A program made the position numbers and the translations under genes. Positions 1 through 64,000 of a stretch of DNA of 64,000 nucleotides are shown in pieces. The stretch's first letter is position 1. Each line of letters starts with the position of its first letter. Source of the DNA: Fredinandcohnia onubensis (lineage in GTDB: Bacteria > Bacillota > Bacilli > Bacillales > Bacillaceae_L); assembly GCF_031181385.1 (NCBI RefSeq), contig NZ_JAPSKV010000004.1, positions 1-64,000 of the forward strand. Reading direction: 5' to 3'. The notes below the pieces were generated by a model that saw nothing but the letters and a program-made list of their open reading frames with translations, was not told where the DNA came from and ran no database searches.

Positions 1-48
1 TTAGGATCTAGTGTCTTTGACGTGGGGGTTCGAGTCCCTTCACCCGCA
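1..48 (+). tRNA. tRNA-Leu(TAG), 3' part only
   Basis: The window opens inside the anticodon loop (T33 then TAG at 2-4). A long variable arm, T-arm and 3' acceptor strand CACCCGC plus discriminator A follow. No CCA is encoded. The position and the order of the following genes match the B. subtilis trnB cluster. Confidence 0.9.
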
Positions 49-52
49 TTAT

Positions 53-127
53 GCGGAAGTAGTTCAGTGGTAGAACACCACCTTGCCAAGGTGGGGGTCG
101 CGGGTTCGAATCCCGTCTTCCGCTCCA
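53..127 (+). tRNA. tRNA-Gly(GCC)
   Basis: Complete cloverleaf with acceptor GCGGAAG/CTTCCGC, anticodon GCC in loop TTGCCAA, T-loop TTCGAAT and an encoded CCA end. Four bases after the tRNA-Leu. Confidence 0.97.
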
Positions 128-144
128 GAGGTAATTTTAGAAAT

Positions 145-233
145 GCCGGGGTGGCGGAACTGGCAGACGCACAGGACTTAAAATCCTGCGGTAGGTGACT
201 ACCGTACCGGTTCGATTCCGGTCCTCGGCACCA
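145..233 (+). tRNA. tRNA-Leu(TAA)
   Basis: Class II tRNA with long variable arm, acceptor GCCGGGG/CCTCGGC, anticodon TAA in loop CTTAAAA, encoded CCA. Confidence 0.97.
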
Positions 234-252
234 TCTAAAAAAATCATAAAAT

Positions 253-329
<77 letters not shown>

Positions 330-334
330 TTTTA

Positions 335-411
335 CGGGAAGTAGCTCAGCTTGGTAGAGCACTTGGTTTGGGACCAAGGGGTCGCAGGTTCGAATCCTGT
401 CTTCCCGACCA
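335..411 (+). tRNA. tRNA-Pro(TGG)
   Basis: Acceptor CGGGAAG/CTTCCCG, anticodon TGG in loop TTTGGGA, encoded CCA. Confidence 0.97.
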
Positions 412-422
412 TTAGTAAAATT

Positions 423-498
423 GGGGCCTTAGCTCAGCTGGGAGAGCGCCTGCTTTGCACGCAGGAGGTCAGCGGTTCGATCCCGCTAGGCTCCACCA
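423..498 (+). tRNA. tRNA-Ala(TGC)
   Basis: Acceptor GGGGCCT/AGGCTCC (one G-T pair), anticodon TGC in loop TTTGCAC, encoded CCA. Confidence 0.97.
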
Positions 499-528
499 AT
501 AGAATTTCAAATAGTTACTTTTAATTAT

Positions 529-605
529 GGCGGTGTAGCTCAGCTGGCTAGAGCGTACGGTTCATACCCGTGAGGTCGGGGGTTCGATCCCCTCCGCCGC
601 TACCA
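529..605 (+). tRNA. tRNA-Met(CAT), elongator
   Basis: Starts GGCGGTG with a G-T first pair; anticodon CAT in loop TTCATAC; encoded CCA. Cluster order (Ala, Met, Ile, Ser, fMet) identifies it as the elongator methionine tRNA. Confidence 0.93.
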
Positions 606-624
606 TTTTAATTTAAAAAATCTA

Positions 625-701
625 GGACCTTTAGCTCAGCTGGTTAGAGCAGACGGCTCATAACCGTCCGGTCGTAGGTTCGAGTCCTACAAGGTCCACC
701 A
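625..701 (+). tRNA. tRNA-Ile2(CAT), lysidine type
   Basis: Acceptor GGACCTT/AAGGTCC with CAT anticodon. The body matches the Bacillus isoleucine tRNA whose C34 is changed to lysidine by TilS so that it reads AUA. Automatic tools often call it tRNA-Met. The identity rests on sequence resemblance and on position after elongator tRNA-Met. Confidence 0.85.
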
Positions 702-720
702 TTTACAACTACTTATATGT

Positions 721-813
721 GGAGGAATACCCAAGTCCGGCTGAAGGGATCGGTCTTGAAAACCGACAGGGGTGTTAAAGCCCGCGGGGGTTCGAATCCC
801 TCTTCCTCCGCCA
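721..813 (+). tRNA. tRNA-Ser(TGA)
   Basis: Class II tRNA of 93 nt with long variable arm, acceptor GGAGGAA/TTCCTCC, anticodon TGA in loop CTTGAAA, encoded CCA. Confidence 0.97.
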
Positions 814-869
814 TATTCTTAAACAAATATATGGTGTATAAAAACTATATTTGAATAACTTTCTATTGT

Positions 870-946
<77 letters not shown>

Positions 947-954
947 AAAAAATG

Positions 955-983
955 TTGACAAACAAAAGAAGTTATTGTAAAAT
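955..983 (+). promoter_or_regulatory. internal sigma-A promoter in tRNA cluster
   Basis: TTGACA at 955-960, a 17-bp spacer and TAAAAT at 978-983: a near-consensus sigma-A promoter just after tRNA-fMet. It predicts a start near 990, upstream of a tRNA-Asp fragment and the eight remaining tRNAs, so the distal half of the cluster may have its own transcription start. Confidence 0.8.
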
Positions 984-1003
984 AATTTTTGTTGTTAAAA
1001 AAA

Positions 1004-1099
1004 GGTCCCGTGGTGTAGCGACTAGCAATACATCATCGAATCATCTACGAGTTGTCCCGACGGACAATGCTCCTCGAATAACCTATTAGAGGAAGGGAC
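1004..1099 (+). ncRNA. tRNA-Asp 5' fragment fused to cloverleaf-like structured RNA
   Basis: Bases 1004-1020 repeat exactly the first 17 bases of the intact tRNA-Asp at 1148. The sequence then diverges but keeps a closed multi-branch fold: GTCCC 1005-1009 with GGGAC 1095-1099; GTAG 1015-1018 with CTAC 1045-1048; GTTGTCC 1051-1057 with GGACAAT 1062-1068 around loop CGAC; TCCTC 1071-1075 with GAGGA 1089-1093, continued by AATA/TATT. No T-loop motif, usable anticodon loop or CCA end is present, so it is not a working tRNA. It lies just after a near-consensus promoter. Transcription is inferred; it could be a small RNA, a processing signal or a pseudo-tRNA. Confidence 0.5.
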
Positions 1100-1147
1100 A
1101 GTTAATGCACAATAATTTGCGCATTATAAATCTTAATAGTTTTCAAT

Positions 1148-1223
1148 GGTCCCGTGGTGTAGCGGTTAACATGCCTGCCTGTCACGCAGGAGATCGCCGG
1201 TTCGATCCCGGTCGGGACCGCCA
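1148..1223 (+). tRNA. tRNA-Asp(GTC)
   Basis: Acceptor GGTCCCG/CGGGACC, anticodon GTC in loop CTGTCAC, encoded CCA. Its first 17 bases are duplicated at 1004-1020. Confidence 0.97.
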
Positions 1224-1231
1224 TATATCGT

Positions 1232-1304
1232 GGCTCAGTAGCTCAGTCGGTAGAGCAAAGGACTGAAAATCCTTGTGTCGGCGGTTCGATTCCGTCCTGA
1301 GCCA
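1232..1304 (+). tRNA. tRNA-Phe(GAA)
   Basis: Acceptor GGCTCAG/CTGAGCC, anticodon GAA in loop CTGAAAA. The gene continues ACCT rather than ACCA, so the final A of CCA must be added after transcription. Confidence 0.96.
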
Positions 1305-1329
1305 CCTTATTTATTTTCTAAACTTTAAT

Positions 1330-1406
1330 GGCGGCTGTGGCGAAGTGGTTAACGCATCGGATTGTGGTTCCGACATTCGTGGGTTCGATTCCCATCAGCC
1401 GCCCCA
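1330..1406 (+). tRNA. tRNA-His(GTG)
   Basis: Acceptor GGCGGCTG with the extra G at position -1 needed by histidyl-tRNA synthetase, anticodon GTG, encoded CCA. Confidence 0.96.
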
Positions 1407-1422
1407 TATAAAAAATATAAGT

Positions 1423-1496
1423 GCGGGTGTAGTTTAATGGTAAAACCTCAGCCTTCCAAGCTGATGTCGTGAGTTCGATTCTCATCACCCGCTCCA
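1423..1496 (+). tRNA. tRNA-Gly(TCC)
   Basis: Acceptor GCGGGTG/CACCCGC, anticodon TCC in loop CTTCCAA, encoded CCA. Second glycine tRNA of the cluster. Confidence 0.97.
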
Positions 1497-1507
1497 ATTT
1501 ATACAAT

Positions 1508-1584
<77 letters not shown>

Positions 1585-1593
1585 TATAATTAT

Positions 1594-1668
1594 TCCGCAG
1601 TAGCTCAGTGGTAGAGCTATCGGCTGTTAACCGATCGGTCGTAGGTTCGAGTCCTACCTGCGGAGCCA
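1594..1668 (+). tRNA. tRNA-Asn(GTT)
   Basis: Acceptor TCCGCAG/CTGCGGA, anticodon GTT in loop CTGTTAA, encoded CCA. Confidence 0.97.
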
Positions 1669-1674
1669 TTTTTT

Positions 1675-1765
1675 GGGGAAGTACTCAAGTGGCTGAAGAG
1701 GCGCCCCTGCTAAGGGTGTAGGTCGCGTAAGCGGCGCGAGGGTTCAAATCCCTCCTTCTCCGCCA
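1675..1765 (+). tRNA. tRNA-Ser(GCT)
   Basis: Class II tRNA with long variable arm, acceptor GGGGAAG/CTTCTCC (one G-T pair), anticodon GCT in loop CTGCTAA, encoded CCA. Confidence 0.96.
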
Positions 1766-1792
1766 TGTCGAATCATATAAATATTTTTTTCT

Positions 1793-1864
1793 GGCCCGTT
1801 GGTCAAGCGGTTAAGACACCGCCCTTTCACGGCGGTAACACGGGTTCGAATCCCGTACGGGTCA
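1793..1864 (+). tRNA. tRNA-Glu(TTC)
   Basis: Acceptor GGCCCGT/ACGGGTC, anticodon TTC in loop CTTTCAC. The discriminator is followed by TCA, so CCA is not encoded. Last tRNA of the cluster. Confidence 0.96.
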
Positions 1865-1867
1865 TCA

Positions 1868-1901
1868 AACGTTATGAGAATTTCTCATGGCGTTTTTTTA
1901 T
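1868..1901 (+). terminator. terminator of tRNA cluster
   Basis: Hairpin ATGAGA/TCTCAT with outer AACG/CGTT pairs, followed by TTTTTTTATTTTT. It closes the tRNA transcription unit. Confidence 0.85.
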
Positions 1902-1939
1902 TTTTAGTAGATTTCTAGCTTCTTACTTCTTTATGGTTA

Positions 1940-1969
1940 GCAAAAAGAAAAACACCTGTTGCCAGGTGC
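1940..1969 (-). terminator. terminator after AIM24-family gene pair
   Basis: CACCTG-TTGC-CAGGTG inverted repeat followed on the minus strand by GTTTTTCTTTTT, directly after the stop codon of the small minus-strand gene. Confidence 0.85.
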
Positions 1970-2143
1970 TTAATCTTGAGAAATGATATCATCTTCTATT
2001 TTCTTTGCTGGGTTGTCTAAGTCTACATCTGAAAAGAGTCCGGGTGATATTCCGCGGAACATATCAAATGCTAGAATTTTATCATCTGGGGCATCAAATA
2101 GTGGAGCATCGGGTTTGTTATTAACGTCGTCTTTACGTTTCAT
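1970..2143 (-). CDS. small conserved hypothetical protein, 57 aa
   Basis: A short, acidic, soluble protein without membrane segment or signal peptide; I do not recognise a family. The start is placed at the third of three nearby ATGs because GGAGG at 2156-2152 then sits 8 bases upstream; an ATG 15 bases earlier would overlap that site. The gene follows the AIM24-family gene by under 50 bases and ends at a shared terminator, so the two are probably co-transcribed. Its coding nature is supported by the ribosome site and terminator rather than by homology. Confidence 0.65.
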   Translation of the reverse strand: MKRKDDVNNKPDAPLFDAPDDKILAFDMFRGISPGLFSDVDLDNPAKKIEDDIISQD

Positions 2144-2190
2144 CATCCACACCTCCATTTATTATCCTCCCAGTTACGACTATAATTATT

Positions 2191-2988
2191 CTATCTGTTA
2201 TCACCGTTTAATAAATTTCCGATTCCTCCTAGTATACTTCCTTCACCTGTGCTTCCCCCATTTCTAGGTGCACTCGCGAAAATACGGTCTGCCATACGGC
2301 TAAATGGCAATGACTGTACCCAAACCGTTCCAGGGCCACGTACAGTTGCGTAGAATAGACCTTCACCACCAAAGAAAGCTGTTTTTATTTTTCCTACATA
2401 TTCGATATTGTAATCTACTTCCTTCGTCATCCCAACTAAGCAGCCTGTGTCGATTCGAAGGGTTTCACCTGGTTGGAGTTCTTTTTGATGGATGGTTCCA
2501 CCTGCGTGTAGAAAGGCTAATCCATCTCCTTCTAATTTTTGCATGATGAAGCCTTCTCCACCGAAGAAACCAGTACCTAATTTACGTTGAAAGTCTATTC
2601 CGACTGATACTCCTTTTGCTGCACATAAAAACGAATCTTTTTGACAAATCACCTTTCCACCAAGCAGGCTTAAATCAACTGGAATGATTTTACCAGGATA
2701 CGGTGCCGCAAAGGAAACATGTTTTTTCCCTATATGGCTATTTGTAAATACTGTCATAAAAAGACTTTCACCAGTCAGGACTCTTTTACCTGCACCAAAG
2801 AGTTTACCTAAAAGACCTCCACCTCCAGATTCTGAACCATCACCGAATATTGTTTCCATTGAGATTCCATCTTCCATCATCATCATTGCACCTGCTTCTG
2901 CAATAACACTTTCACTCGGATCTAACTCAATTTCAACAAATTGCATGTCATCTCCATATAGTTTGTATTCAATCTCATGAGCGTTCAT
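2191..2988 (-). CDS. TIGR00266/AIM24 family protein
   Basis: 265 aa, the usual length for the AIM24 (TIGR00266) family of double beta-sandwich proteins of unknown biochemical role in bacteria. The family signature is seen in repeated [18 protein letters not shown] segments and the middle stretch on a high-gloss beta fold. A glycine-rich insertion lies at about residues 50-65, and the C-terminus is Gly/Asn-rich (GGIGNLLNG). There is no signal peptide or membrane segment, so it should be cytoplasmic. Start ATG follows AAAGGAAG on the minus strand. It leads a two-gene unit with the 57-aa protein. Confidence 0.85.
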
Positions 2989-3176
2989 TATATTCTTCCT
3001 TTCACTTTAAAAATGATATATAGAAATAATTCGTCATTTGGTTAGTATCTTCCTTTAAACTTTGCACTAAGTATGAAAATAATGTCAATCTATTGGAGAT
3101 TTAAATGACAAGTTGGAAATGGGATATTATGATATATTTAGAATTTTCTTGAAATAATAAGTCTAAGGGGGATTTT

Positions 3177-5594
3177 ATGAGTTCGGAAGTCGCTTTAAAA
3201 AGACGTATTTGGCCTATAAAGAAAAGATGGAGGGTTATTTTAGTATCAGGAATTATAATCGTCCTCCTTCTAGTCGCAAGTATTTTGGCTGGCTATTTAT
3301 TTTTGAGAAAAAGTTTACCAGAAATTGAAGGGAAAGTTGGTGTTGCTGGTATTACTGATGAGGTTGAAGTGATTCGTGATCAAAATGGGGTTCCCCATAT
3401 CAGTGCAAAAAACACTCATGATCTGTATTTTGCACAAGGATATGTAACAGCTCAGGACCGGTTATTTCAAATGGATCTAAGCCGTAGACAGGCCTCAGGA
3501 CAGCTCAGTGAGGTCATTGGTAGCTCCCTTATTGAGCAGGATAAATATTTTAGAGCTCTTGGGTTACGTAGAGCAGCTAAAATTTCGTACGATGGATACT
3601 CGACAGAAGCGAAGGGTGTCTTACGATCTTATACAGATGGTGTAAATGCTTTTATTAAGGAAGTAAAGGAGAAGAATACATTACCCGTCGAGTTTACTCT
3701 TGCTGGATATGAACCAACTGAGTGGAATCCTATAGACTCGCTCACAATAGGGAAATATATGGCTTATGATTTAGGAGGCCATTATAAAGGGCAAGCCTTT
3801 CGATATTACATGGCACAACACGTATCAGAAGAAAAACTACTTGAATTATTCCCAACATATCCTGAAGACGGGGCAACCGTTCTTCAAGCGATCAAAGAAA
3901 ATCCTGTTGATATTTCCAAAAGTATTGCACAAGCACCTTTTCCAAATGAGTTTAACGGGAGTAATAACTGGGTTGTTAGTGGAGAGAAGTCTGATTCAGG
4001 TATGCCGATTCTAGCGGATGATCCTCATTTAGCATTGGCGACTCCGTCGATTTGGTATGAAACGCATTTACAAAATGACGAGGTAAACGTAAGCGTAAGT
4101 GGTGTCATTTTTGCAGGTGTTCCGGGAATTATATTAGGACGTAATGAACATATTGCCTGGGGGGTTAGCAATGTAGGTCCAGATGTTCAGGATTTATATA
4201 TTGAAAAAAGAAATCCAGAAAATCCAAATCAGTTCGAGTATATGGGCGAGTGGGAGGATGCCACGATCATCGATGAACCAATAAAGGTAAAGGATGGAGA
4301 AACAATTCCTTATCAGGTTCAGTTAACAAGACATGGTCCGATTATTTCTGAATTCACCCATGACCATAGGGAGGAGACAGCTTTAGCTTTAAGATGGACA
4401 GCTCTCGACCCTTCGACTGAGCTTGAAGCGGTGTTGATGTTTAACAAGGCGAAAAATTGGGTTGAATTTAAAGAAGCTCTTACATATTTTCATACCCCGG
4501 CTCAAAATTTTGTTTTTGCGGCTACGGATGGCACCATTGCTTATCGAGCAAATGGCTTAATTCCTATTCGAAAAAAGGGAGACAGCTCGGTACCTGTACC
4601 AGGTTGGACGAATGAATATGAGTGGGAGGGGTTTATTCCATGGGACGAACTCCCAACTATTCTTAACCCGGAGGAAGGTTTTATTTCTACGGCAAATAAT
4701 AAAATTGTAACAGATGATTATCCATACCATATTACAAATACTTGGGCACAGCCATATCGTCAGCAACGTATACGGGATGTCTTTATGAGTAAGAATAAGT
4801 TTTCGGTTGACGATATGCTTCAACTACAGTTTGACCAACATAATTTGCAGGCGGAGGAATTTGTACCAATTCTTCTTGATGTATTAACAAGCCAGAAAGG
4901 TAAGCTAAGAGAAATCGATAAAGAAGTTTTAAAGCAGTTTGAAGGATGGGACTTTGTGGATCGTATAGAAGACGGAGAGCCTCTAGTCTTTCATAAATGG
5001 ATGGAGGAATTCGGGAATGTATTGTTTGAAGAATCTATTCCAAATGAAATTGATAACTTGTTCGAAGGTAAATCCCAAATTGTAGACCAAATGATTAGAA
5101 ATGCTACAAATGGAGTCGAAGGTGTATGGTTGAGTGAAGCTGGTGGCTTAGAGCAGGTAAGTCTAGAGTCATTTAAACGAGCTGTTGATTTTGCTGTTAA
5201 ACAACAAGGGGAGCATCCAGATAAATGGCAATGGGGTGAATTTCATAGGGTCCCTTTTAATCATCCGTTGTCAGCAATTTCACCGTTAAACTTTCTATTT
5301 AATCATAATGAATTTGTTCCTATGGGCGGTAGTGGAGTATCGGTAGCTGCTGCAAGTTTTAATAAAAAATCAGGTGCGATAACACACGGAGCTGCATGGC
5401 GTTCAGTAATTGACCTATCAAACATGAATCAAAGCTATAATGTGGTAGGCCCAGGGCAATCTGGTCATGTATTAAGTCGATTCTATCATGATCAAATTAC
5501 TGATTGGACGACAGGGAAATATCATATCACTCATACTGAAAAAGAGAAATTTAAGAAAAATAGTTATAGGCTTCTTTTACAACCAATAAAGTAA
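3177..5594 (+). CDS. penicillin acylase family protein (N-terminal nucleophile hydrolase)
   Basis: 805 aa, full length for the penicillin G acylase/cephalosporin acylase family, which hydrolyses amide bonds such as acyl side chains of beta-lactams or N-acyl homoserine lactones. A membrane anchor lies at residues about 18-42. The alpha-chain region follows, then the conserved maturation site with motif GSNNWV: Ser262 would become the N-terminal nucleophile of the beta chain after self-cleavage. The motif DDPHL just downstream is also typical. Start ATG follows AAGGGGG by 7 bases. The unit is monocistronic, ending at a bidirectional hairpin. The substrate cannot be told from sequence; quorum-signal or cell-wall acyl amides are as plausible as beta-lactams. 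Confidence 0.9.
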   Translation: MSSEVALKRRIWPIKKRWRVILVSGIIIVLLLVASILAGYLFLRKSLPEIEGKVGVAGITDEVEVIRDQNGVPHISAKNTHDLYFAQGYVTAQDRLFQMDLSRRQASGQLSEVIGSSLIEQDKYFRALGLRRAAKISYDGYSTEAKGVLRSYTDGVNAFIKEVKEKNTLPVEFTLAGYEPTEWNPIDSLTIGKYMAYDLGGHYKGQAFRYYMAQHVSEEKLLELFPTYPEDGATVLQAIKENPVDISKSIAQAPFPNEFNGSNNWVVSGEKSDSGMPILADDPHLALATPSIWYETHLQNDEVNVSVSGVIFAGVPGIILGRNEHIAWGVSNVGPDVQDLYIEKRNPENPNQFEYMGEWEDATIIDEPIKVKDGETIPYQVQLTRHGPIISEFTHDHREETALALRWTALDPSTELEAVLMFNKAKNWVEFKEALTYFHTPAQNFVFAATDGTIAYRANGLIPIRKKGDSSVPVPGWTNEYEWEGFIPWDELPTILNPEEGFISTANNKIVTDDYPYHITNTWAQPYRQQRIRDVFMSKNKFSVDDMLQLQFDQHNLQAEEFVPILLDVLTSQKGKLREIDKEVLKQFEGWDFVDRIEDGEPLVFHKWMEEFGNVLFEESIPNEIDNLFEGKSQIVDQMIRNATNGVEGVWLSEAGGLEQVSLESFKRAVDFAVKQQGEHPDKWQWGEFHRVPFNHPLSAISPLNFLFNHNEFVPMGGSGVSVAAASFNKKSGAITHGAAWRSVIDLSNMNQSYNVVGPGQSGHVLSRFYHDQITDWTTGKYHITHTEKEKFKKNSYRLLLQPIK

Positions 5595-5597
5595 CAA

Positions 5598-5628
5598 GAA
5601 AGCAGTGGAAGATTCCACTGCTTTTAAT
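5598..5628. terminator. bidirectional terminator, acylase/yteA
   Basis: Perfect inverted repeat AAAGCAGTGGAA / TTCCACTGCTTT with a 2-base centre, T-rich on both strands, between two convergent genes. Confidence 0.9.
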
Positions 5629-6384
5629 TTAATCCTGGGCTTCATCTTGTGTGTAAGGTTCTTTTTCATATGGAGGAAGGTCTCCGAACATGGTCATGAT
5701 TCCTTCTTCATCTAATACTTCTTCATATCGTTCATGCTGGTTGTTTGGATAGATGATAATTTCTTTCCCTTCGATATCTGTTGCGACGAAGTTTTCGTAA
5801 TCCTCTACATAGCCCACATTTTCATCTGATTCGAGGAATACTTCATTATAACTATCAACTGGGTCAGCAAGGTCTGAAGGAGTTTCAGATGTTCCATACT
5901 TTGCGACATCTTGCCATGAATCTTCTGCATCATAGGAAACATTATCTTCCTCATCAACAAACTTTCCAAATGGTGGCATTAATACCCCTTCCTCAATAGG
6001 TCGATTATGAGATACGACTTGGGTCGGGCTGTGCTCAACACAATATGTTGTGGTAGGAATTGCTTCTAACCGATCAACAGGTATTTCCTTACCGCATTTC
6101 TCACATTTCCCGTATCTACCTTCAGCAATTGCTTGTAAGGCGTAGTCAATGTCTTTTAACTCTTTTTCAATATGCTCATTAAGTGCAATGTCCTTTTCGC
6201 GTTCATATAGCTCAGTTCCTTCATCCCCTGGATGGTTATCATAAGAGGAGAGTTCCCCCATCGAACCATGGAAATGACCGCGTTCTAAATCAAAATGATC
6301 GCTATCTGTTAGTTGTTCTTCAACCTCTTTTTTTGCGTTTATCAACTGTGAACGGAAGGTTGATAATTGCTCATTTGATAACAT
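5629..6384 (-). CDS. yteA: YteA family DksA/TraR-type zinc-finger regulatory protein
   Basis: 251 aa. The N-terminal half is an alpha-helical coiled coil like that of DksA. A zinc-ribbon motif CEKCG...YCVEH follows at about residues 105-130; the fourth ligand position is His instead of Cys, as in other YteA proteins. The acidic C-terminal tail is specific to the Bacillus YteA family (TIGR02890, described as sporulation-linked). The start is ATG 6384, 8 bases after AAGGAG; an upstream in-frame ATG would overlap the ribosome site. Family and gene order are clear; target and role in transcription are not shown by the sequence. Confidence 0.88.
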   Translation of the reverse strand: MLSNEQLSTFRSQLINAKKEVEEQLTDSDHFDLERGHFHGSMGELSSYDNHPGDEGTELYEREKDIALNEHIEKELKDIDYALQAIAEGRYGKCEKCGKEIPVDRLEAIPTTTYCVEHSPTQVVSHNRPIEEGVLMPPFGKFVDEEDNVSYDAEDSWQDVAKYGTSETPSDLADPVDSYNEVFLESDENVGYVEDYENFVATDIEGKEIIIYPNNQHERYEEVLDEEGIMTMFGDLPPYEKEPYTQDEAQD

Positions 6385-6495
6385 GAAAAGCACTCCTTCC
6401 ATAATGATTTCGTAACGAATCTTGTTATGTATTATTTACATAAACACGAAAATCATAAATGTAAAAAAGTGCTTGTATGAAAGAAGACAAAAGAA

Positions 6496-6523
6496 AAACA
6501 CGATCTTAAAAAATCGTGTTTTT
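6496..6523 (-). terminator. menA terminator
   Basis: AAACACGAT / ATCGTGTTT hairpin overlapping the menA stop codon; on the minus strand it is followed by TTTTTCTTTTG. Confidence 0.85.
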
Positions 6524-7457
6524 AAAAGAAGTGACCGATAAAGATTCCGATAGATAAAAGGAAACCAAAAAATGTATTTGTTTGGGCGGTTGCCTTCATC
6601 GCTGGCATCATTTGGATTGGCTCTGATTTACCAATAAAACCAATTATCGCTTGAACGGCTTTTGGAACACTTACCAATACAAGTAGGCTCCACCATGACG
6701 CTATTCCCATAAATGACAATGCAATAATCCAGACATATGAAATAATAAACAATACCGCTAAGAACTTAATCGCATTTTTTCTTCCTAATAAAATCGGTAA
6801 GGTACGACGTCCGTTCTTTTTGTCGCCATCTAAATCACGAATATTGTTTGACATATTAATGGCACCAACAAGGATCATTATTGGAATTGAAATTAAAATA
6901 CTTGTTGAAGTAACAGTACCCGTTTGGATGAAAAACGATATTAAAATAATAATCATACCCATAAAGAAACCAGCTGCAAGCTCTCCAAAAGGTGTTGATG
7001 AAATTGGGAATGGGCCACCTGTATATAAATAACCAACAGACATACATATAGTCCCCACTAATGCTAACCACCAGCTACTATTCATACTAATATAAACACC
7101 TAAAAGTGTGGCAATTCCCATAAAGGCAAATGCCAAGTTTATGATCACTTTTGGCTTTACTCCATCTCTAACAATTGTCCCACCAATACCGACTGATTCA
7201 GCGGTATCAAGACCGCGTTTATAATCAAAATACTCATTAATCATATTAGTTGCTGCTTGAATGAGAAGACAAGCAAGTAACATTGTTAAGAATAATGCCA
7301 TGTTTATAGATGTATCTGGAAGTGCAAGAACTGTTCCTAGAATAACTGGAACAAAGGATGCAGTTAGTGTATGTGGACGCATAAGTCTCCACCATACTTG
7401 AAACCCATTTGAAGGCTTTTTAGATAGCTTCTGATTTGACTGAAGTTCTGTATGCAT
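6522..7457 (-). CDS. menA: 1,4-dihydroxy-2-naphthoate polyprenyltransferase MenA
   Basis: 311 aa UbiA-family membrane prenyltransferase that joins 1,4-dihydroxy-2-naphthoate to a polyprenyl diphosphate, giving demethylmenaquinone. The first Asp-rich motif is seen at about 71-84 (NMINEYFDYKRGLD) and the second near 205-220 (NNIRDLDGDKKNGRRT), with about eight or nine membrane helices. Start ATG follows GAGGAGA. It is divergent from menF, so all menaquinone head-group and prenylation steps except the final MenG/UbiE methylation are encoded at this locus. Confidence 0.95.
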   Translation of the reverse strand: MHTELQSNQKLSKKPSNGFQVWWRLMRPHTLTASFVPVILGTVLALPDTSINMALFLTMLLACLLIQAATNMINEYFDYKRGLDTAESVGIGGTIVRDGVKPKVIINLAFAFMGIATLLGVYISMNSSWWLALVGTICMSVGYLYTGGPFPISSTPFGELAAGFFMGMIIILISFFIQTGTVTSTSILISIPIMILVGAINMSNNIRDLDGDKKNGRRTLPILLGRKNAIKFLAVLFIISYVWIIALSFMGIASWWSLLVLVSVPKAVQAIIGFIGKSEPIQMMPAMKATAQTNTFFGFLLSIGIFIGHFF

Positions 7458-7825
7458 TAGACTTCTCCTCTCACGTCATATCATGTATATCCAAAGTTCA
7501 GTTTAGTGAATTGGACAAGTACTGTCAATGGTTTAATGTAACAAAAAAGACATAATCATTCTTCCCATGATTTAATCCCCAGGCTAACATAACTCTCAAA
7601 ACATAATAATAAGGAAGTAAGTGGTCATAGTGCGGGTAGGTATGGTAGAATCAAGTTTGTTGACAACTATTCGTTATGAGGTATATCGTAGCATTTGATT
7701 TATTTAATCAAAGAAAAATTATCGGATTATTACACTAAGGGTAAATATACGTAAATGATATACTATAATGATATACTATTTCTAAAGTAAAATTTATTAT
7801 GGGATACACTTCGGGGGGATATAAG
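7458..7825. promoter_or_regulatory. divergent menA/menF promoter region with 13-bp tandem repeat
   Basis: This 368-bp gap has no gene. A perfect tandem duplication of AATGATATACTAT lies at 7754-7766 and 7767-7779; it places a TATAAT hexamer (7764-7769) across the junction, 57 bases before the menF start, but without a good -35. A TTGACA lies about 165 bases upstream of menF with only a poor -10. No known operator was recognised. Confidence 0.5.
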
Positions 7826-9223
7826 TTGGTCATGATACAACAAAAAGGATTGAAGGATTACATAGAGAAAGGAATGTTCCGTTCAAGGGAGCTTTCAAAG
7901 CCGATACTTGTAAGTCAGGTTAGAGAGATAGAGAACATAGACCCCCTATTGTTCTTTTCTACTGGGAAAAAAGAAACGTTTGAAACGCGATGTTTCTGGT
8001 CCAATCCAACAAATGATACGATAATTGTTGGACTTGGAGAAGCCTATACAATTAGCGATAACGAGTCTACAGAACGTTTTGTTGCAATAGAAGAAGAGTG
8101 GAAAAAACTCGTTTACAATGCGATTATAGTGGATGATTTCGCACCATATTCTACAGGGCCAATTTTAATGGGAGGCTTTTCATTCGATCCATTAAAAAAG
8201 AGAACAGTGCTGTGGAATCATTTTGATGATGCAAAATTTGTCTTACCTACGATTATGCTTTCTGTCTATAAAGGAAGCACTTATTTAACCACAAATATTA
8301 TTTGTGAGCCTACAGGAACAACTTTTGTTGAATCTGATTTAGAACAATTAGAAGGACTGCTTGAGAGAAATCCAAAAGACCTAATAAGCACTTCCTTTAC
8401 GAAAGAAGAAGTCCAACCAAAGGAATGGATGGAATCTGTTCGAAATGCAACAAAAAAGGTACAGGCTGGCCAGGTTGAAAAGGTCGTATTAGCAAGAGAA
8501 ATTAAACTGCATTTTGATAAGCCAATTGAAACAGACGCCATTTTAGCACGTCTAAAAGAAGAGCAACCAATGAGTTATTTATTTGCAATTGAATACGGAG
8601 ATTCATGTTTTATCGGAGCTTCACCTGAGCGTCTCATTAAGAAAAAAGGTGGAGAATTTTTAACGACTTGCTTAGCAGGTTCGATACGACGTGGCAAAAC
8701 ACCTTCTGAAGATGAACAATTAGCTAATGAATTACTTAGTGACCGGAAAAATCTATATGAACATGATGTTGTTGTACAAATGATTAAAAATGCGATGAAA
8801 GAATCTTGTATAAGCATCTCTTCACCAACACAACCTGATATCTTAAAAATGCGAGATATCCAACATTTATACACACCTGTAAGAGGGGTAGCAAAAGAAA
8901 ATGTGTCATTGCTTACTGTTGTGGATCGACTACATCCAACTCCAGCCCTTGGAGGACAACCTAAACATAAGGCCTATGAAATTATTCGTGAGCTTGAGGT
9001 TCTAGACCGTGGTTGGTACGGAAGCCCAGTTGGTTGGTTAGATACGAAAGATAATGGAGAATTTGCCGTTGCCATTCGTTCTGGGCTAATAAATAGCAAC
9101 AATGCATCCTTATTTGCTGGATGTGGAATTGTAGGAGATTCAGTACCAGAAAGTGAATATACAGAAACTATGATTAAGTTTAGACCGATGCTATCCGCAC
9201 TAGGAGGCTTAGACAATGAATAA
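7826..9223 (+). CDS. menF: isochorismate synthase MenF
   Basis: 465 aa from the proposed TTG start. Converts chorismate to isochorismate, the first committed step of menaquinone synthesis. The chorismate-binding domain occupies the C-terminal half, with conserved SYLFAIE, GASPERL, CLAGSIRRG, HPTPALGG and AVAIRSGL motifs. TTG 7826 is chosen because GGGGGG lies 7 bases before it; ATG 7832 is also in reach, whereas an in-frame ATG at 7799 has no ribosome site and lies upstream of it. It overlaps menD by 8 bases, so the two are translationally coupled. Confidence 0.95.
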   Translation: MVMIQQKGLKDYIEKGMFRSRELSKPILVSQVREIENIDPLLFFSTGKKETFETRCFWSNPTNDTIIVGLGEAYTISDNESTERFVAIEEEWKKLVYNAIIVDDFAPYSTGPILMGGFSFDPLKKRTVLWNHFDDAKFVLPTIMLSVYKGSTYLTTNIICEPTGTTFVESDLEQLEGLLERNPKDLISTSFTKEEVQPKEWMESVRNATKKVQAGQVEKVVLAREIKLHFDKPIETDAILARLKEEQPMSYLFAIEYGDSCFIGASPERLIKKKGGEFLTTCLAGSIRRGKTPSEDEQLANELLSDRKNLYEHDVVVQMIKNAMKESCISISSPTQPDILKMRDIQHLYTPVRGVAKENVSLLTVVDRLHPTPALGGQPKHKAYEIIRELEVLDRGWYGSPVGWLDTKDNGEFAVAIRSGLINSNNASLFAGCGIVGDSVPESEYTETMIKFRPMLSALGGLDNE

Positions 9224-10964
9224 TGAAGCATTAACTCGGTATGTAGCATCATTTGTTGATGAATTAGTCCAAGTGGGTGTCACAGAGGCCATTGTGAGCC
9301 CTGGCTCCCGCTCTACCCCGATGGCAATATTAATGGCAGAACATCCTGATATGAATGTTACAATAAATATTGATGAACGATCATCAGCTTTTTACGCGCT
9401 TGGGGTAGCTAAAGCCACCAAAAAGCCTGTAGCGATCCTTTGTACATCTGGGACTGCAGCAGCAAATTATTTTCCGGCTATAGTGGAGGCCTATTATTCA
9501 AGGGTACCGCTAATTGTGTTGACAGCGGACCGACCACATGAATTGCGCGATGTTGGTGCACCGCAAGCCATAGACCAGAACCAGTTATATGGTAATCATG
9601 CGAAATGGTTTGTAGAAATGGCGCTACCTGAAGATTCTGAGCAAATGTTGGCTTATGTCAGAACAATGGCAGGAAGAGCAGCGGGTACAGCACAATCAGC
9701 TCCTGCAGGACCGGTCCATCTGAACTTTCCTTTTCGTGAGCCGCTCACACCAAACCTCGGTCTTGATCATCTTTGGGGTACAAGCAAAATGGCTAAGAAA
9801 AATGTTAATGTCGTTGTTGGTAAACCGACAATGGACGAGGAACAAGCTCAACTGATAAGTGATGTAGTCAGTGAAAAACTGAAGGGAATTATTGTATGTG
9901 GTTCACATGATCATTCTGAGTTTGGACATGCTGTAGCTAATCTAGCAGAAACTCTTCAATTTCCAATACTTGCGGACCCACTATCCCAACTGAGAAGTGG
10001 TACACATCCTAAATCATACATAGTAGATGGGTATGATGCTTTTTTACGTAACGAAGAGTTCCGAGAAGCTTATAAACCAGACATTATTATTCGATTTGGA
10101 GCAATGCCTGTCTCTAAGTCGCTTCTACAATATATTCAAAAACAAAAAAACACACAACAAATCGTTGTAGATGGGGACGGTGGATGGAGAGATCCTACTT
10201 TATCAGCAACCGATATGGTTTACTGTGATGAAATAGAATTCTGTCAGGCGATTACGAAACGAATTCAGAAACGTAGTGATAATGGTTGGATAAGTTCTTG
10301 GATTAAAATAAATGAGATAGTAAAAGAAAATATCAACGCGGTACACCAAGAAGAGACCTTATTTGAGGGGAAGGTATTTACTGAACTTCAAGAAATCCTG
10401 CCAAATGGTTCTACTTTATTTGTCGGAAACAGTATGCCAATTCGGGACCTTGATACTTTCTTTACAAATAATGAAAAGTCGATACATACACTAGGAAACC
10501 GAGGAGCCAATGGAATTGATGGACTTGTTTCAACGGCAATGGGCATTAGTTCGCAAAATGAACATACGGTTCTAGTGATTGGTGATCTTTCCTTCTACCA
10601 TGATTTAAATGGATTATTAGCAGCAAAACATCATCATTTAAATAGTACGATCGTGTTAATTAATAATGACGGTGGCGGTATATTTTCTTTCTTACCACAA
10701 TCACAGGAAGAAAAGCATTTTGAAACACTGTTTGGTACGCCAATCGGGCTTGATTATGAACATGTCGTAAAAATGTATGGCGGGCAGTTTACTAGTATTG
10801 AGAATTGGGCGGAATTCCGAAAAGCCATATCTGCTTCATTAAATGGTAATGGACTTCATGTTGTAGAAGTAAAAACAAACCGTCAAGAAAATGTCATGAT
10901 TCATCGAAAAATGTGGAATAATGTTTCCCAGGAAATAAAAAACCTGCTTAAAAAGGAACAATAA
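9216..10964 (+). CDS. menD: 2-succinyl-5-enolpyruvyl-6-hydroxy-3-cyclohexene-1-carboxylate synthase MenD
   Basis: 582 aa thiamine-diphosphate enzyme that adds the succinic semialdehyde unit from 2-oxoglutarate to isochorismate. N-terminal pyrimidine domain contains SPGSRSTPM; the C-terminal ThDP-binding domain has GNSMPIRDLD and the GDLSFYHDLNGL...NNDGGGIF motif. The length is typical. Start ATG lies 8 bases after AGGAGG inside menF. The menH start follows 2 bases after its stop. Confidence 0.97.
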   Translation: MNNEALTRYVASFVDELVQVGVTEAIVSPGSRSTPMAILMAEHPDMNVTINIDERSSAFYALGVAKATKKPVAILCTSGTAAANYFPAIVEAYYSRVPLIVLTADRPHELRDVGAPQAIDQNQLYGNHAKWFVEMALPEDSEQMLAYVRTMAGRAAGTAQSAPAGPVHLNFPFREPLTPNLGLDHLWGTSKMAKKNVNVVVGKPTMDEEQAQLISDVVSEKLKGIIVCGSHDHSEFGHAVANLAETLQFPILADPLSQLRSGTHPKSYIVDGYDAFLRNEEFREAYKPDIIIRFGAMPVSKSLLQYIQKQKNTQQIVVDGDGGWRDPTLSATDMVYCDEIEFCQAITKRIQKRSDNGWISSWIKINEIVKENINAVHQEETLFEGKVFTELQEILPNGSTLFVGNSMPIRDLDTFFTNNEKSIHTLGNRGANGIDGLVSTAMGISSQNEHTVLVIGDLSFYHDLNGLLAAKHHHLNSTIVLINNDGGGIFSFLPQSQEEKHFETLFGTPIGLDYEHVVKMYGGQFTSIENWAEFRKAISASLNGNGLHVVEVKTNRQENVMIHRKMWNNVSQEIKNLLKKEQ

Positions 10965-10966
10965 CT

Positions 10967-11785
10967 ATGTTTATTTCATCAAGCGGGGTTACTTATCATG
11001 TGCAAGTGATGGGAGAAGGCGAACCGATTGTGTTCCTCCATGGTTTTACAGGTAGTATAGCAAATTGGAGCAGAGCAACCGAGCCACTTCATAAAAGTTA
11101 TCAATGTATTTTTATTGATATAATCGGACATGGAGAGACAGATAGTCCTGATGATTTTTCAAGATATCATATAGAAACTGTTGCTAAAGATATCATCCAT
11201 ATTCTTGATACCTTAGTTATCCCAAAAACTCATATTGTTGGTTACTCCATGGGAGGAAGACTAGCTTTGGCCACTTCTATTCTTTATTCAACTAGAGTAA
11301 CTAGCCTCGTACTAGAGAGTAGTTCTCCAGGATTAAGAACAGAAGAAGAGAGAGCTGCTCGTAGAAAATCAGATGAGCAACTGGCAAATCGAATTGAGCA
11401 AGAGGGAATCCAAGGTTTTATTGATTTTTGGGAGAAGATCCCGTTATTCTCTTCACAACAGGCACTAACGAAAGAAAGTCAACTAGAAATACGTAAACAA
11501 CGTCTTAAAAATAATCCAGTCGGTTTAGCTAATAGTCTTAAGGGGATGGGGACTGGTTCTCAACCCTCATACTGGGATAGACTAAATGAGCTTAACCTAC
11601 CAACTTTATTGCTTTGTGGAGAGCTTGACCAAAAGTTTTGCAGGATTGCTGAAGAGATGAGTTTAAGCATTCAAAATGCAAAAGTGGAGAAAATAGTAGA
11701 GGTTGGACATGCAATTCATGTGGAACAACCACATTTTTTTGGTAAAATAATAAATGAGTTTGTTTCTGATCATTTTTCTCAATGA
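10967..11785 (+). CDS. menH: 2-succinyl-6-hydroxy-2,4-cyclohexadiene-1-carboxylate synthase MenH
   Basis: 272 aa alpha/beta hydrolase-fold protein (YtxM in B. subtilis) that removes pyruvate from the MenD product. Oxyanion region HGFTGS at 25-30, nucleophile elbow GYSMGG with Ser94, acid in GELDQKF near 217 and His in VGHAIH near 244 form the triad. The ribosome site AAGGAAC lies in the end of menD. Location within the men operon makes the assignment firm. Confidence 0.93.
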   Translation: MFISSSGVTYHVQVMGEGEPIVFLHGFTGSIANWSRATEPLHKSYQCIFIDIIGHGETDSPDDFSRYHIETVAKDIIHILDTLVIPKTHIVGYSMGGRLALATSILYSTRVTSLVLESSSPGLRTEEERAARRKSDEQLANRIEQEGIQGFIDFWEKIPLFSSQQALTKESQLEIRKQRLKNNPVGLANSLKGMGTGSQPSYWDRLNELNLPTLLLCGELDQKFCRIAEEMSLSIQNAKVEKIVEVGHAIHVEQPHFFGKIINEFVSDHFSQ

Positions 11786-11827
11786 TCAAAATTACATACA
11801 AACCTATACATAAAGGAGGACAAGCTA

Positions 11828-12649
11828 ATGGCTGCAGTTGAATGGGTTGCAGAACGTAAGTATGATGAAATTTTATATGAAACTTACAATGGTATTGCGA
11901 AGATCACCATTAACCGACCACATGTTAGAAATGCGTTTACACCGAAAACAGTGGCAGAAATGATTGATGCCTTTGCTTATGCAAGAGATGATTCAAATAT
12001 TGGTGTTATTGTTCTTGCTGGTGCAGGAGATGAAGCATTCTGTTCTGGTGGAGATCAGAAGGTTCGAGGACATGGTGGATATGTTGGTGACGACCAAATC
12101 CCACGATTAAATGTTCTTGATTTACAACGTTTAATCCGTGTAATTCCAAAACCAGTTATCGCGATGGTATCAGGTTATGCAATTGGTGGAGGACATGTAT
12201 TACATGTGGTATGTGACTTAACGATTGCTGCGGATAACGCTATTTTTGGACAAACTGGTCCGAAGGTTGGAAGCTTTGATGCAGGTTATGGTTCTGGATA
12301 TCTTGCTCGTATCATTGGTCATAAAAAGGCTCGTGAAATCTGGTTCCTTTGCCGTCAATATAATGCCCAAGAGGCATTAGACATGGGTCTTGTGAACACA
12401 GTTGTTCCATTAGAGCAGCTAGAAGAAGAAACAATTAAGTGGTGTGAAGAAATTCTTGAAAAGAGTCCAACAGCTCTTCGTTTCTTAAAAGCAGCAATGA
12501 ATGCTGATACAGATGGCTTAGCAGGTCTACAACAAATGGCTGGCGATGCTACTCTTCTATACTACACAACAGAAGAAGCGAAGGAAGGCCGTGACGCATT
12601 TAAAGAAAAGCGCATGCCAGACTTTAAGCAATTCCCTCGTTTTCCTTAA
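11828..12649 (+). CDS. menB: 1,4-dihydroxy-2-naphthoyl-CoA synthase MenB
   Basis: 273 aa crotonase-fold enzyme closing the second ring of the naphthoquinone from o-succinylbenzoyl-CoA. Conserved FCSGGDQ near residue 75, GGGHVLH oxyanion loop and [16 protein letters not shown] with the catalytic Asp/Tyr region are present; the Gln in GQTGP marks the bicarbonate-dependent type. Start ATG follows AAAGGAGG. A strong intrinsic terminator lies directly after it, separating menB from menE. Confidence 0.97.
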
Positions 12650-12660
12650 TGTTCAGTTCT

Positions 12661-12693
12661 CAGCTTGATGAAGACCTCATCAAGCTGTTTTTG
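12661..12693 (+). terminator. intrinsic terminator inside the men operon
   Basis: 11-bp perfect stem CAGCTTGATGA / TCATCAAGCTG with loop AGACC, then TTTTTGCATTTTT. It sits between menB and menE, 36 bases before menE. It should end or attenuate transcripts before menE-menC. Confidence 0.88.
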
Positions 12694-12728
12694 CATTTTT
12701 AATACAAACATAAGAGGATTTGAAAAAG

Positions 12729-14207
12729 ATGAATTCAACAGAAATACCAAATTGGCTGAAACAGCGTTCGTTTTTAACGCCCAATCGGATTGCTATAAAA
12801 ACTGAAAATGAAGAGATATCATTTTTAACTTTACATAAAAATGTGTTAAAAAGGGCTAACCAACTCACATTTGCAGGGATACAAAAGAATGACGTTGTGG
12901 CTGTGCTGCTGAGAAATAGTGTTGAGATGGTTGAGGTGATTCATGCACTGAAATATATTGGGGCCGTTACAGTCCTTTTAAATATAAAACTAACAAGTAG
13001 TGAGTTAGAGTTTCAATTGAGTGACGCTGGTGCAAAAATACTACTAACCGAAGATTCTTTTCTTGAGAAAGTAGCTCATCTTATTATTAAAAACATATCA
13101 TTAAATGAACTTTATGAGCTTCCTGAGAAAGACTGTGAGATTCAAGAGTACTTCTCTTTAGAACAGGCAGATACAATTATGTACACATCAGGAACGACTG
13201 GAAAACCAAAGGGTGTTATTCATACATATGGAAACCATTGGTGGAGCGCAATTGGCTCGAGTTTAAATTTAGGGTTACACCAGGATGATTGTTGGTTACT
13301 TACTGTTCCGATGTTTCATATTAGTGGGTTATCGATTTTGTATCGAAGTGTCATTTACGGAATACCAGCGGTAATTCACGAAAAATTCGACCCCAAAAAA
13401 GCAAATGATGCGATTATGAATCAAGGTGTTACAATCATGTCAGCAGTGAGTGTCATGCTAAAGAGGATGATTAGAGAATTAAGGGACGAGCGTTATCCTG
13501 ATCAGTTTAGATGTATGCTTCTTGGAGGAGGCCCTGCGCCAAAACCTTTGTTAGAGGAATGTATTGCCCATAATATTCCTGTTTTCCAAACCTATGGCAT
13601 GACTGAAACAGCATCACAGGTTGTTACGTTAGCACCTGAGTATAGTATTTCAAAGCTAGGTTCAGCAGGTAAACCACTTTTTCCAGTACAAATCAAAATA
13701 GATAAAGACGGTACACCTACACGTCCAAATGAAATAGGGGAGATCGTTGTAAAGGCACCAAACGTGACAAAAGGTTACTTAAATCGGATCGATGCTACGA
13801 TGACTTCAATTGTTGATGGCTGGCTATACACTGGTGACATTGGTTACATCGATGAGGAAGGGTTTCTATTTGTGTTAGATCGCCGGTCAGATTTAATTAT
13901 TTCAGGGGGAGAGAATATTTATCCTGCTGAACTTGAAGCAGTTCTATTGTCACATCCTAACATTTTAGAAGCGGGTGTTACAGGTGTGGATGATGAAAAA
14001 TGGGGACAGGTGCCAGCTGCCTTCGTAATAAAAGAAGAAGGAAGCAATCTAGATAAAGATGAAATCATTGCTTTTTGCCATGAACAACTTGCACGTTATA
14101 AAGTTCCAAAATCCATCCATTTTGTTGATGCCCTCCCACGAAATGCATCTAATAAACTTATGAGACGGGTATTAGTTGATCTACTAAAGGATGAGAACAA
14201 TGATTAA
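12729..14207 (+). CDS. menE: o-succinylbenzoate-CoA ligase MenE
   Basis: 492 aa acyl-AMP ligase (ANL superfamily) that activates o-succinylbenzoate to its CoA thioester. P-loop YTSGTTGKPKGV near residues 149-160, TYGMTET, YTGDIGYIDEEG and the hinge region DRRSDLIISGGENIYP are all present. ATG 12729 lies 10 bases after AAGAGGA; an upstream in-frame TTG would sit only 2 bases from it. The end overlaps the menC start. Confidence 0.95.
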   Translation: MNSTEIPNWLKQRSFLTPNRIAIKTENEEISFLTLHKNVLKRANQLTFAGIQKNDVVAVLLRNSVEMVEVIHALKYIGAVTVLLNIKLTSSELEFQLSDAGAKILLTEDSFLEKVAHLIIKNISLNELYELPEKDCEIQEYFSLEQADTIMYTSGTTGKPKGVIHTYGNHWWSAIGSSLNLGLHQDDCWLLTVPMFHISGLSILYRSVIYGIPAVIHEKFDPKKANDAIMNQGVTIMSAVSVMLKRMIRELRDERYPDQFRCMLLGGGPAPKPLLEECIAHNIPVFQTYGMTETASQVVTLAPEYSISKLGSAGKPLFPVQIKIDKDGTPTRPNEIGEIVVKAPNVTKGYLNRIDATMTSIVDGWLYTGDIGYIDEEGFLFVLDRRSDLIISGGENIYPAELEAVLLSHPNILEAGVTGVDDEKWGQVPAAFVIKEEGSNLDKDEIIAFCHEQLARYKVPKSIHFVDALPRNASNKLMRRVLVDLLKDENND

Positions 14208-15309
14208 GGTGAAAAAGGTTACCCTCCATCTCATACAGCAAAATTTGCTCTCACCGTTTGTTACAAGTATGGGAAAGGTTGATACAAGAGAGAGTATTCT
14301 TGTTGAAATGGAGGATATTGAAGGTTTCGTTGGTTGGGGAGAAGTTGTTGCCTTTTCATCACCTTGGTATACAGAAGAGACGATTAAAACTAGCTGGCAT
14401 ATACTTGTCGATTATCTAATCCCGCAAATTTTACATGAAGAGGCTGAGCATCCTCAGCAACTACAGGAATGTTTTCAATTTGTAAAACGAAATAATATGG
14501 CGAAAGCTAGCATCGACATGGCCATATGGGATTTATATTCAAAAAAACAAGGAACTTCTCTTTCTAAAGCGATTGGCGGAACGAGAGATTCTATCGATTC
14601 AGGCGTAGTCGTAAGTATTAATTCACTTGAGGAAGTATTACGTAAAATTCAGGAGCATGTGAACACAGGTTATAAACGAGTCAAAATAAAAATTAAGCCT
14701 GGACAAGATTATGAGCTTCTAAAAGACATTAGACGGGAATTTCCAAACCTACCGCTAATGGTTGATGCGAATTCGGCTTATACTTTGCAGGATACTGAAA
14801 AACTTAAAGCATTAGATAAGTTTAAGTTGTTGATGATTGAACAGCCATTAGCGGATGATGATATTTTTGATCATGCAAAGCTGCAAAAGGCACTTTCAAC
14901 ACCAATATGTTTGGATGAAAGCATCACATCGGCGGAAGATGCCCGTAAGGCAATTGAAATGGGAAGCTGTCGAGTAATGAATATCAAAATTGGGCGAGTT
15001 GGTGGAATCACTGAGGCAATACGTATTCATGATATTTGTAGGTACCATCAAATCCCTGTCTGGTGTGGGGGAATGCTTGAAACCGGAATTTCAAGAGCCC
15101 ATAATATTGCCTTAGCGAGCCTACCAAACTTCACAATTCCTGGAGATATTTCTGCGTCCTCAAGATATTGGTCAAGGGATGTTATTATTCCAGAAGTTAC
15201 TGTAGAAAACGGATGCATTACCGTTCCAGATGGACCAGGAATTGGATATCAGGTAGACCGCGAATGGATTCAGCATATTACGAAACAGAAAAAGGTAATG
15301 CAAGGTTAA
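14200..15309 (+). CDS. menC: o-succinylbenzoate synthase MenC
   Basis: 369 aa enolase-superfamily dehydratase making o-succinylbenzoate. KIKIKPG (catalytic Lys), VDANSAY, EQPL, DES and KIGRVGG motifs carry the metal ligands and second Lys. Of two in-frame ATGs, 14200 is preferred because AAAGG ends 9 bases before it; it overlaps the menE stop. Last gene of the operon; its stop codon is inside a long hairpin shared with the convergent zupT gene. Confidence 0.95.
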   Translation: MIKVKKVTLHLIQQNLLSPFVTSMGKVDTRESILVEMEDIEGFVGWGEVVAFSSPWYTEETIKTSWHILVDYLIPQILHEEAEHPQQLQECFQFVKRNNMAKASIDMAIWDLYSKKQGTSLSKAIGGTRDSIDSGVVVSINSLEEVLRKIQEHVNTGYKRVKIKIKPGQDYELLKDIRREFPNLPLMVDANSAYTLQDTEKLKALDKFKLLMIEQPLADDDIFDHAKLQKALSTPICLDESITSAEDARKAIEMGSCRVMNIKIGRVGGITEAIRIHDICRYHQIPVWCGGMLETGISRAHNIALASLPNFTIPGDISASSRYWSRDVIIPEVTVENGCITVPDGPGIGYQVDREWIQHITKQKKVMQG

Positions 15310-15348
15310 CTTTATTCAGCGTGGGATGGGCCCAGCTGAATAAAGTTA
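15307..15348. repeat. palindromic intergenic repeat / bidirectional terminator hairpin
   Basis: TAACTTTATTCAGC pairs perfectly with GCTGAATAAAGTTA; the inner TGGG/CCCA extends the stem. It overlaps the stop codons of menC and zupT. There is no U-run on either side. The same TTATTCAG/CTGAATAA core recurs at 30773-30819. Confidence 0.75.
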
Positions 15349-16155
15349 GATAAATAGTAGTAGACTTAACGCCATAACAGCCATACCTGCAATTAATCCA
15401 TAAATGGATAAATGTCCACTATCATAACGTTTAGATGCAGGGAGTAATTCATCAAGAGAAATAAACACCATAATTCCTGCTACGGCAGCGAAGATTATCC
15501 CAAACATGATATCGTTTAAAAATGGCATTAAAATCAAGAAAGCAACAATGGCCCCGACAGGTTCAGCTAAACCGGAAAGAAACGAGAGCTTAAAGGCTCT
15601 TTTTTTATCTCCTGTTGCAAAATAGACCGGAACAGCAACCGCGATTCCTTCAGGTATATTGTGAATTGCTACTGCTACTGCGATAGCGATACCTAGACCA
15701 GGGTCTTGAAGAGCTGAAGTAAAGGTGGCAATACCTTCAGGGAAATTGTGAATCCCAATAGCGAGAGCTGTAAATGTTCCCATTTTTAATAATTTAGCTT
15801 CTTCTAATTTGGAAGATGACAGATTCATGTCCTCCACTTTTTTTACTTCATGTGGATTGCTACTCTCAGGGACAAACTTATCAATTAAAGCAATTAAAAG
15901 CATTCCCCCAAAAAATCCTGCAACTGTCATCCAGTTCCCAAGTTCATTCCCAAGTTCAGACGTTAGCGCATCTTTCGCTTTAACGAAGATTTCAACCATG
16001 GACACATAAATCATGACACCTGCTGAGAAACCGAGTGTCCAGGATAGAAATTTGGTATTCGTTCTGGACGTAAAGAGAGCTATTAAGCTCCCTATACCGG
16101 TTGCAAGGCCAGCGAATAAAGTTAAACCAAAAGCGAGTAAAAGATTTTCATACAT
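15346..16155 (-). CDS. zupT: ZIP family divalent metal transporter (ZupT-like)
   Basis: 269 aa membrane protein with about eight helices. It imports zinc and possibly other divalent metals. Helix IV and V metal-site motifs HNFPEGIATF and HNIPEGIAVAVP are both intact, as in the GufA/ZupT branch. Start ATG follows GAGGAGA by 8 bases. It lies near a zinc-binding lipoprotein gene and a zinc enzyme, which supports a metal role. Whether it imports or acts on Mn/Fe too is not visible. Confidence 0.88.
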   Translation of the reverse strand: MYENLLLAFGLTLFAGLATGIGSLIALFTSRTNTKFLSWTLGFSAGVMIYVSMVEIFVKAKDALTSELGNELGNWMTVAGFFGGMLLIALIDKFVPESSNPHEVKKVEDMNLSSSKLEEAKLLKMGTFTALAIGIHNFPEGIATFTSALQDPGLGIAIAVAVAIHNIPEGIAVAVPVYFATGDKKRAFKLSFLSGLAEPVGAIVAFLILMPFLNDIMFGIIFAAVAGIMVFISLDELLPASKRYDSGHLSIYGLIAGMAVMALSLLLFI

Positions 16156-16352
16156 CGCTTATTCTCCTCTCAAGCCTTTATTTTATATTATGTTTTTTGT
16201 TTTAATGAATAAATGTTTCCTTAGCGCAACTTTTAAAAGTATCATATGTTTATTTTTTAATTTTGTCAATTATTTTATTTCAAAAAATTCTACACGTTAT
16301 AAGGATTATGCAAGTATAGGTGAATTTGTTTCAGCTATTTATAAAATATAAA

Positions 16353-16379
16353 AAGACAGCTGAGTAGATCAGCTGTCTT
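16353..16379 (-). terminator. terminator of DUF1540 gene
   Basis: AAGACAGCTGA / TCAGCTGTCTT, loop of 5, followed on the minus strand by TTTTATATTTT. Confidence 0.85.
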
Positions 16380-16389
16380 CGTCATATTT

Positions 16390-16548
16390 CTATAAATCAC
16401 TTGGTATGAAAGTTTTACAATCCGTTTCAGTTTGTTCTGATGCTGTTTTTCCTGAGTGACTCACAACATAAATTGCATCCGCACTACATTTATTGCCGTT
16501 TGCCCAATAATGACAGTTTTTAACTTCACATAATACATCTTGTGCCAT
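16390..16548 (-). CDS. DUF1540 domain protein, 52 aa
   Basis: Small cysteine protein beginning MAQDVLCEVKNCHYWANGNK and ending with a further Cys near residue 44. The pattern C-x4-C-x-Y/W-x6-C-x-A-x-x-I-x-V is that of the DUF1540 family, proposed to bind metal through its cysteines. Start ATG follows AAAGAGGTG. It has its own terminator. It lies between zupT and the zinc-binding lipoprotein gene, so a link with metal handling is tempting but unproven; DUF1540 genes also occur in sporulation settings. Confidence 0.85.
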   Translation of the reverse strand: MAQDVLCEVKNCHYWANGNKCSADAIYVVSHSGKTASEQTETDCKTFIPSDL

Positions 16549-16645
16549 TTTACTACACCTCTTTCTTAGGAATATGGTCTAGCATCCTTTATTTTCTCCA
16601 ATTGAAGAAGCACGGATAACAAGCAACATATCCCAAGGGTGGTAG

Positions 16646-17584
16646 TTAATTTAGCGCCTTTTTTAATGTATCTAGGTTTTGTTTCATTAAACTAAAGTAA
16701 TCTTTGTTGTCTTCGATTTCTTGTTGTGTTAAGGCCTCCAAATTATGAAGGGTTAAGCTTTTTGTACCTGTTTCTTTTTGAACCGTTTCAGCAATTTTTG
16801 ATGATATGTTTTGTTCGAATAGAATATATTCAAGATTTTGTTCTTTCACAGATTCAATAATAGTTGTTAACTCTTTTTGAGATGGTTCATTGGAAGGGGA
16901 AAAGCCAGTAATACTTATTTGCCTTATTCCATAACGAGCTTCCCAGTATCCGTATGCCGAATGGGCAACTAGAATTTCTTTACGCTTCGCTGAGTTGGCT
17001 ACTTCCATAAATTCTGTGTTCAATTCTTCTAATTGGCCTTTTAATACGTTAAAATTTTCTTCATATACATCTTGATTAGAAGGATTTAACTCAGTTAGCG
17101 CGTTTTTAATATTTTCAGCAATCTGAATGGAGTAGACAGGATCTAACCATATATGTGGATCAATATCTCCATGCTGATGTTCTTCTTCATCTTCGTGGTG
17201 GTGAGTATCGTCTTCCATATTCATGAATTCTATTCCAGAACCTGCTTCAATTAATGCAACTTCTTCCTTTTCTAGCGTCTTTTTTACAGAGGATACAAAA
17301 GCCTCAACACCGATGCCAGTGTAAATAAAAGCATCTGCACTTGCAATTTCTGTCATATCCCTAGGAGTGGGTTCAAATGTGTGAGCGTCAGCACCCGGTG
17401 GGTATACACTATTAACAATGACATCTTCGCCACCTATTTTTTTTGTAAAGTCTGTTAAAGGAAATACGGTTGTATAAATCGTGAGCGTTCCTTCTTCATC
17501 TGAAGATTTATTTTGATCTGCTCCACAAGCTGAAAGTATGCCGATTACTAGTAGGAGCCCGATATATCCACTTATTTTTTTCAT
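16646..17584 (-). CDS. znuA: zinc ABC transporter substrate-binding lipoprotein (ZnuA/AdcA-like)
   Basis: 312 aa from ATG 17584 (GAGGAGA 7 bases upstream). Signal peptide with lipobox LSAC at about residue 20. Cluster A-I family fold: a His-rich acidic loop (THHHEDEEEHQHGD) near residue 120 is typical of zinc binders, followed by PHIWLDPVY and AHSAYGYWEARYG with metal ligands. It should capture Zn2+ outside the membrane for a ZnuBC-type importer, but no permease or ATPase gene lies beside it. A Zur-type palindrome sits upstream, so zinc repression is likely. Confidence 0.9.
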   Translation of the reverse strand: MKKISGYIGLLLVIGILSACGADQNKSSDEEGTLTIYTTVFPLTDFTKKIGGEDVIVNSVYPPGADAHTFEPTPRDMTEIASADAFIYTGIGVEAFVSSVKKTLEKEEVALIEAGSGIEFMNMEDDTHHHEDEEEHQHGDIDPHIWLDPVYSIQIAENIKNALTELNPSNQDVYEENFNVLKGQLEELNTEFMEVANSAKRKEILVAHSAYGYWEARYGIRQISITGFSPSNEPSQKELTTIIESVKEQNLEYILFEQNISSKIAETVQKETGTKSLTLHNLEALTQQEIEDNKDYFSLMKQNLDTLKKALN

Positions 17585-17641
17585 AAATATTCTCCTCTCA
17601 AGTACCAAAATGGTGCCTGTTTGAAATCCTTTCATATTATA

Positions 17642-17656
17642 TCGTAATTATTCCGA
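17642..17656 (-). promoter_or_regulatory. Zur box-like operator upstream of znuA
   Basis: TCGTAATTATTCCGA differs at one position from the Bacillus Zur core TCGTAATNATTACGA. It is centred about 65 bases upstream of the znuA start, where it would cover its promoter. The divergent carbonic anhydrase gene starts 150 bases away on the other side. Confidence 0.8.
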
Positions 17657-17805
17657 TTTGAGAACAAAAAACTTTTTTAAGAGGAACAATGTCATTATTA
17701 GTATCTCTGGTAAACACAAGAACTTGTGAATAATAATAAAAATATTATCTAAAAGGTACAGTTTTTGATAAAATATAATGAAATAAAGAGAGAAGGGTGA
17801 AAAGT

Positions 17806-18366
17806 ATGTCACTACTGGATAATATCCTAGAATATAACAAAGAGTTTGTTGAAACGAAAGAATACGAAAAATACCAAACGACAAAGCTTCCAAATAAAAG
17901 AATGGTTATTGTAACTTGTATGGATACACGACTCATTGAACTGCTTCCAAAAGCAATGAACATGAAAAACGGAGATGTGAAAATTATAAAGGTTGCAGGT
18001 GCGGTTGTTTCACATCCATTTGGAAGTGTAATGAGAAGTATATTAGTCGCTGTGTATGAATTAAATGCCGACGAGGTCTGTATTGTCGGTCACCACGATT
18101 GTGGTATGAGTGCACTAAACTCAGATGCGATTTTACAAAAAATAAAAGACAGAGGCGTTAGTCGAGGAAGAATTGATACATTAAAGTACTCTGGAATTGA
18201 ACTTGATAAATGGTTTAAAGGTTTTAGCAGTGTAGAAGACAGTGTTCGACACAGTGTTGAAATGGTTGAAAACCATCCACTCCTTCCAGTAGAAGTTCCT
18301 GTTCACGGTCTCGTTATTAATCCTGAAACTGGTAAACTCGATGTAGTGGTTAACGGGTATAAATAA
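17806..18366 (+). CDS. ytiB: beta-class carbonic anhydrase (YtiB-like)
   Basis: 186 aa. Interconverts CO2 and bicarbonate with a zinc site formed by Cys38 and Asp40-Arg42 (CMDTR), His96 and Cys99 (GHHDCGM). This is the compact bacterial type of beta-CA. Start ATG 17806 lies 8 bases after AGAAGGG; an in-frame GTG would overlap that site. TATAAT occurs about 30 bases before the start. It is divergent from the Zur-controlled znuA gene; bicarbonate is also needed by MenB-type enzymes and carboxylases. Confidence 0.93.
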   Translation: MSLLDNILEYNKEFVETKEYEKYQTTKLPNKRMVIVTCMDTRLIELLPKAMNMKNGDVKIIKVAGAVVSHPFGSVMRSILVAVYELNADEVCIVGHHDCGMSALNSDAILQKIKDRGVSRGRIDTLKYSGIELDKWFKGFSSVEDSVRHSVEMVENHPLLPVEVPVHGLVINPETGKLDVVVNGYK

Positions 18367-18371
18367 GATGG

Positions 18372-18397
18372 AAAGAGGTCATTTGACCTCTTTTTTT
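18372..18397 (+). terminator. ytiB terminator
   Basis: AAAGAGGTCA-TT-TGACCTCTTT followed by a T-run. Confidence 0.88.
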
Positions 18398-18515
18398 AAT
18401 GGGAAGAGGTTAAAGAGAAATTAATATTGGTTATCATGGATAAGAGGAATAATGTCATTAAATAGACACAGGAAAAAGTGGTCGTTTGTTGTACCATGTA
18501 GTTGAGGTGAAAGAA

Positions 18516-19280
18516 ATGAAAAAAATAGGCCTTTTTCTCTTTATGGCTGCAATAATTATGCTTGCAGCATGTAATAATGAGACAGAAAAGAAAAATACGA
18601 ATACGACAGAATTAGTCCCAATTGCGGTTGATGTAAAGCTTGATCCTGAAAAAATCAATCCAGGTGAAGAAGTAACCTTACATGCGATTGTAACTCAAGG
18701 GGAAGAAGCAGTTGAAGATGCGGATGAAGTCCAATTTGAAATTGCACAAAAAGGCAGTGAAGAAAGCGAATTTCTAGATGGGAAGCATACTTCTGATGGT
18801 GAATATACGGCTGTTAAAACGTTTGAGCAGGACGGGATTTATTTTGTGACAGCACATGTAACGGCGAGAAGCATGCACACCATGCCAAAGGTTGAAGTGG
18901 AAATTGGAAACCCGAGAACAACTGAAGAGCCAGCGGAAGAACCAACAGAAGATGGCGGACACCATGGAAGTGAACATCATCATGGAGGTGGAGATGTTTC
19001 AATCGACTTCCCTTTAGAAACTGAATATCCGGTAGGGAAATCATCCACTTTACATGTATCTTTTGAAGAGTCTGGAGCACCTTTGACAGATGCAACCGTT
19101 CGGTTTGAGGTTTGGAAAGAAGGCGCCGAGAAGCATGAGTTTATAGATGCAAGTGAAACTGAAAATGGTGTCTATCAATCAGACTTTACATTCGCTGAAA
19201 CTGGGAATTATAATATTCAAGTTCACATCGAAAAAGGAGAAATCCACGAACATCTTGAAAAGAAAACCAACGTAAAATAA
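18516..19280 (+). CDS. lipoprotein with two YtkA-like domains
   Basis: 254 aa. Signal peptide ending in lipobox LAAC near residue 18, so it is anchored outside the membrane. Two Ig-like YtkA/FixH-type domains (about 35-130 and 160-254) are separated by a Glu/Pro/His-rich linker containing HHGSEHHHGGG, which could bind metal. B. subtilis YtkA is similar but carries one domain. Start ATG lies after GAGGTGAAAGA; the upstream in-frame ATG lacks a ribosome site. The role is unknown; copper or zinc handling at the cell surface is an inference from the His-rich linker. Confidence 0.8.
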   Translation: MKKIGLFLFMAAIIMLAACNNETEKKNTNTTELVPIAVDVKLDPEKINPGEEVTLHAIVTQGEEAVEDADEVQFEIAQKGSEESEFLDGKHTSDGEYTAVKTFEQDGIYFVTAHVTARSMHTMPKVEVEIGNPRTTEEPAEEPTEDGGHHGSEHHHGGGDVSIDFPLETEYPVGKSSTLHVSFEESGAPLTDATVRFEVWKEGAEKHEFIDASETENGVYQSDFTFAETGNYNIQVHIEKGEIHEHLEKKTNVK

Positions 19281-19325
19281 AAAAAGGAAGGTAGCATTAA
19301 TGTTCATGCTTACCTTCCTTTTTTT
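19281..19325. terminator. bidirectional terminator, YtkA-like/yidD
   Basis: AAAAAGGAAGGTA...TACCTTCCTTTTT inverted repeat with A-run before and T-run after, overlapping the yidD stop codon. Confidence 0.88.
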
Positions 19326-19536
19326 CGGGTACAAAGTCAATCCCACCTGGATGGAGGGGATGACATTTTAATAAACGTTTAATGGTCAGCCAACCACCCT
19401 TAAATGCACCAAAGCGTTTAATAGCTTCAAGGCCATATTGGGAACAAGTCGGGTAAAAGCGACAAGTTGGCGGTTTTAATGGGGATATAAATCTTTGATA
19501 GAAACGAATAACACCTATAAACAACGCTTGAAGCAA
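19297..19536 (-). CDS. yidD: membrane protein insertion efficiency factor YidD
   Basis: 79 aa. Short membrane-associated protein of the YidD family (YtjA in B. subtilis) that aids YidC/Sec-dependent insertion. The signature [22 protein letters not shown] is intact, as is CHPLHPGG. The start is TTG; AAGGGA lies 11 bases upstream, a loose fit. The stop lies in the shared terminator. Confidence 0.93.
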
Positions 19537-19713
19537 TTTTTTCTACTTCCCTTACTTAGTTTACGTACTTATACTATACTATAGGGAGTAAATAAAAGCA
19601 TCTGTAAAGGTAGTCCAAAAAGTCACGTGAATGTAATTCATCGAATTTCTTCCAATTCAAATTAAATTGATGAAAAAAATCGGAATTAGCGTTATGATAG
19701 ATATAAATGCGGG

Positions 19714-19853
19714 TACAAAAAGGAGAGTGAAAAGGACCGAGAAGTTCTAGGCGGCTCAGTTTTGAGTACCGGAGCGTATGCAGTTAATACGTGAGGACCG
19801 GAGAAACAAGCCAACGAAGAAATTAGAAGTGTCATTTTCGGTCGACTTTTTGT
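19714..19853 (+). ncRNA. structured leader / candidate novel RNA upstream of luxS
   Basis: A 140-bp segment folds on itself: TACAAAAAG 19714-19722 pairs with CTTTTTGTA 19845-19853; GACCGA 19735-19740 with TCGGTC 19838-19843; TTCTAG 19745-19750 with TTAGAA 19823-19828. Inside are hairpins CGG-CTCA-GTTT-TGAG-TA-CCG (19752-19771) and CGTAT-N7-ATACG (19775-19791). It does not match S-box, T-box or other leaders that I know. The right arm CTTTTTGT could act as a weak terminator, which would make it a luxS attenuator. A mobile RNA-forming repeat of the Bacillus bcr kind is an alternative. Confidence 0.6.
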
Positions 19854-19887
19854 AATCCTCTATAAGTTTATTTAGGGAGTGAAGAGA

Positions 19888-20361
19888 ATGCCATCAGTAG
19901 AAAGCTTTGAACTAGATCATTGTGCAGTTAAAGCTCCGTATGTAAGACATTGTGGTGTACACAAGGTAGGTACAGATGGAGTTGTAAATAAGTTTGATAT
20001 TCGTTTTTGTCAGCCAAACAAACAAGCGATGAAGCCAGATGTTATTCATACACTTGAACATTTATTAGCTTTTAACCTTCGTGAGCATTGTGAGAAATAT
20101 AATCACTTTGATATTATTGATATCTCTCCTATGGGATGTCAAACAGGTTATTATTTAGTAGTGAGTGGGGAACCAACAGTTTCTGAAATTATTGACTTAT
20201 TAGAAGCTACAATGCAAAGTGCCTTAGAAATTACAGATATCCCTGCAGCGAATGAAACTCAATGTGGTCAAGCGAAGCTTCATGACTTAGAAGGAGCAAA
20301 GCGTCTCATGCGTTTTTGGCTAACACAATCAAAAGAAGACCTTCATAAGGTTTTTGGATAA
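19888..20361 (+). CDS. luxS: S-ribosylhomocysteine lyase LuxS
   Basis: 157 aa, exactly the family length. Cleaves S-ribosylhomocysteine to homocysteine and DPD, the precursor of autoinducer-2, in the activated methyl cycle. Metal ligands His54 and His58 (HTLEH) and Cys near 126 (QCGQAK) plus the catalytic Cys in MGCQTGYY are intact. Start ATG 19888 follows AGGGAGTG; the first annotated-looking upstream codon lies inside that site. metK in the same window supplies S-adenosylmethionine to the same cycle. Confidence 0.97.
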
Positions 20362-20363
20362 AA

Positions 20364-20394
20364 AAAGGACCTCAGCCACTAGGGCTGAGGTTTT
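20364..20394 (+). terminator. luxS terminator
   Basis: ACCTCAGCC / GGCTGAGGT hairpin followed by TTTTA; it overlaps the end of the convergent amidase gene and could serve both strands. Confidence 0.85.
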
Positions 20395-21856
20395 ATAGTT
20401 TTGGTGGAATCCGATATTTTGTTCCTTGTTCGTATGCATATGCCAATTTTATCAGTGCGGCTTCTGAATAGGCGGTTCCTGTAAAGGTAATTCCAACTGG
20501 CTCTCCTTCAGATGTATATCCTGCCGGTACCGTTATTGATGGATAACCAGCTTTAGCCGGTATACTTGCTCCAATACTGTTTGGGAATACAATGGCATCT
20601 AATTGATGCTCGTTTAAAACAAAATCAATTCCATTTTCCGTTGAATGATATTGATCATTCTCAAGTGCTTCAAGATATTCTTTTTCTGTCAGCGTGCCAC
20701 TCGTTTTTTCTGCCTCTTCCAAAATAATCTGGCCGTACTTTAACATTTTATGTTTATTATCCTTGTTGAATGCAATTAAGTCAGTTAAATTTCGAACTTT
20801 TATGGAAGGGTCCAGGTTTCGTAAATAAGTATTTAGGTCAACCTTAAATTCATAGGTTAACACATCATAGCTCCACTTGTTTTTTGAAGAAGGAATTTTT
20901 ACATCCTCAATAACAGTTGCCCCAAGTTCCTCAAGCTTCTTTACGGCCTTATCCATGACTTCTCGTTTATCCTCACTTAGGTAGTCAAAATAAACCTCCC
21001 TAGCAATGCCAATCCGTGCACCTTTTAACCCATCTACATCTAAAAATTGGGTGAAATCGGTAGAGGTTAACGTTTTACCTGTGTAAGTGATTGGGTCACG
21101 CTCATCTACTTCTGCCATTGCTGTTAATAGGTAAGCAGCATCCTTTACTGTACGTGCCATGGGTCCTGCAGTATCTTGTGTATGAGCAATCGGAATGATT
21201 CCTGCCCGGCTAACTAATCCAACGGTTGGCTTTATGCCGACAAGGGAGTTTTGACTTGAAGGACTTAAAATGGAGCCTGACGTTTCTGTACCAACTGCAA
21301 CTACTGCAAAATTTGCGGCAATGGCTGAGCCAGAACCAGCGCTTGAGCCTCCGACATCAAATTTACCGGGTCCATATGGGTTTAATGTTTGCCCTCCTCG
21401 AGAGCTATATCCACTAGGCATTCCTTCTGTCATGAAATTTGCCCATTCTGTCATATTTGTTTTGCCTAAAATAATTGCACCGGCTTCTCTTAAGAGATAC
21501 GCAACATATGAATCTTCAGAAGCATGCGAATCAGCTAAAGCGAGTGAACCAGCAGATGTGTGCATCTTATCGTTCGTATCTAAATTATCTTTTAGTAATA
21601 CTGGAATTGAGTGAAGCGGGCCACGTGGTCCGATTTCTTTTCGCTCCGCATCTAGAGCCATTGCAATTTGCAATGCATCTGGATTAATCTCTATGATGGA
21701 ACGTAATGATGAGTCATAGTTTGCAATTCTATGTAAATACATGAGTACCAATTGTTTGGCTGTTAATTCTTCTTTTTCATATTTTTCTTGGATGGAATCA
21801 ATAGTTGCCTCAATTAACCAATTATTTGCAAGTTCTTGAAGAAGTTTATTTTCCAT
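20393..21856 (-). CDS. amidase signature family protein
   Basis: 487 aa amidase (EC 3.5.1.- type). The Ser-Ser-Lys triad is visible: Lys in PVLLKDNLD near residue 88 and the Gly/Ser-rich signature GGSSAGSGSAIAANF near 170-185. It is related to GatA but lacks GatB/C neighbours, so a free-standing amidase is more likely. Start ATG lies 7 bases after AAGGAGA and overlaps the 3' end of the small upstream gene ytzI (ATGGAAAATAA shared region). The substrate is unknown. Confidence 0.88.
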   Translation of the reverse strand: MENKLLQELANNWLIEATIDSIQEKYEKEELTAKQLVLMYLHRIANYDSSLRSIIEINPDALQIAMALDAERKEIGPRGPLHSIPVLLKDNLDTNDKMHTSAGSLALADSHASEDSYVAYLLREAGAIILGKTNMTEWANFMTEGMPSGYSSRGGQTLNPYGPGKFDVGGSSAGSGSAIAANFAVVAVGTETSGSILSPSSQNSLVGIKPTVGLVSRAGIIPIAHTQDTAGPMARTVKDAAYLLTAMAEVDERDPITYTGKTLTSTDFTQFLDVDGLKGARIGIAREVYFDYLSEDKREVMDKAVKKLEELGATVIEDVKIPSSKNKWSYDVLTYEFKVDLNTYLRNLDPSIKVRNLTDLIAFNKDNKHKMLKYGQIILEEAEKTSGTLTEKEYLEALENDQYHSTENGIDFVLNEHQLDAIVFPNSIGASIPAKAGYPSITVPAGYTSEGEPVGITFTGTAYSEAALIKLAYAYEQGTKYRIPPKL

Positions 21857-22010
21857 CAGAATTCTCCTTATTTTCAGGTTGGTTTAAATGTGGATTATCT
21901 TCTAAATCATCTACTGTATGTTTGTACTTATACGCTTTGGATGTCGTACTAACAGCTAAAAACAGGACAACAAAAACAATAATGATTGAAATAATTAATA
22001 CGGTAAACAT
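21846..22010 (-). CDS. ytzI: small membrane protein YtzI
   Basis: 54 aa: an N-terminal membrane helix (residues 2-21, Ile/Val/Phe-rich) and a charged tail with KAYKYKHTVDD. The ribosome site GAGGAGG lies 6 bases before the ATG. Size, sequence start and position near luxS/dps match YtzI of B. subtilis. Its 3' end overlaps the amidase start by 11 bases, so the two genes are coupled. Function unknown. Confidence 0.8.
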   Translation of the reverse strand: MFTVLIISIIIVFVVLFLAVSTTSKAYKYKHTVDDLEDNPHLNQPENKENSDGK

Positions 22011-22113
22011 AGCAACCTCCTCTTTTTCTCCTTTATTTTATCATGAAAAATGATAGAAGATATTGATATTCCAATTAAATTGAAATTTATCAAGAAACAA
22101 AATTAAAATTTAT

Positions 22114-22139
22114 GTTTCACTGTGTTATATAGGGGGTAT
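22114..22139 (+). promoter_or_regulatory. sigma-B-type promoter of dps
   Basis: GTTTCA at 22114-22119, 14-bp spacer, GGGTAT at 22134-22139. This fits the general-stress consensus GTTTAA-N12-15-GGGWAT and lies 26 bases before the dps start. dps is sigma-B-controlled in B. subtilis. Confidence 0.8.
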
Positions 22140-22164
22140 GTTAACTAATAAGGAGGAGATATGA

Positions 22165-22605
22165 ATGTCAACACAATTAGTCGAAATGGTAAATAAACAA
22201 GTTGCTAACTGGAGTGTGCTTTACATTAAGCTACATAATTATCATTGGTTTGTGAAGGGTTCTAATTTCTTCACACTTCATGAAAAATTTGAGGAATTGT
22301 ACAATGAGTCCGCAGTTCATATTGATGAGTTAGCTGAACGATTACTGGCAATTGGTGGACAACCTGTTGCTACGATGAAAGAAATTCTTGAATTGTCTTC
22401 CATTCAGGAAGCAAACGGTAATGAAAATGCCAATGATATGGTAGCTACTATTTCAAATGATTTTTCCATATTAACGGGAGAATTAAAGGAAGGTATGAAG
22501 GTAGCTGGTGATGTGGATGATGAAACAACAGGCGATATGCTCCTTGCAATTCACCAAGCACTTGAAAAACATATTTGGATGCTCCAATCCTTCTTAGGAA
22601 AATAA
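22165..22605 (+). CDS. dps: Dps-type ferritin-like DNA-protection protein
   Basis: 146 aa. Forms dodecamers that oxidise and store iron and shield DNA under stress. Ferroxidase motif residues at subunit interfaces are seen in HNYHWFVKG (about 23-31), [10 protein letters not shown] and [14 protein letters not shown]. Ribosome site AGGAGGAG precedes ATG. A sigma-B-type promoter lies just upstream. Single-gene unit with its own terminator. Confidence 0.94.
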
Positions 22606-22616
22606 TAAATAGTTTG

Positions 22617-22655
22617 CCCTTCTTTCTTGTCGAAAGAAGGGTTTTGTTTTATTTT
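22617..22655 (+). terminator. dps terminator
   Basis: CCCTTCTTTC / GAAAGAAGGG hairpin followed by TTTTGTTTTATTTTT. Confidence 0.88.
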
Positions 22656-22679
22656 TAATGTATGGGGAGGAGAGTAGAT

Positions 22680-23696
22680 ATGATCGATTTACGAAGTGAT
22701 ACAGTTACAAAGCCAACTGCCGAAATGAGAAAAGCAGCTTATGAAGCTGAGGTTGGAGATGATGTATATCAAGAGGATCCGACTGTAATAGAGTTAGAGC
22801 AAACAGCAGCTGATATGCTAGGGAAAGATGCGGCATTATTTGTTACGAGTGGAACTCAAGGCAATCAAATTGCTGTGTTAACTCATACACGAAAAGGGAA
22901 TGAAATCATCGTTGAACAAGATTCCCATATTTTTAATTATGAAGGTGCCGCGATTTCTGCTTTTGCGGGTGTACAGCCACGAACAATAAAAGGGAACAGA
23001 GGCGCAATGGATCCTACAGAAGTGGAGTCTGCTATTCAAGAGGATGATGTCCATAACCCTGAAACCGGCTTGATTTGTATTGAAAATACACATAATCGAG
23101 CGGGAGGTGCCGTCATCCCGCTAGAAAATATGGCAGCGATTCATCATATTGCAGCTGCAAAACAAATTCCTGTTCATTTGGATGGCGCACGTCTATTCAA
23201 TGCAGCGGTAGCATTAGGAAGACCTGTAAAGGACATTGCGCAATATACGGATTCTGTTCAATTTTGTTTGTCAAAAGGATTAGGCGCCCCAGTAGGTTCT
23301 ATCATTGCTGGAAGCGAAGAGTTTATTAAGCAAGCAAGGAAATGGAGAAAGCGTCTTGGTGGAGGTTTAAGACAGGTTGGGATTATAGCCGCCCCAGGAC
23401 TTGTAGCACTGCGCACGATGGTTGACCGCCTTGCCCTCGACCATGAACATGCAAAATTTCTTGCAGAGGGACTCGGAAATACCAAGGGGGTAAAAGTCGT
23501 AAATCAGATTGATACCAATATCATTTTAGTTGATGTGAGTGAAAGAGGCTTAACCTCTAGTCAATTTGCTGCGTTATTAAAAGAACATGGTGTATTGGTT
23601 TCAACATTTGGACCTAAACTTGTCCGATTTGTCACTCATTATGATGTTAATCAAGAGTCAATTGAGGACGCATTAAGGATAGTAAGTAAACTATAA
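22680..23696 (+). CDS. ltaE: low-specificity L-threonine aldolase
   Basis: 338 aa PLP enzyme (fold type I, beta-eliminating lyase family) cleaving threonine or allo-threonine to glycine and acetaldehyde. Seen: N-terminal DLRSDTVTKPT, GDDVYQEDPT, SGTQGNQ, NTHNRAGG, HLDGARLFNA with the PLP-binding Asp, and FCLSKGLGAPVGS with the Schiff-base Lys. ATG 22680 follows GGGGAGGAG; the upstream ATG overlaps it. The family is clear, the exact stereospecificity is not. Confidence 0.9.
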   Translation: MIDLRSDTVTKPTAEMRKAAYEAEVGDDVYQEDPTVIELEQTAADMLGKDAALFVTSGTQGNQIAVLTHTRKGNEIIVEQDSHIFNYEGAAISAFAGVQPRTIKGNRGAMDPTEVESAIQEDDVHNPETGLICIENTHNRAGGAVIPLENMAAIHHIAAAKQIPVHLDGARLFNAAVALGRPVKDIAQYTDSVQFCLSKGLGAPVGSIIAGSEEFIKQARKWRKRLGGGLRQVGIIAAPGLVALRTMVDRLALDHEHAKFLAEGLGNTKGVKVVNQIDTNIILVDVSERGLTSSQFAALLKEHGVLVSTFGPKLVRFVTHYDVNQESIEDALRIVSKL

Positions 23697-23709
23697 ATAC
23701 TAATTTAGG

Positions 23710-23737
23710 AAGGATTGTCAAAGCGACAATCCTTTTT
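23710..23737 (+). terminator. aldolase terminator
   Basis: AGGATTGTC / GACAATCCT, loop AAAGC, then TTTTT; it also borders the end of the convergent minus-strand gene. Confidence 0.87.
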
Positions 23738-23996
23738 AATGTATATCCCTCAACTCATTAATCGTCATCATTTTTGATTGACCAATTCCATCACGTGCCA
23801 TTTTTGCTTTAAGGTTTTCAATCATGTAGAAACCAACTAAATTTCGTAATTCTTGATCAGTTAAATCTCTTAAAAGGTCTATCAGATCTTCGCGTTCAAA
23901 TTGTTCAAGCACGGAAAAAGCAATGATGTCCGCATCTTCTTCATCACCTGTTAATTTATCTCTATACAGTTCATAAATTTCATCAATTATTTTCAT
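23736..23996 (-). CDS. conserved Bacillus hypothetical protein (DUF6154-like)
   Basis: 86 aa, acidic, helical, no membrane segment. It begins MKIIDEIYELYRDKLTGDEED and has the LRDLTDQELRNLVGFYMIE segment. I recall a Bacillus-only DUF6154 family of this size and start, but cannot check it. The ribosome site GGGGAA precedes ATG. Function unknown. Confidence 0.7.
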   Translation of the reverse strand: MKIIDEIYELYRDKLTGDEEDADIIAFSVLEQFEREDLIDLLRDLTDQELRNLVGFYMIENLKAKMARDGIGQSKMMTINELRDIH

Positions 23997-24176
23997 AAGT
24001 GTTTTCCCCTTTGCCTGCTTATTTCACATGTTTTCTTGAAAATTAGTATATGGGGGAATGTCTTAAAAGATACTAATTTTAATGAAATTTAGGCAATGGC
24101 TATATTGAATGTTGAATATTTTTTACACGAGAGGAAAAAGCTAAAATAACGTAAATCACTGTTAGGAGTGACTATA

Positions 24177-24512
24177 GTGGAACAACAGTCTAAGAAAACC
24201 TATTATATTGCTGTAGGAAGTGGGGAAATATCTCAAGTGAAGTCTGGGTCTACTTGGGAGTATAAAATTGAAGCAACAGACGAGGAAATTCATCATCTGC
24301 GAAAGCTTTTTGATTCGAATTATGCAAACGAAGTTGAAGGATTTTTACGTGCACACGTTCCTTTTGTGGAATATCATAATGATTCATCAAATGATAAGTA
24401 CGACACAAACATGCTGCAGGTTTTTCAGATGATCTATCGACTTGGAGATCAGGAAACAAAAGATTTCATACAATCACAAGGTATACTTGATGTATTAGGT
24501 AATATTGATTAA
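24177..24512 (+). CDS. conserved hypothetical protein, 111 aa
   Basis: GTG 24177 is chosen because TAGGAG lies 8 bases upstream; the earlier in-frame GTG overlaps that site. The protein (SKKTYYIAVGSGEI near the start, FLRAHVPFVEYHND in the middle) resembles a Bacillus family often labelled hydrolase without a known catalytic motif; I see none. It has no membrane segment. It lies directly before ytkD but is separated by a terminator, so it is a unit of its own. Confidence 0.75.
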   Translation: MEQQSKKTYYIAVGSGEISQVKSGSTWEYKIEATDEEIHHLRKLFDSNYANEVEGFLRAHVPFVEYHNDSSNDKYDTNMLQVFQMIYRLGDQETKDFIQSQGILDVLGNID

Positions 24513-24541
24513 GCCACTTCTACATGAAGCGGCTTGTTTTT
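24511..24541 (+). terminator. terminator before ytkD
   Basis: AAGCCACTTC-TACAT-GAAGCGGCTT (one A-C mismatch), then GTTTTTA. Confidence 0.8.
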
Positions 24542-24585
24542 ATGTTATCATAATAATAAAACCAACGATATTGGAGAATAAAAAA

Positions 24586-25074
24586 ATGATTGTTTTTCAA
24601 GACATATATCATAATGAAGTGAATTTATCGTTTACACCCAATCCTTTTTCGGACCAACCGAAGCATGTGTGGGTCATCTGTCGATATCGGGACCAGTGGC
24701 TTTTAACAAACCATTCTGAACGTGGACTCGAATTTCCAGGGGGAAAGGTTGAGAAGGGGGAGGCTCCCGAGGCTGCTGCGATTCGTGAGGTAATGGAAGA
24801 AACAGGTGCTGAGGTTCAGGAAATCGAATATATTGGTCAATATAAGGTCATAGGAAAAGGGAAGACGATTATTAAAAATATTTATTTTGCTGAAATTGCA
24901 CGCCTTCTTGAGAAGAATACTTATTTTGAAACAAAAGGGCCTGTCTTGCTAAAAGAAATCCCACTAGACCATGTAAAAACGGACCGACGATATAGCTTCA
25001 TCATGAAGGATGATGTCTTAACCCATAGCATTGACTATGTAAAAAAATATTTAAAAACGAAAAAAGCTCTCTAG
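24586..25074 (+). CDS. ytkD: Nudix hydrolase YtkD, (8-oxo)dGTP diphosphatase
   Basis: 162 aa. Nudix box GGKVEKGEAPEAAAIREVMEE (GX5EX7REXXEEXG) at about residues 48-70 is intact. B. subtilis YtkD removes 8-oxo-dGTP and other nucleoside triphosphates, limiting mutation. ATG 24586 follows TTGGAGA by 6 bases; the long in-frame extension upstream has no ribosome site and crosses a terminator. Last gene before a bidirectional hairpin. Confidence 0.92.
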   Translation: MIVFQDIYHNEVNLSFTPNPFSDQPKHVWVICRYRDQWLLTNHSERGLEFPGGKVEKGEAPEAAAIREVMEETGAEVQEIEYIGQYKVIGKGKTIIKNIYFAEIARLLEKNTYFETKGPVLLKEIPLDHVKTDRRYSFIMKDDVLTHSIDYVKKYLKTKKAL

Positions 25075-25098
25075 TTGATACTAGAAGAGCTTTCTATT
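25061..25098. terminator. bidirectional terminator, ytkD/ytlD
   Basis: AAAAGCTCT / AGAGCTTT stem with inner CTAG pairs between convergent genes; A-run to the left and T-rich to the right. Confidence 0.85.
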
Positions 25099-25903
25099 TA
25101 GAATCCTTAATTAATTTTCTTTCGAGGAGTTCAACCCCTTGGTACATGAGAGTGGCACAAATGGCAATCAATAATAAGCTTAGGAAAATGAGTGTGAAAT
25201 TAAACACTTGGAATCCATAAATAATAAGATAGCCTAAGCCTTGCTTTGAAACAAGGAATTCTCCGACAATGACTCCGACCCATGACAATCCGACGTTAAC
25301 CTTTAATGTGGAGATAATGGCTGGAAAGGATGAGGGGAGAATGACATCACGGAAGATTTGTTTCCGATTTGCTCCAAAGGTCTGTAGTACTTTAATGTAG
25401 TTATAATCGACTTCCTTAAACGAAGTGTAGATGACAATTGTCGTTATAATAACCGAAATTATTGCGCCCATTGCAATAATTGACACATATCCGGTACCTA
25501 AGGCAACGATTAAGATTGGGCCTAATGCTACTTTTGGCATTGCATTTAAAACGACTAAATATGGATCAAGTATGTTTGAAAGACGTTCTGACCACCATAA
25601 AAGCGCGGCAATTATAACCCCTAAGACCGTTCCTATAATAAACCCTAATACGGTTTCAAACAATGTTACAGCAAGATTATTAAACAGGCTTCCATCATTT
25701 ATTTTATCTAAAAATAGATTCCAAACTTTTGAAGGAGCACTAAAGATTAAAGGGTCTATCCAATGGCTACGACTCGCAATTTCCCAGAACCCGAAAAAGA
25801 CAATAAAAATTAGGATTTGATAAAATCTGACTAGTCTTTTCTCTTTTTTAATCGACTGCAGATAATGGTTGTGAAGGTTTTTAATGTCCAGGTTTTGTAT
25901 CAA
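25094..25903 (-). CDS. ytlD: ABC transporter permease (NitT/TauT type)
   Basis: 269 aa with about six membrane helices. The inner-membrane EAA motif region [20 protein letters not shown] lies near residue 180. It belongs to the SsuC/TauC/ThiX class used for sulfonates, nitrate and pyrimidine precursors. It overlaps the ATPase gene by 23 bases, so translation is coupled. Order ATPase/permease/binding protein next to ytkD fits ytlA-ytlC-ytlD of B. subtilis. Substrate unknown. Confidence 0.9.
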
Positions 25904-26657
25904 GTTTATCTAACTCCTCCCATATTTGCTGAAAAATATTCGAATACTCTGGGTGTTGTCTTGCATCAAATGGAGTCTCATTCCGCAGGTTCTCTGGGAT
26001 ATCAAATACTTTTGCAATCTTACCGGGTCTTTTAGAAAGCAGGAAGATTCGGTCGCTCATGGCAATAGCCTCACCAATATCATGTGTGACAAGAATGGCT
26101 GTTTTTTGGTATTCCTTTAAAGTCTCTGACACAAGGTCCTCTAATTTCAGCTTCGTTTGAAAATCTAGTGCAGAGAATGGTTCGTCAAGTAGAAGAATCT
26201 TTGGATTTGTTGCAAGAGTGCGAACCAATGCGGCTCTTTGTCTCATCCCTCCTGAGAGCTGTTTCGGATAGGCTTTTTCAACCCCTTTTAAGCCAATTTC
26301 TTCAAGTAGTTCTAAGGTGTTTTTTCTTGTTTGATCTGTTTCTTGGTTCATGATTTGCAAGCCTACAAGGATGTTCTCCTCAATTGTCTTCCATGGAAAT
26401 AAGTAGTCCTGCTGCAGCATATAGCCGATGGACTTCGCTTTTTCGATTTTTTTACCTTCGATTAAAACTTCTCCATAGGTCGGTTTTAATAATCCAGCAA
26501 TAATAGAGAGTAAAGTCGTTTTACCACACCCACTAGGGCCGAGAAGAGAGATAAACTCTCCCTCCTCGATTGTGAGTGAAATATCCTCGAGTGCGGTCGT
26601 TGTAGAATCCTTTGTAAAATAAACATGGTGTATATCTTTTACTGACAAGAAGCTCAT
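25881..26657 (-). CDS. ytlC: ABC transporter ATP-binding protein (NitT/TauT type)
   Basis: 258 aa. Walker [10 protein letters not shown] near residue 38, Q-loop LQQDYLFPW, signature [11 protein letters not shown], Walker [13 protein letters not shown] and switch His in THDIGEA are all present. Drives import together with the adjoining permease and binding protein. Ribosome site AGGAG precedes ATG; 10 bases separate it from the binding-protein gene. Confidence 0.92.
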
Positions 26658-26667
26658 AGTAACACTC

Positions 26668-27654
26668 CTATTTGGAAATTACTTTTTCAGCAATACTTGT
26701 GTTCACAAGTGTGTTGTAGTCAATTCTCTTTGGTAATTCTCCTGCTTCATCCATAATGTCTTGAAGGTTATTCCAAGCTTCCTCTGATAAAACAGGATTA
26801 GTTGCGTAAGATCCTTGATTCTTGTAACGTTCAATAGAGGAAGTGATTAGATCAAGTGGTGTATCCGGGAAGAACTCTTGAACGGATTCTGCGATTTCCT
26901 CTGGGCTATGAGAATCCACCCATTGCTGTGCTTTATAAATCGCTCTTGTGAATTTTTCAACAGCTTCTTCATTTTTATCAATAAAGCTTTGCTTTGTCAT
27001 AAAGGATGTATATGGGACCTTCCCAGATTCTTCACCGAATGAAGCAACAATATAGCCACGGCCTTCTTTTTCAAAAAGGCTTGCAGTTGGTTCAAATAAC
27101 TGAACGAACTCTCCTGTGCCTGACGCATAAGCGCTAGAAATATTCGCAAAGTCAATGTTTTGAATGAGATTCAAATCACCTTGTGGGTCAATTCCATGCT
27201 TTTTTAATACAAACTCCCCAACCATTTGTGGCATACCGCCTTTACGTTGGCCAAGGAATGTACTATCTTTGAGTTGTTCCCAGCTAAAGTTTTCGATGTT
27301 CTCTCTTGCGACTAAAAATGTACCATCCGTTTGTGTAAGAGCTGCGAAATTTATTACAGGGTCGGTTGAGCCTTGTGCCTCAACATATATGGATGTTTCA
27401 GAACCTACTAAGGCTACGTCAGCACCACCAGAAATTAATGCGGTCATGGTCTTATCTCCACCCGGTACAGTTGTTAATTCAACTTCTAAGCCCTCTTCTT
27501 CAAAAAATCCTTCCGTAATCGCTACATACTGAGGTGCATAAAACACCGAACGAGTAACCTCCGCAATACGGATTTTTTGGACCTGGTCATTATTACAAGC
27601 GGCTAACGGAATAATAAGCAGTAATGCAAAAAGACTTGCAAGAATACGGCGCAT
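26668..27654 (-). CDS. ytlA: ABC transporter substrate-binding lipoprotein (NMT1/SsuA-like)
   Basis: 328 aa. Signal peptide with lipobox LAAC at about residues 17-20, then an NMT1/THI5-like periplasmic-binding fold starting IRIAEVTRSVFYAPQYVAI and with GGADVALVGSE. This class binds sulfonates, nitrate or thiamine precursors; the ligand cannot be told. First gene of the ytlA-C-D unit; GGAGGAAT lies upstream of its ATG. Confidence 0.9.
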   Translation of the reverse strand: MRRILASLFALLLIIPLAACNNDQVQKIRIAEVTRSVFYAPQYVAITEGFFEEEGLEVELTTVPGGDKTMTALISGGADVALVGSETSIYVEAQGSTDPVINFAALTQTDGTFLVARENIENFSWEQLKDSTFLGQRKGGMPQMVGEFVLKKHGIDPQGDLNLIQNIDFANISSAYASGTGEFVQLFEPTASLFEKEGRGYIVASFGEESGKVPYTSFMTKQSFIDKNEEAVEKFTRAIYKAQQWVDSHSPEEIAESVQEFFPDTPLDLITSSIERYKNQGSYATNPVLSEEAWNNLQDIMDEAGELPKRIDYNTLVNTSIAEKVISK

Positions 27655-27810
27655 GTATTCATTCCTCCTTGACAGTTCATCTGTCGACTTTAGTAATTAC
27701 TTAAGATAAACTATGAAACGTGATAAAAATGTGTGAATGCCTAATTTTGCGTTTTTTAAGAACATTTAAAGTAAAGGTTGTACAATCAAGTTGTAGAGAG
27801 GATGGATAAT

Positions 27811-28620
27811 ATGGTGGAAGGCACTATTATTGAAAAACAAAGATTTCCGTCTCCCAATCCGGCAATCAATCTTTATTTAATTACATATTGGAGTAAAGGA
27901 CTCAAAGTGAAAGGTTATCTTGCTGAACCAAAGGAAGAGGGAGTATACGACGGTTTTTTATATTTACGTGGTGGTATAAAAAATGTAGGTAAGGTCCGAA
28001 TTGGTCGCATCATTCAATTTGCTTCAGAAGGTTTTGTGGTGATGGCACCTTTTTATCGGGGAAATCAGGGCGGAGATGGGAATGAAGATTTCGCTGGTTA
28101 TGACAGGTATGATGCATTTTCTGCTTTTAAAGTGCTTGAGGAGCATGAAAAAGTGAACCCGACACGGATCCATGTCTTTGGATTTTCACGCGGGGGCGTA
28201 ATGGCCCTTCTTACGGCGATTCAGCATCCACAAATATGTTCAATCGTTACATGGGGTGGCGTGAGTGATTTAAGCCTAACGTATGTGGAACGAAAGGATT
28301 TACGGCGAATGCTGAAGCGGGTAATTGGAGGAACACCTACTAAATATCCGGAACGTTATAAGTGGAGAACACCATTATACGAACTTGAAAAGCTTGAGGC
28401 TCAAGTTCTTATTATTCATGGTCATAAGGATAATAATGTATCTGTTAACCATGCTTATCGTCTAGAAAAAAGAATTAAGGAACTCGGAAAAGAGGTAGAA
28501 AGTTGGTATTTCCCACAATACACTCATTATTTTCCGCCACATGAAAATCGAGAAACAGTAAGACGATTAACGGAGTGGATGAAAACAAGGGAGCCAAAGA
28601 CAAAAAAGCTCGAGGACTAA
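27811..28620 (+). CDS. ytmA: alpha/beta hydrolase, prolyl oligopeptidase/dienelactone hydrolase-like (YtmA)
   Basis: 269 aa. Nucleophile elbow GFSRGG with Ser near residue 125, an acid in HGHKDNNV near 215 and a His in YTHYFPP near 245. The catalytic domain stands alone, without the propeller of true prolyl oligopeptidases. ATG 27811 lies 9 bases after AGAGAGG; an ATG immediately after that site is too close. No signal peptide. Substrate unknown. Ends at a bidirectional hairpin shared with pckA. Confidence 0.85.
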   Translation: MVEGTIIEKQRFPSPNPAINLYLITYWSKGLKVKGYLAEPKEEGVYDGFLYLRGGIKNVGKVRIGRIIQFASEGFVVMAPFYRGNQGGDGNEDFAGYDRYDAFSAFKVLEEHEKVNPTRIHVFGFSRGGVMALLTAIQHPQICSIVTWGGVSDLSLTYVERKDLRRMLKRVIGGTPTKYPERYKWRTPLYELEKLEAQVLIIHGHKDNNVSVNHAYRLEKRIKELGKEVESWYFPQYTHYFPPHENRETVRRLTEWMKTREPKTKKLED

Positions 28621-28640
28621 TTTCCTCGAGCTTCCTTTTA
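28604..28640. terminator. bidirectional terminator, ytmA/pckA
   Basis: AAGCTCGAGGA / TCCTCGAGCTT perfect 11-bp stem with A-run before and CCTTTTATT after. Confidence 0.9.
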
Positions 28641-30230
28641 TTAAATGCGTGGTCCGCCCAATAATTCGATTTCTTTAGCAACATTAGAGAACTTTTTGAA
28701 GTTTTCTTTGAATTTAACTGCTAATTCTTTTGCTTTTACATAGTATTGACTTTGGTCTGCCCATGTTTTGGATGGTTGAAGTACATCATCAGGAACCCCA
28801 GGAATATGAATCGGAATTTCCAGACCAAAGATATCATTCTTTACGGTTTCAGCATTGTTTAACTCGCCTTCTAAAGCAGCTTGAACCATTGCGCGAGTAT
28901 ATGATAGTTTCATTCTGCTTCCAACGCCATATTCTCCACCGGTCCAGCCTGTATTCACTAGGAATACTTGAACATTGTGTTCATCAATCTTTCTACCTAA
29001 CATTTCTGCATATTCTGTTGCAGGAAGTGGTAAGAATGGAGATCCGAAGCAAGTTGAGAATGTTGCTTGTGGAGCAGTAACTCCACGCTCTGTTCCTGCT
29101 AGTTTACTAGTATAGCCGCTTAAGAAATGGTACATGGCTTGTTCCTTAGTTAGTTTACTGATAGGAGGTAAAACACCAAAAGCATCGGCTGTTAAAAATA
29201 CGATTGTATTTGGATGACCTGCAATACTAGGCACAATAATATTATCAATATTATCAATTTGGTATGCAGCTCTTGTATTTTCAGTTAATGAATTATCATC
29301 ATAATCTGCTATTCTGGATTCTTCATCCACAACCACATTTTCTAACACAGAGCCAAAGCGAATGGCATCGAAAATTTGTGGTTCCTTCTCGCGTGAAAGG
29401 TTGATGCATTTAGCATAGCAACCGCCTTCAATATTAAACACACCAGAGCTAGACCAACCGTGCTCATCATCTCCAATGAGACGACGTTTTGGATCTGCTG
29501 AAAGAGTTGTTTTTCCCGTTCCAGATAGACCAAAGAATAGTGCAACGTCACCTTCTGGGCCTACGTTTGAAGAGCAGTGCATGGAAAGGATATTTTTTTC
29601 AGGCAATACATAGTTCATCACAGAGAAGATTGATTTTTTAATTTCTCCAGCATATTCTGTTCCTCCGATTAGCACTGTTCGTTTTTCAAAGGAAATGATA
29701 ATAAATGTTTCGGAGCGGGTACCATCTACCTCAGGATCAGCCTTAAAATTTGGTGCGCAAATAACTGTGAATTCAGGTTGATGTGTTTTTAGATCCTCTT
29801 CTGATGGTCGAACAAACATTTGTTGTGAGAAAAGATTATGCCAAGCATATTCATTGATTACTTGGATTGGCATGCGTACTTTTTTGTCAGCACCAGCATA
29901 TCCATTGAATACAAAAATCTCATCTTTTTCTGTTAAGTATGAAAGTACTTTTGTATAAAGTTTTTCATATACCTCTTCAGAAATTGGTTTGTTTACGTTA
30001 CCCCAATCAATTTTATCTTTAGTAGATGCTTCTTCTACGATGTATTTGTCTTCAGGTGATCTTCCGGTGTATTTCCCAGTTGTCGCACGTATAGCCCCAG
30101 TCGAAGTAAGGATTCCCTCTTGTCTAGATAGTACTTTTTCAACTAAAATAGGAACAGATAGGTTATGGAGTGCGTTTTTTCCATTCACTAATTCTAATAG
30201 CTGCTCATTTGAAACTTCAACTGAATTCAT
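28641..30230 (-). CDS. pckA: phosphoenolpyruvate carboxykinase (ATP) PckA
   Basis: 529 aa, normal length. Converts oxaloacetate to PEP, the entry step of gluconeogenesis. [11 protein letters not shown] (kinase-1a loop) near residue 240, FEGGC-like NIEGGCYAK, and the [11 protein letters not shown] adenine region are present. ATG 30230 follows AAAGGATGG by 7 bases; a longer in-frame extension has no ribosome site. A TATACT -10-like hexamer lies about 65 bases upstream. In B. subtilis the gene is repressed by CcpN under glycolytic conditions; I could not identify CcpN sites with confidence. Confidence 0.96.
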
Positions 30231-30463
30231 GTTAAACCATCCTTTATTAATTTTTAAATTTCCATAAATTATCTTAAATTTACAATTAGTATAACACATT
30301 AATAAGAATAGTCTATACTATTTAACGTATTTTACGTAACATATCATTAAAAAGTGCGCACAGATTCTAAAATAGTTCTTTATAATCGATAATTCTTTCA
30401 AAGTTTGTCAATTTCGTGGAAATAGTGTGACACACTTCGACTTTGTTTTTTTTCGGAATTCTG

Positions 30464-30493
30464 TTGACACCTTAAGGAATACTACGATATGAT
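30464..30493 (+). promoter_or_regulatory. sigma-A promoter of metK leader
   Basis: TTGACA 30464-30469, 18-bp spacer, TATGAT 30488-30493, directly upstream of the S-box. Transcription should start near 30500. Confidence 0.88.
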
Positions 30494-30511
30494 ATGTCAT
30501 TGAACGGATAC

Positions 30512-30729
30512 TCTCTTATCCCGAGCTGGCGGAGGGACAGGCCCAATGAAACCCGGCAACCATCACTTTTCTTACATAACAAATGTTTTTTTGTGAAACC
30601 TATTAGTAGGTCTCACATTCAAAAAAGTGATAAGGTGCTAACCTGAGCAAGGTATGACCTTGATCGATAAGAGTGAAAGGCTGGATAAACGATAAACCTT
30701 TCCTCAAAAAAAGTGGGAAAGGTTTTTTA
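30512..30729 (+). promoter_or_regulatory. SAM-I riboswitch (S-box) with terminator
   Basis: CTCTTATC at the 5' end pairs with GATAAGAG near 30667-30674 (P1). Conserved core CGAGCTGGCGGAGGGAC, GGCCC and GAAACCCGGCAACC is present, with an enlarged P3 arm around 30564-30631. The terminator AAACCTTTCC 30694-30703 / GGAAAGGTTT 30716-30725 plus T-run follows. S-adenosylmethionine binding should stabilise termination and lower metK expression. Confidence 0.96.
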
Positions 30730-30772
30730 TTCTTTATTGGTTTTATTGATGTTACTTAACGCGTGATATGTG

Positions 30773-30819
30773 TTTAACATTATTCAGTCGGGGTCAAATC
30801 CCGACTGAATAATGTTAAA
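30773..30819. repeat. perfect 20-bp palindromic repeat in metK leader
   Basis: TTTAACATTATTCAGTCGGG pairs base for base with CCCGACTGAATAATGTTAAA around a 7-base loop. No T-run follows, so it is not a normal terminator. It shares the TTATTCAG/CTGAATAA core with the hairpin at 15307-15348. Confidence 0.8.
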
Positions 30820-30872
30820 GCCTCCGGCGGATGCCTCGATTTTTCAGCGGAAATTTTTCGAGCTGTAAGTTC

Positions 30873-30940
30873 AAAGACTAAGAACGCCACTTCCTGTTGC
30901 AAAGTCTTTATGACCCACATCGTGTGGGCCTAAAAATCGG
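30873..30940 (+). repeat. interspersed repeat, copy 1
   Basis: AAAGACTAAGAACGCCACTT, then a TGACCCA-type block and CGTG-GGGCCT segment, match 35682-35745 with small gaps. It lies in the metK 5' region. Together with the palindrome it leaves 30730-31098 without any recognisable gene. Confidence 0.7.
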
Positions 30941-31098
30941 GCACAAATACGCCAAGGCGCATTTGATCGGAGATAACTGTTCATTAATATAGGATAGAAA
31001 ATCGTGAAGGTAACAATACTAAGGGAATGAGTACCGTATCAATGAATGTCAGAACTCGAACCTATTTCGATTCTGAATCCGAAAAGGAGGAAGCGTTT

Positions 31099-32298
31099 GT
31101 GACAAATAGACGCCGTTTATTTACTTCAGAGTCTGTTACAGAAGGACATCCAGATAAAATCTGTGACCAAATTTCAGATTCTATTTTAGATGCGATTTTA
31201 GCAAGTGATGCAAATGCACGCGTAGCGTGTGAAACTTCTGTCACAACAGGTCTTGTACTTGTTGCGGGAGAAATTACAACTTCTACATATGTAGATATCC
31301 CAAAGATTGTCCGTGAAACGATTAAAGAGATTGGCTATACACGTGCAAAATACGGATTTGACTATGAAACTTGTGCTGTTTTAACATCCATTGATGAGCA
31401 ATCACCAGATATTGCAATGGGGGTTGACCAAGCGTTAGAAGCACGTGAAGGTCAAATGACAGATGAGCAAATTGAAGCAATTGGTGCAGGAGACCAAGGA
31501 CTAATGTTTGGTTATGCTTGTAACGAAACAAAAGAATTAATGCCGCTACCAATTTCATTAGCTCACAAGTTATCACGCAGACTAACCAAGGTACGTAAAG
31601 ATGAGATTCTTCCATATTTACGTCCAGATGGAAAAACTCAGGTTACTGTTGAATATGATGAGAACAACAATCCAGTTCGTATCGATACGATTGTTATTTC
31701 AACTCAGCACCATCCTGAAATTTCATTAGAGCAAATTCAACGTAATTTAAAAGAACATGTAATTAATCCTGTCGTTCCTAGTGAACTAATTGATGAGAAT
31801 ACAAAATATTTCATTAATCCTACTGGCCGATTTGTAATTGGTGGTCCTCAAGGGGATGCTGGTTTAACTGGTCGTAAAATTATTGTTGATACGTACGGTG
31901 GATATGCACGCCATGGCGGTGGCGCATTCTCAGGTAAGGATCCAACTAAGGTTGACCGTTCAGCTGCGTATGCTGCTCGTTATGTTGCGAAAAACATTGT
32001 TGCAGCTGGTTTAGCTGATAAATGTGAAGTTCAGCTTGCGTATGCAATTGGTGTTGCTCAACCAGTTTCTATCTCAGTTGACACATTCGGAACTGGAACT
32101 GTTTCAGAGGATGTACTTGTAGAATTAGTTCGTGATAATTTTGATTTACGTCCTGCTGGAATTATTAATATGCTGGATCTTCGTCGTCCAATTTATAAGC
32201 AAACTGCTGCATATGGTCACTTTGGTAGAAATGATCTTGATTTACCATGGGAGCGTACTGACAAAGCAGAAGCACTTAAAACACAAGCTGCAAAATAA
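31099..32298 (+). CDS. metK: S-adenosylmethionine synthetase MetK
   Basis: 399 aa from GTG 31099, which lies 8 bases after AAAGGAGG. An in-frame ATG 72 bases upstream gives an N-terminal extension absent from the family and lacks a good site. Makes SAM from methionine and [27 protein letters not shown] and [18 protein letters not shown] motifs are intact. Controlled by the S-box upstream. Works with luxS of this window in the methyl cycle. Confidence 0.97.
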
Positions 32299-32303
32299 GA
32301 TAG

Positions 32304-32335
32304 AAAAAAACTCGCCTTAATGGCGAGCTTTTTTG
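32304..32335 (+). terminator. metK terminator
   Basis: CTCGCC-TTAAT-GGCGAG followed by CTTTTTTG. Confidence 0.9.
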
Positions 32336-32346
32336 TTACCTCGTTC

Positions 32347-32856
32347 TTACTGTAATTCTTTATAATGCTGCCCTTTTTCCACATATTCACGGCGGATTCT
32401 GGCCATATCTTTTTTATCATCTTCATTTAATTCACGAATAACTTTAGCTGGTCTTCCGAATGCAAGAGTGTTTGGTGGAATCTTTTTACCCTGTGGAACT
32501 AGGCTGCCGGCACCTATAAAAGCCCCTTCACCAACCTCAGCCCCATCTAGAATAATCGATCCCATTCCAATTAGAGCATTTTTGCGGATAATTGAGCTAT
32601 GTAGGATCACCTGATGTCCAATTATGACATCATCTTCAATAATTAAAGGATTGTTTGGGCTTTGGTGCAATGTCGAGTTATCCTGAATGCTCACTCTTTT
32701 TCCAATAATTGTCGGTGCCACATCACCTCGTATAACAGTATTAAACCAAATGTTTGTTTCCTCACCAATTTTTACGTCACCAGTAACTGTCGCGTATTCC
32801 GCAATATATACAGAGTCGGCAATTTCAGGATATTTCCCTTTGTATGGATAAATCAT
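32347..32856 (-). CDS. ytoA: gamma-carbonic anhydrase family protein (YtoA-like)
   Basis: 169 aa left-handed beta-helix (hexapeptide repeats such as VTGDVKIGEETNIWFNTVIRGD). Candidate zinc-site His residues are in STLHQS, IIGHQVILHSS. In family members these bind metal between subunits; carbonic anhydrase activity in Bacillus members is not assured. ATG follows AAAGGATG. It is convergent with metK and separated by its terminator. Confidence 0.88.
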   Translation of the reverse strand: MIYPYKGKYPEIADSVYIAEYATVTGDVKIGEETNIWFNTVIRGDVAPTIIGKRVSIQDNSTLHQSPNNPLIIEDDVIIGHQVILHSSIIRKNALIGMGSIILDGAEVGEGAFIGAGSLVPQGKKIPPNTLAFGRPAKVIRELNEDDKKDMARIRREYVEKGQHYKELQ

Positions 32857-32975
32857 AATAGATACATCCTTTCGTTTGATATTCGATAAATATTCATTTA
32901 TGGTAAGTGTATCAACTTTTACAAATATCGTAAATCGTACATATTTTCAGTGTTCTAAAAAATGAGGTGATAGCG

Positions 32976-34040
32976 ATGGTACCAACAAAACCAATTAGTT
33001 TAATGAAGAGAGTGTATCGTGAGGTATTTCCGATTGTACATCGTGAATTATCGATTTGGAAAAAGAAAGCGGAGGCTATTCCAAACGAGGAGCTTCGGAA
33101 ACAGGCATTAGCGAGCATTCAAACTAAAACGTTTCACTGTGAAGGTGGGGCAATTCTCGCCTTATTATCAGAAGGACAAATGGAGGAATGTATTCGTTTT
33201 ATTGTTGCCTATCAAACGATTAGTGACTATCTAGATAATCTTTGTGATCGCAGTACCTCACTTGATCCGTTAGATTTTAGCTCGTTACATGACTCTATGC
33301 CAGATGCATTACGACCAGGACAGATAACAAAAAACTATTATCAATATCGAGGGGAACAGGATGATGGGGGATACTTGGAAAGCCTAGTAACAACCTGTCA
33401 GGGTGTTCTTCAAAACCTTAATCATTATGATAAGATTACTGATTACTTACAGGAATTGGCAAGTTATTATTGTGCTTTGCAAATACATAAACATGTAAAG
33501 GTAGAAGAGCGAGTACCAAGACTTGAGAATTGGTTTAAAGATCATCAAAAGAACCTACCTAGCATGGAATGGTATGAATTCTCAGCCTGTTCAGGGTCTA
33601 CACTAGGGATTTTTTGTTTAGTTGCGTACGCTTTTCATGAAGAATTTAACGAAGAGATGGCCAATAAAGTTCGAAATGGTTATTTTCCATATATCCAAGG
33701 GTTGCACATTCTTCTAGATTATTTCATCGATCAAGAAGAGGACCGTCAAGGTGGAGACTTAAATTTCTGTTTTTATTATTCACATGAAAATGAATTGGTG
33801 GATCGCCTTAAGCATTTTATCAAGGAAGCTGATAAACATACAGCAGGGTTACCTAATGAAAAATTTCACCGAATGATTAACAGGGGGTTATTAGGTCTCT
33901 ATCTATCAGATGAAAAGGTAAGGACACAACGAAGTGTATTAAAAATTGCGAAGAAAATCATTAGACTTGGTGGAAAGACTTCGTTTTTCTTTTATGTAAA
34001 TGGACGAGCCTACCGTAGATTTCAACATGTGTTGCAATGA
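32976..34040 (+). CDS. ytpB: tetraprenyl-beta-curcumene synthase YtpB
   Basis: 354 aa, DUF2600 family. B. subtilis YtpB cyclises tetraprenyl diphosphate to tetraprenyl-beta-curcumene, the C35 precursor of sesquarterpenes and baciterpenols linked to spores. Acidic DYLDNLCD near residue 80 and DYFIDQEED near 245 are the likely Mg-diphosphate sites of this unusual terpene synthase class. ATG 32976 follows GAGGTGA. The partner gene ytpA, often nearby in B. subtilis, is absent here. Confidence 0.9.
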   Translation: MVPTKPISLMKRVYREVFPIVHRELSIWKKKAEAIPNEELRKQALASIQTKTFHCEGGAILALLSEGQMEECIRFIVAYQTISDYLDNLCDRSTSLDPLDFSSLHDSMPDALRPGQITKNYYQYRGEQDDGGYLESLVTTCQGVLQNLNHYDKITDYLQELASYYCALQIHKHVKVEERVPRLENWFKDHQKNLPSMEWYEFSACSGSTLGIFCLVAYAFHEEFNEEMANKVRNGYFPYIQGLHILLDYFIDQEEDRQGGDLNFCFYYSHENELVDRLKHFIKEADKHTAGLPNEKFHRMINRGLLGLYLSDEKVRTQRSVLKIAKKIIRLGGKTSFFFYVNGRAYRRFQHVLQ

Positions 34041-34044
34041 GAAA

Positions 34045-35594
<1,550 letters not shown>

Positions 35595-35681
35595 TTAATC
35601 GCCCCTCCTAACTAAGAAAAAAATTTGCTACGTAAATTTTAGCACGGCGGCTTTTAAGAACTCAAATGTAAATTCGAGAAC

Positions 35682-35745
35682 AAAGACTAAGAATGCCACT
35701 TCATGTCGTATTTGTGACCCATCTCGTGCGGGCCTCATAAATTGG
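35682..35745 (+). repeat. interspersed repeat, copy 2
   Basis: AAAGACTAAGAATGCCACTT followed by TGTGACCCATCTCGTGCGGG matches the element at 30873-30940 with substitutions and a small deletion. It lies between ytqA and ytzC. Confidence 0.7.
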
Positions 35746-35834
35746 AAATAACTTTTTGAGAGAAGAAATGAAGGATGAACAAACTATAATTGAGAAGGCT
35801 TTTGCTTCTCATTTCGAATGTAGGAGGGGGAAGA

Positions 35835-36119
35835 ATGGCTACTCGACAATCAGTAGATGCCTTTTTACAGCGCTGTGAGGATTCAATCCGAAATGCTCAA
35901 GAACAAATTACAACTGCAAGAAGACAGGAGCATTATAATACTACGGAATATACGGATGCTCAAATGCAATTGGAAGAAGTCACGAATGAATTAGCAAAGT
36001 TAGCACAAAGTTGTAATGACCAGCAACGCGAGCAATTGCACAGAATGAGGTTGCAATTACAGCAACTTCAAAATGATATGACCTTGGATGCAAACGTGAT
36101 TCAACAGTATAAGATGTAG
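35835..36119 (+). CDS. ytzC: DUF2524 family protein YtzC
   Basis: 94 aa, all-helical, Gln/Glu-rich, predicted coiled coil over most of its length. Matches the small Bacillus YtzC/DUF2524 family in size and position next to ytqA. ATG 35835 follows AGGAGGGGG; the longer frame upstream lacks a site. Function unknown. Confidence 0.85.
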   Translation: MATRQSVDAFLQRCEDSIRNAQEQITTARRQEHYNTTEYTDAQMQLEEVTNELAKLAQSCNDQQREQLHRMRLQLQQLQNDMTLDANVIQQYKM

Positions 36120-36130
36120 GGGATGAATTT

Positions 36131-36292
36131 ATGAAAAAGCGTTCGAAACAAAATAATCCAGAGCAAAAAACAAAAAACAGTGTAAACAGCAATGATGTGG
36201 AGTTTGGGCAGGATTTTGATCCTGTGAAAAAATCAAAGCAAAACTATCAGAAAAAGGGACAACCCATCAAATCAAAACAGCGTCCCGAATAA
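36131..36292 (+). CDS. small basic hydrophilic protein, 53 aa
   Basis: Starts 11 bases after ytzC with AGGGGATG upstream of ATG and ends just before a strong terminator, so it is co-transcribed with ytzC. The sequence is Lys/Gln/Asn-rich with a NDVEFGQDFD segment resembling the EFG/EFA cleavage-like motifs of small acid-soluble spore proteins and of short Bacillus proteins labelled GlgD. The position matches yttA-type small genes of B. subtilis. A spore role is an inference. Confidence 0.7.
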   Translation: MKKRSKQNNPEQKTKNSVNSNDVEFGQDFDPVKKSKQNYQKKGQPIKSKQRPE

Positions 36293-36301
36293 AATGACGA
36301 A

Positions 36302-36338
36302 CCGACAAGCGAAATTCGCTTGTCGGGTTTGTATTTTG
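36302..36338 (+). terminator. terminator of ytzC unit
   Basis: CCGACAAGCG / CGCTTGTCGG, loop AAATT, then GTTTGTATTTT. Confidence 0.88.
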
Positions 36339-36355
36339 TGTCCATTTTTAGTAGC

Positions 36356-36426
36356 ATGGCTTCAAATTGTTTTTGGGGTACACGCTCGCGCTGAATCTGA
36401 CTGAGCATGTACCTTGCCATTTTTAT
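36356..36426 (+). other. long imperfect hairpin with T-run, candidate small RNA end
   Basis: Nested pairs ATGGC 36356-36360 / GCCAT 36416-36420, GGTACA 36377-36382 / TGTACC 36408-36413 and GCTC 36384-36387 / GAGC 36403-36406, followed by TTTTTA. It follows the ytzC terminator and precedes yttB by about 110 bases. No promoter was identified with confidence. Confidence 0.45.
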
Positions 36427-36532
36427 ACTTGTCCATTTATCCGAATACTTTTTTAAATTGAATTAAAGTGTGGAAAGGAATAGAATATTTTTTGGTATAA
36501 GATAAATACGTGAAAATGAAGGAGGTGCCCGT

Positions 36533-37717
36533 ATGCCGAGAGCGCTTTGGATGATTATTATGGGAATGATCATTAATGTCACAGGTTCATCTTTTTTATG
36601 GCCGTTAAACGCGATTTACATTCATGGTCATCTTGGTAAATCTTTATCTGTTGCAGGTCTTGTATTAATGGTTAATGCGGGTGCAACCGTTATTGGAAAT
36701 TTAGTAGGTGGCGTGTTATTTGATAAAATAGGTGGCTATAAATCAATTCTGACGGGAATCCTGATTTCATTAGTGGCTCTAATAGGACTTACCTTTTACC
36801 ATGGTTGGCCACATTATGTTATTTTCCTAACAATCATTGGCCTTGGTACAGGTATGGTATTCCCAGCCATGTTTGCAATGGCAGGAGCTGTTTGGCCAGA
36901 AGGTGGAAGAAAGTCATTTAATGCCGTTTATATCGCACAAAATCTAGGTGTTGCGATTGGGTCAGGGCTTGGTGGATTTGTGGCATCTTATTCATTTGAT
37001 TATATTTTTATGGCAAATACATTTATGTATATTCTATTTTTCTTTGTGGCACTGTTTGGTTACCGCGGAATTCACGCTGAAAAGGGTACCCAAACAAGCT
37101 TGATAGAACAATCGAAAATGGTTAAAAATCACTCAAAATTAACAGCATTACTGATTCTTTGCATTGGTTATGTTTTATGTTGGGTGGCCTATGTGCAATG
37201 GCAAGCGACCATTTCAAGCTATACACAAGACATTGGGATCACATTAAAGCAATATAGCCTATTATGGACAGTAAATGGAGGCTTAATCGTTCTCGGGCAG
37301 CCATTACTGAACATGGCGATAAAATCATTTGCAAAGTCCTTGAAAAAACAAATTATCATAGGAATTCTTATTTTTATTTGTTCATTTCTTATCGTTTCAG
37401 CGGCAAGCTCTTTTAGCGGATTTCTAGTCGCGATGATCATTCTAACGGTTGGGGAAATGTTTGTATGGCCTGCTGTACCGACCATTGCAAACGATCTTGC
37501 ACCAAAGGGGCGCGAAGGTTTTTACCAAGGGATTGTAAACAGTATGGCAACTGGCGGCCGTATGATAGGGCCAGTACTCGGTGGAATGCTTGTTGATTTA
37601 TGGGGTATGAGCATGTTATTTACGGTATTAGCGGTACTATTGTTCGTATCCATCTTCACTACCATGATTTATGATAAAAAGTTAAAAGAAAAAACGAATG
37701 TTGTTATTAGTGCATAA
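36533..37717 (+). CDS. yttB: MFS transporter (YttB-like)
   Basis: 394 aa with about twelve membrane helices. MFS motif-A-like GGVLFDKIGGYK follows helix 2, and the second half repeats the layout. ATG follows AAGGAGGTG. Drug or metabolite efflux is typical of this branch; substrate unknown. Order mnmL-ytzC-small gene-yttB matches B. subtilis. The genes after it differ from that species. Confidence 0.88.
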   Translation: MPRALWMIIMGMIINVTGSSFLWPLNAIYIHGHLGKSLSVAGLVLMVNAGATVIGNLVGGVLFDKIGGYKSILTGILISLVALIGLTFYHGWPHYVIFLTIIGLGTGMVFPAMFAMAGAVWPEGGRKSFNAVYIAQNLGVAIGSGLGGFVASYSFDYIFMANTFMYILFFFVALFGYRGIHAEKGTQTSLIEQSKMVKNHSKLTALLILCIGYVLCWVAYVQWQATISSYTQDIGITLKQYSLLWTVNGGLIVLGQPLLNMAIKSFAKSLKKQIIIGILIFICSFLIVSAASSFSGFLVAMIILTVGEMFVWPAVPTIANDLAPKGREGFYQGIVNSMATGGRMIGPVLGGMLVDLWGMSMLFTVLAVLLFVSIFTTMIYDKKLKEKTNVVISA

Positions 37718-37724
37718 CGAAGAG

Positions 37725-37762
37725 GACTTGATACTCAAAAAAATGGTATCAGGTCTTTTTTA
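37725..37762 (+). terminator. yttB terminator
   Basis: GACTTGATAC / GTATCAGGTC followed by TTTTTTATCCTCTT. Confidence 0.88.
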
Positions 37763-37836
37763 TCCTCTTTAATGAATACCTATTCAGATGATATGATGAA
37801 CATATAAAGGGAGAATAAAGAAGGTGTGGGGAATAT

Positions 37837-39210
37837 ATGTTTAATCACAATGATTTTGAGTTCAAAAACAAAATTCTTGAAACAATTATTGACACTGCTT
37901 ATGAATGGATTGTTGTAGTAGATCATCAAGGCAAAATTATGTACATGAATAAAAATTATTGTGATTTCCTTGAAGTTAATCGAGAAGAGGTTATTGGCAC
38001 ACACGTAACAAAGGTAATCGAAAACACAAGGATGCATATTGTTGTTCAGACCGGAGAAGAGGAAATTGGCAGTCCGCATTATATAAAAGGGAATTATATG
38101 ATTGCGAATCGAATTCCAATTTATTCTGATCATACAATAGTCGGGGCAGTAGGTGCCGTTATTTTTAAAGATACAAAGGCATTAAATAAGATGAATAGTC
38201 ATATTAAAAGCTTAATGTCACAGCTGCAAACCTATATTGAGGATTGGCAGGAAAACAATGGGGCTAAATATACGTTAAATGATATTAAAACGGTTTCTAA
38301 ACAAGTACTTGAATTGAAGGAAAAAGTTAAAAATATCGCATCAGGTGATATTTCTGTATTAATTCGAGGCGAAAGTGGAACTGGGAAGGAATTGTTCGCC
38401 CACAGTATTCATCAATTAAGCGAAAGAAGTCAAAATCCTTTTATTAAAATTAATTGTGGAGCAATCCCTGAGCATTTATTAGAATCAGAGTTATTTGGTT
38501 ATGAAGAAGGAGCATTTACTGGAGCAAAAAAGGGTGGAAAAAAAGGCAAGTTTGTTCTTGCACATGGTGGAACTATTTTTTTAGATGAGGTGGGTGATAT
38601 GCCACTAAATATGCAGGTAAAGCTATTGCGCGTTCTCCAGGAAAAAGAAGTCGAACCAGTGGGAGCAGTAAAGCCTATCCCAGTTGATGTTCGCGTGATT
38701 GCAGCGACGAATCGACCTTTGGAGCAGATGATTGAAGAAAATCGATTTCGTGAGGATTTATTTTACCGAATCAATGTAATCCCGTTTAGAATTCCGCCCC
38801 TTCGTGAAAGGCCAGAAGATATTGGTCCTTTAACCCAATTTTTTATCGAAAAAGTATCGAAGCGTACGGGAAAAAGAATTACTGCTATTGACGATGAGGT
38901 TATGAATATTTTTAATCAACATCAATGGCCAGGAAACCTTCGTGAGCTTGAGAATGTAGTAGAGGCCGCTATCCACTTAACAAGTGGAGAAAAAATAGAG
39001 ATCCGTTCGTTGCCGGATTATTTGGTTGACGATCCCAAATTATTAATCGGTCAAAAAACGTTAAAGGAAATTCTTGAGGATACTGAAAAAAGGGTGCTCG
39101 AGAAAACATTACAAAAATATAGTGACGATAAACAATTAGCCGCCAAAGCACTTGGGATAAGTAAATCTAGTATGTATGAAAAACTTAAAAAGCTAAAGCT
39201 AGAATCGTAA
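37837..39210 (+). CDS. sigma-54-dependent transcriptional activator with PAS sensor
   Basis: 457 aa in three parts: PAS domain at about 10-115, AAA+ sigma-54 interaction domain at about 150-380 with Walker A GESGTGKE near 178 and the loop GAFTGA near 225 that contacts sigma-54, and a C-terminal Fis-type helix-turn-helix ([22 protein letters not shown]). It should bind palindromes upstream of a -24/-12 promoter; three such palindromes and the promoter lie immediately downstream, before the permease-dehydrogenase pair. The ligand sensed by PAS is unknown; hydroxybutyrate or a related acid is the natural guess. Confidence 0.92.
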
Positions 39211-39211
39211 A

Positions 39212-39227
39212 TTCCAGAAATCCGGAA
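39212..39227. promoter_or_regulatory. activator palindrome 1
   Basis: TTCCAGAAATCCGGAA, an imperfect 16-bp palindrome starting just after the regulator stop codon. Its centre is 21 bp from palindrome 2, two helical turns. Confidence 0.75.
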
Positions 39228-39231
39228 CGTT

Positions 39232-39258
39232 ATTCCAGATTCCTGGAATTCTTTTTTT
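39232..39258. promoter_or_regulatory. activator palindrome 2, also terminator-like
   Basis: ATTCCAGATTCCTGGAAT at 39232-39249 is followed at once by TCTTTTTTTCC. As RNA it forms a 7-bp stem plus U-run, so it may both bind the activator and end the regulator transcript. Confidence 0.7.
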
Positions 39259-39297
39259 CCCATGTAAACTCATTTTATAAAAAACTAGGAAACTATT

Positions 39298-39315
39298 ATT
39301 CCAGAAATCTGGAAT
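39298..39315. promoter_or_regulatory. activator palindrome 3
   Basis: ATTCCAGAAATCTGGAAT, a nearly perfect palindrome of the same type, ending about 53 bases before the -24 element. Confidence 0.8.
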
Positions 39316-39367
39316 GATAGGATGGAAAATAAATTAAAATATGACGATTTAGTGACCTTTTTGATTT

Positions 39368-39383
39368 TGGCACAATACTTGCA
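39368..39383 (+). promoter_or_regulatory. sigma-54 (-24/-12) promoter
   Basis: TGGCACAATACTTGCA matches the consensus TGGCAC-N5-TTGCA fully, with GG at 39369-39370 and GC at 39381-39382. Transcription should start near 39395 and run into the permease gene. The rest of 39211-39547 holds the operators listed here and a leader without gene. Confidence 0.92.
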
Positions 39384-39452
39384 ACATTAAATACTGAAAT
39401 GATCAAAAGGAGGCAAATATAGAGAATCGAAAAAAAAGAGGTCAAAAAGAAA

Positions 39453-39467
39453 TTGAAAGCGGTTACT
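39453..39467 (+). promoter_or_regulatory. cre-type operator (CcpA)
   Basis: TTGAAAGCGGTTACT fits the relaxed cre consensus WTGNAANCGNWNNCW at every fixed position. It lies about 60-70 bases downstream of the predicted sigma-54 start, where CcpA could block elongation when sugar is present. Confidence 0.7.
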
Positions 39468-39547
39468 AGGCGAAAAGGATTGGAGACGGAATTGCTGTAT
39501 TTGGTTGACAATGTTTCAAAAAAAAATTTGAGTAAGGGGGATATAAA

Positions 39548-40867
39548 ATGCTCAGTATGATTGGGTTGGTTGGAGGCTTAGTGCTTTTAATTGTTTTAAC
39601 AATGAGAGGCATGAACTTACTAATTGCAGGGCCATTATGTGCTCTAGTAGTAGCTATTTTAAGTGGCCTTCCATTGTTTCCACAGTTAGCAGGTGAGGGA
39701 GAAGCAAACTTTGTTGGCAATTATATGAGTGGATTTTCAAGTTTCGTTACGTCTTGGTACCTCATGTTCCTATTAGGAGCCATATTTGGAAAAGTGATGG
39801 AGGATAGTGGTGCGGCTGATAGTGTGTCAAAGTGGATTGTTGATAAATTAGGCATGAAATATGCCATTTTTGCAATCGTCTTAGCCTGTGCAGTACTCAC
39901 CTATGGCGGTGTAAGCTTATTTGTTGTTGCTTTCTCTGTTTATCCAATGGCAATTAGTCTATTTAAAGAAGCAAATTTACCGAGAAGATTTATCCCTGCA
40001 ACATTAGCATTCGGTTCTGTTACATTCACAATGACATCCGCAGGGTCTCCAGAAATACAAAACTGGATCCCAATTGAATTTTTAGGTACATCACCATTAG
40101 CAGGTTGGGAAGTTAGTGCCATTGTCGCGGTATTTATGATGATTTTTGGCGGCTGGTGGTTAAAACGGATGATTAATAAGGCAGTTGCAAAAGGGGAAAC
40201 CTTCGTTTCAAGAGAAAATGACCCAATTGTTGAAAATAAAGAACTGCCACACCCAATTACAGGACTTATTCCGTTAGTAGTGGTTCTTCTTATTTCGTTT
40301 TTCTTTCATGACAAGCTTGCACAATCTGCCCTTATCATTGCTTTATTAGGTGGGGTTATATCAACTTATTTATTGAATCGTAAGTATTTTACATCTGTTA
40401 ATAAAGCACTTTCTGAGGGAACACTTGGTGCATTAATTGCGATTGGTAACACTGCGGCAGTTGTTGGATTTGGAGGAGTTGCAAAAGCGGTTCCTGCTTT
40501 CGAGGTTGCAGTTGATGCGATGACAAGTATCCCAGGGAGCCCATTAATTGGAGGAGCAATTGCAGTTAGTGTCATTGCAGGAATGACAGGTTCAGCTTCA
40601 GGAGGTCAGGCGATCGCACTTCCATTATTAGCTCCACATTATATTGAAACAGGCGTTAATACAGAGGCACTTCATAGGGTTGTGGCCATTTCGTCAGGTG
40701 CATTAGACTCACTCCCTCATAACGGCTATGTTGTAACAACGGTTCGGTCAATTTGTGGAGAATCACATAAGGATGCATATGGTGCCGTTGGTGCGTTAAC
40801 AGTTATTGTTCCATTAATTGGTCTAGCCATTGCCATTATTTTATTTTCTTTTGGTTTAGGAATTTAG
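39548..40867 (+). CDS. GntP family permease
   Basis: 439 aa, about twelve to fourteen membrane helices. The family imports gluconate, hydroxybutyrate and related hydroxy acids with protons. GTSPLAGW, GSASGGQAIALPLLAPHY and SGALDSLPHNGYV segments are typical of the branch next to hydroxybutyrate dehydrogenase genes. ATG follows AAGGGGGATAT. Nine bases separate it from the dehydrogenase gene. Together they form an operon driven by the sigma-54 promoter; 3-hydroxybutyrate is the likely substrate. Confidence 0.88.
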   Translation: MLSMIGLVGGLVLLIVLTMRGMNLLIAGPLCALVVAILSGLPLFPQLAGEGEANFVGNYMSGFSSFVTSWYLMFLLGAIFGKVMEDSGAADSVSKWIVDKLGMKYAIFAIVLACAVLTYGGVSLFVVAFSVYPMAISLFKEANLPRRFIPATLAFGSVTFTMTSAGSPEIQNWIPIEFLGTSPLAGWEVSAIVAVFMMIFGGWWLKRMINKAVAKGETFVSRENDPIVENKELPHPITGLIPLVVVLLISFFFHDKLAQSALIIALLGGVISTYLLNRKYFTSVNKALSEGTLGALIAIGNTAAVVGFGGVAKAVPAFEVAVDAMTSIPGSPLIGGAIAVSVIAGMTGSASGGQAIALPLLAPHYIETGVNTEALHRVVAISSGALDSLPHNGYVVTTVRSICGESHKDAYGAVGALTVIVPLIGLAIAIILFSFGLGI

Positions 40868-40876
40868 GAGGACGTC

Positions 40877-41653
40877 ATGTTTACAAATCAGGTTATCTTA
40901 ATTACCGGTGCAGCACGAGGGATTGGATTTGAAATGGGGAAAACCTTTGCTAAGAATGGCGCACGTGTTGTGTTAACGGATGTAGATGAGTCGGCAGTAA
41001 AAAAATCTGCATCAGAGCTTCAGGAGGCAGGCTATGATGCGATTGGTTTAAAATGTAATGTCACAAATGAACTAGAAATTATTGAGATGATTAATAATAC
41101 GGTTTCAAAATACGGAAGAATTGATTGCCTAATCAACAATGCAGGGTTGCAGCATGTGTCTCCAATCGAAGAATTTCCAAAAGAAAAATTTGAATTATTA
41201 CTATCGGTTATGCTTACTGCTCCATTCGTGGCAATCAAGCATGTGTTTCCGATTATGAAACAACAGAAGTTTGGACGGATTATTAACATGGCTTCCATTA
41301 ATGGTTTAATAGGTTTTGCTGGTAAAGCTGCTTATAATAGCGCAAAGCATGGTGTTATTGGCTTGACAAAGGTTGCTGCATTAGAAGGCGCAGAGCACGG
41401 AATTACAGTGAATGCAATTTGTCCTGGGTATGTCGATACCCCACTTGTAAGAAATCAACTTGAAGACCTGGCTAAAACACGAAAAGTGGTTCTGGAAAAG
41501 GTTTTAGAGGAGGTTATTTATCCTCTTGTCCCACAGAAGCGCCTTTTAGAGGTTGAGGAAATTGCAAATTACGTTATGTTTTTAGCAAGTGAACATGGAA
41601 GAGGAATAACAGGTCAGGCATGTGTAATTGATGGGGGCTATACAGCTCAATAA
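40877..41653 (+). CDS. 3-hydroxybutyrate dehydrogenase (SDR family)
   Basis: 258 aa short-chain dehydrogenase. Nucleotide motif TGAARGIG at about 9-16, NNAG at about 89, catalytic Ser in NMASING and YNSAK near 152-156. The lid segment after ICPGYVDTPLVRNQLEDLAKTR and the length match bacterial D-3-hydroxybutyrate dehydrogenases, which make acetoacetate. ATG follows AGGAGGACG. Function in the operon: oxidise what the permease brings in. No CoA-transferase gene is adjacent. Confidence 0.88.
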   Translation: MFTNQVILITGAARGIGFEMGKTFAKNGARVVLTDVDESAVKKSASELQEAGYDAIGLKCNVTNELEIIEMINNTVSKYGRIDCLINNAGLQHVSPIEEFPKEKFELLLSVMLTAPFVAIKHVFPIMKQQKFGRIINMASINGLIGFAGKAAYNSAKHGVIGLTKVAALEGAEHGITVNAICPGYVDTPLVRNQLEDLAKTRKVVLEKVLEEVIYPLVPQKRLLEVEEIANYVMFLASEHGRGITGQACVIDGGYTAQ

Positions 41654-41659
41654 AAGTGA

Positions 41660-41690
41660 AAAAGAATCTCATATTCTGAGATTCTTTTCC
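41660..41690 (+). terminator. dehydrogenase operon terminator
   Basis: AAGAATCTCA-TATTC-TGAGATTCTT then TTCC. Confidence 0.85.
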
Positions 41691-41786
41691 TGCTATTTTT
41701 CTATTTTTATGGTAAACTTTATTTAGCGAATTTTTGTTGACCTTATATAAGGGTGCCACTAGTGTACTTTTTTATAGGGTCTTTTT

Positions 41787-42851
41787 TTAATGACCAACAG
41801 TTTCACTGCCGTCATCTGTTCCGTCTGCTGTAACTTTTAATAATGCTACTGCTCCCTTTGTAGCATGGTTGAACTGGTGAGTTACGATTGAGTAGGTTCC
41901 TTCTCTTGTAACCGTAAATTCGACAACTGCTCCACCGCTTGCTGGGAGCATAACAGTTTGTAGGCCTTGCATATGGTTGTATGGGTTACCATCAATATAT
42001 ACATCATCAAATATTGTTCCAACTACGTGGAAGGAGCTCACTTCATTTGGACCAACATTATTAATATAAAGTCTTACACGGTCGCCTACTTTAGCAAGAA
42101 GTGGTGTTTCTTTTAATGAGAATGTATCACCGTTTGTGTTTAAATCTCCTTCTTTTAGGGCTTTAGTAGAAAATACGACTTGGCTAGGTACACCATTTGT
42201 AAAGTCATTTAAATCGTTGTATTTGTACCATTCGTTTTGAATGATAAGGTATTCTCTATCAATCTCTTTATCTGTTGGATACCCATCTTTAGGCTTTACA
42301 ATGATTGTTCCGTGCATACCGTTTGCGATGTGTGAAAGAACTGGTTTTGTACCGCAATGGTACATAAATACTCCAGGCTTATTTGCTGGGTAAGAGAATG
42401 TTCCAGATTCATCGGGCATTACATCAATGAAATCTTTTGAAGGTGATGCATGTACTGCGTGGAAGTCCATGCTGTGTGGAATAGCTGGATCCATATTTTT
42501 TAGTGTAAAGTTAATAGTGTCACCTTCATTTACAACTACTACAGGTCCCGGTGCTTCACCGTTAAAGGTCCACGCCTTATAGGTATACCCTTTGTCAATT
42601 TCAATGTCTGTAATTTGAGCAGTCATTTCAACATTAACTTCATTTTCTGATACCCTTTCTACTTTTAAAGGAACGGGTTCTTGGTTAAGGTCTTTGTGAG
42701 GTGCAATTACTTCTCCTTGGCTAGACTCAGAACCAGCTGTTTGTGCTTCTACTTTCTCTTCCTTCACTGCCTCTTGATTACTACCACATCCAGATAAAAT
42801 GATTGAAGCTCCAACTATTGATGCAACCAACAATTTAATTTTTGTGTTCAT
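41787..42851 (-). CDS. nirK: copper-containing nitrite reductase (NirK-like lipoprotein)
   Basis: 354 aa. Lipobox LSGC near residue 20, then two cupredoxin domains. The full set of NirK ligands is visible: PHSMDFH (type 1 His, catalytic Asp, type 2 His), YHCGTKPVLSHIANGM (type 2 His, type 1 Cys, His, Met), SFHVVG (active-site His) and THQFNHA (third type 2 His). It should reduce nitrite to nitric oxide outside the membrane. ATG 42851 follows AAGGGGG; the long upstream frame crosses the promoter. An FNR-type box lies upstream. No nitric oxide reductase or nitrate reductase gene is near. Confidence 0.9.
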   Translation of the reverse strand: MNTKIKLLVASIVGASIILSGCGSNQEAVKEEKVEAQTAGSESSQGEVIAPHKDLNQEPVPLKVERVSENEVNVEMTAQITDIEIDKGYTYKAWTFNGEAPGPVVVVNEGDTINFTLKNMDPAIPHSMDFHAVHASPSKDFIDVMPDESGTFSYPANKPGVFMYHCGTKPVLSHIANGMHGTIIVKPKDGYPTDKEIDREYLIIQNEWYKYNDLNDFTNGVPSQVVFSTKALKEGDLNTNGDTFSLKETPLLAKVGDRVRLYINNVGPNEVSSFHVVGTIFDDVYIDGNPYNHMQGLQTVMLPASGGAVVEFTVTREGTYSIVTHQFNHATKGAVALLKVTADGTDDGSETVGH

Positions 42852-42896
42852 GAATAATACCCCCTTGGATATTTGGTATTTGCTTTCTACACCTTT

Positions 42897-42939
42897 ATCA
42901 TATTCGGAGAGCAATCCTAAAAACGTGATTTTAATCACG
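42897..42939 (-). promoter_or_regulatory. FNR-type box and -10 of nirK promoter
   Basis: CGTGATTTTAATCACG at 42924-42939 is a perfect palindrome of the CRP/FNR form GTGA-N6-TCAC. On the minus strand TATGAT lies at 42902-42897, predicting a start near 42890. The box centre (42931.5) is then at about -41.5, the position of class II activation. The remainder of 42852-43215 holds no gene. Confidence 0.8.
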
Positions 42940-43216
42940 CATTTTGACTTAATCTGTGGACAGTTTGTGAAAAGGTGAGCATATAAACATCGTTCCAATA
43001 GTGATAAGGGTTTAAACGCTTTCGAAACGGTATTTTTAGTCGAAATTCCTTCACACATTTGGCCTTTTTTTCCTCAGGGAATGGCTGTCTCAATGACCCG
43101 TTTTTTTGATGTTAAAAGCAGCTATGAATAATAAACCAAAATCGAAATTTCATACGTTTAGGAAAAAATATAGTGGGTAAAATGATGGAGGAAAAGCCCA
43201 ATTTTTCCTATTACAC

Positions 43217-43245
43217 TTGCAGTTCTTATATAAATTCTATACAAT
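43217..43245 (+). promoter_or_regulatory. sigma-A promoter of leuS T-box leader
   Basis: TTGCAG 43217-43222, 17-bp spacer, TACAAT 43240-43245, just upstream of the T-box. Confidence 0.8.
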
Positions 43246-43264
43246 ACTGAATATAATCAAAAAT

Positions 43265-43520
43265 TAATGAAGCGTTGAAAAGGAGTAGTAATGTTCTACA
43301 CACGTGTTAGAGAGTTGACGGGTGGTGCAAGTCAATCGTTGATGAACATGAACTCGCCTTTGAGCAATAAGCATGAACTGCAAATGTGCAAATTAGTGCT
43401 TGTCGTATGATCCGCGTTAAGGGTGAATGAAGTGAGTGCACAATTTGTCACTAATGTGGGTGGTACCGCGGGAAGAATACATATCCTCTCGTCCCTTTTG
43501 GGATTAGGGGTTTTTTGTTT
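43265..43520 (+). promoter_or_regulatory. T-box riboswitch, leucine type
   Basis: Stem I contains the specifier CTC (43353-43355, Leu) within GAACTCGCC; the T-box GGGTGGTACCGCG lies at 43458-43470; a T-rich terminator region follows at about 43483-43520. Uncharged tRNA-Leu should favour the antiterminator and leuS expression. Confidence 0.95.
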
Positions 43521-43566
43521 TTTTATATTTTATTTAGCATTTGTAACTGATTAAGGAGGAAGTCTT

Positions 43567-45984
43567 ATGAGTTTTAATCACCAAAAGATTGAGAAAAAAT
43601 GGCAGCAGTACTGGGAACAGAACAAAACGTTTAAGACAACTGAAGACCAAGGAAAGCGTAAATTCTATGCGTTAGACATGTTCCCATATCCTTCTGGAGC
43701 GGGACTGCACGTTGGCCACCCTGAAGGCTACACGGCTACTGATATTTTAGCAAGAATGAAGCGTATGCAAGGATACAATGTTCTTCATCCAATGGGATGG
43801 GATGCATTCGGTTTGCCAGCTGAACAATATGCATTAGATACTGGAAACGACCCTGCTGAGTTCACAGAAAAAAATATCAATACCTTCCGCCGTCAAATTA
43901 AAGAACTTGGATTTTCTTATGATTGGGACCGTGAAATTAACACTACAGATCCTAATTACTATAAATGGACACAATGGATTTTCACAAAGCTTTTTGAAAA
44001 AGGTTTAGCATATGTAGATGAAATTCCTGTTAACTGGTGCCCTGCGTTAGGAACTGTACTTGCAAACGAAGAAGTAATAGACGGGAAAAGTGAACGTGGT
44101 GGCCATCCTGTTGAAAGACGCCCAATGAGACAATGGGTATTAAAAATTACTGAATATGCAGAACGTTTGCTACAGGATTTAGATGAGCTTGATTGGCCAG
44201 ATAGTTTAAAAGAAATGCAGCGTAACTGGATTGGCCGTTCTGAGGGAGCACATGTAACCTTTAACATTGCTGGACATGAGGAAACATTTACCGTGTTCAC
44301 AACACGCCCAGACACTTTATTTGGAGCTACTTATGCAGTACTTGCGCCAGAGCATCCATTTGTTGATAAAATCACGACTCCTGAACAAAAAGAAGCAGTC
44401 AAGGCCTACCTAGACAAAATCAAGAGTAAGAGTGATTTAGAGCGTACAGACTTAGCAAAAGATAAAACAGGTGTATTTACAGGTGCATATGCCGTTAACC
44501 CTGTTAACCAAGAAAAAATGCCAATCTGGATTGCCGATTATGTCTTAATGAGTTATGGAACAGGAGCCATTATGGCAGTTCCAGCTCATGATGAGCGTGA
44601 CTTTGAATTTGCTCAAAAATTTGAATTGCCGATTAAGGAAGTCGTTGCTGGCGGTGATGTTTCCAAAGAAGCATATACTGGTGACGGTGAGCATGTTAAT
44701 TCAGATTTCCTAAATGGATTAAATAGAGAAGAGGCCATTTCAAAAATGATTGCATGGCTAGAAGAAAATAAGCTAGGTAAAAAGGAAATTACCTATAAGT
44801 TACGTGATTGGTTATTTAGCCGCCAGCGTTATTGGGGTGAGCCAATTCCAGTCATTCAATGGGAAGATGGAACAATGACTACTGTTCCAGAGGAAGAACT
44901 TCCACTTGTACTTCCAAAAACGAAGGAAATCAAACCTTCCGGAACTGGTGAATCACCACTTGCAAATATCTCAGAGTGGGTAAATGTAGTTGATGAAAAG
45001 ACTGGCAAAAAAGGCCGACGTGAAACAAACACAATGCCACAATGGGCAGGTAGCTGTTGGTACTACTTACGCTACATTGATCCGCATAATGATCAAGCAA
45101 TTGCAGATCCGGAAAAATTAAAAGAATGGTTGCCAGTTGATATATATATTGGTGGAGCAGAGCATGCAGTACTTCACTTACTTTATGCGAGATTCTGGCA
45201 TAAAGTTTTATATGATATCGGTGTTGTTACAACGAAAGAACCATTCCAAAAGCTATTTAACCAAGGTATGATTCTTGGTGAAGGTAACGAAAAAATGAGT
45301 AAGTCAAAAGGAAATGTTGTAAACCCTGATGACATCATTGATTCTCATGGCGCAGACACTCTTCGTTTATACGAAATGTTCATGGGCCCATTAGATGCTT
45401 CCATTGCTTGGTCAACAAACGGGCTAGATGGTTCTCGTCGCTTCTTAGATCGAATCTGGCGCTTGCTTGTCGATGACAATGGTAGCTTATCTTCCAAAGT
45501 GAAAGCTGATTCAAATGATACTACACTTGAACGTGTGTATCACCAAACAGTGAAAAAGGTAACAGAAGACTATGAAGCATTACATTTTAATACGGCAATT
45601 TCACAATTGATGGTATTCATCAATGATGCATACAAAGCAACTGAATTGCCTAAGCCGTTTATTGAAGGCTTTGTAAAACTTCTCTCTCCAGTTGCTCCTC
45701 ACTTGGCTGAAGAGCTTTGGGAGAAGCTTGGAAATACGGGATCTATCGCTTATGAATCATGGCCAGCATTTGATGAAGCGAAATTAGTTGAAGCTGAGAT
45801 TGAGATTGTTATCCAAGTGAACGGAAAAGTAAAAGCAAAGCTTCATGTTCCTGCAGATGCTTCTAAAGAAGTACTTGAGCAAATTGCGATGGGTGCAGAT
45901 CCAGTTAAGGAACAAATCGAAGGAAAAACAGTTCGCAAGGTTATTGCGGTACCAGGTAAGCTTGTAAATATTGTAGCAAACTAA
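43567..45984 (+). CDS. leuS: leucyl-tRNA synthetase LeuS
   Basis: 805 aa class I synthetase of bacterial type. HIGH-type motif [12 protein letters not shown] near 40-51, CP1 editing domain ([28 protein letters not shown]) at about 220-415, [10 protein letters not shown] near 575, C-terminal tRNA-binding domain. ATG follows AAGGAGGAAG. Expression is governed by the leucine T-box upstream. Confidence 0.98.
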
Positions 45985-45989
45985 TAGCA

Positions 45990-46016
45990 AAAAGCCCTCC
46001 ATTTGGAGGGCTTTTA
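45990..46016 (+). terminator. leuS terminator
   Basis: AAAGCCCTCC-ATTT-GGAGGGCTTTT. Confidence 0.9.
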
Positions 46017-46052
46017 CATATAAAAGGATACCACTAATGGCGGCCTTACCAT

Positions 46053-47099
46053 TTACTCAACCATTTCAGATAGTAGATAGTGATAGAGTAGCTTTGTAGT
46101 GTTTTCAATTGAATCTTTATGCGTTCGCTCAAATGCGTGAGAGGAGTCGATTCCAGGTCCGACTAATCCATGGATAATATCATATCCAGAACGAATAGCT
46201 GCAGATGCATCAGATCCATAATATGGATATATATCTAGCTTATACCCGATTTCATGTTTTTCAGCAAGTTGGACAAGTTTTTTACGAAATGCATAATGAT
46301 AGGGTCCACTTGCATCCTTCACACAAATAGAAACTGTATATTCATCGGTTGATTGACCGTCTCCCATTGCCCCCATATCTACGGCTAAATACTCTACTGT
46401 TTCAGGTGTGATATTGGAGTTCCCGCCATAGCCGATTTCTTCGTTATTTGAAATAAGATAATGAGTTGTATATGGAAGCTCAATATTTTCTGCCTTGATT
46501 TGTTTAATTAATTGAAGCAGGATACCAACACTTGCTTTGTCATCAAGATGACGAGACTTAATAAAGCCATTAGCTGTAACTTCCACACGTGGGTCAAAGG
46601 AAACAAAATCGCCAACTTCAATACCAAGAGCTCTAACTTCATCCGCATTTTTTACTTTCTCGTCAATCCGGACTTCCATATTTTCTTGGTTACGTTCAGC
46701 TTTACCTGCATCCTTGTATACGTGTACAGATTGCTGATGCATTAAAATAGTCCCAGTATAAAATTTACCAGTTGAAGTTTCAATTCGGCAGTATTCTCCT
46801 TCAATCGAGTTGTATTTAAATCCACCAATCAGATCAAGTTTTAATCGACCACTCGGTTTAATTTCTTTTACAATAGCACCCAATGTGTCCACATGGGCTG
46901 TGAGCATACGATGTTTTTTGTCCTTTCCAGGAATAGTAGCGATTAGCCCGCCTTTTCGGTTTCGGTATGTATCTACATTTTCCTCTTTTAGAAGTTTTTC
47001 TACGAAAGAGATCACTTCGCTTGTGTTTCCAGATGGACTTGGAATCGAAACCAGCTCTTTAATAAGTTGAATGGTTTCGTCTGTATTTGGATACGTCAA
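46053..47099 (-). CDS. M42 family metallopeptidase
   Basis: 348 aa. Tetrahedral aminopeptidase/endoglucanase M family with a two-metal site: TAHVDTLG (His, Asp), RHLDDKA (bridging Asp), NNEEIGYGG (catalytic Glu pair) and THKDS near the C-terminus. Cytoplasmic, without signal peptide. It is paralogous to the gene starting at 63908. ATG follows a weak AAGGGGGA site. Exact residue preference unknown. Confidence 0.9.
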   Translation of the reverse strand: MTYPNTDETIQLIKELVSIPSPSGNTSEVISFVEKLLKEENVDTYRNRKGGLIATIPGKDKKHRMLTAHVDTLGAIVKEIKPSGRLKLDLIGGFKYNSIEGEYCRIETSTGKFYTGTILMHQQSVHVYKDAGKAERNQENMEVRIDEKVKNADEVRALGIEVGDFVSFDPRVEVTANGFIKSRHLDDKASVGILLQLIKQIKAENIELPYTTHYLISNNEEIGYGGNSNITPETVEYLAVDMGAMGDGQSTDEYTVSICVKDASGPYHYAFRKKLVQLAEKHEIGYKLDIYPYYGSDASAAIRSGYDIIHGLVGPGIDSSHAFERTHKDSIENTTKLLYHYLLSEMVE

Positions 47100-47257
47100 C
47101 TTCTTTTCCCCCTTGATTTTAAGCTAGTTATAGCATACTCTTTTTTAATAAGAAATTCTAGTTTTCAAGAATATGGAAACTTCAGTTTTAGAAAATTGTA
47201 ATCCGTATTTTCGGTTTGCTATAATGGTCGAGATAGAAAGTGAAAGGATGGGACCTA

Positions 47258-47560
47258 ATGATTGAAGAAATAACAACTGAAGAACTGAAACAAAAGCTTG
47301 AAGCAGGCGAGAAGTTAGAGCTTGTTGATGTTCGTGAAGATGAAGAAGTAGCAGAGGGAATGATCCCTGGAGCAAAGCATATCAAAATGGGAGAAATTCC
47401 GGAAAACCTTGATTATTTTGATAAAGTTACAGAATACATCATTATTTGCCGCTCTGGTGGTAGAAGCTTCAATGTCTGTGCATATCTCGATGACCAAGGC
47501 TATAAAGTGCGAAACATGGTCGGTGGAATGATGAATTGGACAGGAGAAACGAAGCGATAA
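47258..47560 (+). CDS. ytwF: rhodanese-like domain protein (YtwF)
   Basis: 100 aa single rhodanese domain. Active-site loop CRSGGR with the persulfide-forming Cys near residue 70, plus VDVREDEE and GGMMNWTG. Moves sulfane sulfur between acceptors, or acts in sulfur-carrier chains. ATG 47258 lies 9 bases after AAAGGA; the earlier in-frame start overlaps that site. Position next to leuS matches B. subtilis ytwF. Confidence 0.9.
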   Translation: MIEEITTEELKQKLEAGEKLELVDVREDEEVAEGMIPGAKHIKMGEIPENLDYFDKVTEYIIICRSGGRSFNVCAYLDDQGYKVRNMVGGMMNWTGETKR

Positions 47561-47617
47561 AAGGCACGGTTTACCTGTTCAGCAATTCCTGATAAAGATT
47601 AATTTCAAATAAGTATT

Positions 47618-47652
47618 TAACGTGAATTCCTATAGAATTCACGTTTTTATTT
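47618..47652 (+). terminator. ytwF terminator
   Basis: AACGTGAATTC-CTATA-GAATTCACGTT followed by TTTATTTT. Confidence 0.9.
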
Positions 47653-47751
47653 TGCTGAAACAATAAGAAAATAGTCAATAACGGTAATAATTTATTGAAA
47701 AACAATAAAAATGTGTTTAGAATTAAAGTAATATCATTTGGAGGGGAAGAT

Positions 47752-48276
47752 ATGACACTTGTTTTATTGCTTGGTATCTTATTAGTCGTTATTTTAGGAA
47801 TTTATCAAAACAAACTTGTGAATTACATAGGTACCAATAATCGCATAGTAAAAAAACTATCAAGCTATAATTGGTTCCATAATCCATGGCTTAGTGGGTT
47901 ATTTCTATTTGCTTTGAATGCAATTTTATTTGGCTCAACTTTATTAATACTCTATGGACTAAGCTTCCTGATGATCCCTTACATCCATTTATTCATTATG
48001 GTGGGAGCTGTTCTAGTAAGCCTGATTGCTTGGATTATACTTTTAAATGCCTGGAAAGGTGATAAAAAGGGGCGTTTACTAAGAGGATTTCTAGGCAGTA
48101 GCTTTTATTTAATCCTAACACTTGTTTTTGCATATATGATTGTAACCCTTGAACCGCAATTTCCAGGAGACGACACCTTTATGGCATTCATCGGACTCGT
48201 AATGGCCATCACCGTCACCCTAGTCGCTTTCATCACCTGCTTTTTATTTACAGGAATGTTGCAAGAAAGGATATGA
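47752..48276 (+). CDS. hypothetical membrane protein, 174 aa
   Basis: ATG 47752 follows TTGGAGGGGAAG. Four to five membrane helices (about 2-18, 45-70, 72-95, 112-132, 140-165) joined by short polar loops; KGDKKGRLLRG is likely cytoplasmic. I do not recognise a family. It precedes the secreted TIMP-like protein gene by 76 bases, with no clear terminator between, so the two may be expressed together. Confidence 0.75.
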   Translation: MTLVLLLGILLVVILGIYQNKLVNYIGTNNRIVKKLSSYNWFHNPWLSGLFLFALNAILFGSTLLILYGLSFLMIPYIHLFIMVGAVLVSLIAWIILLNAWKGDKKGRLLRGFLGSSFYLILTLVFAYMIVTLEPQFPGDDTFMAFIGLVMAITVTLVAFITCFLFTGMLQERI

Positions 48277-48352
48277 ACTAATCTAAAACTTAAAGTTATT
48301 TGCAACCCTTCCATTCCTATTTTCGACTATACATTAAAAGGGGGTCTACGAG

Positions 48353-48913
48353 ATGAAATATATAAAAGGGATACTTGTTTTAGTGTTACTTTTCCTGATT
48401 TTTATTGGGTTATTCCCAGGTCAAGCATCTGCGTGTTCATGTGCCTATCCTGAATCTGTAAAGGATGAGTTAAATAGAAAAACGGCCGTATTTTCTGGAA
48501 AGGTCATAAAAATGGGGGATGAAAATAAGAATTCTTATATTCAATCAAGTGCCGATCCAATTGAGGTGTTATTTGAAGTCAATGAAAGTTGGAAAGGTGT
48601 TGAGACCTCTCAACTTTTAGTAAGCGCTGCAAGATCTAGTGCAAGTTGTGGGTATGAATTTGAATTAGATAAGGAATATATTGTCTATGCCTATGGGGAA
48701 AGCGATAATTTAGAAACAGGATTATGCGAGAGGACGGCATTATTATCTGAAGCAGGGGAAGATTTAGAGATTCTAGGCCAGGGGAGTGCACCCACCGATC
48801 AAGTGGATTTACATGATGGCATAGGAAAGTCAAATTTGATTTTGTATCTTTCCGCCAGTGTCATTTTACTAGTTATAGGATTCTTATTCTGTAAAAGTAT
48901 GAAAAAATCTTAA
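48353..48913 (+). CDS. exported TIMP/netrin-like OB-fold protein with C-terminal membrane anchor
   Basis: 186 aa. Signal peptide to about residue 27 (QASA), immediately followed by CSCAYPES as in tissue-inhibitor-of-metalloproteinase/NTR-like bacterial proteins, with further Cys near 86, 102 and 124 that could form disulfides. A hydrophobic helix near 160-180 and KSMKKS tail anchor the C-terminus. ATG follows AAGGGGGTC. Such proteins are found in spore formers, with unknown function; protease inhibition is not established. Confidence 0.8.
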   Translation: MKYIKGILVLVLLFLIFIGLFPGQASACSCAYPESVKDELNRKTAVFSGKVIKMGDENKNSYIQSSADPIEVLFEVNESWKGVETSQLLVSAARSSASCGYEFELDKEYIVYAYGESDNLETGLCERTALLSEAGEDLEILGQGSAPTDQVDLHDGIGKSNLILYLSASVILLVIGFLFCKSMKKS

Positions 48914-48968
48914 TTTGTAAGCTTATAAGTCTAAAACTCTGTCAATACTAGTGTTGGAGGTGGAGTTT

Positions 48969-49154
48969 ATGGCTTTGAAGGTTAAGGTTTTTGATGAAGA
49001 TCATGAAGAGGACCTTGAACATAAGATGAACCGCTTTTTAGAACAGATTGGCGAAGGAGATATTATAGATATCAAATTCCAGGTCGGCGTTTCTTGCGAT
49101 CAAGAGGATGACCAAATCTTTTGTTTTTCTGCGATGGTCGTATATAGAGCCTAA
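48969..49154 (+). CDS. cse60: sporulation protein Cse60
   Basis: 61 aa, begins MALKVKVFDEDHEEDLEHKM, the pattern of the small sigma-E-controlled Cse60 (DUF2758) protein of Bacillus. ATG 48969 lies 8 bases after GGAGG; an in-frame TTG upstream would include the site. Acidic, cytoplasmic, likely made in the mother cell. I saw no convincing sigma-E promoter. Confidence 0.85.
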   Translation: MALKVKVFDEDHEEDLEHKMNRFLEQIGEGDIIDIKFQVGVSCDQEDDQIFCFSAMVVYRA

Positions 49155-49186
49155 CCCACAGAGTGAGTTAGGCTCTTCTTTATTTT
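49146..49186. terminator. bidirectional terminator, cse60/ytfP
   Basis: AGAGCCTAAC / GTTAGGCTCT followed by TCTTTATTTT, overlapping the 3' ends of convergent genes. Confidence 0.88.
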
Positions 49187-50454
49187 CGTATGGCTGATGC
49201 TTGTTTCCCTGCGTTTTCGCCTGCTAATCTTCCCGTTACAAGGGCTGATGTTATATTGTAGCCACCCGTATACCCGTGTATATCAAGAATTTCTCCACAG
49301 AAAAAGAGTCCCTTCATGAGCTTTGACTCCATTTCCTTTGGATGAATTTCTTTGATTGAAACACCACCACCAGTTACAAATGCTTTCTCAATTGGCAAGG
49401 TGCCATTTACTGTGAATTGGAATTGTTTACAATCCTTAGCAAATGCACGAATCCGATCATGAGACAAGTTTGCAAATGTAACCTGAGGGTCAATCTCATT
49501 TCTTTCTAATAAAAATAGTAAATATCTTTCTGGTAAAAATCCTTTTAAGATATTTTTTAAAGCTTTCTTGGGCTCTTCTTTCGTTAGCTTCAATATCTGT
49601 TGGAAAATTTGCTCTTCGTTCATCGCAGGAAGCGCATCAATACTAATGACAACATCGTCTACTTTAAACTTCTTCATCGTCTTGACAACAAACTGGCTAC
49701 AGCGTAAAACGGCCGGTCCCGAAATTCCGAAATGAGTAAACAACATGTCCATTTGATGGGTAATTACCGTCTTACCTTTAGGGTTCAGGACACTAACAGC
49801 AACATCTCGTAATGCTAGTCCTTGTAAGGATTTATTTTTAATAAAATCTTCGTTAGATGTTACCGGAACTTCGGTAGGGAATAAGTCTGTGATTGTATGA
49901 CCGGCAGCCTTTGCCCATGCATATCCGTCACCAGTTGAACCTGTTTGCGGTACAGATTTTCCGCCGACAGCAACAACGACACAACTTGCTTCTAAGTATT
50001 CACCATTTTTTAAATGTACTCCTGCGACCCGATCATCTCTATACTCAAGCTTAGCAACAGGTGTATCTGTTTGGATATGAACGTGTAAAGACTCAAGTTG
50101 ATTTAATAGGGCATCGACAACAGACTGGGCTTTATTTGTCGTTGGAAACATCCTGCCATGGTCTTCTTCTTTTAGTTGTATCCCTAACTTTTCAAAGAAC
50201 GCGATAATATCTTCGTTATTAAATACAGAGAACGCGCTATATAAAAATCTGCCATTACCCGGGATATGCTTGATGATTTCTTCTATGGGGAGTCGGTTTG
50301 TGACATTGCAACGTCCTCCACCAGAGATTGCAAGCTTTCTCCCAAGCTTGTTCCCCTTATCTAAAAGAAGTACCTTCGCTCCTTGCTCTCCAGCTGCAAT
50401 CGCAGCCATTAAGCCAGAAGGTCCCCCTCCAATTACAATTACATCATACTGCAA
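49180..50454 (-). CDS. ytfP: HI0933-family flavoprotein (YtfP), NAD(P)/FAD-dependent oxidoreductase
   Basis: 424 aa. FAD-binding [17 protein letters not shown] at the N-terminus, [26 protein letters not shown] and C-terminal [18 protein letters not shown] are family marks. The enzymatic substrate is unknown. TTG 50454 is preferred since AAGGAG lies 8 bases before it; the in-frame GTG 9 bases earlier overlaps the site. Confidence 0.9.
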
Positions 50455-50472
50455 ATAGAACACTCCTTAACT

Positions 50473-50865
50473 TCAATCTAAGAATCGTTGGCGGTCCTCT
50501 GGAGAAGGAAGCTTACAGCTTTCCTGTTTTCCAAACCATTTATAACGATTATTGGCAATTACATGATAAAATATATCCCTGATAGGTGCTGGCACAAATC
50601 TAAAAATCGACAGGTAACGATATGGCCCTTTGAGATTTCGACAGACCCTAAGTGCAGCACTTGATTTTGTAAAGTAATGCTCACCTTCAATTAATACGAA
50701 ACTATTTATGTTTTCGGGAATACCATGTTTTCTCAACAGTTCTTTTCCCACTTCACTTTGAAGGGATGCAAAAAGATATCGTGGTTTCAAATCTCTTTTA
50801 AGGATAAATTGGACACTGCTGTTGCAAAACGTACAAACGCCATCAAACAAAATAATATCTTTCAT
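50473..50865 (-). CDS. DCC/DUF393 family thiol-disulfide oxidoreductase-like protein
   Basis: 130 aa. N-terminal FDGVCTFCN gives the D-G-x-C-x2-C signature of the DCC family (YuxK-like), thought to be thioredoxin-like redox proteins. The start is uncertain: ATG 50865 has GGGAG 11 bases upstream, while ATG 50883 has AAGGA only 4 bases away. It lies 18 bases before ytfP on the same strand and is probably co-transcribed. Confidence 0.85.
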   Translation of the reverse strand: MKDIILFDGVCTFCNSSVQFILKRDLKPRYLFASLQSEVGKELLRKHGIPENINSFVLIEGEHYFTKSSAALRVCRNLKGPYRYLSIFRFVPAPIRDIFYHVIANNRYKWFGKQESCKLPSPEDRQRFLD

Positions 50866-51092
50866 GGCTCTACACACTCCCATACTTTCCTTATTACATC
50901 ATATCATGGGAGTGCTAAATTGTTGAAACATAGAATAACGTTGAAATTAAAAACTAACAAGTCTAAACTATACATGACAAAGCTAAAGAAGCCAATAAAT
51001 TAAGAAACAGACAATAATTTTAGGTTAATAATTTTTGTAAGTATGATAAAATTATTTGGTTAGTCTTCAAAAATACAGATTGGGGATTTTAT

Positions 51093-52721
51093 ATGTCAGA
51101 TTCGAAATTATTGCGTGGGACATTTGTTTTAACCCTTGCTACATATATTTCTCGAGTACTTGGAATGATCTATGTGTTTCCTTTCGTTTATTTAGTTGGA
51201 AGCCTTGGATCTGCCCTTTATTCTTATGGTTATGCACAATATACAATATTTTTATTTATATCAACAGCGGGAATTCCAGCTGCTGTTTCTAAATTTGTTT
51301 CGAAATATAATTCATTAGGCGATTATCATACCGGGATGAGGATGTATAAATCTGGGCTAATCGTAATGGGGCTTACAGGTTTAGTCGGTTTTACAATTCT
51401 TAACTTAATTGCACCCATTCTTGCGCCAATTGTTCTTGGTGGGGGGGATGCAGGAAATACGGTTGAAGATGTTACATTCGTGATAAGAATGGTGAGCTTT
51501 GCATTACTTGTTGTTCCGATTATGAGTATTCAACGAGGTTTCTTCCAAGGTCACCAATCAATGGGACCAACTGCTGTTTCACAGGTTGTGGAACAGATTG
51601 TCCGTATTTCCTTTGTTCTTGCAGCAACTTTTATAGTGATGAAGATAATCGATGGAGAGAGAGTATTTGCTGTTGGATTAGCTACATTTGGTGCCTTTAT
51701 TGGGGCTCTTGGTGGTTTGGTAATCCTCCTATGGTATTGGTTTAAGCGAAAACCATACTTAGATGAAATGCTCGCGAAAAGTAAACCACAAACAGATATG
51801 ACAACAAAAGAGATGTTTAGGGAGCTGTTTTCCTATGCGGGACCTTTTGTTATTGTAGGACTTGCAATTCCGCTTTATCAATATGTTGACCAACTTACAT
51901 TTAACAAAACAATGATGAGCAACGGAGTCGATAAAGATGTATCTGAGGGATTGTTTTCATATGTCACTTTCATGGTTCCAAAATTGGTTATGATTCCTGT
52001 GTCATTAGCGACAGCATTTAGTTTAACGCTTGTTCCAACGATTACAAAGTCGTTTACATCCGGGGACTTTAGTTTGCTTAGAAGTCAAATTGATAAGACC
52101 TTCCAAATTTGTGTACTGTTAGTATTACCAGCCGTTGTTGGTTTATCAGTATTAGCATATCCAGCCTTTAATGCATTTTTTGAAATGAGTGAAGCTGGCG
52201 GTCGAATTTTGAGATGGTATGCACCTGTTGCGATTCTATTTTCTTTTTATTCGATTTCAGCTGCTATTCTACAAGGAATTAATAAGCAAAAGTTTGCAGT
52301 GGTAAGTTTGTTTATGGGGCTAATTTTCAAAATTAGTTTCAATAGTCCGTTTATCTCCTGGTTTGGTGAGATTGGTTCAATTCTTGCTACTGCCTTAGGA
52401 TACACAATGGCCATTTTATATTGTTTCTGGATGATTTCAAGACATGCAGGATATAAATACTCAATGTTTGCAAGAAGGTCGTTACTAATGGGTATTTTCG
52501 CAACTGTTATGGCATTGGCTATATTTTTAATCGGATGGTTATTATCTTTTGTTGTCGAATTTGAAAATGGTAGAGTGCAGTCAGTCTTCGTGCTCTTAGT
52601 TGGGGTTGTAGTTGGGGCTGCGGTGTACCTATTTTTAGCTTATCGTTCACGACTATTGGAGGTCCTCCTCGGCAATCGATTTGCATTTTTATCAAGAGAT
52701 AGAAAAAAGGCTGTACAGTAA
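51093..52721 (+). CDS. murJ: lipid II flippase MurJ (YtgP), MOP superfamily
   Basis: 542 aa with about fourteen membrane helices of the polysaccharide-exporter/MVF type. Corresponds to B. subtilis YtgP, shown to be MurJ, which flips lipid II for peptidoglycan synthesis. ATG follows TTGGGGATT. Single gene with a strong terminator. Position before the RsuA-type gene and ytzE matches B. subtilis. Confidence 0.9.
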   Translation: MSDSKLLRGTFVLTLATYISRVLGMIYVFPFVYLVGSLGSALYSYGYAQYTIFLFISTAGIPAAVSKFVSKYNSLGDYHTGMRMYKSGLIVMGLTGLVGFTILNLIAPILAPIVLGGGDAGNTVEDVTFVIRMVSFALLVVPIMSIQRGFFQGHQSMGPTAVSQVVEQIVRISFVLAATFIVMKIIDGERVFAVGLATFGAFIGALGGLVILLWYWFKRKPYLDEMLAKSKPQTDMTTKEMFRELFSYAGPFVIVGLAIPLYQYVDQLTFNKTMMSNGVDKDVSEGLFSYVTFMVPKLVMIPVSLATAFSLTLVPTITKSFTSGDFSLLRSQIDKTFQICVLLVLPAVVGLSVLAYPAFNAFFEMSEAGGRILRWYAPVAILFSFYSISAAILQGINKQKFAVVSLFMGLIFKISFNSPFISWFGEIGSILATALGYTMAILYCFWMISRHAGYKYSMFARRSLLMGIFATVMALAIFLIGWLLSFVVEFENGRVQSVFVLLVGVVVGAAVYLFLAYRSRLLEVLLGNRFAFLSRDRKKAVQ

Positions 52722-52738
52722 GTGACAGCCTTTTTTTC
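52703..52738 (+). terminator. murJ terminator
   Basis: AAAAAGGCTGT...ACAGCCTTTTTTT hairpin. Confidence 0.9.
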
Positions 52739-52803
52739 GAATATATCTATTCGATTTGTGTGTGAGGAAAAATTTTTCCCTGTTAGAAGGATCATACAAT
52801 GGC

Positions 52804-53004
52804 TTAGCCTTGGAAAGTTCCAATCCCTAGACGACGCTCAATGCGGTCGATACGGCGGTCTAAACGGTCGATCTGATTTTCTAGTCTTTGGACTTGGCGC
52901 TCAAGACGGTCGAGACGACGATCTACGTTTCCGCCTCCACCTGGAAATCCAGGAAATCCTGGGAAGAAGCCCTGAGGTTGTTGACGATTATCATAATAAT
53001 ACAT
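52804..53004 (-). CDS. small Gly/Pro-rich coiled-coil protein, coat-like
   Basis: 66 aa in two parts: residues 1-26 are Tyr/Gln then GFFPGFPGFPGGGG repeats; residues 28-60 are heptads of RLDRLERQ/RLENQIDRLDRR, a strongly charged coiled coil. AAAGGAG lies 10 bases before ATG. This composition resembles small spore coat or crust proteins, but I do not recognise a named one. The plus-strand frame across it is an antisense shadow. Confidence 0.75.
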   Translation of the reverse strand: MYYYDNRQQPQGFFPGFPGFPGGGGNVDRRLDRLERQVQRLENQIDRLDRRIDRIERRLGIGTFQG

Positions 53005-53133
53005 TGTGGTATCGCTCCTTTTTCTTTATAAAAATACAATAACAGTGTATGTATGAAGGGCGTTTGTGCAATGAATAAAACGCCCATTCTAATAAAGAAT
53101 GGGTATTCGCGGAGTAAAAAGGAGGTAATTGCA

Positions 53134-53853
53134 TTGCGAATTGATAAATTACTTGCCAATCGAGGATTTGGAAGTAGAAAAGAAGTTAAAGGCCTATTAA
53201 AATCAGGAGCAGTTCAAATAAATGGAGTAGCCATCAAAGATTCTAGTAAGCATGTAAATGTAGAATCAGATTCAGTCACCGTTCATGGTGAAATGATCGA
53301 ATACAAGGAATTCATTTATTTAATGCTAAATAAACCTCAGGGTGTTATATCGGCAACTGAGGATTATCTTCATGACACTGTTCTTGATTTATTAGAAATG
53401 GAAGATACGGTCTACAAGCCTTTTCCAGTCGGACGTTTGGATAAAGATACAGAAGGTTTATTGCTGTTAACAAATGACGGTCAGCTTGCCCATCAGTTGC
53501 TTTCTCCCAAAAAACATGTACCCAAAACCTATGTTGCCATTATTGAAGGTGAAGTAACTCAAGAGGATGTGGAGGCATTTCGAAACGGGGTTACCCTTGA
53601 TGATGGATATGAAACGATGCCAGCTGAACTAAAAATCATCAGCAGTGGATTACGCTCTGAAATCGAAGTAATCATTGAAGAAGGAAAGTTCCATCAAGTA
53701 AAGCGGATGTTTGAGTCGGTTGGAAAGCGAGTCATCTATTTGAAAAGGGTTAAAATGGGGCCGTTACCACTAGATGAATCTCTCGAGTTAGGGGAATATC
53801 GTGAGTTAACGGATGATGAGGTCTTCCAATTAAAAAACTATACGAAAAATTAA
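53134..53853 (+). CDS. 16S rRNA pseudouridine synthase, RsuA family
   Basis: 239 aa. N-terminal S4 RNA-binding domain (MRIDKLLANRGFGSRKEVK) and catalytic domain with GRLDKDTEGLLLLTNDG carrying the catalytic Asp near 102. TTG 53134 is set by AAAGGAGG 8 bases upstream; codons before it belong to no family member. Converts a uridine of small-subunit rRNA (by analogy U516) to pseudouridine. Corresponds in position to ytzF/ytzG of B. subtilis. Confidence 0.9.
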   Translation: MRIDKLLANRGFGSRKEVKGLLKSGAVQINGVAIKDSSKHVNVESDSVTVHGEMIEYKEFIYLMLNKPQGVISATEDYLHDTVLDLLEMEDTVYKPFPVGRLDKDTEGLLLLTNDGQLAHQLLSPKKHVPKTYVAIIEGEVTQEDVEAFRNGVTLDDGYETMPAELKIISSGLRSEIEVIIEEGKFHQVKRMFESVGKRVIYLKRVKMGPLPLDESLELGEYRELTDDEVFQLKNYTKN

Positions 53854-53885
53854 CAAGGGCTGTCATTAGACAGCCCTTTATCTTT
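53854..53885 (+). terminator. pseudouridine synthase terminator
   Basis: AAGGGCTGTC-ATTA-GACAGCCCTT then TATCTTT. Confidence 0.87.
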
Positions 53886-53978
53886 GCAAATATAGTTTCT
53901 ATGTATGTATCTGTATGAATAGGCTTTCTAGTGTGAAGTTATTTGCTACCTTCTTCAAGCGCCCCTTATAATTGGTTG

Positions 53979-54197
53979 CTAAGATATTTTGACTTTCTTT
54001 TTTGTGATTGTCCATTTTCCTCGGCTAGGGCTGCGAACCAAATCATTATATGCTAACACATTCAAATCACGCTGAATGGTTCTTGATGTAATTCCAAATT
54101 CATCCACAAGCTCTTGTGTTGTTACAGTCCCTTTTTCGTTAATAAACATGTAGACTGATTTGATACGAGTTAACATACGGTTTGTTGAAGGCTTCAA
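53979..54197 (-). CDS. ytzE: DeoR-type helix-turn-helix protein YtzE
   Basis: 72 aa, begins MKPSTNRMLTRIKSVYMFIN and holds a single winged HTH (TTQELVDEFGITSRTIQRDLN). It matches the short YtzE protein of B. subtilis, lacking the sugar-binding domain of full DeoR regulators. TTG 54197 is preferred: AAGGAG lies 8 bases upstream. Targets unknown. The AT-rich 54198-54487 region upstream holds no gene. Confidence 0.88.
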   Translation of the reverse strand: MKPSTNRMLTRIKSVYMFINEKGTVTTQELVDEFGITSRTIQRDLNVLAYNDLVRSPSRGKWTITKKKVKIS

Positions 54198-54487
54198 AAA
54201 ACCACTCCTTATCATTTTTGTACATGCCAGATATGTCTCAGTCTTCCTATTAATCAAAACACTTTTCAAAAATATCAATCGCTATGACGTATTCATATTT
54301 TAAACAAACAATCTTATATATATGTCCTTTTATCACCTCTTCTCATTACAGGTGCGTTTGCTATATATATATAGTTCTAACTGAATAGTATGACTATTTC
54401 CGCAAAAGTTTTCAAGAATTTACATTTTACTTCTATTATTATCATAAATTATTTCTACTATTCTGTTTTTTACATTTTAATTACAGT

Positions 54488-54720
54488 TTGGTAAAGGTCG
54501 TCCAAATTAAGGAAACTTTTTCATGATTCGGGCTATGAAGAAAATAATAAGATTGTAGAAGATCTTTCTTTTTCAATCAACCGAGGTGAAATCGTTGGGA
54601 TTATAGGACCAAATGGTGCAGGTAAAAGTACAACGATAAAAACAATTCTCGGATTATTGGAAAACACAAATAGCAAGATAAACTTTATCAATAACCATAC
54701 ATATGCTTATATTCCGGAAC
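54488..54720 (+). pseudogene. ythP: decayed ABC transporter ATPase (ythP remnant)
   Basis: Only the first about 75 codons of an ABC ATPase survive. [11 protein letters not shown] (from TTG 54488) is followed by a +1 frameshift near 54523, then [20 protein letters not shown] and the Walker [11 protein letters not shown]. After YAYIPE, near 54718, the ATPase coding stops abruptly and sequence of the permease begins in another frame. Signature motif and Walker B are gone, and no ribosome site precedes it. Position between ytzE and pepV matches ythP of B. subtilis. Confidence 0.85.
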
Positions 54721-55344
54721 TGAAATTCCAAGCTGGGTTAATGGTTTCCCACTTTCCTTTCTATTTATTTTGCTCTATTTTTTTTGCTGGGAAGGACGCA
54801 TTCGGACATTTTTGGAAGAAGCAGACCAATTATTTTTACTTCAAAAACGCAACCTTGTTGTGGCTTTGAAAAAATCGACTCGTAATCTATATGTTCTTGG
54901 CTATAGTGTAGGAGTACTTATTCTTATAGGGATAGTAGCTCCATTCTTATTCAATTATTACAAACTATCTTGGTTAGAAATTCTTAGCGTTACCTTTTAT
55001 TTTATCAGCCTAAAAGCCCTTATTCTCGGATGGAAGCAATACCTGGACGATATCGTTTCATCATGGAAAAAAGGCTTTATTACAGTTTTCTTATTCATTG
55101 TATTAGGTGCATTCACATCTTTATTTGTAGCTTGGGCACTTGAACAGTTTGTTTTACTATTGCTAATGATTGGCCTTATTCAATAGTTCTTATTCTGGAT
55201 GAATTCTTCTAAAAGGATAGACAAGCTTACAACCTTTTCTAAGATGATATTATTCGTATACAGGCGGAACACTATATTGTGAATTTAATATCGCTTCCTG
55301 TAATATCAATCGTAGGATTAATACTGATTTTGATCATAGTGTAA
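54718..55344 (+). pseudogene. ythQ: decayed ABC transporter permease (ythQ remnant)
   Basis: Joined to the ATPase fragment by a deletion. [17 protein letters not shown] and [19 protein letters not shown] begin the remaining permease, which stays open to a stop at 55186 (several membrane helices). Beyond it, in a shifted frame, QAEHYIVNLISLPVISIVGL up to TAA 55344 is clearly the original C-terminus. The 5' part and an internal part are missing. EcsB/YthQ-type permease; non-functional. Confidence 0.82.
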
Positions 55345-55355
55345 GGAGAATTTGG

Positions 55356-56765
55356 ATGGAACAGATAAACTGGCTTGAAGAAGTAACAAAACGTAAAGAA
55401 CAATTGATTAAAGATACGCAAGACTTTTTGAGGATAAAAAGTGTACTTGATGAAGAAAATGGGACTCCAAATGCACCGTTTGGAGCGGGAATTGACGAGG
55501 CATTACACTATTTATTAGACAAAGGCAGTGCGGAAGGCTTTAGCGCTAAAAACCTTGATGGCTATGCAGGACATCTTGAAATGGGTTCTGGAAATGACTT
55601 GGTTGGTATACTATGCCATATTGATGTTGTACCAGAAGGGGATGGATGGTCTAGTGATCCGTTTGGGGCAGAAATTCGTGACGGAAAAATAATTGCAAGA
55701 GGTTCACTCGATGATAAAGGTCCAACAATGGCTGCATATTATGCGATGAAAATAGTAAAGGAATTGAATTTACCACTTTCTAAACGTGTCCGAATGATCA
55801 TTGGAACGGATGAAGAAAGTGATTGGCGCTGTGTCGACCATTATTTTAAGCACGAAGAAATGCCGACAATGGGCTTTGCACCTGATGCGGATTTCCCGAT
55901 TATTTATGCTGAAAAAGGAATCGCCGATTTTGATTTGGTTCAAAAATCGGGTCAAGCTTCTGGTGGTGAGCTTCGCATAGAGTCATTCAGTTCAGGGCGA
56001 CGCTACAACATGGTTCCTGATTTTGCAGTGTCCAAGCTTGAAGGGAAAGCAAATCTTCAGGAAATGGTGAATGATTTCCAGGAGTTTTTACATAAAAACG
56101 CATTAGAAGGTCGTGGCATTTGTGATGAGGATACCATCATTTTACAGCTTAAAGGTGTGTCTGCTCACGGGATGGAGCCAGACCATGGAAAAAATGCGGG
56201 CTTATATTTGGCAACCTTCTTACAAGGATATTCATTAGATGAGCAAGCTACGCAATATGTAAACTTTATAAATGAATATTTCGTTGGTGATTCAAGAGGG
56301 AGAAGTCTTGGTGTTTCCTATAGTGATGATATTACAGGTGATCTAACCATTAATGTTGGAAAGCTTTCCTATTCTTCAGTGAATGGTGGAAGACTTGGAT
56401 TAAATTTACGTTATCCTGTAACAAATGATATGGACGGAACGAAGAAGAAACTTGAGGAAGTATGTGAGAAACTCGGATTTGAGCTTACGAATTACAGTAA
56501 TTCTTCACCACACCATGTTGATAAGAATCATCCATTAATTCAAACTCTTCAAAAAGTCTATGAGGAACAAACTGGTGAAGAGGCTACTTTGGTTTCAATC
56601 GGTGGAGGAACATATGCAAGGTCATTAGAAGCGGGTGTAGCATTCGGTCCATTGTTCCCAGGTCGCCCAGATGTTGCTCACCAAAAGGATGAGTTTATTT
56701 TAGTAGACGATTTAGTTACGGCAACCGCAATTTATGCTCAAGCGATATATGAATTAGCGAAATAA
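55356..56765 (+). CDS. pepV: dipeptidase PepV (YtjP), M20 family
   Basis: 469 aa di-zinc peptidase cleaving dipeptides, including some D-amino-acid and beta-Ala peptides. Metal ligands in CHIDVVPEG, GSLDDKGP, GTDEESDW and near-C-terminal PDVAHQKDE. ATG lies 7 bases after AAGGAGA, which overlaps the end of the decayed permease. Cytoplasmic. Confidence 0.93.
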   Translation: MEQINWLEEVTKRKEQLIKDTQDFLRIKSVLDEENGTPNAPFGAGIDEALHYLLDKGSAEGFSAKNLDGYAGHLEMGSGNDLVGILCHIDVVPEGDGWSSDPFGAEIRDGKIIARGSLDDKGPTMAAYYAMKIVKELNLPLSKRVRMIIGTDEESDWRCVDHYFKHEEMPTMGFAPDADFPIIYAEKGIADFDLVQKSGQASGGELRIESFSSGRRYNMVPDFAVSKLEGKANLQEMVNDFQEFLHKNALEGRGICDEDTIILQLKGVSAHGMEPDHGKNAGLYLATFLQGYSLDEQATQYVNFINEYFVGDSRGRSLGVSYSDDITGDLTINVGKLSYSSVNGGRLGLNLRYPVTNDMDGTKKKLEEVCEKLGFELTNYSNSSPHHVDKNHPLIQTLQKVYEEQTGEEATLVSIGGGTYARSLEAGVAFGPLFPGRPDVAHQKDEFILVDDLVTATAIYAQAIYELAK

Positions 56766-56771
56766 GATGCA

Positions 56772-56798
56772 CGAGCCCGCCCTAGTGGCGGGCTTTTA
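56772..56798 (+). terminator. pepV terminator
   Basis: GAGCCCGCC-CTAGT-GGCGGGCTT then TT. Confidence 0.88.
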
Positions 56799-56902
56799 AA
56801 TTGGGATTAAGTACTAACGCCGTTAGAATCTGCCCTAGTTTCCCTTTATCCGTAAGTTTGCTAAAATGAGTAAATAAATTATGTCAGAAAAGGAGCTTTA
56901 AA

Positions 56903-57472
56903 ATGGAGCATCAAACACACTACTTTCTTGCATTAGCACTTCCTCCAGAGACAAAAGAGCTCTTGTTTAAATGGCGAGAAATGCTTGAACCACGCCTACC
57001 GTTTAAGTCATGGGTACATCCTGAGGATTTACACATTACGCTTGCTTTTTTAGGGGGGCAGGCATCGTTTAAACAATTGACTTCCATCAAAAAAGAAATG
57101 CCGGAAATTGCTAAGCAGCATTCACACTTTACTCTTCAACTGAATGGGCTAGGAACGTTTGGTAAATCAAATTCTCCTCGTATCTTATGGGCTGGAGTAG
57201 AAGAAAGCGAAGCAATAAGTGCTCTTCAAAAAGATATCTATCAAGCGTGCACGGGCTTGGGCTTTGCACTTGATAAGCGAAAGTTTACTCCACATATTAC
57301 AATGGCAAGAAAATGGAAATCTGAAGATCTTTTTTCTATAAATGATTTAAATGAAATCGTACAGCCAAAAGAAGACCAATCACTATTTAAAGCAGAGCAT
57401 TTTGTACTATATCAAACTCACTTGAATCGAACGCCGAAGTATCAGCCGTTATCGATATTTTCATTGAGCTAA
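56903..57472 (+). CDS. thpR: RNA 2',3'-cyclic phosphodiesterase ThpR (YtlP)
   Basis: 189 aa 2H phosphoesterase. Both catalytic motifs are present: HITLAF near 45 and HITMAR near 131. The family opens 2',3'-cyclic phosphates at RNA ends. ATG follows AAAAGGAGC. It starts a run of same-strand genes (thpR, lrgA-type, lrgB-type, ytlQ, ytlR), with a 16-base gap to the next. Confidence 0.9.
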   Translation: MEHQTHYFLALALPPETKELLFKWREMLEPRLPFKSWVHPEDLHITLAFLGGQASFKQLTSIKKEMPEIAKQHSHFTLQLNGLGTFGKSNSPRILWAGVEESEAISALQKDIYQACTGLGFALDKRKFTPHITMARKWKSEDLFSINDLNEIVQPKEDQSLFKAEHFVLYQTHLNRTPKYQPLSIFSLS

Positions 57473-57488
57473 AAAGGGGAATTTTTCG

Positions 57489-57884
57489 ATGAGATTTGTT
57501 AAGATTTGTTTTCAAATCGCCATTTTATATATGATTTATTGGATCGGAACGTTGATACAAGGGCTTTTACACACATCTATTCCAGGTAGTATTATTGGGA
57601 TGATTTTGTTATTTATCTTATTACAAACAAACATCATTAAAGAAAAATGGCTAGGAGAAGGGGCGCAATTTTTACTTGCGTATTTGGCACTGCTCTTTGT
57701 TCCAGCAACTGTTGGAATCATGGATTACCTCTCCTTTTTTAAAGGGAAGGGCTTAATTACGGTTGCCATTGTGTTGTTCAGTACAATTCTAGTTATGCTT
57801 ACTTCAAGTATAGTTGGTGACAAATTAGCAGCTAGAAAACAACAAAAGCTAAGCAAGAATATAGGGGAGGGCTTTGGAGCATGA
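57489..57884 (+). CDS. CidA/LrgA family holin-like protein
   Basis: 131 aa with four membrane helices; LAYLALLFVPATVGIMDY is typical. LrgA/CidA proteins modulate murein hydrolase release or pyruvate transport together with an LrgB/CidB partner, whose gene overlaps by four bases (ATGA). AAAAGGGGA precedes the ATG. Which of the two subtypes it is cannot be told. Confidence 0.9.
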   Translation: MRFVKICFQIAILYMIYWIGTLIQGLLHTSIPGSIIGMILLFILLQTNIIKEKWLGEGAQFLLAYLALLFVPATVGIMDYLSFFKGKGLITVAIVLFSTILVMLTSSIVGDKLAARKQQKLSKNIGEGFGA

Positions 57885-58567
57885 ATACTCTATATGCGAT
57901 TAGCTCTATCGTTTGTACGATCATTATCTTTCTTTTGATGACACGTCTGTATAAGCGATATAACCACCCATTACTAGTTCCGATTGCAACAACTACCTTT
58001 GTGATTCTTATTTTCTTGATATTCTTCTCAATCCCTTATGAAACCTATATGTTGGGTGGAATATGGATAGATGAGCTACTCGGACCTGCAGTGGTGGCAT
58101 TGGCCTATCCGTTATATCAAAATCGCAAATCGTTAAAGGAATTTTTCATTCCGATTTTCATTGGCGTGTTTGTAGGTTCAACGACAGGAATCATATCAGG
58201 ACTTTATTTTTCAAAAGTATTAGCAATCGATTTAGATATCATTCTTTCTATTGCTCCAAAATCAGTGACATCTCCCGTTGCTATGGATATTGCAAATGTG
58301 ACGGGTGGTATACCTGCACTTGCGGCCGTTTATGTGATGTTTGCGGGAATTTCGGGTGCTATGTTTGGTCCACTTCTTTTAAAAATGGTAAAGGTCAATC
58401 ACTTTGTTGGGGTAGGTTTAGGTTTTGGGACAGCATCACATGGAATTGGTACAGCAAAGGCATTGGAAATAGGAACAAATCAAGGAGCAATAAGCTCGAT
58501 CGCGATGATTTTAAGTGCGGTCTATACATCAATCATATTGCCAGTACTGTTTTCTTTTTTTCTATAA
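57881..58567 (+). CDS. CidB/LrgB family membrane protein
   Basis: 228 aa with six to seven membrane helices. Family segments SIAPKSVTSPVAM and GTASHGIGTAKALE are intact. Works with the preceding holin-like protein; recent work links such pairs with pyruvate uptake in Bacillus. Start ATG overlaps the upstream stop; GGGGAGGG lies 12 bases upstream. Confidence 0.9.
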   Translation: MNTLYAISSIVCTIIIFLLMTRLYKRYNHPLLVPIATTTFVILIFLIFFSIPYETYMLGGIWIDELLGPAVVALAYPLYQNRKSLKEFFIPIFIGVFVGSTTGIISGLYFSKVLAIDLDIILSIAPKSVTSPVAMDIANVTGGIPALAAVYVMFAGISGAMFGPLLLKMVKVNHFVGVGLGFGTASHGIGTAKALEIGTNQGAISSIAMILSAVYTSIILPVLFSFFL

Positions 58568-58582
58568 TGAGGTGTAAAGAAG

Positions 58583-59302
58583 TTGGGACAATTAATAAAA
58601 TTGCAGGATTATATATCTAGGTATGAGATTGATATGTTTCGGTATCCCAGCCAGTTTATCCGTCAAAAGAGAAAACAATGGGAACAGACAACGATAGAGA
58701 AACAACATTTTCTTGATCATATCTTTGATTTTCAAATGAAGTGGGCTAGTTCCACGATTCGGGAAAAGTCGTATATCGATAAGGAATTTTACAAGGATCA
58801 TAATTTAAAATACTTTCTTCAGCGATTTCCAGACACGTATCTTGTGTTATATAGACCCATTTTTAAGTTAAAAAATGCACCGGTTGAAGTGGAAATTATC
58901 ATGATCACCCCGACGACAACTTGGTTAATTACAATTCTTGAAGGGGAAGAAAACAGTGTATTTATAGGCTCAAATGATAGGTTTTGGATTGAACGAAAAG
59001 GAAAGCATGATAAAAAAGTGTTATCACCGATGATTGAACTTGATCGGATGGATGGTATCGTTCGTACGATTTATACTCTATATGATATCGAGCTGCCAAT
59101 TCGGAAAGTGATTTTGAATCGTACAGGCTATATTGATTTTCCGCTTGCCCCATTTGATGTGGATTTAGTGGAAAAAAGAAAGTATGAAGAGTGGTTTACC
59201 GGGTTGCGAAATATGAGTTCTCCATTAAAACATATGCAATTAAAAGCAGGCAATGCGTTACTACAATACTGTCATACAGTTTGCGTGCGCAGAATGGATT
59301 AG
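58583..59302 (+). CDS. ytlQ: YtlQ family protein, possible NERD-like domain
   Basis: 239 aa from TTG 58583 (GAGGTG about 8 bases upstream). No membrane segment or signal peptide. Segment about 75-175 has alternating strands (YLVLYRPIFKL, EVEIIMITPTTTWLITILEGE) reminiscent of nuclease-related domains, but no sure catalytic motif. Identified by its place between the lrg-type pair and the lipid kinase, as ytlQ is in B. subtilis. Function unknown. Confidence 0.78.
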   Translation: MGQLIKLQDYISRYEIDMFRYPSQFIRQKRKQWEQTTIEKQHFLDHIFDFQMKWASSTIREKSYIDKEFYKDHNLKYFLQRFPDTYLVLYRPIFKLKNAPVEVEIIMITPTTTWLITILEGEENSVFIGSNDRFWIERKGKHDKKVLSPMIELDRMDGIVRTIYTLYDIELPIRKVILNRTGYIDFPLAPFDVDLVEKRKYEEWFTGLRNMSSPLKHMQLKAGNALLQYCHTVCVRRMD

Positions 59303-59393
59303 GGGTGCAAAGAATGCACCCTTTTTCTATTGTCATCGCTATAAATATAAAATACTATTAAGTCATGTATGTCATATTTTTTGAGGATAAACT

Positions 59394-60329
59394 ATGAAAC
59401 TATTGATTTTTATTGTAAATAAGCAGGCTGGGAACGGAAAGGGATTAAAAGTCTGGAACCAGCTTAAACATGAATTAGAACAGAAAAATATCCACTATCG
59501 TTCTTTCTTTACAAAACACCCAAATCATGCCGGTGAATTGGCGCGACAAATCGGTTCAATGTTTGAAGATAAGGTGGAGGCTGTCATTGCTGTTGGGGGG
59601 GATGGAACCATTAATGAAGTCGTCAATGGCATGGTGTATTATCCTGAAATTAAGGTAGGGTATATCCCAGCTGGCTCTGGCAATGACTTTTCAAGGGGTT
59701 TTAAAGTGCCAAAATCTCCATTAGATGCACTCTCCTTCATTATTCTCAATAAATCAGCTAAGGGAAAATTATTTGATATTGGAAAATGCAAGATTCAAGG
59801 GAAAACAAAGAGCTCCTATTTTGTGAGTAGCTTAGGTACAGGTTTTGACGCTGCAGTTGCGAAGCGAACAAATGAATCGATAATGAAGAAATACTTAAAT
59901 ATGGTACATCTCGGCTCATTAGCATATGTCGGTGCATTGATCCGACTCCTTTTTACCTATCACCTTACGAATGTTACAGTAAATGTTGACGGGAAAGATT
60001 TCCATTATGAAAATGTTTGGTTTGTGACCGTTTCAAATCAACCTTTTTATGGAGGAGGAATGAAAATAGCACCACAGGCAAAGACAACAGATGGTTTCTT
60101 TGATATTACGGTCGTCCATCATCTTTCAAGAATCAAACTTCTATTTGTATTTGCGACAGTATTCTTCGGAGCTCATACCAAGTTTAAAGAAATTGCGGAG
60201 CATAGAGGTGTAACTATTCGTATTGAATCAGATGAGAAAATGATCGTACATGCAGATGGTGAATTCATTGGCCAAACGCCTGTTCAGGTTGAAGTTCAGC
60301 ATCGAAAAATGCCCTTTTTGGTCAAATAA
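59394..60329 (+). CDS. ytlR: diacylglycerol kinase-family lipid kinase (YtlR)
   Basis: 311 aa. Kinase motif GGDGTINEVVNG near residue 65 and PAGSGNDFSRG near 93 mark the DAGK catalytic fold; the C-terminal beta-sandwich has a DGEFIGQTPVQVEV end. Phosphorylates a lipid alcohol such as diacylglycerol, or a related compound. ATG is preceded by TTGAGGATA. Ends before a hairpin in the next gap. Confidence 0.9.
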   Translation: MKLLIFIVNKQAGNGKGLKVWNQLKHELEQKNIHYRSFFTKHPNHAGELARQIGSMFEDKVEAVIAVGGDGTINEVVNGMVYYPEIKVGYIPAGSGNDFSRGFKVPKSPLDALSFIILNKSAKGKLFDIGKCKIQGKTKSSYFVSSLGTGFDAAVAKRTNESIMKKYLNMVHLGSLAYVGALIRLLFTYHLTNVTVNVDGKDFHYENVWFVTVSNQPFYGGGMKIAPQAKTTDGFFDITVVHHLSRIKLLFVFATVFFGAHTKFKEIAEHRGVTIRIESDEKMIVHADGEFIGQTPVQVEVQHRKMPFLVK

Positions 60330-60429
60330 GATGACTTGGTACTATTTTCCTGTGTTATTTTTGCTATTTTTTATAGCGAAAAAGTTTCTTTATCTTGACT
60401 TTAATTGTAAATGAACGCTAAAATTTAGT

Positions 60430-60475
60430 AAGATAGCTATTGTTATATTGTACGTTCAATAGCTGTCTTTTTTAT
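60430..60475 (+). terminator. ytlR terminator
   Basis: AAGATAGCTATTG / CAATAGCTGTCTT with TTTTTTATTTTAT after it. Confidence 0.85.
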
Positions 60476-60497
60476 TTTATATTTATTAGGAAATGTT

Positions 60498-61295
60498 GTG
60501 TTGAAATTGGAAATAAACTGGCTTACATACGTATTAGGCAACGAGTGGGATTACTCCCCAGCGGGTGGTGCAACGGGAGACGCGTATTTTGCCCAATTAA
60601 ATGATAAAAAAATATTTCTTAAACGAAATTCATCCCCGTTTCTTGCGGTTCTTTCTGCAGAAGGGATTGTTCCGAAGTTAATTTGGACGAAGCGTCTCGA
60701 AAATGGCGATGTTGTCACAGCACAGCAATGGCTCAGCGGCAGAGAATTAAAGCCTGCTGAGATGAACGGTGAAAATGTGGCGGGATTACTTAAAAAGATT
60801 CATCAGTCCAATGAGTTATTAGAAATGCTAAGACGTATAGGTAAAAAGCCTATAGAAGCCAAGGATGTATTGGAAGATGTATTACGAAAATTGCATCCAG
60901 ACTTATTAAAGTTTGAAATTGTAAACAAGGCCATCACATTTTTAGAGCAAGAACTTAAAAATATGGAACATGATTATAATGTCGTTTGTCATTCTGATGT
61001 CAATCATAACAATTGGTTATTATCAGATAGCAATGAGCTCTACTTAATTGACTGGGATGGAGCAATGATTGCAGATCCTGCAGTTGATATTGGTATGCTT
61101 TTACATTGGTATATAAAAAAAGAAGACTGGCCAAAATGGATCAGTCTCTACGGAATGGAATTAACAGATAATTTGCTTCTGCGTATGAAATGGTATGTGG
61201 TTGCACAATCTTTGCATCTTTTAGGTTGGTATCAGGTTAAAAAGAAGGAGAAGGAAATCCTTCATTGGCTGCAATATTTGGAGCATTTATTATGA
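60498..61295 (+). CDS. ytmP: aminoglycoside/choline kinase-fold phosphotransferase YtmP
   Basis: 265 aa. Protein-kinase-like fold with catalytic loop CHSDVNHNNWL near residue 165 and metal motif LIDWDGA near 190. Start GTG with AGGAAA a few bases upstream, a modest site. Similar to B. subtilis YtmP, whose substrate is unknown. Its 3' end overlaps that of convergent ytzH by 6 bases, and no terminator separates them. Confidence 0.87.
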   Translation: MLKLEINWLTYVLGNEWDYSPAGGATGDAYFAQLNDKKIFLKRNSSPFLAVLSAEGIVPKLIWTKRLENGDVVTAQQWLSGRELKPAEMNGENVAGLLKKIHQSNELLEMLRRIGKKPIEAKDVLEDVLRKLHPDLLKFEIVNKAITFLEQELKNMEHDYNVVCHSDVNHNNWLLSDSNELYLIDWDGAMIADPAVDIGMLLHWYIKKEDWPKWISLYGMELTDNLLLRMKWYVVAQSLHLLGWYQVKKKEKEILHWLQYLEHLL

Positions 61296-61568
61296 GTATT
61301 GGTCAATATCTGAAATCCATTGATTAATTTGATTTTGATGTGATTCAATATGGTTATCTAGATGCTGGGTATATTGCCCTTTTTGACTATAAGAATAGAC
61401 GTCAGTTAAAACCTGTTTCACACTCTGGTCAATATTTGGGTTTGCCAGAAGGGATTGAATCAGTCTTCCTAATTGCTCACATTCAGATACTGTACCACAG
61501 CAATCCATTTGATGATTTGATAATATATCCTTTAAGATATCCATTTGATGTGTATGATCTAGAGGCAT
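61290..61568 (-). CDS. ytzH: YtzH-like protein
   Basis: 92 aa, helical, Gln/His/Asp-rich, with a Cys pair (DCCG) near residue 22. ATG 61568 follows AAGGAAG; the long frame upstream lacks a site. Matches YtzH in size and place between ytmP and trmB. Function unknown. Tail-to-tail overlap with ytmP. Confidence 0.83.
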   Translation of the reverse strand: MPLDHTHQMDILKDILSNHQMDCCGTVSECEQLGRLIQSLLANPNIDQSVKQVLTDVYSYSQKGQYTQHLDNHIESHQNQINQWISDIDQYS

Positions 61569-61634
61569 TTTAGAACACTTCCTTTTTGATGTTGTCTCTA
61601 TACTACATTTCCATGAAATGACCATTTTTATACG

Positions 61635-61679
61635 ACGTAAACACTAAACTCACCAATCGGTGGGTTTACGTTGTTTTTT
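61635..61679 (+). terminator. terminator-like hairpin upstream of trmB
   Basis: ACGTAAAC / GTTTACGT with inner CACC-AATC-GGTG, followed by TGTTTTTTG. It would end plus-strand transcripts coming from ytmP through the antisense of ytzH. Confidence 0.75.
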
Positions 61680-61764
61680 GGCATAAAATCGTCCAACAAG
61701 CCTTGCACGAATGCTTTGGACATGTTATTCTTTTGTGCGATACAACTTAAATGAGGTGGCAATC

Positions 61765-62409
61765 ATGCGTTTGCGCAATAAACCGTGGGCGAAGGAAAGA
61801 TTAGCTTCATACCCACAGTACGTTATCGAGAATCCAGTTGAACATAAAGGGAACTGGAATCAAGTATTTGGAAATGATAATCCGATTCATATAGAAGTAG
61901 GTACAGGTAAAGGCAGATTTGTTACAGAGATGGCAAAAGCTCATCCTAATATCAACTTTATTGGGATTGAATTATATGAAAGTGTCATAGTCTCAGCTTT
62001 AGACCGTGTGATTGAAGCGGAGATACCAAATCTTAAATTACTGAATCAAAATGCAGATAAGCTTAGGGACTTTTTTGAAAAAGGAGAAGTTGACCGCGTT
62101 TATCTCAATTTTAGTGATCCATGGCCAAAAACACGTCATGAAAAACGTCGCTTAACCTATAAAACGTTCTTACAAATGTATGAGGATATCCTTGTTAACG
62201 AAGGTGAAATTCATTTTAAAACAGATAACCGTGGCTTATTCGAATATTCGTTGAGAAGCTTTTCTGAATATGGTCTGCTTTTAACATTTGTAAGTCTTGA
62301 CCTTCATAAATCAGATTTTGAAGATAATATTATGACGGAGTATGAAGAAAAATTTTCCGAAATGGGACATCCGATCTATCGTTCAGAGGTCCGATATCAA
62401 CCTAAATAA
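61765..62409 (+). CDS. trmB: tRNA (guanine-N7-)-methyltransferase TrmB
   Basis: 214 aa, typical length. Makes m7G46 in tRNA variable loops. SAM motif EVGTGKGRF near 45 and the specific [13 protein letters not shown] near 118 are intact. ATG 61765 lies 7 bases after GAGGTG. Same surroundings as in B. subtilis (ytmP, ytzH, trmB, ytnP). Confidence 0.95.
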
Positions 62410-62418
62410 TCGTAACAC

Positions 62419-62450
62419 TTCCCATAAACATTGGTTTATGGGTTTTTTTA
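62419..62450 (+). terminator. trmB terminator
   Basis: CCCATAAAC-ATTG-GTTTATGGG then TTTTTTT. Confidence 0.9.
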
Positions 62451-62536
62451 TGTTTGTTTACTTACAGAATGATGATTTATAAATTTTATTAATAATGGTA
62501 AAATGAGGATAACCGTTGGTGAAGGGTGGGGAAAGA

Positions 62537-63382
62537 ATGGAACAGCTTGTAATTGGTGATATTACACTTACTTGGTTAAATGGCGGTGTTACACATTTAG
62601 ATGGTGGTGCAATGTTTGGTGTTGTACCTAAGCCGTTATGGTCAAAAAAATATCCACATAATGAAAAAAATCAAATTGAACTACGCACAGATCCAATCCT
62701 TGTAAAGGCAGGTTCAAAAAATATTTTAATTGAGTCAGGAATTGGCAATGGGAAACTGACAGATAAGCTGAAACGAAATTTTGGGGTCCTGGAGGAGTCT
62801 ACTATTGACAAGTCTTTAGCAGAACTTGGACTTACAACGAGCGATATTGATATCGTCATTATGACTCACCTTCATTTTGATCATGCATGTGGTCTTACGA
62901 AATGGAAAAATGAAAAATTGGTAGCTACTTTTGAGAACGCTGTCATCTACGCATCAGATGTGGAATGGCAAGAAATGCGCAATCCGAATATCCGCTCAAA
63001 AGCGACATACTGGAAAGATAATTGGGAAGCAATCGAACATCAAGTAAATACGTTTACTGACAAATTTGAGGTTGTCCCTGGAATTACGATGATACATACA
63101 GGTGGACACAGTGATGGTCACTCTATTATTTTATTAGAAAGTCAAAATGAACAGGCAATACATATGGCGGATATCATGCCGACACATGCCCATCAAAATG
63201 TTTTATGGGTATTGGCTTATGATGATTACCCAATGAAATCGATAGAGCAAAAACAAAAATGGATGGGTGAAGGACTTGCAAAAGAAGCATGGTATATTTT
63301 TTATCATGATGCTTTATATCGAGCAATTAAATGGAATCAATCGGGAGAAATGATTGATTCATTAAAAAGAATTCGAGAATAA
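62537..63382 (+). CDS. ytnP: metallo-beta-lactamase-fold hydrolase YtnP, quorum-quenching lactonase-like
   Basis: 281 aa, same length as B. subtilis YtnP. Di-metal motif HLHFDH near residue 113, later His in HTGGHSDGH and Asp in [11 protein letters not shown]. YtnP is described as a lactonase interfering with streptomycete and AHL-type signals; the physiological substrate is not settled. ATG 62537 lies after GGGTGGGGA; the upstream in-frame GTG overlaps poorly. Confidence 0.9.
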
Positions 63383-63386
63383 AAAA

Positions 63387-63420
63387 ATAGCTTATAAGCA
63401 GTAAAATCTTATAAGCTAAT
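63387..63420. terminator. bidirectional terminator, ytnP/ytzB
   Basis: TAGCTTATAAG / CTTATAAGCTA perfect 11-bp stem between convergent genes, preceded by AAAAAAA (T-run for the minus-strand gene). Confidence 0.85.
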
Positions 63421-63425
63421 ATGCC

Positions 63426-63734
63426 TTACAATGGGTTAACCTCTAATATGGAACCTGTTTTTGCATCCATTACGAACTCATATTGGTGGCTTTCTTGATT
63501 TAGTTTACGAGAAATGCCACCTTTGTATACTTGATAGTGAATGCCTGATTTTGTGTAGTCCTCCGGATTCATTTGAATCCAAGACCCATCAATTGGGCCA
63601 TTCTTTTTGAAAGCTTCTTTGGCCAGTTTTAAGGCTTTGTCACCGGGAATCGTTGAATCACTTAATGCTTCTTTAACAAGAAATGCACTTGCAAATCCAA
63701 CACCAAAACCAAGAAAAAACTTATTCCAGCTCAT
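63426..63734 (-). CDS. ytzB: PepSY domain protein YtzB
   Basis: 102 aa. N-terminal membrane or signal segment (residues 5-21, FFLGFGVGFASAFLV), then one PepSY domain ending YEFVMDAKTGSILEV. PepSY domains often inhibit peptidases; a M42 peptidase gene starts divergently 170 bases away. AGGAGGG precedes ATG. Matches ytzB next to ytoP in B. subtilis. Confidence 0.87.
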   Translation of the reverse strand: MSWNKFFLGFGVGFASAFLVKEALSDSTIPGDKALKLAKEAFKKNGPIDGSWIQMNPEDYTKSGIHYQVYKGGISRKLNQESHQYEFVMDAKTGSILEVNPL

Positions 63735-63907
63735 TTAATCCCTCCTAAACGGACTTAATCCTTGTGATAAGTATAACTTCTTTTTATGAAAATCTCCATG
63801 TTCGCTATGGTAACGAAAAAACAATTTCGATATACTAAATAATGTACATAATAGAATCAAATTTTTGCTACTTGTTACGACTCTTATATACCGGAAGGAG
63901 AATGACA

Positions 63908-64000
63908 TTGAAACAGGATACACTTGAGCTTTTTAAAACGTTAACAGAGCTTCCTGGAGCTTCAGGGAATGAACACCAGGTAAGAAAGTTTATGCGTTCA
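63908..64000 (+). CDS. ytoP: M42 family peptidase YtoP, 5' end only
   Basis: 31 codons before the window edge. TTG 63908 lies 8 bases after [28 protein letters not shown] matches the N-terminus of M42 aminopeptidases; neighbour ytzB and gene order point to ytoP. The C-terminal remainder is outside the window. Confidence 0.8.

Follow-up and report, generated by a model that had tools for sequence, protein, structure and literature searches.

The structured RNA that fills the leader of luxS in the stretch of Fredinandcohnia onubensis DNA that we analysed (64,000 nucleotides, referred to here as the window) very probably arose by insertion of a non-autonomous, MITE-like element of ~154 bp, and is not an RNA that is specific to luxS. 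The element is multicopy, most of its tested insertion sites are empty in a sister species, and 5 bp of target DNA with the form TNNNA are duplicated when it inserts. By analogy, it appears to work in the way that a MITE or a small interspersed repeat such as bcr1 or BOX does. A search of a limited literature collection by name and by 14-base core strings found the element named nowhere, and as far as that literature was searched this family of mobile structured repeats is unnamed.

The insert in the luxS leader

The complete copy of the element occupies 154 bp of the plus strand (19707-19860) with boundaries that are set by the empty site in relative G002 and by the target duplications. It scores 154.4 bits with R1, a covariance model built from 23 F. 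onubensis copies without inserts (alignment A2). The copy is flanked by TATAA on both sides, at 19702-19706 and again at 19861-19865 (both plus strand). The left TATAA fits the TNNNA form of 61 other copies and is present as a single copy in G002 (GATATAAAGTTT), and the right one was placed by alignment with G002, relative to which there is one A fewer to the right of the insertion. An earlier note on this DNA had placed the structured segment at 19714-19853; these coordinates do lie within the element, the true ends of which are located outside of them. On the 5' side of the insertion there is an intact -10 box of the luxS promoter, TATGAT (19693-19698, plus strand), which follows ATGAAA with a spacing of 17 nt, and a by-eye comparison of four luxS loci in gene orientation shows that CGTTATGATA is also located 5' of luxS in G002, G014 and G016. 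The gene whose leader received the element (19888-20361, plus strand) is taken to be luxS, coding for S-ribosylhomocysteinase, on the basis of the earlier note and general knowledge, and its protein is 87-99% identical in 16 relatives. A minus-strand ORF at 19297-19536 is presumably yidD-like, judging from its sequence and general knowledge.

The 140 nt from 19714 to 19853 are predicted to form a single nested fold with a minimum free energy of -41.2 kcal/mol, the outer stem of which is ACAAAAAG paired with CTTTTTGT. Shuffled versions of this segment have a mean of -28.6 (sd 3.0), which gives the native fold a z of -4.17 with 0 of 200 shuffles equally good, although the fold is weaker when flanks are included (19704-19920; z -1.5, 16 of 200 shuffles equally good). 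The structured RNA that the earlier note described in the luxS leader is thus a real fold. Its list of one outer and two inner stems is only partly correct, as the comparative structure has seven helices. Among these, the outer helix P1a contains the 5' arm of the terminal inverted repeat (19714-19722), which pairs with the 3' arm (CTTTTTGT, 19846-19853) in both the fold and the comparative structure. The 5' strand of helix P1b, covarying helix 2, is at 19728-19737 and has changes on both sides in seven of nine pairs. Helices 6 and 7 form the inner hairpin P5 + P6 (19766-19799), in which two P5 pairs are found in all four Watson-Crick forms. All of these features are on the plus strand.

With Rfam 15 at gathering scores there is no family that matches the luxS leader, and a permissive search gave only chance-level matches to three eukaryotic families (E 1.4 to 5.8). 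The segment therefore has no existing Rfam family match, in agreement with its earlier description as unrecognised. The same is true for the statement that it is not an S-box, as the covariance model for the SAM riboswitch (RF00162) finds nothing at luxS and has its sole match in the window at 30513-30673. The T-box model (RF00230) also finds nothing at luxS, and its sole match in the window is a leader at 43266-43499 (133 bits). The luxS leader thus differs from both of these regulators, which are present elsewhere in the window, in matching neither and in having no link to one pathway. In regards to other RNAs of the window, there is a Bacillaceae-1 RNA (RF01690, 30862-30928) located 3' of the SAM riboswitch, and 17 tRNA genes form a plus-strand array (53-1864).

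The 3' strand of the outer stem, CTTTTTGT, had been proposed as a sequence that could end transcription. In a consensus scan the only terminator-like sites lie 3' of luxS, at 20366-20394 and on the reverse strand of that stretch, and the U run is paired in the fold, so this role was rejected. The luxS copy also has stops in all three sense frames. On the minus strand, one frame is open through the whole copy (19707-19860). An element-encoded antisense peptide was considered and the frame was judged to be non-coding, because many other copies, compared by eye, carry a one-base gap within it that shifts the frame.

Copies, ends and empty sites

With blastn, 43 matches were obtained in the F. onubensis genome at E ≤ 10; 30 of them, including the copy in the window, are at E ≤ 1.4e-17. 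R1 at E ≤ 1e-4 yielded 38 matches in this genome, and the eight other genomes of the genus have 13-38 each. As an alternative to a regulator, the earlier note had considered an interspersed RNA-forming repeat of the Bacillus type, for which a model search giving many matches unlinked to luxS would speak. The search did give many unlinked matches, and this alternative is correct. Across the order the distribution is patchy: in an even sample (E ≤ 1e-6 and stricter filters) the element occurs in 27 of 150 genomes, representing 17 of 83 genera. Named genomes were scanned with a pattern, which gave at least 103 stretches, and carriers among the matches listed include Oceanobacillus, Cytobacillus, Priestia, Evansella, Sporolactobacillus, Virgibacillus, Lentibacillus, Sporosarcina, Lederbergia and Fredinandcohnia, as well as others. 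In the 3.7-Mb genome G048, the end pattern with at most one mismatch has 239 matches versus 4 for a reversed control, which indicates perhaps 100 or more copies. The strand order of these G048 ends is one-sided, which is probably an effect of the order in which they were listed; it was dismissed because both strands appear in the order-wide sample search.

Plasmid and phage collections searched at E 1e-5 contained no copy, and 44 loci retrieved from viral contigs with three patterns gave no R1 match at E ≤ 1. A plasmid or phage origin was rejected given the lack of a match in either collection. This lack also weighs against the MITE-like account, as it is unusual for a transposable element.

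The consensus ends, GTGCGTGTTCAAAAAG and GAGGATGTTCAAAAAG, are short inverted repeats that are alike at 13 of 16 positions as judged from base counts, and within the luxS copy a deletion leaves TACAAAAAG as the stretch that is common to both ends. A perfect 5-bp duplication is present at 58 of the 86 named copies that have locatable ends (out of 96 near-full copies given), as compared to 13.7 expected from mismatched flanks. The same is observed for 11 of the 26 F. onubensis copies with locatable ends (27 given), where 2.4 are expected. For the 61 of 96 named copies that have exact end motifs, the duplication is 5 bp with the form TNNNA. Its middle three bases agree across the two sides in 80-93% of these copies versus 42-50% expected, and the T...A frame is fixed directly outside GTGCGTGTTCAAAAAG... 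and ...CTTTTTGAACATCCTC. When the joined flanks of 22 F. onubensis copies were searched in two sister genomes, 20 of the 22 exhibited a spanning alignment in at least one sister locus. Specifically, 18 of these are without the element and two contain end remnants (L013 against G001 and L023 against G002), and the copies L006 and L016 gave no resolved site. Split matches suggest that some sites carry the element in one sister and lack it in the other.

The copies are located mostly between genes. With a first ORF caller this is the case for 27 of 28 F. onubensis copies, with L027 being located within a 130-aa ORF. Relative to random placement in the same gaps, as assessed with a crude ORF caller and joined flanks, copies are over-represented 5-35 nt 5' of a start codon, with 12 of 21 F. 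onubensis copies (6.0 expected, sd 1.7) and 29 of 78 named copies (20.3 expected, sd 3.2) at this distance. Note that this test left out the copies within ORFs, many of which may be spurious ORFs (7 of 28 F. onubensis and 13 of 92 named copies), as well as 3 of 95 named copies near locus ends and one named copy that had no ORF beside it. The excess near start codons is modest. Of the 41 copies near start codons in all, 25 have the orientation of the gene and 16 are antisense to it. Given the excess and the mixed orientation, the element appears often to join a 5' leader without a fixed orientation.

The element is also variable in its interior. Profile matches of many named copies break at recurrent places, and extra hairpins are found at three junctions, one following GGACC, one separating P4 from P5, and one preceding the 3' strand of P2. 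Module sequences were hand-picked from the broken matches and four of them were folded alone; compared by eye, like modules are present at different junctions in different species. Positions of modules in the covariance-model alignment, which forces them into loops, were left out. In the F. onubensis genome, four copies contain an insert module (L016, L025, L027 and L029), and two others, L032 and L033, have kept both ends and have a different middle. What distinguishes copy L025 from its orthologue in G001, L074, is exactly one double-hairpin module of 57 nt (GTCGAC...CATCCTGTG), which indicates that modules are gained or lost in place. A profile HMM also detected a relative of ~330 nt, L272, on the minus strand (2627-2296) of viral contig IMGVR_UViG_2848043816_000001, which has the same ends and a longer, divergent interior. 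This relative suggests that ends and interior may evolve partly independently.

When compared with known repeats, the element is like MITEs, such as RUP, in its inverted ends, target duplication, multiple copies, empty sites and absence of sense coding. Unlike MITEs, its interior is conserved, with compensatory changes as well as a strand bias, a parent insertion sequence sharing its ends was not found, and it is not AT-rich, having a GC content of 0.455 versus 0.381 in the window. AT-richness is given as a usual MITE feature (PMC3049150), and it is for this reason that we use the label 'MITE-like'. The same paper describes BOX of Streptococcus pneumoniae as having end parts that pair, inner modules that are absent or repeated, a predicted folded RNA, and a scatter across the chromosome (PMC3049150). 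Compared by these descriptions, BOX and the luxS-leader element are both composite with paired ends and variable inner modules. However, in BOX it is the number of tandem boxB modules that varies, whereas the luxS-leader element has different hairpin modules at several core junctions, and the two differ in host order.

A further comparison is with bcr1 of the B. cereus group, of which the luxS-leader element could be a member or a close homologue. In the papers that describe it, bcr1 is a MITE-like, intergenic repeat of ~150 bp with tens of copies per genome, a predicted fold and sites in UTRs (PMC6542083, PMC3446304, PMC2267715), and mobility of the bcr1 type is linked with an AT-rich 5-bp motif, TTTAT (PMC6542083, PMC3446304). 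By description, the two are thus alike in size class, tens of copies per genome, fold, UTR sites and the presence of an AT-rich 5-bp motif. However, the first BCR element is described as restricted to the B. cereus group (PMC6542083), whereas many other Bacillales genera carry the luxS-leader element, and the duplication of the latter is TNNNA, which is AT-rich but not TTTAT. On these descriptions we consider membership in bcr1, or close homology to it, to be unlikely.

A folded interior and the search for a mobiliser

We examined the interior using 74 standard-length sequences, consisting of five F. onubensis copies and 69 of 114 R1 matches that are full length and without inserts. The comparative structure has 42 pairs in seven helices that are paired in 94.4% of 3104 cells, with the full pairing of P6 being partly automatic from the pattern that was used to search for named copies. 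This compares to 87.6% in column shuffles, which ignore relatedness, and to 34-47% with slid partners, over which the structure is favoured by being partly derived from the tested sequences. Double-change cells number 189 versus 55.5 +/- 5.8 when shuffled, and 22 of the 42 pairs have changes on both sides versus 13.4 +/- 1.7 when shuffled. For example, the consensus pairs 54-85 and 56-83 each occur as U-A, C-G, G-C and A-U. The inner loop was also considered as a kink-turn or sarcin-ricin motif, which was dropped because the pair concerned takes all four Watson-Crick forms.

Given that the structure is partly self-derived and that the shuffles ignore relatedness, a strand test was added in which G.U and A.C mismatches are compared, with changes counted on a tree. 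In this test an A.C mismatch corresponds to a G.U on the opposite strand. Over all inner pairs there are 50 G.U versus 13 A.C (p 3e-6), a difference that is inflated because the search pattern for named copies, which fixes bases in P6 and nearby, allows pair 61-79 to yield G.U but never A.C. When the pairs touched by the pattern are removed there are 32 G.U versus 11 A.C (p 0.002). An independent set of 49 F. onubensis and congeneric copies has 25 G.U versus 7 A.C (p 0.002), or 16 versus 3 with the reduced pairs. The sense fold is also lower than that of the complement in 73 of 74 and in 49 of 49 copies. The terminal helix, in which there are few changes, shows no clear bias, with 9 G.U versus 12 A.C and, in the independent set, 7 versus 4. 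In our reading, what is maintained in the interior is a single strand of nucleic acid, for which RNA is the simplest candidate, and the ends, where the numbers are small, are maintained as DNA.

Conservation of individual copies was followed in six orthologous comparisons that involve five F. onubensis copies, those among the 30 loci fetched. Two of the six have an element that is 100% identical across two species (L008/L064 and L014/L053) beside flanks that are only 91-97% identical. We take L008/L064 to be located between hisD and hisB, and L014/L053 to be in a sugar ABC transporter operon. A third comparison shows 95% identity in the element versus 86% in the flanks, and in the remaining three the element is about as diverged as the flanks. 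This small sample hints that some copies are kept. Complete identity of the element beside a flank divergence of 3-9% also exceeds what is predicted for a freely decaying insertion, and in this regard it weighs against the MITE-like account.

The luxS insertion could be a domesticated one that by chance gives useful control of luxS, through attenuation or stability, in its own lineage. It has an intact -10 box on its 5' side and the ribosome-binding site on its 3' side, and so should be transcribed, and copies elsewhere are more conserved than their flanks in three of the six comparisons. However, the luxS copy is common to none of the 16 relatives tested, so its conservation cannot be shown. 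It is also not specially preserved, as 21 of the 38 F. onubensis matches score higher than its 154 bits (up to 178), and there is no terminator-like signal within the element. Domestication at luxS is thus very unlikely.

The strand asymmetry and the covariation of the interior would also fit a bacterial SINE-like element that moves via RNA by reverse transcription, which would explain selection on the sense-strand RNA. However, no RVT_1 reverse transcriptase was detected at E ≤ 1e-5 in the F. onubensis genome, in G001 or in G008, yet F. onubensis copies are present at sites that are empty in the sisters. Furthermore, the element has inverted terminal repeats and a fixed 5-bp TNNNA duplication, and this combination is typical of a DNA transposase. 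We therefore regard movement by reverse transcription as highly improbable.

For the MITE-like account a transposase with matching ends would be expected, and none was found in the families examined in the F. onubensis genome, which is a further point against this account. Specifically, the single PF01609 transposase of this genome has the inverted repeat CCACTAGCTTTGCA instead, with ends that do not match those of the element. No matching end motif was found for three rve-domain (PF00665) proteins, which by our reading are IS6-like, IS3-like and a Tn7-like TnsAB fusion, or for two broken Y1 (PF01797) genes. The scope of this search was 3-kb loci for the IS6- and IS3-like proteins and the two broken Y1 genes, and 16 kb for the Tn7-like TnsAB-TnsC cluster on contig C12, where the one exception is a TTTTGAACA. 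The latter cluster (L240, contig C12, 46000-62000; ~3655-11370 within the locus) contains a 905-aa TnsA-TnsB-type ORF that has a weak rve match below the family cut-off. We take the cluster to be Tn7-like from this ORF together with a TnsC-like ATPase and TniQ-like ORFs. Ahead of it are two ORFs (374 and 750 aa) that are possibly cargo. Finally, an end-pattern search of five genomes gave no obvious long pair among the matches listed, where by eye only short-spaced pairs were seen.

luxS, and what the element may be doing

We specifically addressed whether the element is tied to luxS by fetching luxS from 17 genomes of the family and searching each locus with R1. The element is present at 1 of the 17 luxS loci, which is that of the window itself. 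In G002 the luxS leader reads ...GTTATGATAGATATAAAGTTTATTTAGG... without the element, and in G001 the joined flanks of the luxS insertion align across the site with the element absent. Conversely, there is no luxS on the other F. onubensis, congeneric or named element loci searched. The neighbours of other F. onubensis copies presumably include hisD/hisB, a sugar ABC transporter and aspS, from our reading of the sequences. The ligand- or tRNA-gated switch on luxS that the earlier note had put forward, that is a riboswitch or T-box-like cis-regulator that evolved for this gene and senses a SAM-cycle metabolite or a tRNA, would account for the leader position and for the strongly folded, covarying structure, but it is exceedingly improbable given that 16 of 17 luxS loci are without the element, that the same RNA adjoins unrelated genes with 16 of the 41 start-codon copies being antisense, and that Rfam has no match. 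Thus, the fold in front of luxS is real, a luxS-specific switch is not supported, and the locus is an insertion of a mobile structured repeat.

For a MITE-like insertion of this kind, a putative DDE-type transposase would act in trans by recognising the ends and moving the element. The interior would be selected as RNA, either in that its transcript aids spread or in that a compact, self-closed fold is tolerated in mRNA leaders. At luxS the insertion landed a few bases 3' of the intact -10 box, and consequently the 5' leader of luxS should now consist mostly of the element. If luxS is affected at all, be it in leader length, in mRNA stability or through mild attenuation, this would probably be a side effect in this lineage and not a response to a ligand.

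A further reading, which is possible but which we hold only tentatively and with more doubt than belief, is that this is an undescribed two-layer mobile family found throughout the Bacillales, with DNA-type ends, an interior selected as a sense-strand folded RNA, and exchangeable hairpins. The RNA would be a working part of the element, and the element would be an RNA-dependent parasite that prefers sites just 5' of ribosome-binding sites.

These results correct a tempting false lead, as the strong fold in front of luxS is unrelated to luxS. They also describe a widespread mobile family with no Rfam 15 match, the copies of which can be mistaken for numerous distinct 'new leader RNAs' when Bacillales genomes are annotated. 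For finding the mobilising enzyme, material is at hand in the TNNNA duplications, the empty sites and the exchanges of modules, and G048 is a good system in which to find it. The comparison of G.U with A.C indicates a folded single strand, and with it the need for RNA in a short mobile repeat becomes testable. If the two-layer reading is true, then the RNA may be needed for transposition, for tolerance of the element in mRNA leaders, or for the binding of a host factor.
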